Source: a virus. Taken from it: DNA of 29,351 bases. Below, piece after piece: positions 1-29,351 of the stretch. Below the pieces are notes generated by a model that did not search any database, was not told the origin of the DNA, and saw only the letters and a list, made by a program, of their open reading frames with translations. Made by a program: the position numbers and the translations under genes. The number at the start of each line of letters is the position of its first letter. The stretch's first letter is position 1. The DNA lies in IMG/VR virus record IMGVR_UViG_3300021960_000352, positions 1 through 29,351 of that record, one strand, 5' to 3'.

Positions 1-1
1 G

Positions 2-30
2 TTGACAAAGGTATAGAAATATATTATAAT
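2..30 (+). promoter_or_regulatory. sigma70-type (early/middle) promoter of the gp44 operon
   Basis: TTGACA at 2-7 and TATAAT at 25-30 are separated by exactly 17 nt, a consensus host-type promoter. It sits 60 bases before gp44. The leader (about 37-89) carries a repeated AGGCAAC (34-40 and 64-70), a small TTAGT/ACTAA hairpin (47-59) and the purine-rich ribosome site GAGGCAGG before the ATG. Confidence 0.8.
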
Positions 31-89
31 AAAAGGCAACACTCATTTAGTAGTACTAATTTGAGGCAACGAATAGTAGAGGCAGGTAA

Positions 90-1004
90 ATGAAAGAACT
101 ATGGGTAGAAAAGTATCGTCCTAAAACAGTAGACGGATATGTGTTCCGCGATCAGGGACAAAAGAAACAAATTGAATCTTGGATCAAAGACGGAAGTATT
201 CCGCATTTGTTGTTTAGTGGTTCAGCAGGTATAGGTAAAACTACACTTGCTAAAATGCTTGTTAACGAGCTTGACATACAAGAATACGATGTACTAGAAA
301 TTAACGCAAGTCGTACAAACTCAGTAGATGATGTGCGTGATAAAATTACAAACTTTGTACAGATGATTCCATTTGGTGACTTCAAGGTCGTGTTGCTAGA
401 TGAGGCTGATTACTTGTCTCCAAATGCTCAAGCCGCACTACGTGGTGTAATGGAAGAGTATCATACAACAGCTAGATTTATTTTAACTTGTAATTATCCA
501 AACAGAATTATTCCTGCTATTCATTCACGTTGTCAAAGTTTCCATTTTGAAAAAATTGATCAAACTGAATTTACTGCTCGTGTAGCAACTATTCTTGTAG
601 AAGAAAATGTTGAGTTTGATTTAGATGTACTAGATACTTACGTTAAAGTAACTTACCCGGACTTACGTAAATGTATCAATATGGTACAACAAAGCACAAG
701 CGATGGAAAACTACTTCCTCCTAATCAAAGTGATGCTGGAGAAAGTGAATGGAAGTTTGAAATGGTTGAGTTGTTTAAGAGTGGAAAGATTAACGAAGCT
801 CGAAAATTACTCTGTGGTAAACTACGTGCCGAAGAAATGGAAGAAGTATATCGTTGGTTATATGATAACATTAGTATTTTCGGCGAAGAAGAAAAACAAC
901 AACAAGCAATTTTGTTTATTAAACAAGGTTTAGTTGATCATACGTTAATTAGTGATCCTGAAATTAATCTTTCAGCTACACTAATTAAGTTAGGACGCAT
1001 TTGA
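90..1004 (+). CDS. 44: Sliding clamp loader large subunit (T4 gp44-like AAA+ ATPase)
   Basis: This ATPase subunit opens the gp45 clamp and loads it onto primer-template DNA for the gp43 polymerase. The protein is 304 aa against 319 in T4. It starts with the clamp-loader hallmark ELWVEKYRP. Walker A GSAGIGKT is at residues 44-51, Walker B LLDEAD at about 102-107, and the SRC arginine-finger motif at about 147-149. The C-terminal part is the helical collar region. ATG at 90 follows a purine-rich site. The gene has its own consensus promoter and overlaps the next gene by 4 nt. In T4 it lies beside genes 62 and 45. Here gp45 is about 21 kb away and no gp62-like gene is recognisable in the window. 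Confidence 0.95.
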   Translation: MKELWVEKYRPKTVDGYVFRDQGQKKQIESWIKDGSIPHLLFSGSAGIGKTTLAKMLVNELDIQEYDVLEINASRTNSVDDVRDKITNFVQMIPFGDFKVVLLDEADYLSPNAQAALRGVMEEYHTTARFILTCNYPNRIIPAIHSRCQSFHFEKIDQTEFTARVATILVEENVEFDLDVLDTYVKVTYPDLRKCINMVQQSTSDGKLLPPNQSDAGESEWKFEMVELFKSGKINEARKLLCGKLRAEEMEEVYRWLYDNISIFGEEEKQQQAILFIKQGLVDHTLISDPEINLSATLIKLGRI

Positions 1005-1249
1005 AGATAAGATATTATCATAAGATAGACGGATGGAGATGGATTGGTTTTGTATTAGCCATGGTCGGCGCTTTCATACTAAGCGGCGGCGATCCTAATA
1101 TACAATGGCTGGGTTGGTTTGTTGCCTGCTTTAGTTGTAGTATATGGATTTATATGGGATGGAAAGACGGAGATACACCCAGAGCATTAATGGAATTATT
1201 TTATTTACTATTGGCTATTAGAGGAGTTTGGAATTGGGTAGGACAATGA
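1001..1249 (+). CDS. Small polytopic membrane protein
   Basis: The 82-aa protein starts at a TTG codon that overlaps the gp44 stop (TTGA), which points to translational coupling. Three hydrophobic segments are visible: residues about 13-28 (IGFVLAMVGAFIL), 35-52 (WLGWFVACFSCSIWIYMGW) and 64-81. The last segment, with its LLLAIRGVWNW ending, faintly resembles the C-terminus of PnuC-type nicotinamide riboside transporters and small cyanophage membrane proteins. The length fits only part of such a transporter. No function can be assigned. It lies between gp44 and a ferredoxin in an ATGA-linked chain, so it is probably made with the replication proteins. Confidence 0.7.
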   Translation: MKIRYYHKIDGWRWIGFVLAMVGAFILSGGDPNIQWLGWFVACFSCSIWIYMGWKDGDTPRALMELFYLLLAIRGVWNWVGQ

Positions 1250-1359
1250 AAACAAATACAAGTATTTTTAAAAGACTGTTAGGGTTTATTCCGCTTTACA
1301 GTCATGATCAAAGTAGGCACAGACAGTATACCTATTTGTATGAGGATCTCTGTCAATGA
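1246..1359 (+). CDS. 37-aa hypothetical protein linking the membrane protein to ferredoxin
   Basis: The ORF runs from ATG 1246 to TGA 1357-1359. It overlaps both neighbours by the 4-nt ATGA arrangement, the same coupling used between gp44 and the membrane protein. The product begins [18 protein letters not shown] and ends in a polar, tyrosine-rich tail. The short amphipathic or hydrophobic start may touch a membrane. I recognise no family. The precise tiling between two real genes is the main support. It could instead be only a translational bridge whose job is to deliver ribosomes to the ferredoxin start. Confidence 0.55.
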
Positions 1360-1685
1360 CCTATCTAGTAAACGATAACTGTATTAAATGTAAACATACA
1401 GATTGCGTTGAAGTATGCCCAGTAGATTGTTTCTATGAAGGGGAAAATATGTTAGTAATTAATCCTGATGAATGTATTGATTGCGGAGTATGTGTTCCTG
1501 AATGTCCTGAAGAAGCAATTATTTCAGACAATGATGACAGCCTGAAAGATTCCTCGGTTGATTGGTTCAAGTACAACGAAGAAAAATCTCAGGTTTGGCC
1601 TAATATTGTCGACAGTAAAGACTCTTATCCCGAATACGAAAAATATTCAGGAACTGGCGACCGTATTAAATATTTAGAAAAGTAG
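1356..1685 (+). CDS. fdxA: FdxA-type seven-iron ferredoxin ([3Fe-4S][4Fe-4S])
   Basis: A 109-aa low-potential electron carrier. The first cluster region has C9, C12, C17 and C21-P, plus the extra C25 in the VDCFYEG segment typical of FdxA. The second has C40-x2-C43-x2-C46-x3-C50-P. The C-terminal part with VWPNI and an acidic tail matches the roughly 110-aa alphaproteobacterial FdxA family rather than the plant-type 2Fe-2S ferredoxins known from cyanophages. ATG 1356 overlaps the preceding small ORF by 4 nt. A hairpin terminator follows directly. The redox partner is unknown. Candidates are host reductases or a phage reductive enzyme outside the window. Confidence 0.92.
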
Positions 1686-1720
1686 TGCCGTATTAACAGC
1701 ACTACTTAAATTTATTTTTT
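1680..1720. terminator. Bidirectional terminator between fdxA and phoH
   Basis: A 9-bp stem, AAGTAGTGC (1680-1688) with GCACTACTT (1699-1707), encloses a 10-nt loop. It is followed by an AT/T-rich run (TTTATTTTTTATT) for the plus strand. On the minus strand the run is CTTTTCTAAATA. It lies between two convergent genes, where a shared rho-independent terminator is expected. Confidence 0.75.
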
Positions 1721-2525
1721 ATTCTAACTCTCCATAGATTGCTAAGACTTCTTTTACAGCTTCGTGCCGTTCAATATCGTCTGTAGTAAAGCGACAGATG
1801 TCAACTCTCTTATGATCGTCGAAGTTATTATAGAGATTTAAAAATTCTAACAAACCGTTTTTACTAGGTCTGTCTGCTTGTTGTAAATCTCCAGTAACTA
1901 TCATCTTAGATCCATTACCTAATCTTGTTAATAACATTTTCATTTGACTAGGTGTAGCATTTTGCATCTCATCTGCGATAATAATACTATTCTTAAAAGT
2001 TCTACCGCGCATGTACGCTAACGGCGAAATCTCAAGAACGCCCTCGGCTATAAAACCTTGTATTTCTTTAGCATAAAAATACTCCTCAAAAACGTCAAAA
2101 ATTGGTCTTGTCCATGGAGCCATTTTTTCATTTAAATCTCCTGGTAAGAAACCATGTTGTTCATCCACGCTTACAGCAGGCCTTGTAACAACTACCTTAT
2201 CTACTTCACCTTCTTGGAACATTTTTACTGCCTGTTGACAAGCAATCATAGTTTTGCCCGTGCCAGCAGGACCGATAGCAAAAATAATATCTTTTGACTC
2301 ATCTTGTAGCTTCAGTAAATAATCTTCTTGATTTAGGTTTTTGGGATATATTGTTACTCGGTTCTTCTTCTGCGGAAGGAATTTATTAAATTGTAGTACG
2401 TTTTGGTTTGATTCTACAGCCATTTTAGCCGCTTTTTTTCTCTTTCTCAAAGGATAGCCTCCTATTTTGATGTAATAGTGCTGGCATGAACTCTCCCATA
2501 TATGTTTGTGTTCATGTCCGAACAC
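1719..2525 (-). CDS. phoH: PhoH-like P-loop ATPase
   Basis: A 268-aa PhoH-family ATPase, common in marine T4-like phages. The family is linked to phosphate stress and RNA metabolism, but its phage role is unsettled. Visible motifs are Walker A GPAGTGKT (about 83-90), the VVTRPAV segment, HGFLPGD, Walker B IIIADEMQNAT and TGDLQQ. It is the only minus-strand gene here. The GTG start at 2525 is chosen because the minus strand reads TAAATA, then five bases, then GTG, the leaderless late pattern seen at five plus-strand genes. The alternative is ATG at 2423, giving a 234-aa protein starting MAVESNQNV. The longer form adds a His/Cys-containing tail (MFGHEHKHIWESSCQH) and a basic stretch RKRKKAAK. 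Confidence 0.92.
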   Translation of the reverse strand: MFGHEHKHIWESSCQHYYIKIGGYPLRKRKKAAKMAVESNQNVLQFNKFLPQKKNRVTIYPKNLNQEDYLLKLQDESKDIIFAIGPAGTGKTMIACQQAVKMFQEGEVDKVVVTRPAVSVDEQHGFLPGDLNEKMAPWTRPIFDVFEEYFYAKEIQGFIAEGVLEISPLAYMRGRTFKNSIIIADEMQNATPSQMKMLLTRLGNGSKMIVTGDLQQADRPSKNGLLEFLNLYNNFDDHKRVDICRFTTDDIERHEAVKEVLAIYGELE

Positions 2526-2530
2526 AAAAT

Positions 2531-2538
2531 TATTTACG
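2531..2538 (-). promoter_or_regulatory. Late promoter element of phoH (leaderless type)
   Basis: Read on the minus strand the sequence is CGTAAATA, then ATTTT, then the GTG start of phoH. The TAAATA core lies exactly 5 nt before the start codon and there is no Shine-Dalgarno sequence. It is divergent from the late element at 2583-2590. Confidence 0.5.
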
Positions 2539-2582
2539 ACCGATTAAACCAGAATAAAAACTAACTATAAAGAATTGAGCTA

Positions 2583-2590
2583 GATAAATA
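2583..2590 (+). promoter_or_regulatory. Late promoter element GATAAATA
   Basis: This matches the NATAAATA late promoter of T4-like cyanophages and the T4 consensus TATAAATA. With T4 spacing, transcription would begin near 2596. That leaves a leader of about 22 nt with a purine-rich AAGTGAG before the ATG at 2618. Confidence 0.65.
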
Positions 2591-2617
2591 CATATAGCAA
2601 AACTAAGTGAGAACACA

Positions 2618-3130
2618 ATGGCCGATATTAAACAAATTATTAGCACTGTAGACAACGTATACGGTTCTAACACAGCGTTAAACATACTAAAAGACTATGA
2701 GCGTGTGCTTGACGAATTAGGCGTTTACGTCTATGAAAATTGGGAAGATGGCGAACTGCTAGAAGGTCCAAAGGAACAAAAGTACTTTGTATCATGTCAG
2801 TGGATGTGGCCTGAAAAGAAAATGCCTAATCCCAAAGGCGGACAACGGTTGCTTGATTACGGTTGTAAAGTTACATTCAAAAAAGACGAACTTAGAAAAG
2901 TAAGAAAAATTAAAACACCAGATGATATCAGACCGGGAACTAAAAAAGGTAAAATTGATTTGGAACCAATTTGGATTGTAGAAATAACTATTCCAAAAAA
3001 ACTAATGTTTGATATTAATAAAGGTTACAGAGGTCTTGACGCTAATACTAAAGACTACAAGACTCCAACACCTAAGATTGATTCGTCTGATGAAAATATT
3101 ACATCACCTGAAACAGCAGGAGCAGAATAA
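2618..3130 (+). CDS. Conserved marine T4-like phage protein, probably virion-associated
   Basis: A 170-aa soluble protein with no membrane segment. It resembles, from memory, a protein conserved in marine T4-like phages that opens with MADIKQII and contains segments like QKYFVSCQWMWPEKKMP and GGQRLLDYGCKV. Such proteins are usually annotated as virion structural proteins. The C-terminal 35 residues are low complexity (Thr/Ser/Pro/Glu) and probably disordered. It has a late promoter element and leads a pair with the next gene, whose ATG overlaps this stop (TAATG). Late control and the partner fit a particle component. I cannot identify a T4 equivalent. Confidence 0.7.
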   Translation: MADIKQIISTVDNVYGSNTALNILKDYERVLDELGVYVYENWEDGELLEGPKEQKYFVSCQWMWPEKKMPNPKGGQRLLDYGCKVTFKKDELRKVRKIKTPDDIRPGTKKGKIDLEPIWIVEITIPKKLMFDINKGYRGLDANTKDYKTPTPKIDSSDENITSPETAGAE

Positions 3131-3843
3131 TGGGTTTAAGAGCAGGCGACTTAAAAGATTTAATACTTGACACATTTGAAGTTGATAGCTTTCAGAGTAA
3201 AATGGGTGAAGACAGAGATATATGTGTTGTATCATTTATATCAACACAAAGAGCTCCAGCAAGAGATATGATGGAGTTTATTGAAAAAGGTTATAACTTT
3301 GTTTTAGATAGTGATGTAAGCGCAGGAGAAGATCGTGACGGAAACTATCATGTATTTGTTGAATTACAAAGAGATAAAGATTTACCTCGCAATATCAAAG
3401 AACTAACAGACGGAATTACTAAACTCTGCGGCTGTGAAAGTTGGCAGTTTAAAAATTATAAAAGCCAAAAAAGTTATCCACTAGAGCAGTTAGATGAAGT
3501 AATTACTACATCTCCAATTGAATATGATACTATGATGGAAAATATCAGAGTAGAAAGTATTAATAGATTTTTTGGTAAAACATATAAAGATCAAATTGTT
3601 GTAGAGGGCGATACAATTACAATTAAAAAACCATTTGGTGTTGAACTAAGTTTTAATATCGAATCCTTTGGTAGCAAGAAAGACATTCAAACTGATCTTT
3701 CGGAAACTATTGCAGTAGATACAAAAAGCACAGCAGAAGTACTTTGGTTAACTAAACTACTAGGGGAAATGAACATTACAAAATACGGTGATGCCTTTGT
3801 TCTAGAAAACGGCAAAAAAGCCATGAAGATTAGAATCTATTAA
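3130..3843 (+). CDS. Conserved marine T4-like phage protein, partner of the preceding gene
   Basis: A 237-aa protein starting MGLRAGDLKDLIL. It is one of the widespread marine T4-like phage proteins, again usually labelled virion structural. The N-terminal half alternates acidic loops with beta-like segments (DICVVSFIST, YHVFVELQRD). A middle linker rich in Lys, Gln and Ser leads to a C-terminal domain (about 125-237) with VEGDTITIKKPFGVELSF. No catalytic motif, signal peptide or membrane helix is visible. The start overlaps the upstream stop by one base, so the two are co-translated. The function is unknown. A baseplate, neck or tail role is a guess from family habit and late expression. Confidence 0.7.
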   Translation: MGLRAGDLKDLILDTFEVDSFQSKMGEDRDICVVSFISTQRAPARDMMEFIEKGYNFVLDSDVSAGEDRDGNYHVFVELQRDKDLPRNIKELTDGITKLCGCESWQFKNYKSQKSYPLEQLDEVITTSPIEYDTMMENIRVESINRFFGKTYKDQIVVEGDTITIKKPFGVELSFNIESFGSKKDIQTDLSETIAVDTKSTAEVLWLTKLLGEMNITKYGDAFVLENGKKAMKIRIY

Positions 3844-3860
3844 AAAGAAGGGATATACAA

Positions 3861-4730
3861 ATGAGTTTTGAATTTGACTTTACGAAAGAGCACCTAGCAG
3901 AGATTATTGATGATAATCCTGATAACTGGTATGATGCTTTATGCGAACTATTGCCAAAGTATGGCATTACTACAGAGCGCAGAGTAGCACACTTCCTAAG
4001 TCAGTGCGCTCACGAATCAGGCGGCTTTAAGCGCCTTGAAGAAAATCTAAATTATAGTGCGAAAGCACTTCGTGCGGTATTTGGTCGTTACTTTGGTGAT
4101 GCTCCAAAAGCAGACGCAGATGAGTATGCTCGCAATCCAGAGATGATTGCTAACCGTGTTTACAACGATGAGTTCCGTAAGTACAAGATGGGCAACGTTG
4201 AAGAAGGTGACGGCTGGCGTTTCCGTGGTCGTGGACTAAAGCAACTTACTGGTCGTGATAACTATACACGTTTTGGTAAGAGCGTAGACATGACAGCAGA
4301 AGAAGCCGCAGAATATGTAGCAACTCCAGCAGGTGCTATTGAGTCAGCTTGCTGGTTCTGGGACACAAACAACCTAAACGACATTGCTGACACAGACGAT
4401 GTTGTAAAGATGACTAAGAAGATCAACGGTGGTAATATCGGACTAGAAGATCGTCAAAGACGTTACAAACATGCTATGGAAGTACTTGGTATGGATGCTG
4501 AAGATCTAGGCGAAGATGATGGTGCTACAGTTGACGTTGATGACATTGGTGTACTACGCAAAGGCTGTAAAGGCGAAGGTGTCAAGATGATGCAAGAAGC
4601 ATTAGGAATCGGTGCTGATGGAGATTTTGGACCAGGTACAGAACGTGCTTTAAAAGAATGGCAATCAGCAAATGGTTTAACAGCCGATGGTATTGCTGGA
4701 CCAAAAACACTTGCTGAATTACTAGGGTAA
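3861..4730 (+). CDS. GH19 (chitinase-like) endolysin with peptidoglycan-binding domain
   Basis: A 289-aa cell-wall hydrolase that cuts the peptidoglycan glycan backbone at lysis. The N-terminal GH19 domain (about 10-200) has the catalytic Glu in CAHESGGF (E52), the second acidic pair in LEENLNYSA (E60/E61), and the family segment GRGLKQLTGRDNY. The C-terminal domain (about 228-289) is a PF01471-type peptidoglycan-binding repeat with ADGDFGPGTERAL and ADGIAGPKT. There is no signal peptide, so release would depend on a holin. It is followed at once by the spanin pair and the putative holin, forming a complete lysis cassette. A tail-borne hydrolase is less likely given this context. Confidence 0.92.
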   Translation: MSFEFDFTKEHLAEIIDDNPDNWYDALCELLPKYGITTERRVAHFLSQCAHESGGFKRLEENLNYSAKALRAVFGRYFGDAPKADADEYARNPEMIANRVYNDEFRKYKMGNVEEGDGWRFRGRGLKQLTGRDNYTRFGKSVDMTAEEAAEYVATPAGAIESACWFWDTNNLNDIADTDDVVKMTKKINGGNIGLEDRQRRYKHAMEVLGMDAEDLGEDDGATVDVDDIGVLRKGCKGEGVKMMQEALGIGADGDFGPGTERALKEWQSANGLTADGIAGPKTLAELLG

Positions 4731-4733
4731 ATA
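4726..4733 (+). promoter_or_regulatory. Late promoter element GGTAAATA (leaderless type)
   Basis: The TAA stop of the endolysin (4728-4730) forms the first half of TAAATA. The core ends exactly 5 nt (CTTTT) before the inner-spanin ATG at 4739. It departs from NATAAATA at one position. Confidence 0.5.
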
Positions 4734-4738
4734 CTTTT

Positions 4739-5170
4739 ATGTTTAGTTCAATTAGAATTGCGATGATTTTAGTATTACTTTCAGCGGCCGCTGGTGGTGT
4801 TTTCTATGTCAAAAAACTTCAAAGTGATTTAGAAACTGCTAGAGCCAATGTTGCTAAAATGGAAGTAGCCGTACAAACAAGCGAAGCAAGTTTAAAACTT
4901 GTACAAGAAGAAACAATAAAACTAGCAGAGCTTAATAAAGAACTTAGTAGTAACTTACAAAAAGCAGAGAAGTACGGAGATGAACTTCGTGCTACTCTAC
5001 AAAAACATAACTTAACACACTTGGCTAACAAAAAGCCAAGTTTAATTGAAAAGAGGATGCAAAATGCGACCAATAAACTTTGGGACGATCTTGAGTCTAT
5101 CACTGATCCTAATGCTAACAACGGGATGCAGTCTACTGAGACCGGAACCGCAGATACAAGTAGTAACTAA
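4739..5170 (+). CDS. Inner-membrane spanin (Rz-like)
   Basis: A 143-aa protein with one N-terminal membrane anchor (about 5-24, IRIAMILVLLSAAAGGVFYV). A long charged coiled-coil periplasmic stretch (about 28-95) rich in Lys, Glu, Leu and Ala follows, with a disordered Thr/Asn/Ser tail. This is the i-spanin architecture. Pairing with the overlapping outer-membrane lipoprotein would span the periplasm and fuse the membranes after cell-wall cutting. The outer-spanin gene starts inside this one, the arrangement known for lambda Rz/Rz1, which strongly supports the call. No good ribosome site precedes the ATG. A TAAATA element 5 nt upstream suggests leaderless expression. Confidence 0.85.
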   Translation: MFSSIRIAMILVLLSAAAGGVFYVKKLQSDLETARANVAKMEVAVQTSEASLKLVQEETIKLAELNKELSSNLQKAEKYGDELRATLQKHNLTHLANKKPSLIEKRMQNATNKLWDDLESITDPNANNGMQSTETGTADTSSN

Positions 5171-5453
5171 TACAGTTAAAACCACTGTACCAATAGTTGC
5201 CCACCCTAAGAAAGTTCAATTGAACGATGTTAAGATCTATGTGGTTTCAAAAGAAAACTACGACGAGTTTGTAAAAGAATTCGAAGCAAAGAACGGTGCC
5301 GATGCTTATATCGCTATCTCAGTTAAAGATTATGAAAACCTTTCACTAAACTTTGCTGAACTAAGACGATATATTGAACAGCAAAAACAAATCATTGTTT
5401 ACTACGAAAATGCTGTTAAGCCTGAGGAAGAGAAACCTGAGGATAAAAAATAA
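5064..5453 (+). CDS. Outer-membrane spanin lipoprotein (Rz1-like)
   Basis: A 129-aa lipoprotein starting at ATG 5064, inside the inner-spanin gene (107-nt overlap in another frame). This start is chosen over the ATG at 5046 because AAGAGG at 5051-5056 sits 7 nt before it and it yields a clean signal peptide. Residues 1-21 form a basic start, a hydrophobic core (ILSLSLILML) and the lipobox TTGC, with Cys22 lipidated. The mature part has a periplasmic domain with ENYDEFVKEFE and a helical stretch (ELRRYIEQQKQI), ending in a Glu/Lys tail. It should join the inner spanin to disrupt the outer membrane. It is longer than lambda Rz1. Confidence 0.87.
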   Translation: MRPINFGTILSLSLILMLTTGCSLLRPEPQIQVVTNTVKTTVPIVAHPKKVQLNDVKIYVVSKENYDEFVKEFEAKNGADAYIAISVKDYENLSLNFAELRRYIEQQKQIIVYYENAVKPEEEKPEDKK

Positions 5454-5456
5454 ATA
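5449..5456 (+). promoter_or_regulatory. Late promoter element AATAAATA
   Basis: The TAA stop of the outer spanin (5451-5453) doubles as part of the element. T4-like spacing gives a start near 5462 and a leader carrying AAAAAAGGAG, an excellent ribosome site, before the ATG at 5485. Confidence 0.65.
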
Positions 5457-5484
5457 CTTTTAGTTTACAAAAAAGGAGCGTAAC

Positions 5485-5817
5485 ATGGGCGAAGAAGAAA
5501 TTAAAAAATCAGGATACCATCCAGCAGACACTAATGGTGATGGTCATGTAACTGATGAAGAACAAAAAATGTATCTAGAGTTTAAACGTAAAGAACTTGA
5601 AGATGCTGATGCTAGAAGAGATGCTATGAGAATGATGACATGGTTTGCTCTTAGCGGAATGTTGCTATATCCATTTACTATTCTTATTACATCTATACTA
5701 GGTTTCGAAAGTACAGCAAAAATTATCGGCGATATTGCTCCTACTTATTTTGTTGCCATTGCTGGTTTAGTAGCGGCATACTTTGGTGCTAACGCTTACG
5801 CAGATAAAAAGAAATAA
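5485..5817 (+). CDS. Putative holin with an N-terminal EF-hand calcium-binding loop
   Basis: A 110-aa protein with two membrane segments near the C-terminus (about 51-72, TWFALSGMLLYPFTILITSI, and 85-104, APTYFVAIAGLVAAYFGANA) and a basic tail, suiting a class II-like holin. The N-terminus holds a canonical EF-hand loop, DTNGDGHVTDEE (residues 15-26). It has Asp, Asn, Asp at positions 1, 3, 5, Gly at 6, a hydrophobic at 8 and Glu at 12. A charged helix (about 27-48) links the loop to the membrane part. It has its own late element and an AAGGAG ribosome site, and it closes the lysis cassette. The holin role is inferred from context and topology. Another small membrane protein remains possible. 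Confidence 0.7.
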   Translation: MGEEEIKKSGYHPADTNGDGHVTDEEQKMYLEFKRKELEDADARRDAMRMMTWFALSGMLLYPFTILITSILGFESTAKIIGDIAPTYFVAIAGLVAAYFGANAYADKKK

Positions 5818-5861
5818 TCAAGAACACAAATCAGTAAACACCTAAATTGCTAAGTAATTAT

Positions 5862-6701
5862 ATGGACCACTATAGCACTTTAGGTGTTTCAAAAAACGCC
5901 TCCGATTCAGATATTAAAACCGCTTTCCGCAAACTTGCGGCGAAGCACCATCCTGACAAAGGTGGTGACCATAAAAAATTCGTAGAAATAAAAGAAGCAT
6001 ACGAAACATTAAGTAATCCACAGAAAAGACAAATGTATGATCAGTTTGGTACTACTGATCCACGTCAACAACAAAGACATTATCAAAGTCATCACTTCGG
6101 TGACCAAAATCCTTTTGAAGATATATTTGGACAGATGTTTGAAAACTTTGGATTCAGAGGACATCATCAACAAGCAAGAAATAGCACAATTCAAGCAGAA
6201 GTACAAATTGAATTAGAAGATGTACTATACGGGAAAAGCATCGATGCTGAAGTTGGTTTTAGAAACGGTGCTAAAAAACTTGTAACAATTAATATTCCAA
6301 AAGGAGTATACCACGGTTCTCAAATCAGATATCAAAGTATGGGAGATCATAGCAATCCAAAAGCACCTCCCGGTGATTTAATAATACGTGTAAATGTAAG
6401 AAAACATCATACCTTTAAACGAAGCGAAGACGATTTAATTATTGAACACAATGTATCTGTATATGATGCTATACTAGGAACTGAAATAAAAGTAACAACA
6501 TTAGACAGGAAAACATTTACTGTAACAGTACCAGCAGGTTCACAGCCCGATACTGTCCTTAGTTGTAAAGGTGAAGGATTACCCAATCCTCACAACCGAG
6601 CAAGAGGAAATTTGCTAATTAAAGTTAAAGTAAAAATTCCAAAGAATTTAAACAAAAAACAAATAAGAACACTGGCAGATTTAAGAGATGGAAGAATTTA
6701 A
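5862..6701 (+). CDS. DnaJ/CbpA-type J-domain co-chaperone
   Basis: A 279-aa class B Hsp40. The J domain (1-65) has HPD at residues 30-32. A Gly/Phe region follows (about 75-105, with NPFEDIFGQMFENFGF). The C-terminal substrate-binding domains (about 108-279) carry VPAGSQPDTVLSCKGEGLP. The zinc-finger CxxCxGxG repeats of class A DnaJ are absent. It would recruit host DnaK to phage clients and stimulate its ATPase. ATG 5862 is preferred over the TTG at 5847 because the J domain begins there. It opens a tightly overlapping operon with peptide deformylase and ClpA. TAAGTA followed by five bases precedes the ATG, a one-mismatch version of the leaderless late signal. Confidence 0.92.
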   Translation: MDHYSTLGVSKNASDSDIKTAFRKLAAKHHPDKGGDHKKFVEIKEAYETLSNPQKRQMYDQFGTTDPRQQQRHYQSHHFGDQNPFEDIFGQMFENFGFRGHHQQARNSTIQAEVQIELEDVLYGKSIDAEVGFRNGAKKLVTINIPKGVYHGSQIRYQSMGDHSNPKAPPGDLIIRVNVRKHHTFKRSEDDLIIEHNVSVYDAILGTEIKVTTLDRKTFTVTVPAGSQPDTVLSCKGEGLPNPHNRARGNLLIKVKVKIPKNLNKKQIRTLADLRDGRI

Positions 6702-7200
6702 ACTAGGACAACACGACACACTGTATCAAGTAAGTGAACCATGGAATTTTTCTAATGATGGTGATGCTAAAGAACTTGAAAAGAAAATGTGCGAGTTTAT
6801 GATTGAAAACAAAGGCATTGGTTTAGCGGCCAATCAAATAGGATTACTTAAAAGAGTATTTGTAATGGGTAGTACTACTATTCCTGGTTTTCCTAAACCT
6901 TTTGCTGTTTTCAATCCTGAAATTACTAATCACAGTGATAAAACTGTGCTTGATGAGGAAGGCTGTTTAAGTTTTCCAGGTTTATATTTTAAAGTTGCTA
7001 GGCCAGAATGGATAGAAGCAAGATTCCAAGACCGAGAAGGTAATATTCATGAAGTTAAAATGGATGGTTATCTGGCAAAATGCTTTCAACATGAGCTTGA
7101 TCATTTAAACGGAATATGTTATACTGATAGAGTAAGTAAATTAAAATTAGACATTGCTGTCAAAAAGATGAGGAAAAATAAAAAATATGCTAGAACCTAG
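6688..7200 (+). CDS. def: Peptide deformylase
   Basis: A 170-aa metallo-hydrolase that removes the N-formyl group from nascent proteins. All three family motifs are present: GIGLAANQIG (43-52), EGCLSFPG (91-98, metal ligand C93) and QHELDHLNG (134-142, HExxH metal and catalytic site). The length matches complete bacterial enzymes, and the basic C-terminal tail (KKMRKNKKYART) may reach the ribosome exit. Phage deformylases are known from marine cyanophages. The start lies inside the end of the dnaJ gene (14-nt overlap) and its own end overlaps clpA by 14 nt, so the three are one translational unit. Confidence 0.95.
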   Translation: MEEFKLGQHDTLYQVSEPWNFSNDGDAKELEKKMCEFMIENKGIGLAANQIGLLKRVFVMGSTTIPGFPKPFAVFNPEITNHSDKTVLDEEGCLSFPGLYFKVARPEWIEARFQDREGNIHEVKMDGYLAKCFQHELDHLNGICYTDRVSKLKLDIAVKKMRKNKKYART

Positions 7201-9514
7201 TGATAAACTACAGGCCATTTTCGAACATGCGATTTCTACAGCTCGTAAACTAAAGCACGAGTATGTAACCATCGAACATCTAATGTTTAGTATTATGTGC
7301 GATAATGATTCTTATAGATCACTTGAGGAATTCGGAGCTAAGTCAGATTATATTAAAGCTAATTTAGAACACTATCTAAAAAATAATCTATCAGAACTTC
7401 ATACCGATAGTACAGACAAACCAAAAAGAACACACAGCGTAGAACGTGCTTTAAATCGTGCTTTTACACAAACTCTTTTTAGTGGAAGAAATCGTATTGA
7501 AGTTGAAGATATGATTTTGGCTATTCTCGGAGAAAAGAAAAGTTTTGCTCATTATTATCTTTCAAAAGGCAATGTTGATAAAGATAAGTTCTTAGAATTT
7601 TTTACAGATCGTTTCGAAGGCGAAATGATTCAACAAGAAGATGAACAACGATTATCACAGGGCCAGCTAGATAAGATTCTAAATGCTTACTGTGATAACT
7701 TAACACTTAAAGCAAAACAAGGTAAAATTGATCCTCTTATTGGCAGACTAGAAGAACTAGAAGACATCCAGCTAGTATTAGCAAGGCGTACAAAATCAAA
7801 TGTACTACTTATTGGTGAGCCAGGTGTAGGTAAAACTGCACTTGCTGAAGGACTTGCTTTAAAGATTGTAAAAGGTAAAGTTCCAAAATTTATTAAAGAT
7901 CATGTAGTATGGACACTTGATATTTCAGCACTACTAGCAGGAAGTAAGTATAGAGGTGACTTTGAAGAAAGACTAAAAGCAGTTCTTAAAGCATTAGAAA
8001 AGAAAGGCAATGTAATTTTATTCATTGACGAAGCACATATGATGGAAGGTGCTGGTGCGGCAAACGGCAGTTCAAATGATCTAGCAAACATGTTAAAGCC
8101 AATGCTAACCAAGGGAACTATGAAAGTTATTGCTTCAACTACTTGGGAAGAATATCGTAAACACTTTGAAAAAGATCGTGCCCTGATGCGTCGATTCCAA
8201 CGTGTAACTGTAGACGAACCTACACCCGAACTTACTGTAAAAATTATACGTGGTATCAAAAGGTATTACGAAAAATTCCATAATGTAAAAATTACCGACG
8301 GTGCTATTGATACAGCAGTTAAAATGTCAGTAAAATATATGACCGATAAGAAACTTCCAGACAAAGCAATTGATATTATTGACTGTGCTTGTGCTAGATA
8401 CAAAGTCAAGGATGAAGATTTAGAAGCTGAAAACTTTGTAGACATTGAGCAGGTTATGTACGAAGTTAGTAAAATGACTAAAATTCCAATGGAAAATGTT
8501 TCACAGCAAGAAAGCGAAACACTTGCTAAATTAGAAGACAGTCTTAAAAATTCTGTGTTTGGACAAGACGATGCTATTGAAAAATTGTTAGACAAAATTT
8601 TTGTAGCACAATCTGGCATGAAAGCAGATGATAAACCTATCGGTTGTTTCCTATTTGTTGGTCCAACAGGATGTGGTAAAACAGAAACAGCAAAGCAGTT
8701 ATCTGAAAAAATGAGCATGCCACTTGTGCGTTTTGATATGAGTGAATATCAAGAGAAGCATTCAGTAGCAAAATTAATTGGTGCTCCTCCAGGTTATGTA
8801 GGCTATGAAGATGATGCTGGACAGTTAATTACTAAACTACAAGAAAATCCAAACTGTGTACTATTACTAGACGAAGTAGAAAAAGCACACAAAGATGTTT
8901 CAAATGTTTTACTTCAAATAATGGATAACGGATTTGTTACCGGTGGTAATGGTAAAAAAGCAGATGCTCGCAATGCTATCTTATTAATGACATCTAACTT
9001 AGGCGCCGCTGACAATGAACGCAACAGTATCGGATTCGACGATTTAGAAGTTACTGATGAAGACGTAAAAGCAGTTAAAAAGTATTTTGCTCCAGAGTTT
9101 CGTAATAGATTAGATGCTGTTGTTAGATTTGAAAAACTAAAACCAGAAGTGGTTAGAGTAATTGTAGACAAGTTTATTAAAGAACTAAATGAGCAAATCA
9201 AAGATAAGCATGTTGAAATCGTTTTAGATAACAGTTCTAGAGAATGGCTAGCTACAAAAGGATACAGTCCTAAAATGGGGGCAAGACCATTAGGAAGAAT
9301 TATTGATAAAGATATTAAATCCCCCCTTAGCAGACGTATGCTGTTCGGCGATCTTAAAGAAGGCGGAAGAGTTTTTGTTACCTTAAAAGATAACAAACTA
9401 AATTTTAATATTGTTAACTTAGGTGACGAGTTAGATAAATTTCAGAAAAGAGCACTAAAAGCTCATAACAGAATTCAGAAAGGAAACCTGTTACCAAATG
9501 ACGCCAGCACTTAA
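7187..9514 (+). CDS. clpA: ClpA-type AAA+ protein unfoldase
   Basis: A 775-aa two-ring Hsp100 unfoldase. A ClpN adaptor-binding domain (about 1-145) precedes AAA module 1 (Walker A GEPGVGKT 210-217, Walker B LFIDEAH) and module 2 (Walker A GPTGCGKT 492-499, Walker B LLLDEVEKAH, then the C-terminal subdomain with MGARPLGRII). It lacks the long coiled-coil middle domain of ClpB/ClpC, so it is ClpA-like. The tripeptide I615-G616-F617 lies where ClpA has its IGL loop (617-619 in E. coli), which docks on ClpP. No clpP is visible here, so it probably uses the host peptidase. Its length fits the family (758 aa in E. coli). It overlaps both neighbours. Confidence 0.95.
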   Translation: MLEPSDKLQAIFEHAISTARKLKHEYVTIEHLMFSIMCDNDSYRSLEEFGAKSDYIKANLEHYLKNNLSELHTDSTDKPKRTHSVERALNRAFTQTLFSGRNRIEVEDMILAILGEKKSFAHYYLSKGNVDKDKFLEFFTDRFEGEMIQQEDEQRLSQGQLDKILNAYCDNLTLKAKQGKIDPLIGRLEELEDIQLVLARRTKSNVLLIGEPGVGKTALAEGLALKIVKGKVPKFIKDHVVWTLDISALLAGSKYRGDFEERLKAVLKALEKKGNVILFIDEAHMMEGAGAANGSSNDLANMLKPMLTKGTMKVIASTTWEEYRKHFEKDRALMRRFQRVTVDEPTPELTVKIIRGIKRYYEKFHNVKITDGAIDTAVKMSVKYMTDKKLPDKAIDIIDCACARYKVKDEDLEAENFVDIEQVMYEVSKMTKIPMENVSQQESETLAKLEDSLKNSVFGQDDAIEKLLDKIFVAQSGMKADDKPIGCFLFVGPTGCGKTETAKQLSEKMSMPLVRFDMSEYQEKHSVAKLIGAPPGYVGYEDDAGQLITKLQENPNCVLLLDEVEKAHKDVSNVLLQIMDNGFVTGGNGKKADARNAILLMTSNLGAADNERNSIGFDDLEVTDEDVKAVKKYFAPEFRNRLDAVVRFEKLKPEVVRVIVDKFIKELNEQIKDKHVEIVLDNSSREWLATKGYSPKMGARPLGRIIDKDIKSPLSRRMLFGDLKEGGRVFVTLKDNKLNFNIVNLGDELDKFQKRALKAHNRIQKGNLLPNDAST

Positions 9515-10184
9515 AGAAACCAAAAAGTTATTTTATGGAAAATGGGTGTATAAAATCAGCCTGGTTATTCCAGGCTGTTCAGTACTACGTACTAAAAATA
9601 ATACTGAAGATCTAATATATTTTCTATCTGAGTTGCCTTTTAGTTTTCCTGCTAATCAGCATCCACAAAGTTTACAAGCACGAGCTTTGAAATCTAAAAG
9701 TACTTTACTAAAACTTAGTGAAACACTTCAGCATTATAACAAAAAAGATTATACAAAACGTATCGAAGGTGATTTCTTTGATGTATACACAAACAAAAAG
9801 AATATCATTGATGAAATAGATACAGAATTTTCATCTTGTGTAAGATTAATTAGTAAACCTAAAACTAAAAATCTAGACAAGTTGTTACAAAATGAACGTT
9901 CTATATTTGTAAAGGTTCTACCTAAAGAAAAATACGAATATAGAGTTTATTTGAAACCACATAAGGTTTCACAAGATAAAAAAGAGCCTTTTCTTACTTG
10001 GTTAAAAAACCAAGGAGAAAGCACTACATTAAGTCAAAGCCTAATTGATTGGTTTACAAATACTTCAATGAATTGGGATAGACGCTATATTTTAGTCGAT
10101 AATGAAAAAACTCTTTTAATGATTAAGTTACACTCGCCCGATGCTATAGGCACAGTGTACAAATACGAAGTTGTAGATAAATAA
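9498..10184 (+). CDS. Unrecognised 228-aa protein in the chaperone operon
   Basis: I do not recognise this family. The ATG at 9498 lies within the end of clpA (17-nt overlap), with GGAAA upstream, so it is made with the unfoldase. The protein is basic and soluble, begins MTPALKETKKLFYGKW, and has aromatic-rich beta-like segments (KWVYKISLVIPGC, KYEYRVYLKPHK, RYILVDNEKTLLMIKLH) separated by Lys-rich helices. There is no membrane helix, Cys cluster or nucleotide-binding motif. The position suggests a client, adaptor or substrate selector for ClpA, but that is inference from gene order only. Its TAA stop overlaps the next late promoter element. Confidence 0.65.
   Translation: MTPALKETKKLFYGKWVYKISLVIPGCSVLRTKNNTEDLIYFLSELPFSFPANQHPQSLQARALKSKSTLLKLSETLQHYNKKDYTKRIEGDFFDVYTNKKNIIDEIDTEFSSCVRLISKPKTKNLDKLLQNERSIFVKVLPKEKYEYRVYLKPHKVSQDKKEPFLTWLKNQGESTTLSQSLIDWFTNTSMNWDRRYILVDNEKTLLMIKLHSPDAIGTVYKYEVVDK
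10176..10183 (+). promoter_or_regulatory. Late promoter element GATAAATA (leaderless type)
   Basis: A perfect NATAAATA overlaps the stop codon of the upstream gene. It ends exactly 5 nt (ACACT) before the ATG at 10189. No Shine-Dalgarno sequence is present. Confidence 0.6.
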
Positions 10185-10188
10185 CACT

Positions 10189-10539
10189 ATGCCGACACAA
10201 AGTATTGTATTATTAACTAACGAATCAACTGAATCAGTGAACAGCGTCACTTTCTCTTACACAGACAAGCAGAAAGGCGATGGTTACTATAATCTAGGCG
10301 ATGGGCTACACACTGTAACCTATCTAACAGATTCATTTGAGGGTACTATAAAGATGCAAGGTACACTTGCTACTAACCCTACTGAGGATGACTGGTTTGA
10401 CATCGATAACACTGATTTTGGTGCCGATAGTACAACAGCAGGATCAGCATACCGTAACTTTACAGGCAATTTTGTATGGATAAGAGCCGCTTATAACATT
10501 GTAGACGGCACCATCAGCGAAATCCGTTATAATCATTAA
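10189..10539 (+). CDS. Small beta-rich protein, probable virion component
   Basis: A 116-aa acidic protein made of short beta-like strands and Thr/Ser/Gly turns. It has no signal peptide or membrane helix. The ending, with FTGNFVWIRAAYNI and a final GTISEIRYNH, resembles repeats that I associate with phage tail, fibre or head-decoration proteins in marine phages, but I cannot name a family. It has its own late promoter element and apparently no ribosome site, so it may be translated from a leaderless mRNA. Late control and composition favour a structural role over an enzyme. Confidence 0.6.
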   Translation: MPTQSIVLLTNESTESVNSVTFSYTDKQKGDGYYNLGDGLHTVTYLTDSFEGTIKMQGTLATNPTEDDWFDIDNTDFGADSTTAGSAYRNFTGNFVWIRAAYNIVDGTISEIRYNH

Positions 10540-10551
10540 CTGCGTAACGAC

Positions 10552-10559
10552 GATAAATA
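10552..10559 (+). promoter_or_regulatory. Late promoter element GATAAATA before the candidate internal-protein cluster
   Basis: A perfect NATAAATA lies in the 53-nt gap between two genes. T4-like spacing places the start near 10565, giving a short leader with TTAGGGGAC before the ATG at 10593. It probably drives much of the 10.6-17 kb cluster. Confidence 0.65.
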
Positions 10560-10592
10560 TAGTATAACACAACCTTAGGGGACTTTTATACT

Positions 10593-12050
10593 ATGCGCGA
10601 TATTATCATTAAACTCAAGCAAATTGAGGAATCACACACAGAACCGTCCGGCCCGCAAGTAGGCGACGAATTCGGTCTTAGTTTTTCAGACGATTTAGAA
10701 ATTTCAACCACTATTACAGACATTTTAGAAGATGGTATTGTTGTCGAAATGGACGACGATGCTATAGCACACATGACGGAAAATGGTGTAAACTTATATG
10801 ACGGCGAAATTACCGAAACAGAAGCACAAAAAGGCTTAGACGGTAAACGCTGTTGGAAAGGTTACAGACGTCAAGGCACTAAGATGAAAGGTGGAAAACG
10901 TGTAGATAATTGTGTTAAGGTAGGCGAAGGTATTGAAGAAGCAGGTGTTGAAGAAATGCAGCCTGTACATGATATGACTGATACAGAAAGAATGTTATCC
11001 GACATTGGTAGATTGATTGGCGACATGGCTAACGCAATTCCTTTGAAAGGTGCTTCAGATGATGACGTTCAATATAGTATGGATTTAGGACAATTAGGTC
11101 TTAAGTTAACCGACGGCGGAATTAAAAGCATGAAAGATTTGAAAAATTTCACCGATAGCGCAAGAAGTGATGCTGACAGACTAATAAAAGATTTTGAAGA
11201 AGCAGTTAAGAAATACAAAGCAGGCGAAAGATTTGATCGCAGTAAAATTAAAGACCCTAACCCAGAAACTGTTGATACTGGAGAAAGCGCAGAACTAGAT
11301 AGAGTTAGACAACTATCAGGTCTACAAACAGAAGGACATGGTCCTGAAGTTGATAGCTTCCTTGAAAAGGTTGCGGCAAATCCAGAAGAAGGATGGGACT
11401 TGTTGTATGATGCGGCAAGTGGAAAACACGGCGATAAGATTTATAAAGCTGTAATGGACATGTACAATGATGTATCAGCTGATAACGGTTATCACCCAGA
11501 TGATGATTTTGAAAAGATCTATGATCGCATGTTAGATAACATCGAAGCTGATTATGGTCCTAAAGAAAGTTTTGGAGAAAGTCAAATTTCAGAACTATCT
11601 CCAGAATTATTAAATCGATACAAAGATGCCGCTTTCAGTGATGCCGCAAAAGGAATGGCTAAAAAGAGAATGGGCACAATGTCTACAAAAGACGCTTACG
11701 ATAATGAGAAGAAACGCTACGCAGGTATTGATCAAGCCAAGTTCCTTTTAAAAATGAAAGCATTAAAAGCCAAGAAACAAGGAAAAATGTCAGACGATAT
11801 TAATGTCGATGAAGCAGAGTATCAAGGACGCAAAGTATCGCTAGGCAAGCCTACAAGAGGCGACGTTAAGAAGTTTAAAGTATATGTTAAGAATCCAAAA
11901 GGTAATGTAGTTAAAGTTAACTTTGGTGACCCTAACATGAAGATTAAAAAGTCTAATCCAGCAAGACGCAGAAGTTTCCGTGCTAGACATAACTGTGCTA
12001 ATCCTGGTCCAAGACATAAGGCACGTTATTGGTCATGCCGAAAGTGGTAA
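10593..12050 (+). CDS. Multi-module candidate internal head protein with protease-type cleavage sites
   Basis: This 485-aa mosaic protein is not a known enzyme. It opens MRDIIIKLKQIEE, a helix ending in hydrophobic-X-Glu like a T4 capsid-targeting peptide. A beta-rich domain (about 20-75) is followed by a two-Cys basic motif with CWKGY (C87, C107). A possible cleavage site IEE is at 114-116 and a helical domain at about 126-225. A second signal-like segment ends in LQTE (to E247) before an acidic domain (about 250-325). QISE leads into a helical region with LLNRYKDAAF. The C-terminal domain ends in a basic two-Cys motif (C468, C482) with SFRARHNC and ARYWSC. Similar modules recur in marine T4-like phages. 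A packaged, processed core or internal protein is my inference. Confidence 0.75.
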   Translation: MRDIIIKLKQIEESHTEPSGPQVGDEFGLSFSDDLEISTTITDILEDGIVVEMDDDAIAHMTENGVNLYDGEITETEAQKGLDGKRCWKGYRRQGTKMKGGKRVDNCVKVGEGIEEAGVEEMQPVHDMTDTERMLSDIGRLIGDMANAIPLKGASDDDVQYSMDLGQLGLKLTDGGIKSMKDLKNFTDSARSDADRLIKDFEEAVKKYKAGERFDRSKIKDPNPETVDTGESAELDRVRQLSGLQTEGHGPEVDSFLEKVAANPEEGWDLLYDAASGKHGDKIYKAVMDMYNDVSADNGYHPDDDFEKIYDRMLDNIEADYGPKESFGESQISELSPELLNRYKDAAFSDAAKGMAKKRMGTMSTKDAYDNEKKRYAGIDQAKFLLKMKALKAKKQGKMSDDINVDEAEYQGRKVSLGKPTRGDVKKFKVYVKNPKGNVVKVNFGDPNMKIKKSNPARRRSFRARHNCANPGPRHKARYWSCRKW

Positions 12051-12059
12051 GGAGAAGTC

Positions 12060-12404
12060 ATGCGCTTAATGGAGTTATTTTCATCGGATCCAACTAACCA
12101 AGATCCACGTTTATCCAAAGACATCAACTATCTCGATGATCTTAAATTCTATATGGATAACGATAATGAACAGTTGACAAATGTTTTATTTCCTGCTATA
12201 AAAGCACATAAAGAAAATATAGATGATGAAAGTGCTTATAGACATTATATGAAACCTATTAAAATCACAATTGAAAAATATTGTAACCAATTTGATTTAG
12301 ATGATATTAAAGATAAAATTTTCACAGACGAAAATCTAATTCAACTGGCAAAAAGATTTGCTGAAGAGCAAAAGGCACATATTGGAAATAAGGACTACGA
12401 TTAA
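12060..12404 (+). CDS. Unrecognised 114-aa acidic protein
   Basis: The N-terminus MRLMELFSSD resembles the short amphipathic targeting peptides of neighbouring genes but lacks the terminal Glu. The rest is helical and acidic (DDLKFYMDNDNEQL, HYMKPIKITIEKYC), with no catalytic motif or membrane helix. A strong AAGGAG site lies 5 nt before the ATG, and the stop overlaps the next ATG (TAATG), so it is coupled to the nucleotidyltransferase gene. Similar small proteins occur at this position in marine T4-like phages as far as I recall. Function unknown. Confidence 0.65.
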   Translation: MRLMELFSSDPTNQDPRLSKDINYLDDLKFYMDNDNEQLTNVLFPAIKAHKENIDDESAYRHYMKPIKITIEKYCNQFDLDDIKDKIFTDENLIQLAKRFAEEQKAHIGNKDYD

Positions 12405-14041
12405 TGAGATTATTTGATCTGTTCGAGGATAAATTAAAAACAGCCGTAATTGGTTTTGGGAGAATGAATCCTCCAACAACAGGTCACGGTGTGCTAGTGG
12501 ATGCTATCAATGCTAAGGCAAAACAGCATGGTGGTGATCCTATGTTATTTTTAACAATGACCCATACACCTTTTCTAACTGACAAAACACAAAAACTTAG
12601 ACCATGGGATAAAATTAAAAATCCATTACAATGGAAACAAAAACTAGAGTACGCACAAAAGTTTTTTAATATTCCTATTAGTACAGATCCTAGCCTAAAC
12701 ACTATTATGGCTGTTATGAAAAGTTTAGAAACAAAAGGCTACGAAAAAGTAGTTCTTGTTTGCGGTTCTGATAGAGTAAAAGAATTTGAAACACAAGTTC
12801 TTCCTTACAACAATACACCTGATCAATCAGGCAACATTGCTTTTAATATTAAAGAAGTAAGTGTAGAAGAAGGCGGATTTAGAGACGAAGAAGCAGATGA
12901 TGCTAGTGGCATGAGCGCAAGTAAAATGCGTGAAGCGGCCGCTACCAACGACTTTGAAAGTTTTAAACAGGGTGTACCTGTAGAAAGTTTAGCAAAGAAA
13001 ATGTTTGACGATGTACGCCAAGGACTTGGTATGAATCATCAAAAACAAACAGAAGATTTAACAGTAAAGCAACAGCGTCCTAAACTGGACGTTATATACA
13101 ATATAGCAGATCGCAAAGATGCTAAACCTTTTCCATTAAGTTATAAAGACACGGGCGGAGCAAGTACAGGTGGTATGGTTTATATTACTCCTGATGTTGC
13201 TAGAAAGTTTGTTTCTTTTTATGAGAAACGAGCAGACGACGAACAACAATTAATGCAGAAAGCACTTAAAAGTGTAAGTGGACTTAGAAACCTATTTAAA
13301 AATATTGGACTAGGTGATGTTGAAGTTAAGATGGATCCAAAAGCAGAACCTTCGGTTCCTAAAAATCCATTAGATGCATTACTCCAAAGTGAAAATGCTA
13401 CAGTTGTAAAGCCTATGGGAGCTCCAATCAAAAGAACTAATCCAGTTGCTAAAAATGCTAATGCTACTATTGGGGGCGGCGGCGCTGGCGCACACACAGA
13501 TCAAAAGAAAAGAATTAAAAGCGGATACCGTAAGCACAAAGGTAAGCAATACGATATGAATTCAATTGCTGAAGGCTATCGAGATATAGAAATCATGGGG
13601 CATACATATATGCCTGACGAAGATCGTGAAGACGATAACGTAAAGATTTGGCATACCATTGTGACTCCACAAGGTAAGACCGTTGACGCCGACTTTACTC
13701 CATACGCATATATGGATAAAGAGGATCTTAAACTTTATATTAAGTTAAAGTATCCAAAACGTCAAGGCGCAGGCCCTCTCGATAAAAAAGATCTACAGAA
13801 GATGGCCAACGCAATCGGTATTGCCAAACTTGATCCTGAAATGGCTAACGCTGGTAAAACCAATGAAGAAGAATACGATACGCAACGTGATAGAGATGCT
13901 GTAAGTGGTAAGCCACGTAAATCATACTTTACACCAAGTAAAGGTAAAATGTCTAAAGACGAACTTGCTAAAGCTAGAGAACGTAAAGAAAAAGCAGAAA
14001 AGGCCGCTGTAGATAATATTAAAAAAGCTCTGGGGAAATAA
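12404..14041 (+). CDS. Nucleotidyltransferase-domain protein with candidate capsid-targeting peptide
   Basis: A 545-aa multidomain protein. After an N-terminal MRLFDLFE peptide, residues 11-205 form a cytidylyl/adenylyltransferase fold of the NMNAT/PPAT superfamily. It has the HxGH-type motif in GRMNPPTTGHG (TTGH 25-28), GSDRVKEF (121-128), and the SxSKMREA loop (171-178) matching the family ISSTxxR. The substrate could be NMN or another nucleotide and cannot be read off. A middle region (about 215-320) is helical, then a Gly-rich linker (about 350-360) leads to a basic stretch. SIAE at 387-390 precedes a small C-terminal domain and a Lys-rich tail. It could act in NAD metabolism or, if packaged, as an injected host modifier. 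The superfamily is secure, the role is not. Confidence 0.8.
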   Translation: MRLFDLFEDKLKTAVIGFGRMNPPTTGHGVLVDAINAKAKQHGGDPMLFLTMTHTPFLTDKTQKLRPWDKIKNPLQWKQKLEYAQKFFNIPISTDPSLNTIMAVMKSLETKGYEKVVLVCGSDRVKEFETQVLPYNNTPDQSGNIAFNIKEVSVEEGGFRDEEADDASGMSASKMREAAATNDFESFKQGVPVESLAKKMFDDVRQGLGMNHQKQTEDLTVKQQRPKLDVIYNIADRKDAKPFPLSYKDTGGASTGGMVYITPDVARKFVSFYEKRADDEQQLMQKALKSVSGLRNLFKNIGLGDVEVKMDPKAEPSVPKNPLDALLQSENATVVKPMGAPIKRTNPVAKNANATIGGGGAGAHTDQKKRIKSGYRKHKGKQYDMNSIAEGYRDIEIMGHTYMPDEDREDDNVKIWHTIVTPQGKTVDADFTPYAYMDKEDLKLYIKLKYPKRQGAGPLDKKDLQKMANAIGIAKLDPEMANAGKTNEEEYDTQRDRDAVSGKPRKSYFTPSKGKMSKDELAKARERKEKAEKAAVDNIKKALGK

Positions 14042-14263
14042 ATGGACCTGGATACACTTAAAAAATTAGCGGGCATTAACGAATTCAAAGGTTACACACC
14101 CTACGAAGGGTCAAACATATCAGTAACCGGAACAGAAAAAAAACGTATAGAAAGAGAAGACAATATTCGTCCAGGTACTCCAGAATGGTTTAAACTTTGG
14201 TTTAGCAGACCGTACTGGAAAGGACAAGAATATCCACCAGGATTACGAGGACGAAAAAAATGA
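14042..14263 (+). CDS. Small basic protein with LAGINE leader
   Basis: A 73-aa protein starting directly after the upstream stop. It opens MDLDTLKKLAGINEF. The LxxLKKLAGxxE helix resembles an internal segment of the 10593 gene product (residues 235-247) and ends in Ile-Asn-Glu, a T4 prohead-protease-type site. The remainder contains GYTPYEGSNIS and RPGTPEWFKLWFSRPYW, a block that I recall from other marine T4-like phages. It ends in GLRGRKK. There is no membrane helix. It overlaps the IscA-like gene by ATGA. Function unknown. A packaged peptide is possible. Confidence 0.65.
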   Translation: MDLDTLKKLAGINEFKGYTPYEGSNISVTGTEKKRIEREDNIRPGTPEWFKLWFSRPYWKGQEYPPGLRGRKK

Positions 14264-14589
14264 TTACCTTGACTGAATCTGCTAAAGAAAAGATAACCAG
14301 TTTATTACAAGAAGAAAATGACCCTGGTTTAGCTGTCAGAACTTTTGTAGAAGGCGGTGGATGTCAAGGTTTTCAATACGGATTTACTTTCGATAAAGAC
14401 ATTGCTGATGACGATTTAGTAATTGAAATTAGTCAAGATGCCAAAATGGTAGTCGACAGCATGAGTACACTGTATCTAGCAGGAAGTACTATTGATTATA
14501 ATAACGATTTAATGAACAGTGGGTTTAATATTAAAAATCCAAATGCGGCAAGTTCTTGTAGTTGTGGAAGTAGTTTTGCGTGTGGGTAA
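14260..14589 (+). CDS. A-type Fe-S cluster carrier (IscA/ErpA/HesB family)
   Basis: A 109-aa scaffold or carrier protein that binds iron or an Fe-S cluster and passes it to apoproteins. The three family cysteines are in place: C35 in GGGCQGFQYGF, and C100 and C102 in the C-terminal SSCSCGSSF motif, nearly identical in position to E. coli IscA (35, 99, 101). The length is complete. The start overlaps the preceding gene by ATGA. Unlike its neighbours it has no capsid-targeting-like N-terminus, so it should act in the infected cell. HesB-like genes are known in T4-like cyanophages. Together with the phage ferredoxin it suggests control of host Fe-S supply. Confidence 0.93.
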   Translation: MITLTESAKEKITSLLQEENDPGLAVRTFVEGGGCQGFQYGFTFDKDIADDDLVIEISQDAKMVVDSMSTLYLAGSTIDYNNDLMNSGFNIKNPNAASSCSCGSSFACG

Positions 14590-14592
14590 GAT

Positions 14593-14934
14593 ATGAGAGC
14601 TAAAGAATTTTTAACTGAAAGAGAATATGTAGATATGATTAGCGATCCTCTAGCCTATACTAGAGAGTTTCCTAGCATGCCTAGTTCCGATCCTTATCTA
14701 ATGTATAGATTTAGTATGCAAATGGCAAACCATGAAGCACCACCAGAAGGTCCGGCAGCCAATCATGCTATTGTTACTACATACACAAAAGAAGATGATA
14801 AAATTGTAAAGGCCGCTGAAAAAGCATCAGGTCACAAAGGTAGACAACTTGCTAATCAATCAATGGACGAACCACAAGACACCAATACAGTAAGTCCAGT
14901 GGCACCAAAGAAGAAAAATAGGTATGGTGTTTAA
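14593..14934 (+). CDS. Conserved small T4-like phage protein with MRAKEFLTE leader
   Basis: A 113-aa protein. Its N-terminus MRAKEFLTE is strikingly close to the T4 internal-protein targeting peptide MKTYQEFIAE, with the same Glu-aromatic-aliphatic-X-Glu ending. The body contains PSMPSSDPYLMYRFSMQMA and VTTYTKEDDKIV, and ends in a Pro/Lys-rich VSPVAPKKKNRYGV. This matches, from memory, a protein family conserved in marine T4-like phages without known function. It is soluble, with no cysteines and no enzyme motif. The stop overlaps the next ATG (TAATG). I infer that it may be packaged in the capsid. Confidence 0.7.
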   Translation: MRAKEFLTEREYVDMISDPLAYTREFPSMPSSDPYLMYRFSMQMANHEAPPEGPAANHAIVTTYTKEDDKIVKAAEKASGHKGRQLANQSMDEPQDTNTVSPVAPKKKNRYGV

Positions 14935-16118
14935 TGAGAGCAAGTGAATTAGAATTACCAAAAGGAGTTAAAGTTTATCTAGACATGGATGGTGTTCTAG
15001 CAAACTTCTTTGAGGAATATGCTAAACTTGCCGGAGTAAAAAGTTATAGAGATGTTCCTCCTGCTAAAGTAGATCCTACACTAGACAAAATGGTAGGCAC
15101 AGACTTCTTTGCTAGACTACCTAAGTTTCCAGTTACAGATAAAATTATAGACATTTCTGTACAGGCCGCAGGCAGTTACGGTATTATTTCTAGTCCGCTT
15201 AGAAATGACTTTGCTAATTCAGAAAAACACAAAAGAGAATGGATTAAGAAACATCTAAATCCACAACCTACAGAAATTTTTATTACACCTAACAAAGAAA
15301 AACATGCTGTCAATCCAGATGGCACACCTAATGTACTAATCGATGATAGAGGATCAAATATTACAGCGTGGGAAAACGCAGGTGGTATTGGTGTTAAGTT
15401 TCAAGCAGACGAAGATTCACTAAAGAAAATACTCGATGGACTAAATCGTGCTAGACGCATTGGTACAGGAAAAGAAAAATTAGAGCCTCAAAATCTTAAA
15501 AGCAGAGACTTAGGCAAAATGATTGCTTCTAAAGATGACGAAGTTGAAGAAAACTTTGCTGATGGTAGAAAATTTGTTGAACCAAATTTTAGTAATGAAT
15601 GGGAAGAAGCAGAACGCTATCCAGAGTTTCAAAAGATTGGCAAGGATGCCTGGATCAAACTTGCTAAAAAGGGCAAGTCATTTACTATTAAAAGTGCTAA
15701 AGGTATTAACAATACAGATGCCGCAGATCCGGATAGTTTTAAAGAATTAGATCCAGCAAAACAAAAACGTGCCCTAGCACAACTTGAAAAAGGCACAATT
15801 GAAATGCCTATCGTTGCTGTATACAGTGATGGCCACAAAGAACTTGTAGGCGGTAACACAAGACTTACTGCTATGATGGCAAAAGACGGTCAAGCAACTG
15901 TGTGGGCATTTAAGGTTCCAGACGAAGTTGCTGAACTAGCAGAAAACTTTGCTGACGGTAAGAAAAAAGGCAAAAGCAGACCAGGTAGAGTAAAAAAGTC
16001 AGGTGCTAGTTGTAAAGGCAGTGTAACAAGTTTAAGAGCTAAAGCAAAAAAGTATAGTGGTGAACGTGCTAAAATGTATCACTGGTGTGCTAACATGAAG
16101 GGCGGAAAAGGTAAGTAA
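14934..16118 (+). CDS. HAD-type nucleotidase / ParB-like / basic-tail fusion protein
   Basis: A 394-aa protein in three parts. Residues about 15-175 form a HAD phosphatase like 5'(3')-deoxyribonucleotidases: DMDGVLANF holds the nucleophile and acid-base Asp, ISSPLR is motif II, and VLIDDRGSNI is motif IV. Residues about 207-335 look like a ParB/Srx-like domain, with MPIVAVYSDGHKELVGGNTR. Residues 338-394 are a basic two-Cys tail (GKSRPGRVKKSGASCKG, MYHWCANMK). The joints carry near-identical segments, VEE-NFADGRK (cut after 206) and LAE-NFADGKK (cut after 337), both of protease-site type. So it may be a polyprotein processed in the head. The HAD part could recycle host dNMPs. It starts on a TAATG overlap. 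Confidence 0.82.
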   Translation: MRASELELPKGVKVYLDMDGVLANFFEEYAKLAGVKSYRDVPPAKVDPTLDKMVGTDFFARLPKFPVTDKIIDISVQAAGSYGIISSPLRNDFANSEKHKREWIKKHLNPQPTEIFITPNKEKHAVNPDGTPNVLIDDRGSNITAWENAGGIGVKFQADEDSLKKILDGLNRARRIGTGKEKLEPQNLKSRDLGKMIASKDDEVEENFADGRKFVEPNFSNEWEEAERYPEFQKIGKDAWIKLAKKGKSFTIKSAKGINNTDAADPDSFKELDPAKQKRALAQLEKGTIEMPIVAVYSDGHKELVGGNTRLTAMMAKDGQATVWAFKVPDEVAELAENFADGKKKGKSRPGRVKKSGASCKGSVTSLRAKAKKYSGERAKMYHWCANMKGGKGK

Positions 16119-16172
16119 TACTATATGAACCCATTTGTTGAAGCACAATTTATATATCAAGGAGCAATGGCT

Positions 16173-16325
16173 ATGATTGGAACTGAAAGATATTGTAAAA
16201 AATGTGGACACAGATGTCACTGTTATCAACCAGATTGTAAAGACTGTGCTAACGATGTTTGTACACAGTGTGATTGTAAAAACGAAAAAGATATACCTTC
16301 GTCTTTTACACAGGAGAATGTTTAA
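16173..16325 (+). CDS. 50-aa cysteine-rich putative zinc-binding protein
   Basis: The protein has nine cysteines in about 30 residues (C8, C11, C15, C17, C22, C25, C30, C33, C35), plus two His. The pattern YCKKCGHRCHC and CTQCDCKN suits one or two zinc sites or a zinc-ribbon/rubredoxin-like fold. The start at 16173 is chosen over ATGs at 16125 and 16167 because AAGGAG lies 8 nt before it. The Cys-rich end resembles the Cys cluster in the 17982 gene product (CSHCDCNN). It is coupled to the next gene by TAATG. Function unknown. A nucleic-acid or protein-binding adaptor is plausible. Confidence 0.7.
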   Translation: MIGTERYCKKCGHRCHCYQPDCKDCANDVCTQCDCKNEKDIPSSFTQENV

Positions 16326-16951
16326 TGCGTATTAGAGATGTTGTAACAGAAAAAGCAGTAAGCAAAAAACAACAACAGTTTTTTGGTATAGTACGTGCTA
16401 TGCAGAAAGGCGACATGCCTAAAGACGGCGAAGCAGGTAAAGTTGCTAAAGACATGAAAAAGTCTGATGTTAAAGATTTTGCCTCTACAAAGCACAAAGG
16501 TTTACCAAAGAAGAAAAAGAAAAAAGAATCTATAGGCGAAAGTCAACAGTTAAATGAATGGGTATGGATGCTTCCGGCTCTCGCAACAGCAGTAAGAGTT
16601 GGTGGAAGTGCTGTAACAAGAATGTTAACTTCACAGGGTGCTAAACAAGTTGCTAAAGGTGTTGCTAAAAATTCAGGCAAGGCCGCGCAAGTAGTAGGTA
16701 AAACTATAATTAAAAATCCTGGTAAAAGTTTAGCGGCATATGGCGGATATAAGGTTTTTGAAACTGTTGACGAAGCACTTGAGTGGTTAAAAAGTTTAGA
16801 TCTTGGAGACCTTGCTGAAGATATTATTGTTGGATTAGCAAAGGCAATGGTAAAATATGCTATTCCAATTGCCGCTATTATTGCTGTGCTATACGGTGGC
16901 AAGAAACTTTATGATTATATGAAGGATCAGAAGCAGGAACAACCAGCATGA
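16325..16951 (+). CDS. DUF3008-like / membrane-active protein with MRIRDVVTE leader
   Basis: A 208-aa protein. The leader MRIRDVVTE is followed by a DUF3008-like block (about 13-61) with SKKQQQFFGIVRAMQKGDMP and DFASTKHKGLP. A Lys run (62-67) and LNE (76-78), another candidate protease site, come next. The second half is Gly/Ala-rich and amphipathic (LPALATAVRVGGSAV, GKAAQVVGKTII), with one clear membrane helix near 177-192 (YAIPIAAIIAVLYGG) and a charged end. Cleavage at E78 would release a hydrophobic, colicin-like fragment. I infer a possible injected or virion membrane protein. The DUF3008 likeness is from memory of the family pattern. Confidence 0.7.
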   Translation: MRIRDVVTEKAVSKKQQQFFGIVRAMQKGDMPKDGEAGKVAKDMKKSDVKDFASTKHKGLPKKKKKKESIGESQQLNEWVWMLPALATAVRVGGSAVTRMLTSQGAKQVAKGVAKNSGKAAQVVGKTIIKNPGKSLAAYGGYKVFETVDEALEWLKSLDLGDLAEDIIVGLAKAMVKYAIPIAAIIAVLYGGKKLYDYMKDQKQEQPA

Positions 16952-17190
16952 GAATTAGAGATATTATAGTAGAAGGCTGGAGCGAAAAATACAAAAGCTC
17001 AATCAACTGTGATAATCCTAAGGGGTTTTCACAGAAGGCGCATTGTGCCGGACGCAAGAAAAACGAAGAAGCCGCTGGTGTTGGTATTGTAACTAAACAA
17101 AACGCTACTGCTGATGTTCCTGTGGGCGGCGAATACATGAACGTTAAGAAACTGTTTCCAAACAAAAAGCGCAAAAGCAAAAAGCGATAA
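16948..17190 (+). CDS. Small basic protein with MRIRDIIVE leader and two-Cys motif
   Basis: An 80-aa protein. MRIRDIIVE-G is a model targeting and cleavage peptide (hydrophobic-hydrophobic-X-Glu at residue 9). It is followed by a block that recurs in marine T4-like phages, SINCDNPKGFSQKAHCAGRK, with two Cys and many basic residues. The tail (KKLFPNKKRKSKKR) is strongly basic and likely binds DNA. No enzyme motif is seen. It overlaps the upstream gene by ATGA. The simplest reading is a packaged DNA-binding internal protein of the head, like T4 IPs. Binding and cleavage are both untested inferences. Confidence 0.72.
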   Translation: MRIRDIIVEGWSEKYKSSINCDNPKGFSQKAHCAGRKKNEEAAGVGIVTKQNATADVPVGGEYMNVKKLFPNKKRKSKKR

Positions 17191-17193
17191 ATA
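17186..17193 (+). promoter_or_regulatory. Late promoter element GATAAATA (leaderless type)
   Basis: A perfect NATAAATA whose TAA (17188-17190) is the stop of the upstream gene. The core ends 5 nt (CAACT) before the ATG at 17199. The preceding bases offer no Shine-Dalgarno sequence. Confidence 0.6.
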
Positions 17194-17198
17194 CAACT

Positions 17199-17384
17199 AT
17201 GAAGTACCAAGAGCTTATAAAAGGATTTAAACTGTGGAAAGTTGGCGTAAAAGTTAATATGCCAGGATACAGTCAGGTCATTGATACTACGATTGTTGCT
17301 AAAAACAGAGAAATGGCACGTAGACTTGTACTAGCTCAATTTGGTAAAAAGAGCGTTGTTAGAACAGTAACGGAAATAAAATGA
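17199..17384 (+). CDS. Small conserved protein (61 aa)
   Basis: A compact alpha/beta-looking protein: MKYQELIKGFKLWKVGVKV, NMPGYSQVIDTTIVAKN, then a helix REMARRLVLAQFG and a final VRTVTEIK. It looks like a small folded domain of the type seen in several marine T4-like phages. The N-terminus is only partly like the targeting peptides of its neighbours (no terminal Glu). It has its own late element 5 nt before the ATG and is coupled to the next gene by ATGA. Function unknown. Confidence 0.65.
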   Translation: MKYQELIKGFKLWKVGVKVNMPGYSQVIDTTIVAKNREMARRLVLAQFGKKSVVRTVTEIK

Positions 17385-17626
17385 AGATTAGAGATATTAT
17401 AATTGAAAAAACTACTAGTGCTAATGTTGCTTCATCAACACCTGTAGCCGCACACAGCGGTGGTACATCTTATACAGGTTCACCTGGAAAAAGCGGTACT
17501 AAAGCACCTAAGCAAGCCAAAGTAGTACAGCCAAAACACCCAGACGGAAGAGCTAAAGGTGCTCATGAAATGCCAGCAAAAGGTCGTTTAATGGGCGGTC
17601 AGGGTCTAATCAAAAGATCTAACTAG
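17381..17626 (+). CDS. Disordered small protein with MKIRDIIIE leader
   Basis: An 81-aa protein. The N-terminus MKIRDIIIE-K is nearly identical to those at 16325 and 16948, while the rest is unrelated. It is low complexity, rich in Ser, Thr, Gly, Ala, Pro and Lys (GGTSYTGSPGKSGTKAPK, HPDGRAKGAHEMPAKGR), and likely unstructured and basic. The same leader on an unrelated body is a strong sign that the leader is a transferable signal. It overlaps the upstream gene by ATGA. Candidate internal head protein. Function unknown. Confidence 0.7.
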   Translation: MKIRDIIIEKTTSANVASSTPVAAHSGGTSYTGSPGKSGTKAPKQAKVVQPKHPDGRAKGAHEMPAKGRLMGGQGLIKRSN

Positions 17627-17628
17627 AA

Positions 17629-17636
17629 GATAAATA
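17629..17636 (+). promoter_or_regulatory. Late promoter element GATAAATA (leaderless type)
   Basis: A perfect NATAAATA, 5 nt (CTAGC) before the ATG at 17642. It follows the TAG stop of the preceding gene. The element lies where a Shine-Dalgarno sequence would otherwise be, and none is convincing. Confidence 0.6.
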
Positions 17637-17641
17637 CTAGC

Positions 17642-17977
17642 ATGAAACAGAATAAGATCATTCACGAAGCAGACGACAAACGTAACTACGATCACGAAGC
17701 CGATATGGCTAGATCGGAGTTATATAGATTAGCAGAGTATTCTGTTAAGTTGTTTAAGATGATTGAACCAGGTTCTAATTTAGAGGGTTGGACAGCATCT
17801 AAAATAACAAAAGCGGCTGATTATATTGGTAGTGTATATCACTATATGAAGTACGAATCAAAATTTGGTGATGACGATCAAGACGTTGATCGTGACGAAA
17901 TGGACTATGATGAGTCCATTAAAAAGGATCTTACAAATCAGTTAGCCGAGCAATGGCAACAACGTAAACAAGGATAA
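17642..17977 (+). CDS. Helical conserved phage protein with MKQNKIIHE leader
   Basis: A 111-aa acidic, helical protein. The leader MKQNKIIHE-A ends in Ile-Ile-His-Glu, a fit to the prohead-protease pattern. The core (about 20-75) reads DMARSELYRLAEYSVKLFKM, then EGWTASKITKAADYIGSVYHY. I associate that block with several T4-like phage proteins of unknown role, sometimes in head-related genes. The tail is acidic then basic (KKDLTNQLAEQWQQRKQG). No enzyme motif. It has its own leaderless late element. Confidence 0.7.
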   Translation: MKQNKIIHEADDKRNYDHEADMARSELYRLAEYSVKLFKMIEPGSNLEGWTASKITKAADYIGSVYHYMKYESKFGDDDQDVDRDEMDYDESIKKDLTNQLAEQWQQRKQG

Positions 17978-17981
17978 AACA

Positions 17982-18920
17982 ATGGACTTTAACGCAATCG
18001 TAAAAAAATTAAGAGATATTGAGCCTACAAACATCGCTAACCCCGATGCTGAAGCTCCTAAAGCAGACACAAAAGCACCAGTAGTGCTAAGTGAAGCGGC
18101 ACAACTACGTGTCAAAGCAGGCATTTCAACTGTACTAGCTGAATCAAAAAAGATTGAAGAAGCTAAAGGTTATTGCTCAGACAAATGCTGTGGTTCAGAT
18201 GTAAAAGCAGAAGATTGTACTTGTGCTTCATCTTGTAGCCATTGTGACTGTAACAACGTTAAAGAATCAGTAGAAGAAGGTAAAATGCCACAGGCTGCCT
18301 TAGATGCGTTAAAAAAGAAACAAGGTAAAAGTACTAAAAAAGATTCTAAAAAGTCTAAGAAAACTGATGACGATCAGACAGAGTCCATTAAAGTTAAGTC
18401 CAAAAAGTTCGATGAAGAAGTTGAAGATATCCTAAAGGCCGCTGAATCAAAACTTGTTAAAGAAGCTAAGAAGAAGATGCCTATGGATGATAACGGTACG
18501 CCAAATGACAAGTCAGACGATAAGCCAGCTTTCCTTAAAGGAAAGAAAGACACTAGCAAAAAAGACGCAGATAGCAAAGATGACAAACCAGCAAAAGGGT
18601 TAAGTGCTAAACAAAAGAAATTACCAGCAGGCTTACAAAAAGCTATTGCTAAAAAGAAAGGTGCTAAGACTGAATCAACAAAAGCTACTAAAAAAGCAGT
18701 TGCTGAATCAATGAGCTTCTTAGATGCTATTAAAATTGTAAAAGAAAGCAATGGTGAAATGAAAGTTTATGCTGTTGACACTGCTATTTGGAATTGGGCA
18801 AAGCGTGTGGCAAGTTCAAAAGTTACTGAAGGTGGTGTTAAACAAGAAGCATACGCCGCTAGAGTTTATGAAGGACGTGGCGGAGTTTGGGACGTTTCCA
18901 AAACAGTTATTTCAGAATAA
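17982..18920 (+). CDS. Lys-rich candidate internal/core protein with Cys cluster
   Basis: A 312-aa, highly charged protein. The start MDFNAIVKKLRDIEP is a helix near the Ile-X-Glu pattern, and LSE (36-38), LAE (52-54) and IEE (58-60) are further protease-type sites in a row. Residues 65-90 hold eight cysteines (CSDKCC, CTCASSC, HCDC). The middle (about 100-245) is a Lys/Asp/Ser low-complexity region like a scaffold or DNA-condensing protein. The C-terminal domain (about 246-312) is folded, with AIWNWAKRVASSKVTEGG and AARVYEGRGGVWDV. It ends the cluster before a strong terminator. A T4 gp22 or IP-like role is inferred from composition and cleavage sites. Confidence 0.7.
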   Translation: MDFNAIVKKLRDIEPTNIANPDAEAPKADTKAPVVLSEAAQLRVKAGISTVLAESKKIEEAKGYCSDKCCGSDVKAEDCTCASSCSHCDCNNVKESVEEGKMPQAALDALKKKQGKSTKKDSKKSKKTDDDQTESIKVKSKKFDEEVEDILKAAESKLVKEAKKKMPMDDNGTPNDKSDDKPAFLKGKKDTSKKDADSKDDKPAKGLSAKQKKLPAGLQKAIAKKKGAKTESTKATKKAVAESMSFLDAIKIVKESNGEMKVYAVDTAIWNWAKRVASSKVTEGGVKQEAYAARVYEGRGGVWDVSKTVISE

Positions 18921-18937
18921 TCAAAATACATATTGGT

Positions 18938-18974
18938 AAAAAAGGCAGTTAAAAATACTTGACTGCCTTTTTTT
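18938..18974 (+). terminator. Rho-independent terminator ending the candidate internal-protein cluster
   Basis: A 12-bp stem, AAAAAAGGCAGT (18938-18949) with ACTGCCTTTTTT (18962-18973), has a 12-nt loop and a T run in the 3' arm. It lies 18 nt after the 17982 gene. Confidence 0.88.
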
Positions 18975-18987
18975 ATGACTGTATAAT
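18959..18987 (+). promoter_or_regulatory. sigma70-type promoter overlapping the terminator
   Basis: TTGACT (18959-18964) and TATAAT (18982-18987) are separated by 17 nt. The -35 box and spacer share the 3' arm of the terminator. Transcription would start near 18994, before AGGAG and the ATG at 19014. It should drive the dsbA-like gene and probably gp43. Confidence 0.8.
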
Positions 18988-19013
18988 ACATATATTAACT
19001 AGGAGAACAATCT

Positions 19014-19304
19014 ATGGCAAGATCACATTATGGCCCAGAAGAGAAAGCAAAACTCGATAGGCTGATCAAAGAAGGCTCTACTGTACTACAAGAAGTTGAA
19101 GATTTACAGGCAGGTCTAAAAGACACTGTAAAGGCAGTAGCAGAAGAATTAGAGATTAAACCAAGCGTAATTAATAAGGCAATTAAGATCGCTCACAAAG
19201 ACGAGTGGGCTAAACACGAAGAAGAATGGGAAGAAATCGAAAGCATACTTGGCATCACCAATCATCTACCTACAAAAGATGATAATTCTAACGGTGATGT
19301 ATGA
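19014..19304 (+). CDS. dsbA: DsbA-like double-stranded DNA-binding protein
   Basis: A 96-aa helical, charged protein similar in size and pattern to T4 DsbA (89 aa), a dsDNA-binding protein associated with late-gene transcription, and to marine phage homologues. The central block is conserved: DTVKAVAEELEIKPSVINKA, then IKIAHKDEW. The ELxIKPSVINKAIKIA segment looks like a helix-turn-helix. A good AGGAG site precedes the ATG. It is the first gene after the strong promoter and overlaps the next gene by ATGA. This is a different protein from the periplasmic disulfide oxidoreductase DsbA. The assignment is by resemblance. Confidence 0.75.
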   Translation: MARSHYGPEEKAKLDRLIKEGSTVLQEVEDLQAGLKDTVKAVAEELEIKPSVINKAIKIAHKDEWAKHEEEWEEIESILGITNHLPTKDDNSNGDV

Positions 19305-19585
19305 TACAGCGTGTAACCGACTTTTGGATTAACAGTTATAAATCAGATAAGGTAGCATTTTTATTTGAACTTATAAGTTTTATAACTACCGTTGGTGCTA
19401 GTTTAACACTGGCATTTACAGCAGATAATCCGGATATGACTATTGTTTATCCTGGATTTTTTATAGGAAGTCTAGCAGGTGTATATGCTTACTATAGACG
19501 AGGTATTGCTTGGCCGTTATTGCTAACATCATACTTTGCTGTTGTAAATGTATTCGGATTCGGCGTTGCCATCGGATGGTGGTAA
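19301..19585 (+). CDS. Small three-helix membrane protein
   Basis: A 94-aa protein. Hydrophobic segments are at about 18-40 (VAFLFELISFITTVGASLTLAF), 47-66 (MTIVYPGFFIGSLAGVYAYY) and 70-92 (AWPLLLTSYFAVVNVFGFGVAI), separated by a short loop and the basic YYRRG. It is similar in style to the membrane protein after gp44, both being small polytopic proteins next to replication genes, though the sequences are not obviously related. It is coupled to the dsbA-like gene by ATGA. No transporter motif is recognised. Confidence 0.7.
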   Translation: MIQRVTDFWINSYKSDKVAFLFELISFITTVGASLTLAFTADNPDMTIVYPGFFIGSLAGVYAYYRRGIAWPLLLTSYFAVVNVFGFGVAIGWW

Positions 19586-19591
19586 TAAATA
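19584..19591 (+). promoter_or_regulatory. Late promoter element AATAAATA upstream of gp43
   Basis: The element overlaps the stop of the membrane-protein gene (TAA 19583-19585). T4-like spacing puts the start near 19597, so the gp43 message would carry a 70-nt leader holding two hairpins. A late element ahead of a polymerase gene is unexpected, so this could be chance. Confidence 0.45.
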
Positions 19592-19607
19592 TTATTGAGG
19601 AAGGTAG

Positions 19608-19625
19608 GATCAGCCATAAATGATC
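19608..19625 (+). other. Upstream hairpin in the gp43 leader
   Basis: GATCA (19608-19612) pairs with TGATC (19621-19625) around an 8-nt loop, GCCATAAA. It has the same 5-bp stem and 8-nt loop geometry as the hairpin just downstream. Confidence 0.4.
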
Positions 19626-19635
19626 ATTAGGTATT

Positions 19636-19659
19636 TGCCAACCGGAAATGGCATAGGAG
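19636..19659 (+). promoter_or_regulatory. Candidate gp43 translational operator hairpin
   Basis: TGCCA (19636-19640) pairs with TGGCA (19649-19653) around the 8-nt loop ACCGGAAA. AGGAG (19655-19659) follows at once, 7 nt before the gp43 ATG. T4 and RB69 gp43 repress their own translation by binding a hairpin of just this geometry (5-bp stem, 8-nt loop) abutting the ribosome site. The sequence differs, so the function is inferred from shape and position. Confidence 0.5.
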
Positions 19660-19666
19660 AAAAGAT

Positions 19667-22333
19667 ATGAGTTATGTAGATGCGTTCTACAATCGTGATA
19701 CAGATACCATCCACGTTGTTGAAAGAGTAGATGGTAAAAGACAATTCAAAGAATACCCCGCAAGATATCTATTTTACTATCCTGATGCTAGAGGAAAGTA
19801 TCAGTCAATTTATGGCGAGCCTCTAAATCGTGTAACATGTAAAAATATAAAAGATTTTCACAAAGAACAAAAAATCTATAGCAACAAGAAATTATTTGAA
19901 AGTGATATCAATCCAATTTTTAGATGCTTAGAAGACAACTATCTTAATCAAGACGCACCAAAACTAAATGTTGCGTTTTTCGATATTGAGGTGGACTTTG
20001 ATCCAGAACGTGGGTATGCTTCACCTGAAGATGCTTTTATGCCAATTACTTCAATAGCTGTTCATTTACAGTGGATGGAAGAATTGATTTGTTTAGCAGT
20101 TCCACCTAAAAGCATGGACATGGAAGAAGCAACAAAAGCTGTAAAAGAATTTCCAAATACATATCTTTTTGAAACCGAAGGTGAACTACTTGATGCCTTC
20201 CTCGACTTAATTCAAGACGCAGATATTTTAACTGGTTGGAACAGTGAAGGATTTGATATTCCTTATACTGTTAACCGTGTTACTAAAGTATTATCTAAAG
20301 AAGATACTCGACGTTTTTGTTTATGGGATCAGATGCCTAAGAAACGTGAGTTTGAAAAGTTTGGACGTAAGAGTGTAACTTATGACTTTGTTGGTCGTGT
20401 ACACTTGGACAGTCTTGAACTATATCGCAAGTACACATACGAAGAACGCCATACATATCGACTAGATGCTATTGGCGAAATGGAAATTGGCGAGAACAAA
20501 ACTATTTACGAAGGTACACTCGATCAACTTTACAACAACGACTTTCGAAAGTTTATTGAATATAACAGACAAGATACAGCACTACTAGACAAACTTGATA
20601 AGAAATTAAAGTTCTTAGATTTAGCAAACACCGTTGCTCACGAAAATACTGTATTACTACAAACAACAATGGGTGCTGTTGCTGTTACAGAACAAGGTAT
20701 TATTAACGAAGCACACAGACGTGGCTTTATTGTTCCTAATAGGATTAGACGAGAGCCTGGCAGTGAACCTGCGGCAGGTGCTTATGTAGCATATCCCAAG
20801 AAAGGTATCCATTCATGGATTGGATCTGTTGATATCAACTCACTGTATCCTAGTGCTATTCGTGCTTTGAATATGGGTCCTGAAACTATCGTAGGACAGT
20901 TGCGCCAAGACTATACTAAAAACTTTATTGAAGAACAAATGGTTCGTAACAAGAAATCATTTGCCGCTTCGTGGGAAGGGCAATTTGGTAGTTTAGAATA
21001 CGAGTTTGTTATGGAAAAGAATGTATCAAAAGAAATTGTTATCGACTGGGAAGATGGTAACAGTGATACACTCACAGGCGCACAGATTTATGATTTAATC
21101 TTTGAAAGCAATCAGCCTTGGATGCTTAGTGCCAACGGAACTATTTTCACTTACGATAAGGAAGGTATTATTCCAGGACTTCTAAAACGTTGGTATGCTG
21201 AACGTAAAGAAATGCAAGCTAAACTAAAAGAAGCTAAAGACGCAGAAAATAAGATTGAGATTGAATACTGGGACAAGCGACAGTTAGTTAAAAAGATTAA
21301 CTTGAACAGTTTGTATGGTGCTATTCTTAATCCAGGTTGTAGATTCTTTGATAATAGGATTGGTCAAAGCACAACACTTACCGGACGTACTATTGTAAAA
21401 CACATGGCCGCTAAGATTAACGAAATCATTACAGGCGAATATGATTATAGAGGTAAAGCAATTATCTATGGTGATACTGACTCCTCATACTTTAGTGCTT
21501 ATAATGTACTAAAAACTGAAATTGAAAAAGGACAAATTCCTTGGGATAAAGACAGTGTCGTGAAACTGTATGATCAAATAGCAGACGAAGCATCTGCTAG
21601 TTTTCCTAAGATGATGCTTGATAAGTTTCATTGTCCAAAAACACGTGGCGAAGTTATTGCCGCTGGTCGTGAAGTTGTTGCTTCAAGTGGGTTGTTTATT
21701 ACTAAGAAACGCTATGCTGTTCTATACTATGACATGGAAGGTTTCCGTGTTGATGTCGAAGGCAAGCCAGGTAAGATCAAAGCAATGGGTCTCGATCTTA
21801 AACGTTCTGACACACCTGTTGTTATTCAAGACTTTCTTAAAAATGTACTTGAAATGGTACTAGACGGAAAACCTAAAGAAGATGTTCTTGATTACATTAC
21901 AGAATTTAGAACAGAGTTTCACGGACGCTCAGGTTGGGAGAAAGGATCTCCTAAACGTGCTAACAAGATTACAGAGTATCAAGCAAAAGAAAAGAAACTA
22001 GGAAAGGCAAATATGCCTGGACATGTTCGTGCTTCAATTAATTGGAATACACTAAAACGTATGAATGGGGACAAGTATTCCCAAACTATTACAGACGGTG
22101 CTAAAGTTATTGTTTGTAAAGTTAAAGATAATCCTATGGGATTTACTAGTGTTGCGTATCCGGTAGATGAACTAAGATTACCGGAATGGTTTAAAGAGTT
22201 ACCATTCGATGACGCCACTATGGAAACTACAGTTATCGATGAAAAACTTGGGAATTTGATCGGTGTTTTGGATTGGGATATTTCATCTACAAGACAAGAT
22301 AACACTTTCAATAATTTGTTTGATTTTGAATAA
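19667..22333 (+). CDS. 43: DNA polymerase (T4 gp43-like, family B)
   Basis: An 888-aa replicative polymerase with 3'-5' proofreading (T4: 898 aa). The exonuclease motifs are DIE (106-108), GWNSEGFDIPY (Exo II) and YNRQD (Exo III). The polymerase motifs are DINSLYPS (389-396), KKINLNSLYGA and YGDTDS (601-606), all with catalytic Asp residues intact. The C-terminus, NTFNNLFDFE (879-888), matches the position and style of the T4/RB69 tail peptide that binds the gp45 clamp. AGGAG precedes the ATG directly after a hairpin that may be an autoregulatory operator. The gene is uninterrupted: no intein, intron or split is visible. gp45 follows after 62 nt. Confidence 0.98.
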   Translation: MSYVDAFYNRDTDTIHVVERVDGKRQFKEYPARYLFYYPDARGKYQSIYGEPLNRVTCKNIKDFHKEQKIYSNKKLFESDINPIFRCLEDNYLNQDAPKLNVAFFDIEVDFDPERGYASPEDAFMPITSIAVHLQWMEELICLAVPPKSMDMEEATKAVKEFPNTYLFETEGELLDAFLDLIQDADILTGWNSEGFDIPYTVNRVTKVLSKEDTRRFCLWDQMPKKREFEKFGRKSVTYDFVGRVHLDSLELYRKYTYEERHTYRLDAIGEMEIGENKTIYEGTLDQLYNNDFRKFIEYNRQDTALLDKLDKKLKFLDLANTVAHENTVLLQTTMGAVAVTEQGIINEAHRRGFIVPNRIRREPGSEPAAGAYVAYPKKGIHSWIGSVDINSLYPSAIRALNMGPETIVGQLRQDYTKNFIEEQMVRNKKSFAASWEGQFGSLEYEFVMEKNVSKEIVIDWEDGNSDTLTGAQIYDLIFESNQPWMLSANGTIFTYDKEGIIPGLLKRWYAERKEMQAKLKEAKDAENKIEIEYWDKRQLVKKINLNSLYGAILNPGCRFFDNRIGQSTTLTGRTIVKHMAAKINEIITGEYDYRGKAIIYGDTDSSYFSAYNVLKTEIEKGQIPWDKDSVVKLYDQIADEASASFPKMMLDKFHCPKTRGEVIAAGREVVASSGLFITKKRYAVLYYDMEGFRVDVEGKPGKIKAMGLDLKRSDTPVVIQDFLKNVLEMVLDGKPKEDVLDYITEFRTEFHGRSGWEKGSPKRANKITEYQAKEKKLGKANMPGHVRASINWNTLKRMNGDKYSQTITDGAKVIVCKVKDNPMGFTSVAYPVDELRLPEWFKELPFDDATMETTVIDEKLGNLIGVLDWDISSTRQDNTFNNLFDFE

Positions 22334-22340
22334 TAAGTTG

Positions 22341-22369
22341 TTGACAAACCTAAATAAACGTACTATAAT
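22341..22369 (+). promoter_or_regulatory. sigma70-type promoter of gp45
   Basis: TTGACA (22341-22346), a 17-nt spacer and TATAAT (22364-22369) form a perfect consensus promoter in the gap between gp43 and gp45. A second TATAAT at 22371-22376 is too far from the -35 box. It gives the clamp gene extra transcription, as expected for a protein needed in excess. Confidence 0.85.
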
Positions 22370-22395
22370 GTATAATAGAACTATGGAGAATCTAA

Positions 22396-23133
22396 ATGAA
22401 AGACATTTTACAAGACATTGTTAGCCATACACAGAATCTTGGCTTTCTGACTACTGTAAAAATTACAGGGGAAGAAGAAAGCACTGCTATCTTTTCAATG
22501 GCAGATGATCGTTCAGTGATCATGGAAGCAACTACACATAATCCTTATCCGGATATGATTGGCGTATTTGGTATGCCACAACTTAACAAATTGAAGTATT
22601 TGTTAGACGGCAGTGAGTATAAAGAAGATGCTAAAATTAACATTACTACAGCAGAACGCAATGGCGAAACTATGCCTGTAGGTATTCACTTTGAAAACAA
22701 AAACGGTGACTTTAAAAACGACTATCGTTTCATGAATATGGAAATTATTAATGAAAAGATGAAAACAGTTAAGTTCCGTGGTGCTAACTGGAATGTAACT
22801 ATTGTTCCTACACTTGCTGGTGTACAACGTATGAACTTCCAAGCAGGTGCTAATCCAGAACATCCTACATTCCTTGCTAAGACCGATCAAGGTAATCTTA
22901 AATTTATCTTTGGTGACGCAAGTTCACACGCAGGTGAATTTATTTTTGCTACTGATGTTGAAGGTACATTAGATCGTGGTTGGACTTGGCCAGTTGCTCC
23001 GATTCTTGCTATTCTTAAGATTGCTGATGTTAACAATACTAAGATGAGTTTATCAAACGATGGTGCTATCCAGATCGAATTAGACAGCGGATTAGCAAAT
23101 TACAAATATATCATTCCAGCACAGGCGGCCTAA
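22396..23133 (+). CDS. 45: DNA polymerase sliding clamp (T4 gp45-like)
   Basis: A 245-aa processivity clamp (T4: 228 aa) that should form a trimeric ring holding gp43 on DNA. In T4 it also carries the late transcription machinery. The repeated beta-strand pattern and segments such as ILQDIVSHTQNLGFL, FGMPQLNKLKYLLDG and LKIADVNNTKMSLSNDGAI fit T4-type clamps. It has its own consensus promoter between gp43 and its start. The neighbours on both sides (gp43 and the DpdA-like enzyme) end in, or carry near their end, the peptide TFNNLFD, a likely ligand of this clamp. Its own stop (TAA) forms part of the TAAATA element for the next gene. Confidence 0.93.
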   Translation: MKDILQDIVSHTQNLGFLTTVKITGEEESTAIFSMADDRSVIMEATTHNPYPDMIGVFGMPQLNKLKYLLDGSEYKEDAKINITTAERNGETMPVGIHFENKNGDFKNDYRFMNMEIINEKMKTVKFRGANWNVTIVPTLAGVQRMNFQAGANPEHPTFLAKTDQGNLKFIFGDASSHAGEFIFATDVEGTLDRGWTWPVAPILAILKIADVNNTKMSLSNDGAIQIELDSGLANYKYIIPAQAA

Positions 23134-23136
23134 ATA
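23129..23136 (+). promoter_or_regulatory. TAAATA element before the DpdA-like gene (leaderless type)
   Basis: CCTAAATA contains the TAAATA core, which starts with the gp45 stop codon and ends 5 nt (AAACT) before the ATG at 23142. The two bases before TAAATA do not include the usual A, so it is a weaker match than the others. Confidence 0.4.
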
Positions 23137-23141
23137 AAACT

Positions 23142-24656
23142 ATGAAAGCACCAATACAACTAACACCATTACAGAAAGACTACGCAGTGTATTTGCCTGC
23201 TATTAGTACTTTCTATTCCACATACATATCTAAACAAAGATACGAAGAATTTGTTCCAGCAGATCGTTTGCCTAAAGGCTTTGATAGAGGCATTGAAGGA
23301 ATGAACTTCTTGAACGCAGACAAAGGTTACTTTGAATATAAGTATGGCCTGTATTCTGCGGGTCACGCACAACTTGACTTAGATAAAACTATTAAACAAG
23401 ATAGTATGATTCAAGAACGTGATAGAGCTAATACAGTTATTGTTGGCGACTCGGGTGGTTATCAGATTGGTAAGGGTGTACTTAAATTTGACTGGTTAAA
23501 CTTTGAAGGTGCCGCGGCAAATAAAGTTCGTAGTAATATTCTTAATTGGTTAGAACTAACTGCTGATTGGTCAATGTTACTTGATGTTCCGACCTGGGCT
23601 AGTGATCATATTCATTCACCTAAGACAGGACTAAAGAGCTTTCAAGATTGTTTAGATAAAACCTTACACAACAACAAATATTTTATTGATAATCGTTTAG
23701 GTAATACAAAGTTCTTAAATGTGTTACAAGGAAGTGATTGGGAAACAGCAGATGCTTGGTATCAAGCAGTTAAACATCTTCCAACAGAAGGTTGGGCTAT
23801 GGGTGGTAAGAATATGTGTGATATGGAGATCGCACTTAAACGTATTATTACACTACGTGATGAAAAACTACTAGAAGATAGAGATTGGATGCACTTCTTG
23901 GGTACAGCACAATTAGATTGGTCATGCTATCTAACTAGTATTCAACGCCAAGTACGTAAAACTATTAATCCAAACTTTACAGTAAGTTTTGATTGTGCTT
24001 CACCATTTATCGCAACTGCTCACGGACTAGTGTACACTAACGCACAACACACAAATAAACGCTGGAGTGTTATTATGGATAAAGCACCTGACGATAAAAG
24101 CATTAGTCAGCATTTTAATATTCCGTTTCCGTTTGAAAGTGAAATAGGTCGTAGAATAACACAGGGCGATATATGTTGGTATAAGCCTGGTATGGTTAAT
24201 AAGATTGGTAAAGAAGGTAAAACATCTTGGGATAGTTTCAGTTACGCACTAATGATGGCACATAATACATACTGTCATATTGTAGCAGTACAACGTGCTA
24301 ACAACTTAACTGATATCGAAACTGCTAGATTCAAGCCAGACTGGAAAGCATGGCGTAAAATTAAAGATTCTGATATGAGTGACGAGTTTAGTGATTGGGT
24401 ACCACGCAATGTGTTGTATTTTGATCGCTTTGTAGAAGAGTTATTTGCTAGTGAAAAACCTTTTGAAATGATCGAACAAGCAAAACCAATGTTGAATAAC
24501 ATGATGGGTATGCGATTAAAAGGTGGTGTAGCAAATAATACGTTTAATAACTTGTTCGATGAAGAACAAAAAACAGGTGGTATTGAAGACTTCAACGATC
24601 CAAACGATGAAGCATTGGCTGAGTTAGAGGAACTATATCACGAACAGGAGGCATAA
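23142..24656 (+). CDS. tRNA-guanine-transglycosylase-like enzyme (DpdA-like), candidate DNA 7-deazaguanine transglycosylase
   Basis: A 504-aa TIM-barrel enzyme of the TGT/DpdA superfamily, which exchanges guanine for a 7-deazaguanine base. DSGGYQ (103-108) matches the TGT motif DSGGFQ with its catalytic Asp. FDC (283-285) matches the nucleophile motif FDCVxPTR. WAMGGKN matches the Gly-rich substrate loop. The CxCxxC zinc site of bacterial TGT is not seen, so this is not ordinary tRNA-modifying TGT. In phages such enzymes insert preQ0-type bases in DNA. The tail has NNTFNNLFDEE (465-475), nearly the same as the polymerase clamp-binding tail, then an acidic end. GTP cyclohydrolase I at 27210 would feed the base pathway. 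DNA as substrate is inferred. Confidence 0.82.
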   Translation: MKAPIQLTPLQKDYAVYLPAISTFYSTYISKQRYEEFVPADRLPKGFDRGIEGMNFLNADKGYFEYKYGLYSAGHAQLDLDKTIKQDSMIQERDRANTVIVGDSGGYQIGKGVLKFDWLNFEGAAANKVRSNILNWLELTADWSMLLDVPTWASDHIHSPKTGLKSFQDCLDKTLHNNKYFIDNRLGNTKFLNVLQGSDWETADAWYQAVKHLPTEGWAMGGKNMCDMEIALKRIITLRDEKLLEDRDWMHFLGTAQLDWSCYLTSIQRQVRKTINPNFTVSFDCASPFIATAHGLVYTNAQHTNKRWSVIMDKAPDDKSISQHFNIPFPFESEIGRRITQGDICWYKPGMVNKIGKEGKTSWDSFSYALMMAHNTYCHIVAVQRANNLTDIETARFKPDWKAWRKIKDSDMSDEFSDWVPRNVLYFDRFVEELFASEKPFEMIEQAKPMLNNMMGMRLKGGVANNTFNNLFDEEQKTGGIEDFNDPNDEALAELEELYHEQEA

Positions 24657-24836
24657 ATGTCGGCAAACAAGGATAGTTTAGAATATCTTAAACAAAAACA
24701 CTTAGAATTAGATACAAAAATAGACAGATTATCTAATCCATATTTAGGTACTGATCCTTTTAAACTAACTGAACTAAAGAAAGAAAAATTATTAATTAAA
24801 GAACGTATTGTGGAATTAGAAGAAGCAACGCAATGA
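24657..24836 (+). CDS. Small coiled-coil protein (YdcH/DUF465-like)
   Basis: A 59-aa protein with the pattern YLKQKHLELDTKIDRLS, a short loop (NPYLGTDPF), then LTELKKEKLLIKERIVELEE. That is a helical hairpin typical of the YdcH/DUF465 family of small bacterial proteins. ATG 24657 follows AGGAGGC closely, and the stop overlaps the next ATG (ATGA). The function of the family is not established. It may dimerise and act as an adaptor for the neighbouring enzymes. Confidence 0.75.
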   Translation: MSANKDSLEYLKQKHLELDTKIDRLSNPYLGTDPFKLTELKKEKLLIKERIVELEEATQ

Positions 24837-25360
24837 AAAGAGACTACGAAACTGGAACCGAAGATAATGTTACCTTTTTTAAAGGCATTGAAGTTGAAAA
24901 GACTCCTGCTTACGGGTTAAAAACATTATTTGTTACAGGTTTAAATGATGTAAGTATTATACGTCAGCACCTAGAAGATGAAAAACACATTTTCTTTGGT
25001 GCTAATCACAGTTTCAAACCGCACAAGAGAGAAAAATCAGCATATGATTACTACAACGAATGGGACAAAATGATTGAAACATTCCTTAACGAAGGCTATT
25101 GGTGTAGTTTAGATATTCCAATTACTGCCGCAGAGGAATTTTTAGACGGTCCTTTAGTTGAGTACGAAAACTTTATCCCACAACTTCGCGTTCCTGTGCC
25201 TTACGTGAAACAGTGGAACTACAATACTATGTTGAAGATTGATGATAAAGACTTTAAGGCAACCAATCCAGGTGTGTGGTGTCATAGTTTACATGATCTG
25301 TTAGACAGAGAAAAGTTTACAGATTGGACAAAATACACACTTGACAAACCCGTAGAATAA
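24833..25360 (+). CDS. Conserved marine T4-like phage protein (175 aa)
   Basis: A soluble alpha/beta protein conserved, as far as I recall, in T4-like cyanophages, in the same neighbourhood as gp45. Visible blocks are KTPAYGLKTLFVTGLNDV, KHIFFGANHSF, YWCSLDIPIT and IPQLRVPVPYVKQWNYNTM, ending with ATNPGVWCHSLHDLLDREKF. The alternating strand-helix order suggests a small enzyme-like fold, but no catalytic motif can be named. ATG 24833 overlaps the coiled-coil gene. The 3' end of this gene contains the -35 box of the next promoter. Confidence 0.75.
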   Translation: MKRDYETGTEDNVTFFKGIEVEKTPAYGLKTLFVTGLNDVSIIRQHLEDEKHIFFGANHSFKPHKREKSAYDYYNEWDKMIETFLNEGYWCSLDIPITAAEEFLDGPLVEYENFIPQLRVPVPYVKQWNYNTMLKIDDKDFKATNPGVWCHSLHDLLDREKFTDWTKYTLDKPVE

Positions 25361-25369
25361 TGGTATACT
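25341..25369 (+). promoter_or_regulatory. sigma70-type promoter at the start of the 25.4 kb block
   Basis: TTGACA (25341-25346) lies inside the end of the upstream gene. After a 17-nt spacer comes TATACT (25364-25369). Transcription would begin near 25376, which is at or after the first ATG of the next gene (25373). Confidence 0.7.
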
Positions 25370-25372
25370 ATA

Positions 25373-25885
25373 ATGGAACAACAAGAAAGTTATCACAACT
25401 ACATGATGAGAAAAATGAGAGAAGACGATTACAAAACATATATGAGATCAAAGGTAAATAGATCCATATGGGTTACATTCAAAAAAGAGGGTATTCACAA
25501 ATATCCAGCGGCTCTAACAGATCCGAAATTAGCAACAGGCGGCTGGGATGATGTATCGTTTCTTGGTCATCCTCACCGTCATATTTTCCATTTCCGGGTG
25601 CGCATCGAGGTGCGTCACAACGATAGAGATATCGAGTTCATCCAGTTCAAGCGATGGCTCGAAAGACTCTACTCCGGAGCCAATACAGGACAGGATACTG
25701 GAGGAAGTGCGGAGCAAAGCACAACCGACAGTGAAGTGCTCCTTTTAGATTACAAATCGTGCGAAATGATCGCTGACGAATTGTATGAAAAGATTTCTGC
25801 GAAGTATCCAGGCCGCTTTGTAGAAATTGATGTCGCCGAAGATGGCGAAAATGGCTGTTCAATCTTTTACCCTAAACCACAATAA
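25373..25885 (+). CDS. Conserved T4-like phage protein (up to 170 aa)
   Basis: A soluble protein of a family that I recall from T4-like cyanophages. It carries NRSIWVTFKKEGIHKYPAA, WDDVSFLGHPHRHIFHFRV, NDRDIEFIQFKRWLERLY, LDYKSCEMIADELYEKI and VAEDGENGCSIFY. The His-rich HPHRHIFHF segment could bind metal, but this is a guess. A Gly/Ser/Thr-rich insert (about 103-122) separates two domains. The start is uncertain. ATG 25373 coincides with the predicted transcription start and lacks a ribosome site. ATGs at 25403/25406 would remove 10-11 residues. Base composition from about 25530 is clearly more GC-rich than in surrounding genes. Confidence 0.75.
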   Translation: MEQQESYHNYMMRKMREDDYKTYMRSKVNRSIWVTFKKEGIHKYPAALTDPKLATGGWDDVSFLGHPHRHIFHFRVRIEVRHNDRDIEFIQFKRWLERLYSGANTGQDTGGSAEQSTTDSEVLLLDYKSCEMIADELYEKISAKYPGRFVEIDVAEDGENGCSIFYPKPQ

Positions 25886-25911
25886 GTGAAAACTATAAGA
25901 GGATTAATAAA

Positions 25912-26124
25912 ATGGCAATCAAGTTTAATCGCGATGCGTATACTCGAGTCTTCAACGACTTGGATGCGTACTTGGATTTTTGCCGCTTTGAACTCCGTGA
26001 GTTCAACCCTACTCACCTTTATAACAAGTCCAATGAAAATTGGCGAGCTTATTTGGCGAGTAAGCGTAGTAACTACCGCCCACGGAGACCGAAATATAAT
26101 AACAATTATAAAAGGAAAAACTAA
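25912..26124 (+). CDS. Small conserved phage protein (70 aa)
   Basis: A basic, aromatic-rich protein: DLDAYLDFCRFELREFNP, then NKSNENWRAYLASKR and a Tyr/Arg/Lys/Asn tail (YRPRRPKYNNNYKRKN) that probably binds nucleic acid. ATG 25912 follows AAGAGG with 9-nt spacing. An overlapping longer ORF from 25886 in another frame lacks such a site and is rejected. Similar short proteins follow the previous gene in T4-like cyanophages, to my recollection. It shares the GC-richer codon use of the previous gene. Function unknown. Confidence 0.7.
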   Translation: MAIKFNRDAYTRVFNDLDAYLDFCRFELREFNPTHLYNKSNENWRAYLASKRSNYRPRRPKYNNNYKRKN

Positions 26125-27165
26125 ATGACAATTTACATTGTAGACATTGAAGCAGTAGACACACGTTACACTAAACAGTGGAAGGAACATGTTCCTACTC
26201 TATTGCGTAATGCTACAGGTAAAGAAGTCGTAGTTATAAGTGGGGGAGAAACGCCTCAGGCTACAACACCCGGGGCGTTCCTCAACTTTGGCGGAACTAA
26301 TGTTTATAAAAGTAACCAACTAGAACAGATAGGAGAACTATTCTGTAAAGGACAAATAAATGATGGAGATTATTTCTTATATACGGATGCTTGGAACCCG
26401 ACTGTTATCCAGCTTCGCTACATGGCTGAACTACTCAATGTGGACATACGAATCGGTGGCTTATGGCATGCTGGCTCTTATGATCCTGCTGATTTTTTGG
26501 GTAGGCTAATAGGTAACAAACCTTGGGTAAGACATGCTGAGCAAAGCATGTTTGAAGTGTATGATCATAATTTTTATGCTACACAGTTTCATATAGACCT
26601 ATTTAAAGCATCTTTCAATACAGACGATTCTAAAATTGTGCGTACTGGATGGCCAATGGAATATTTGACCGATACACTTTCAATGTATCAAGGTATGGAT
26701 AAACGTAATTTAATTTTATTCCCTCACAGAATTGCTCCAGAAAAACAAGTTGATATTTTCCGTGACTTAAAAGAACAGTTACCTCAATATGAATTTGTCG
26801 TTTGTCAAGAACGTGAACTTACTAAGAATGAGTATCATAACTTACTAGGCGAAGCTAAACTTGTGTTTAGTGCTAACCTACAAGAAACACTCGGTATTAG
26901 TTGGTATGAAGGTGCGTTAGTTGGAGCATTACCAATGGTTCCTGATAGATTAAGCTACAAAGAAATGGCTTTGGATGATTTTAAGTATCCAAGTATTTGG
27001 ACAGAAAACTTTGATTATTATAAAAAACATAAAATCGAAGTAGTAAATGCTGTTAAGAACTATATGGAAAATTATAAAAAATTCCTCCCAAGCCTAAATA
27101 AACAAGTAAAATTACTGAAAGATGAATTTTTCGGTTGCTCTAATATGATAAAAGTGTTAAAATAA
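26125..27165 (+). CDS. GT-B glycosyltransferase (GT4-like)
   Basis: A 346-aa protein with a two-domain GT-B layout. The N-terminal domain begins TIYIVDIEAVDTRY. The C-terminal donor domain has NLILFPHRIAPEKQVDIF and KLVFSANLQETLGISWYEG, containing an exact EX7E motif (E254 and E262), the nucleotide-sugar signature of GT4. ALPMVPDRLSY follows. It should move a sugar from a nucleotide-sugar to an unknown acceptor. In phages such enzymes modify DNA bases, host lipopolysaccharide or virion proteins. The DpdA-like and FolE neighbours make base modification worth considering, but nothing in the sequence fixes the acceptor. AAGGA precedes the ATG. Confidence 0.82.
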   Translation: MTIYIVDIEAVDTRYTKQWKEHVPTLLRNATGKEVVVISGGETPQATTPGAFLNFGGTNVYKSNQLEQIGELFCKGQINDGDYFLYTDAWNPTVIQLRYMAELLNVDIRIGGLWHAGSYDPADFLGRLIGNKPWVRHAEQSMFEVYDHNFYATQFHIDLFKASFNTDDSKIVRTGWPMEYLTDTLSMYQGMDKRNLILFPHRIAPEKQVDIFRDLKEQLPQYEFVVCQERELTKNEYHNLLGEAKLVFSANLQETLGISWYEGALVGALPMVPDRLSYKEMALDDFKYPSIWTENFDYYKKHKIEVVNAVKNYMENYKKFLPSLNKQVKLLKDEFFGCSNMIKVLK

Positions 27166-27209
27166 AAATATGATGAGAGACATCCTCGTCTATAACTCGG
27201 AGAAAAAAA

Positions 27210-27896
27210 TTGACTAAGTCAGACGAAATTAAACAAAAATTAAATGACGCAGGTATACGCTATTGGGCTGGTGACAACATTTCAAAAGTTTTACAGCCAG
27301 GCGATAAAGAAGAACTTATTAAAGAACTTACAGGCAAGTTCGAAAATGTACTAGACAGTCTTATTATTGATCGACATAACGATCCAAATTCAATGGACAC
27401 TGGCAGGCGTCTAGCAAAGATGTATGTCAACGAAATCATGAGTGGACGATATGATCCGATTCCAAAAGCGACAGCATTTCCAAATGAAGGTGAACAAGCA
27501 TATACAGGTATGCTAGTAGTTCGAAGTGAATTACGCAGTGTATGTTCACATCATCATCAACCAGTAACAGGCGTTGCGTATATTGGTATTATACCTAACG
27601 GCAAAGTAATTGGTCTTTCTAAATATACACGTATCGCACAATGGTGTGCTAGACGAGGCACACTACAGGAAGAACTTTGTAACGACATTGCTCGCGAAAT
27701 TGAAAAAGCAACAGGTGCTAAGAACTTAGGTGTTTATATTCAAGCAACACATGGTTGTTGTGAAAATAGAGGCATTATGGCACACAGCAGTCTTACACAG
27801 ACAACTGTACTAAAAGGCAGTTTTAAAGATGACTCTGGTACTAAAAAAGAGTTTATGGATAATATTAAATTACAACAGGAGTTTGCGCCACGATGA
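27210..27896 (+). CDS. folE: GTP cyclohydrolase I
   Basis: A 228-aa enzyme that converts GTP to dihydroneopterin triphosphate, the first step of folate and of 7-deazaguanine (preQ0) synthesis. The zinc ligands are C112 and a His in VCSHHHQPVTG, and C183 in HGCCENRG. The signature VIGLSKYTRI is intact, as is the ending MAHSSLTQTT. The start is TTG at 27210, with CGGAG 7 nt upstream. No in-frame ATG fits. A small hairpin (GATGAG/CTCGTC, 27172-27190) lies in the leader. With the DpdA-like enzyme it supports a DNA-modification pathway, the other enzymes (QueD, QueE, QueC) being outside the window or from the host. Confidence 0.95.
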   Translation: MTKSDEIKQKLNDAGIRYWAGDNISKVLQPGDKEELIKELTGKFENVLDSLIIDRHNDPNSMDTGRRLAKMYVNEIMSGRYDPIPKATAFPNEGEQAYTGMLVVRSELRSVCSHHHQPVTGVAYIGIIPNGKVIGLSKYTRIAQWCARRGTLQEELCNDIAREIEKATGAKNLGVYIQATHGCCENRGIMAHSSLTQTTVLKGSFKDDSGTKKEFMDNIKLQQEFAPR

Positions 27897-28081
27897 TAAA
27901 AGAAGGACCATTGCTAACAGCATTACAGGCACCTGATGATGGTGTACTGAAGCAAGAATTTATTACTTACAGGCTAAAAGAAGATATGCTTGTTAAAGAA
28001 GTAGTAACACGTAAGTTTAAAGAAGATGGAGATTACTATGATTCTTCAACTTCTGAACCTTTACTAAAGGTGGTAAGATAA
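27893..28081 (+). CDS. Small hypothetical protein (62 aa)
   Basis: Coupled to folE by an ATGA overlap. The protein is polar and charged, with beta-like segments (EFITYRLKEDMLVKEVVTRKF) and ends EPLLKVVR. There is no Cys, signal peptide or membrane helix. It may belong to the short conserved proteins found beside folE in marine T4-like phages. I can assign no role. Confidence 0.65.
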   Translation: MIKEGPLLTALQAPDDGVLKQEFITYRLKEDMLVKEVVTRKFKEDGDYYDSSTSEPLLKVVR

Positions 28082-28272
28082 TGCCTATTCCAGAAAGAGT
28101 ATATGTTCCAGCAAGTAAAGATCCTGGCAAAGGACATTTTTACGTAAGTTTGATTAAGAGCGGTGTGCGTCTAGCAGGTTGTTTAGTTACTGCTTATACA
28201 GGATCAGTAATAACACTAGCAATATTTTTTGCTATCGCAGAGTTTATAGGAATCGCAGAAGAGATTGTATAA
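28081..28272 (+). CDS. Small single-pass or hairpin membrane protein
   Basis: A 63-aa protein starting on the stop of the previous gene (TAATG). A polar N-terminus (PIPERVYVPASKDPGKG) is followed by a long hydrophobic stretch at about 32-60 (LAGCLVTAYTGSVITLAIFF and AIAEFIGIAEEIV), enough for one membrane helix plus an amphipathic end. Function unknown. Its stop overlaps the next ATG. Confidence 0.65.
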   Translation: MPIPERVYVPASKDPGKGHFYVSLIKSGVRLAGCLVTAYTGSVITLAIFFAIAEFIGIAEEIV

Positions 28273-28481
28273 TGGGACCTTATTCAGAAACATTACAGAA
28301 TAAACGCAGAGCAAATTTAAGATTAATACTTGCTAATCCTAATCTTAGTGACGATATGAAAAGAATATGGAAAAAGCATCTACATGATCTTGCTGTGAAT
28401 GAAGATGAATATAATGCTAGAGTAGTTGAAATATACAAGAACTATAGAAAGGGTGGGTTGTATGATTTTGAATCTGCTTGA
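28272..28481 (+). CDS. Small helical hypothetical protein (69 aa)
   Basis: The start at ATG 28272 overlaps the previous stop (TAATG), as in the two preceding genes. A longer upstream extension of the frame runs through the membrane-protein gene and is not used. The product is basic and helical: YSETLQNKRRANLRLILANP, LSDDMKRIWKKHLHDLAV, NARVVEIYKNYRKGG. It probably binds nucleic acid or a protein partner. No family is recognised. It overlaps the start of the cupin gene. Confidence 0.65.
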   Translation: MGPYSETLQNKRRANLRLILANPNLSDDMKRIWKKHLHDLAVNEDEYNARVVEIYKNYRKGGLYDFESA

Positions 28482-28971
28482 AAAACTAGGTCGCAAAAGA
28501 GTAATCACAGACAGAGACGGAAAGATTCCATATCTTATCCGTTATTATGTGTTTTTAAAAGAACGTAAGAACTTTCCTTTTAACATTACACTACACAAAG
28601 TTTTAGTAAGTGACGAGCCTACACTACATGATCATCCATGGGGTTATGCTACACTTATTTTAAAAGGTGGTTACTGGGAACACATTCCGTTAATTAATCA
28701 CACAACCGGTGGTGTTGTAGGTAGTACTAAAGTATGGCGAGGTCCTGGTCATTTTAGAATTCGAGGACCAAAAGATTTACATTGGCTGGAGTTAGCAAAA
28801 GATGAAAACGGTAATGAAATACCTTGTTGGAGTTTGTTCTTCATGGGCAAAAAGAAACAAGAATGGGGCTTTATGCCTTGGCACAACGGTAACACGATTG
28901 AAGAACGTGGCTATAAGTGGGTCCACAATGAGGAGTACCTTGCAAGAGGCGCCAAAGTGGACAATTCATGA
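28462..28971 (+). CDS. Cupin-fold protein
   Basis: A 169-aa protein. The cupin core contains VSDEPTLHDHPWGYATLILK (metal-binding type HxH with the HDHPW block) and the second cupin motif GPGHFRIRGPKDLHWLEL. The beta-barrel region spans about 40-125, followed by CWSLFFMGKKKQEWGF. Cupins include dioxygenases, isomerases and sugar-binding proteins, and the substrate cannot be read. ATG 28462 with an upstream GGGTGGG is preferred. An in-frame ATG at 28426 would add 12 residues and deepen the overlap with the previous gene. Possible link to nucleotide-sugar or base modification is only contextual. Confidence 0.7.
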   Translation: MILNLLEKLGRKRVITDRDGKIPYLIRYYVFLKERKNFPFNITLHKVLVSDEPTLHDHPWGYATLILKGGYWEHIPLINHTTGGVVGSTKVWRGPGHFRIRGPKDLHWLELAKDENGNEIPCWSLFFMGKKKQEWGFMPWHNGNTIEERGYKWVHNEEYLARGAKVDNS

Positions 28972-29035
28972 TTATTACGACTATCTTGTCGGTGAAGTAG
29001 ATGAGAAAGGCGTACCGGTTGGAGATAAAAAGTGA
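28928..29035 (+). CDS. Possible 35-aa protein
   Basis: The ORF begins inside the end of the cupin gene and ends overlapping the next gene start (GTGA). The product begins MRSTLQEAPKWTIHDYYDYL and continues with GEVDEKGVPVGDKK, a sequence of natural composition. Codon choice and the overlap with the following gene support it modestly. The frame stays open upstream to an ATG at 28802, but that part reads as an out-of-frame shadow of the cupin gene. Confidence 0.4.
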   Translation: MRSTLQEAPKWTIHDYYDYLVGEVDEKGVPVGDKK

Positions 29036-29351
29036 ATATTAAAAAGAAATTTTATACCTGGCAAGACGTAGAAACAATGTGCGTTAGCATTGTAAATCAA
29101 ATGTATAAAGACAATTGGCGTCCTGATTACATTGTAGGTATTACACGCGGTGGTAATGTTCCTGCTACTATTATTTCAAACATGACAGGTATTCGTTGCG
29201 AAGCACTAAAGGTAGCACTACGTGATGATACAAGCCATTTAGAAAGCAACTGTTGGATGGCCGAAGATGCTTACGGCTACGATGAACAAGGTTCATTTGC
29301 CCCTGAGATGGGATTCTTTAAAAATAAACCAATGGGCAAAAACATTCTTGT
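29032..29351 (+). CDS. Phosphoribosyltransferase-like protein, cut by the window end
   Basis: The frame is open from GTG 29032 (GGAG upstream, GTGA overlap with the previous ORF) to the last base, 106 codons. It begins MNIKKKFYTWQDVETMC and contains WRPDYIVGITRGGNVPATII, the N-terminal core of type I phosphoribosyltransferases (Gly-x-x-Arg-Gly-Gly). The PRPP-binding loop should lie beyond the window. Such phage proteins may act in purine salvage. It could be relevant to the guanine chemistry of the DpdA-like enzyme. The substrate is unknown. Confidence 0.78.
   Translation, partial: MNIKKKFYTWQDVETMCVSIVNQMYKDNWRPDYIVGITRGGNVPATIISNMTGIRCEALKVALRDDTSHLESNCWMAEDAYGYDEQGSFAPEMGFFKNKPMGKNIL

Follow-up and report, generated by a model that had tools for sequence, protein, structure and literature searches.

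Unrelated proteins behind a shared T4-like leader: a cassette of putative internal head proteins in a marine T4-like phage

Clamp loader, DNA polymerase, sliding clamp and PhoH genes mark the DNA analysed here (the window, 29,351 nucleotides) as a 29 kb piece of a T4-like phage genome. Flanked by a ClpA-like gene and by the gene for DNA polymerase, positions 10593-18920 are occupied by a cassette of 14 ORFs, all on the same strand, whose products very likely are internal head proteins of a marine T4-like phage, predicted to be cut by a gp21-type protease and delivered with the DNA. The leader, its reuse on unrelated protein bodies and the conservation of its terminal motif at module junctions are directly visible in the sequence, and published data on relatives show the nucleotidyltransferase and other leader-bearing enzymes in virions, with contamination kept open by the S-CREM2 authors. 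Recruitment, cleavage and delivery are inferred.

In phage T4, the internal proteins IPII and IPIII carry the capsid-targeting sequence MKTYQEFIAE, which is cut by gp21 (PMC9026906). The cassette resembles this system in presenting a tag of about 10 residues, with Lys/Arg at position 2, aromatic or aliphatic residues and a hydrophobic-x-Glu end, in front of dissimilar, basic bodies. Its leaders span 8-19 residues, have a basic residue 2 and end in (I/L/V)-x-Glu, Val being thus also accepted at P3. The bodies of the cassette proteins, mutually unrelated in PHROG/Pfam scans, range from a nucleotidyltransferase and a 5'-nucleotidase-like protein, the latter with its sites internal, to a DUF3008-like module, basic proteins of low complexity and unnamed families, most modules being small and basic. 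A preliminary description of the window had proposed such a shared leader on unrelated bodies, and both elements held. The N-termini it quoted are all present (at 12404, 14593, 16325, 16948, 17381 and 17642, with helical versions at 10593 and 14042), and the IscA-like gene does lack a leader, the LTE at its residues 4-6 being part of the conserved IscA domain. It had missed the ORF at 12060, which begins MRLMELFS without the Glu, and the ORF at 14934, with its two internal sites. The features are as follows (a slash marks a putative cleavage site).

10553..10559, + strand: late-promoter-like ATAAATA (T4-type), 33 nt upstream of the first cassette gene
10593..12050, + strand: 485-aa protein with a CWKGY module, an internal LSGLQTE stretch and an internal VDE/AEYQ before the basic C-terminal module
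10593-10631, + strand: helical leader MRDIIIKLKQIEE of the 485-aa protein; relatives MRDILDRLKQIEE (G005) and MRDLLDKLQLLE (G003)
11814..12047, + strand: AEYQG basic module, phrog_7595, preceded by VDE (residues 405-407 of the 485-aa protein)
12060..12404, + strand: 114-aa protein, leader-like MRLMELFS without a Glu site at its end; relatives MKLNELFSP
12404..14041, + strand: nucleotidyltransferase (cytidylyltransferase family, phrog_3041/395), leader MRLFDLFE (12404-12427)
14042..14263, + strand: 73-aa basic protein, LKKLAG-type leader MDLDTLKKLAGINE (14042-14083)
14260..14589, + strand: IscA-like Fe-S assembly protein (PF01521, E 1e-19), no leader
14593..14934, + strand: 113-aa protein, leader MRAKEFLTE (14593-14619); family members MRAREFITE (G007) and MKITEIIAE (G009)
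14934..16118, + strand: 5'-nucleotidase-like protein, phrog_2643, internal VEE/NFADG after residue 206 and LAE/NFADG after residue 337
15945..16115, + strand: NFADG basic module; in the relative G003 this module stands behind a leader of its own, MRIFELVE
16325..16951, + strand: 208-aa protein, leader MRIRDVVTE (16325-16351), DUF3008-like module, sites IGE/S and LNE/W, hydrophobic C-terminal part
16352..16516, + strand: DUF3008-like module beginning KAVSKKQQQFFG, Glu at the junction in 14/14 distinct contexts
16948..17190, + strand: 80-aa basic protein, leader MRIRDIIVE (16948-16974), WSxKYKxSINC module
17187..17193, + strand: ATAAATA, 5 nt upstream of ORF 17199
17199..17384, + strand: 61-aa protein, MKYQELIKGFK, starting like a targeting sequence but with no Glu site
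17381..17626, + strand: 81-aa low-complexity basic protein, leader MKIRDIIIE (17381-17407); relatives MKIRDIIVE and MKIRDIVLE
17630..17636, + strand: ATAAATA, 5 nt upstream of ORF 17642
17642..17977, + strand: 111-aa protein, leader MKQNKIIHE (17642-17668); relatives MKHSKIIHE and MEKKVSIINE
17982..18920, + strand: 312-aa protein starting MDFNAIVKKLRDIEP, with 11 hydrophobic-x-Glu sites; the weakest cassette member

The protein at 14934 starts MRASELELP and has no clean site in its N-terminal region, presenting two internal sites instead. The content of the cassette varies among relatives, unlike that of the core scaffold genes. ATAAATA occurs seven times in the window, always on the + strand and ahead of a gene start, a placement in keeping with T4-type late expression.

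The leader was formalized as a strict pattern, M[RK]xx(x)[DEQKN]hh?xE, and compared with a null in which residues 2-14 of each protein were permuted. It matched six of the 14 cassette proteins against 0.13 expected. Since the pattern was written after the window had been seen, the relatives constitute the independent test, and their clusters gave 4/11 (G005), 4/9 (G003), 3/7 (G002), 3/7 (G004) and 4/6 (G007), with only 0.05-0.10 expected by permutation in each. There too, the same leader precedes unrelated bodies. The search outside the cassette that the preliminary description had suggested returned none of the 29 other ORFs of the window. In T4, a slightly wider pattern yielded five matches among 260 ORFs, both MKTYQEFIAE proteins being among them. 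The strict pattern showed little or no enrichment in HTVC008M (1 vs 0.87 expected) and P-RSM4 (2 vs 0.74); in HTVC008M the AEYQG module is nevertheless preceded by the junction motif. A weaker rule, hydrophobic-x-Glu anywhere within the first 14 residues, was discarded as too common alone (8 vs 3.3 expected of 14). The leader claim of the preliminary description thus held with the strict pattern, the bare motif being only mildly enriched. Within the window, three genes situated near one another carry almost identical leaders (MRIRDVVTE, MRIRDIIVE and MKIRDIIIE). The divergent contig G007 shares a different version among four proteins (MRAREFITE, MRASEFVTE twice and MRASEFITE), and the tag is therefore maintained independently.

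A second tag is found in ORF 14042 and its relatives, which start with a short acidic stretch followed by LK(K/R/E/T)LAG(I/V)xE. The gp22 scaffold protein (phrog_10922) of G007, G009 and G013 has the C-terminus ...KRLAGL(N), and in L035 a protein in the gp22 position ends FKKLAGII. The motif is not universal, as LKRLAG was not found at the gp22 C-termini of T4, S-SM1 and S-SZBM1. These matches point to LKRLAG as a common docking motif in the prohead core, which is an inference from sequence alone. In G007 and G009, a small portal-adjacent protein was also seen to start in a leader-like manner, with MILTELFQ or MNIFELFD.

The hydrophobic-x-Glu motif is not restricted to N-termini. Four mobile basic modules recur either behind a leader or within longer proteins, and in their distinct upstream contexts Glu immediately precedes the module in 43/43 cases, as part of hydrophobic-x-Glu in 41/43, against a background of 2.6% of positions in the same module-bearing proteins. 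This count takes distinct contexts only, and given their partly shared ancestry a formal P is only indicative. For the AEYQG module, the motif was present in 12/12 distinct contexts. The DUF3008-like module follows the leader in the window (MRIRDVVTE/KAVSKKQQ), lies inside another protein (KTESINE/KAVSKKQQ) and occurs as KEEVLHE/KSVSKKQQ in S-PM2 and S-RIM32. The counterpart of the 80-aa WSxKYKxSINC-module protein in G003 follows YIEE within a fusion protein of 325 aa. Where a gp21-family protease is lacking, as in the four phages Kolga, CRP-901, HTVC111P and CRP-235, the AEYQG module begins at the Met itself (MAKYQGR, MATYKGK, MAKYKGR and MAIDKAR), whereas in the complete gp21-bearing phages HTVC008M, C48C1 and immuto it comes after PLEE, ELTE or ELDE. 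Bacterial DUF3008 proteins (Rhizobium, Agrobacterium) have MPAKS at the module start. Counting against the leader reading, the T4-like phages S-SM2 and L035 have leaderless DUF3008 proteins.

With Glu at all 43 junctions and absent at AEYQG in the gp21-less phages, the sites look like prohead-protease sites. The Glu motif thus probably behaves as a cleavage site rather than as part of the folded module, cleavage itself being inferred from junction conservation and the gp21-less controls. Because several sites are internal, some cassette products are likely to be polyprotein-like, again as a prediction from the sequences. AlphaFold models of the modules were of low confidence (mean pLDDT 49 for AEYQG and 66 for NFADG). 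The capsid-targeting/cleavage reading of the preliminary description is therefore supported, but needs to be extended to internal sites and polyprotein-like products.

The protease itself was not found on the 29 kb of the window, nor on the fragments of its closest relatives (G002-G006). Among relatives bearing leaders or modules, those with more complete sequences do have a gp21-family member, namely G007, G008, G009, G012, G013, S-SM1, S-SZBM1, S-CREM2 and HTVC008M. The major capsid protein gp23 of relatives has similar sites (YLKE/NASAGS, MLAE/NATAGS and MINE/ASPTNS), comparable to the T4 gp23 site FLTE/AEIGG. T4 gp23 is cut after residue 65. As an observation on gene layout, the leader genes of G009 lie between gp16 and gp17 (terminase, assigned by gene order and sequence), on a contig that also has gp21, gp22 and gp23.

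Virion proteomes of relatives provide evidence on packaging. Cytidylyltransferases were detected in virions of S-SM1 (putative, T4-GC190; Sullivan et al. 2010, PMC3037559), S-SZBM1 (protein 140; PMC9146016) and S-CREM2 (protein 154; PMC10665884), and their N-termini read MKKFSAFLNE/A, MRFRQFIIE/A and MKNFSSFLTE/A, respectively. Their identity to the window homologue is below 40% and the C-terminal parts differ. Other S-CREM2 virion proteins with a leader are a SAM hydrolase (MKDFDSFLEE), a kinase (MKRFDAFLTE), gp13 (MKDLHSFLTE) and gp15 (MNFSEFNE); gp136 (MQTFSMFFSE) was also detected, as was a Cas9-like nuclease with LRFASFMAE/A about 25 residues in. With the pattern widened to admit Asn at residue 2, the leader was found on 5/28 detected non-structural S-CREM2 proteins vs 2/156 undetected ORFs (both 55 aa; P 0.001); unwidened, the result was weaker (3/51 detected vs 0/156 undetected, P 0.014). 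Most detected virion proteins have no leader. The S-CREM2 authors noted that such proteins may be carry-over in the CsCl preparation (PMC10665884); for the leader-bearing ones, the leader, a sequence argument without N-terminal peptide data behind it, speaks against contamination. As to the earlier prediction that the cassette proteins are packaged and delivered, a homologue of one member is thus present in published virions of relatives; for this phage packaging, cleavage and delivery are inferred.

In the proposed pathway, the short N-terminal capsid-targeting sequence would recruit each cassette protein into the prohead core, where a gp21-type prohead protease would cut after hydrophobic-x-Glu and take off the tag, the longer proteins being also cut between modules. 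Basic modules and enzymes (nucleotidyltransferase, nucleotidase) would then remain around the packaged DNA and be ejected with it into the host.

The rival that survives best accepts prohead entry and gp21 cleavage but gives the proteins a part in assembly (in the core or scaffold, in the manner of T4 gp67/gp68) or in DNA condensation only, with no host delivery. It is favoured by the predominance of small basic modules, the LKRLAG motif common to gp22 and the leader-like portal-adjacent protein of G007/G009. Against it, two members are enzyme-like, the packaged leader proteins of S-CREM2 include a SAM hydrolase and a kinase, and the cassette is variable between relatives whereas core scaffold genes are not; this rival is held to be unlikely but not negligible. 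A second rival holds that the Glu belongs to the structure of the module itself and that the T4-like N-termini are convergent and uncut. The junction Glu is indeed invariant, as a structural residue would be; however, one P3-P1 motif precedes four unrelated modules, AEYQG stands at Met without Glu in four gp21-less phages and bacterial DUF3008 starts at MPAKS, which makes this explanation improbable. Still less credible is recent gene duplication, with the leader kept by descent and devoid of a targeting role: three near-identical leaders on neighbouring genes speak for it, but the bodies are unrelated, G007 independently maintains another leader version and homologues are found in virions. 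Chance over-reading of Glu-rich N-termini can be practically ruled out: although the bare hydrophobic-x-Glu rule is often fulfilled (3.3 expected of 14), the strict pattern far exceeds expectation (6 vs 0.13) and does so again in five relatives.

The preferred reading, that of packaged and processed internal head proteins, has several precedents. T4 internal proteins with a capsid-targeting sequence are already known; unlike in IPII/IPIII, the cassette tag is carried by a larger number of proteins, enzymes among them, sites are found between modules within proteins too and Val is frequent at P3. In Pfam and PHROG the cassette bodies matched no IP family (T4 IPI-IPIII). T4 Alt, an ADP-ribosyltransferase packaged in the head with both termini cut by gp21 (PMC9026906), likewise is an enzyme, packaged and processed, with gp21 sites including a non-N-terminal one, but the cassette enzymes differ and family scans showed no Alt homology. 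The cyanophage virion cytidylyltransferases share with the cassette a homologous nucleotidyltransferase and a T4-like leader; the relevant sections of the papers describing them report no leader, and one raises carry-over. In phage P1, DarB has an N-terminal capsid-targeting signal (PMC9024508) that similarly sends cargo into the head, although it is longer, lacks a consensus across Dar proteins and belongs to another phage type. In phiKZ/SPN3US, a gp21-like protease cleaves head proteins at x-x-Glu (PMC9026906), so that many packaged proteins are processed after Glu, but the phiKZ motif is S/A-x-E and a cassette with a common short leader is not part of this system. Unlike T4 gp22-type scaffold genes, the cassette is not beside gp21/gp23, the LKRLAG tag being the sole shared feature. 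What appears new, as inferred from the sequences, is that in marine T4-like phages the tag extends to both enzymes and basic modules, together with the polyprotein-like internal sites and the LKRLAG tag shared with the scaffold C-terminus. In the literature searched, with most subscription papers lying outside it, neither DUF3008 nor cyanophage capsid targeting led to an earlier description.

With the leader, the phage proteins that travel in the particle can be recognized from sequence. Time and again, cyanophage proteomics has met virion enzymes without a mechanism and with contamination not excludable; the leader offers both a mechanism and a test, and allows hypothetical proteins from highly abundant marine phages to be placed in the head interior. 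A bolder reading, as likely to prove wrong as right, is that head cargo in marine T4-like phages is handled by a modular system in which interchangeable tags (T4-like leader or LKRLAG) and protease-cut polyprotein modules would load and deliver almost any enzyme or DNA-binding module. If true, such a system would explain the metabolic and defence-related enzymes found in cyanophage virions.

Features considered here (L-numbers are other phage sequences compared; a slash marks the predicted gp21 cut after Glu):
Window 12060-12404 and L090 9413-9748 (minus strand): protein family with leader-like starts MRLMELFS and MKLNELFSP, no Glu
Window 15543-15566: second VEE/NFADG site in ORF 14934 (5'-nucleotidase-like), after residue 206
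L035 8260-9717 and L156 5995-6468: DUF3008 modules beginning directly at Met
L150 2998-3237, L151 2998-3255, L154 2498-2779 and L157 2390-2629: AEYQG module as a stand-alone protein
L166 4705-7314 (minus strand): Cas9-like nuclease, S-CREM2 gp12, IP-like site LRFASFMAE/A
Window 10177-10183, 17187-17193 and 17630-17636, also relatives' contigs: ATAAATA motifs, short-spacing observation

In the first family, the Glu is missing after the leader-like start; a neighbouring gene in G003, a relative's contig, begins MKLNELFSE. Judged from sequence alone, the proteins of the family may be packaged yet uncut. In ORF 14934, the listed VEE/NFADG precedes a separate site at the C-terminal module, and it is conceivable, again only by inference, that the junction was duplicated.

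The Met-initial DUF3008 modules occur in phages of T4-like appearance, and therefore this module is not always tagged. Small phages of Pelagibacter and Roseobacter (L150, L151, L154, L157), from which a gp21-family protease is absent, encode the basic AEYQG module as an entire separate protein. The IP-like site of S-CREM2 gp12 lies about 25 residues from the annotated start; this nuclease is among the proteins detected in cyanophage virions.

Across the window and relatives' contigs, the spacing from ATAAATA, the late-promoter-like motif, to ATG is bimodal: 14 of the 86 spacings up to 60 nt form a sharp 5-nt peak, and a second, broad class covers 15-36 nt. In some instances the motif shares nucleotides with the preceding stop codon. 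From a 5-nt gap between the late -10 element and the start codon it would follow, as an inferred possibility, that late mRNAs are leaderless or nearly so.

Follow-up and report, generated by a model that had tools for sequence, protein, structure and literature searches.

The eukaryotic DNA-modifying enzyme DNMT1 is brought to new DNA by the PCNA clamp via a short peptide, and among phage enzymes the α-glucosyltransferase (α-GT) of T4 was reportedly found by Sommer in 2004 to be bound to the phage clamp, gp45. The α-GT-gp45 binding was confirmed by pull-down in 2026, and it was not the main determinant of the modification level (PMC13216743). In T4, gp43, gp55, and gp33 each attach to the clamp through a C-terminal motif, and these motifs can be exchanged freely for one another (PMC2988020; also PMC7892883); fusing gp55 to gp33, which makes the gp55 motif internal, leaves that motif functional (PMC2988020). 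Three identical subunits make up the T4 clamp, each with one binding patch, and the clamp serves transcription too (PMC7892883). The described phage DpdA and DpdA2 enzymes (PMC6884629; PDB 7ui4) have a TGT fold, carry the DSGG motif and the catalytic Asp motifs, and are found in the company of FolE, QueD, and QueE; phage nt-1, a DpdA2 member, has dPreQ0 in its DNA at about 0.11% of G (PMC6884629).

Here, we analyzed a stretch of 29,351 nucleotides (the window), taken from an IMG/VR virus record (IMGVR_UViG_3300021960_000352), in which a DNA polymerase, a sliding clamp, and a DpdA-like protein are encoded in this order. All genes listed are on the + strand.

90-1004, + strand: clamp loader subunit (RFC small subunit/gp44-like; NCBIfam replication factor C small subunit E 4e-64, below the curated cut-off)
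19667-22333, + strand: family B DNA polymerase, gp43-like (Pfam DNA_pol_B E 1e-34, phrog_262 E 2e-201)
22301-22330, + strand: NTFNNLFDFE at the polymerase C terminus, predicted to bind the clamp (from the sequence; T4-type gp43 agrees in position and conservation)
22396-23133, + strand: PCNA-like sliding clamp, 245 aa (AlphaFold2 pLDDT 93; Foldseek PCNA E 2e-11, TM about 0.68; hhalign)
23142-24656, + strand: DpdA-like TGT-superfamily base-exchange enzyme, 504 aa (AlphaFold2 pLDDT 88; Foldseek TGT E 2e-7, DpdA 7ui4 E 5e-5; invariant motifs)
24534-24566, + strand: NNTFNNLFDEE, residues 465-475 of the DpdA-like protein, predicted to bind the clamp (sequence, conservation, and co-change with the polymerase)

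The polymerase ends in ...RQDNTFNNLFDFE, and eight residues of its tail (DNTFNNLFDFE), NTFNNLFD, recurred in the DpdA-like protein. Outside this octamer, the two proteins had two 4-mers and no 5-mer in common. An earlier note on this DNA had read the polymerase end (NTFNNLFDFE) and the position of the clamp gene, directly between the other two, as we found them; it also placed the peptide at the right residues of the DpdA-like protein, although its coordinates (24531-24563) were one codon early and the identity that it saw, TFNNLFD, was one residue too short. We propose, with a probability of roughly 83%, that the peptide is a sliding-clamp-binding motif tethering the DpdA-like enzyme to the clamp, on new DNA, for the swap of guanine for 7-deazaguanine. 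The peptide on the flexible C-terminal tail would dock where the polymerase tail docks, in the same clamp pocket. Held by the clamp, the base-exchange enzyme would stay on phage DNA that has just been copied and exchange guanine there for 7-deazaguanine. Since the T4 clamp has one patch per subunit (PMC7892883), polymerase and DpdA could share one homotrimeric clamp and ride together. The window DpdA motif lies 30 residues before the C terminus and that of the polymerase is terminal, an objection answered by the gp55 motif, which also works internally (PMC2988020).

The motifs of T4 gp43, gp55, gp33, and DNA ligase are, like that of DpdA, short hydrophobic and acidic peptides on a flexible linker (PMC2988020, PMC7892883); however, these clients replicate, transcribe, or seal DNA, and none is base-modifying as DpdA would be. 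α-GT on gp45 shares with the proposed tether that a phage DNA-modifying enzyme sits on the phage sliding clamp, but it is another enzyme with another chemistry, and a gp43-like tail, sought at the α-GT C terminus, was not found there. DNMT1 on PCNA is also different, with an unrelated enzyme and peptide and a role in maintenance methylation of the host genome.

The assignment of the DpdA-like protein draws on its predicted structure and on conserved residues; a pathway gene lies downstream.

23448-23459, + strand: codons for residues 103-106 (DSGG), an active-site motif of the TGT type (invariant in 42 homologues)
23991-23993, + strand: codon of D284, likely catalytic nucleophile, in SFDCASP (invariant in 42 homologues; role inferred from TGT)
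24516-24605, + strand: disordered tail, DpdA residues 459-488 (AlphaFold2 pLDDT <50)
27210-27896, + strand: FolE (GTP cyclohydrolase I), with which the 7-deazaguanine pathway starts (Pfam GTP_cyclohydroI E 7e-40)

The AlphaFold2 model showed a TGT-type (β/α)8 fold, with moderate similarity in Foldseek to TGTs (TM 0.41/0.53) and to the DNA preQ0 insertase DpdA (7ui4). Among 42 diverse homologues, D103, S104, G105, G106, and Q108 (DSGG(Y/F)Q), D148, and D284 were invariant or nearly so, a sequence pattern as expected for an active TGT-type enzyme. DSGG presumably has the active-site role that it has in the Z. mobilis TGT, and by the same analogy D284 is likely the nucleophile. No matches were obtained for the protein in Pfam, PHROGs, or NCBIfam or in a profile search of PDB sequences, and comparison with the DpdA2 subfamily (nt-1 DpdA2) gave an hhalign probability of 1-7%, that is, no detectable sequence homology. 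The window family shares its fold, the DSGG and catalytic Asp motifs, and the FolE/QueD/QueE company with the known phage enzymes; unlike DpdA2, it mostly goes without QueC, and by its sequences it is a separate subfamily. A further difference from known phage DpdA and DpdA2 is the long, disordered tail that bears the putative clamp peptide. Within this tail, F472 and F468 were identical in 88% and 71% of the 42 diverse members, and most adjoining columns were far less conserved. Like a clamp client, the protein thus has, on a flexible linker, a peptide resembling that of its cognate polymerase. At the very end of the tail (residues 490-502; 24609-24647), another short element is conserved, a predicted helix with conserved L492, L495, and E496.

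Besides FolE in the window, a QueE homologue was present ~9-10 kb downstream of DpdA in the relatives G002 and G003 (the G003 match to NCBIfam QueE being below the cut-off), and QueD-like genes were present in 12 of 20 related records. The DpdA-like product, accompanied by FolE, QueD, and QueE genes, is a putative DNA 7-deazaguanine insertase. QueC was not found above threshold in the G001-G017, PA5oct, and Phosso records (G005 gave one sub-threshold match) and was present only in Vibrio phage 2.275.O; the final base may therefore be an unusual one or be supplied by the host. Clamp binding could be real and yet serve another purpose, such as competition for the clamp with the polymerase or other clients, repair, late transcription, or action on an RNA base, which we consider improbable: the missing QueC, the transcriptional role of the T4 clamp (PMC7892883), and the minor influence of clamp binding on modification by α-GT (PMC13216743) would agree with it, but nt-1 has dPreQ0 in its DNA (PMC6884629), FolE, QueD, and QueE genes accompany the enzyme, and a clamp encircles DNA, not tRNA. 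DNA rather than tRNA is the favored substrate of this TGT relative, and the tag itself speaks for DNA. As clamp binding is not what mainly sets modification by T4 α-GT (PMC13216743), the effect of coupling modification to replication may be modest.

Between DpdA and folE, we also observed a 346-aa glycosyltransferase-like ORF (26125-27165, + strand) with nothing above threshold in Pfam, PHROG, or NCBIfam. Its product was 47% identical to Phosso gp224 (annotated glycosyltransferase) and PA5oct gp167, the latter coming directly after DpdA, and may further modify the inserted base.

The 245-aa protein had no Pfam match, and its AlphaFold2 model was assigned the PCNA fold by Foldseek. It aligned end to end with the annotated sliding clamp of Sinorhizobium phage Phosso (hhalign E 1e-51). 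The clamp gene adjoined DpdA, or stood close by, in most loci. Phosso gp439, beside the Phosso DpdA, was considered as a second clamp and found unsupported; the Phosso clamp is gp221, beside the polymerase. The jumbo-phage clamp, with its predicted PCNA fold, is listed under phrog_12062 as function unknown in PHROGs, and PA5oct gp170 is labelled "structural protein".

The polymerase tails carried LF in most genomes and FF in some, and FF was found in DpdA in 7/7 genomes with an FF polymerase versus 3/80 with an LF polymerase (Fisher 2e-8; 5/5 versus 1/31 at <75% identity, p 1.6e-5), with the reservation that related genomes are non-independent samples and that the co-change is confined to about four branches. 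When mapped on a DpdA tree built from the cores, tail excluded, FF in the polymerase requires at least five changes, the FF branches being L067, L256, L326, and the clade L190/L191/L196/L238, which is interrupted by L258, whose polymerase end was incompletely recovered. In L067, DpdA has ENTFTKFFEDE and the polymerase DNTFGKFFSFD, and its sister L199 has LF in both; in L191, DpdA ends in EVMNEFFEF and the polymerase in ETMQQFFEF.

The same correspondence recurred in DpdA2, a remote subfamily belonging to T4-type phages, five lineages of which carry the peptide of their own polymerase in the tail or, in the KVP40 group, internally, FF pairing with FF and LF with LF: Stenotrophomonas phage Moby (polymerase SSLEDLFGW, DpdA2 NSLDDLFG), Xanthomonas phage X1 (SSLESLFG, QSLEELFG), Acidovorax phage ACP17 (PSLDDLFE, TTLDELFE), Synechococcus phage BUCT-ZZ01 (STLDDFFS, ASLDSFFD), and the KVP40 group (polymerase TLESFFG, internal DpdA2 insert DLSAFFGG). 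The peptide was not found in the DpdA2 of nt-1 and pf16, and the nt-1 polymerase tail is the same as that of KVP40. T4 gp43 ends in SLDFLFG (not in an FDMFDF-like tail, as had been supposed) and gp55 has SLDFLYE near its end, and both match the DpdA2 tails. The proposal of the earlier note, that a modifying enzyme carries a clamp-binding peptide, thereby gained support from a conserved island in a disordered tail, from the co-change with the polymerase, and from the recurrence in DpdA2. The co-change alone points to a common partner of polymerase and DpdA, without saying which, and the peptide could be a shared docking signal for the clamp loader, single-strand binding protein, or helicase instead; we regard this as quite improbable, since clamp binding is established for the matching tails of T4 gp43 and gp55 (PMC2988020, PMC7892883) and since most loci have the clamp gene next to DpdA or near it.

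Polymerase and DpdA genes were both present in 241 loci. With motif positions, here and for the FF and LF counts, set by a rule-based locator, both proteins had the motif in 36 of 40 diverged representatives (<75% identity), so the absence from close homologues that the earlier note had named as refuting its proposal did not occur. A clear motif was not found in the family members L236, L258, L300, and L318, and the peptide persisted at 30-50% protein identity. The strict motif score was reached by 65% of DpdA tails versus 3.9% of 2417 control tails (other tails from the same loci), and in 21 of 37 loci, against an expectation of 2.9, no other protein matched the polymerase tail of the locus as well as DpdA did. 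In Vibrio phage 2.275.O, DpdA ends in NNNDLFGW and the polymerase in NNTDLFDW, and only 2 of 512 ORFs end in DLF(D/G)W; in PA5oct, F(D/N)SLF(G/D) occurred in only 2 of 434 ORFs, the polymerase and DpdA. When whole proteomes were ranked against the polymerase tail with BLOSUM62, DpdA was the top non-polymerase protein in Vibrio 2.275.O and G003 and, with 10- and 12-residue tails, in G001; it was only third among non-polymerase proteins in G002 and was not the top one in PA5oct, where the terminal W dominates. The PA5oct polymerase gene (L082:1605-6831) is interrupted by a gene for a Hef-like homing endonuclease, and the clamp peptide lies on the second of the two pieces.

From composition, ~1e-5 occurrences of any 7-mer of the polymerase tail would be expected in DpdA. 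The NTFNNLFD codons of the two genes were identical at 19 of 24 nucleotides, and all five differences were synonymous, which rules out that the polymerase tail was copied into DpdA recently, including by gene conversion. A recent copy, coincidence, and low-complexity resemblance are very improbable and for practical purposes already refuted by conservation and co-change: N-rich tails do look alike more easily, and 27% of control tails reached the loosest score, but chance is rejected by the ~1e-5 expectation, the excess of best matches, and the strict score, and the peptide persists among distant homologues and recurs in DpdA2.

In titles, abstracts, and counts, we found no literature link of DpdA or 7-deazaguanine to the clamp beyond co-mention (most subscription papers lay outside the search, and an earlier report is possible), and the word "clamp" is absent from the key DpdA paper (PMC6884629). 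A tag shared with the clamp hook of the polymerase would offer a concrete mechanism for how 7-deazaguanine phages coat their DNA before host nucleases arrive. Phages nt-1 (untagged DpdA2, same polymerase tail) and KVP40 (tagged) form a natural experiment: a true tether would predict more modified G in KVP40 than in nt-1, a prediction only, as low modification has other possible causes.

The tag can also be used for finding further DNA-acting enzymes. The Phosso polymerase ends in TTFNDLFTF, two more Phosso proteins end in NLNDLFDFG and QLSDLFDFG, and the Phosso DpdA ends only in VEGLF, a weak match to the motif. Candidate clamp clients ending in DLFDFG were gp228 (L188:10488-10895), a small protein encoded within the folE-queE cluster, and gp306 (L189:4053-4925), the annotated glycosyltransferase to which the tag led us, whose sole Pfam match was the TET-associated glycosyltransferase family TAGT (E 0.026, sub-threshold). 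This one genome suggests that other modifying enzymes may use the tag. That tethering by the polymerase hook is a general phage hypermodification strategy, with several unrelated enzymes tagged per phage, as in Phosso, and the tag helping to set the modified fraction, is a tentative extension that we think somewhat doubtful. In Moby, a 253-aa ORF with a CPKCG element (40582-41343) ends in GLEDFFG, close to the polymerase SLEDLFGW, and is a possible third clamp client.
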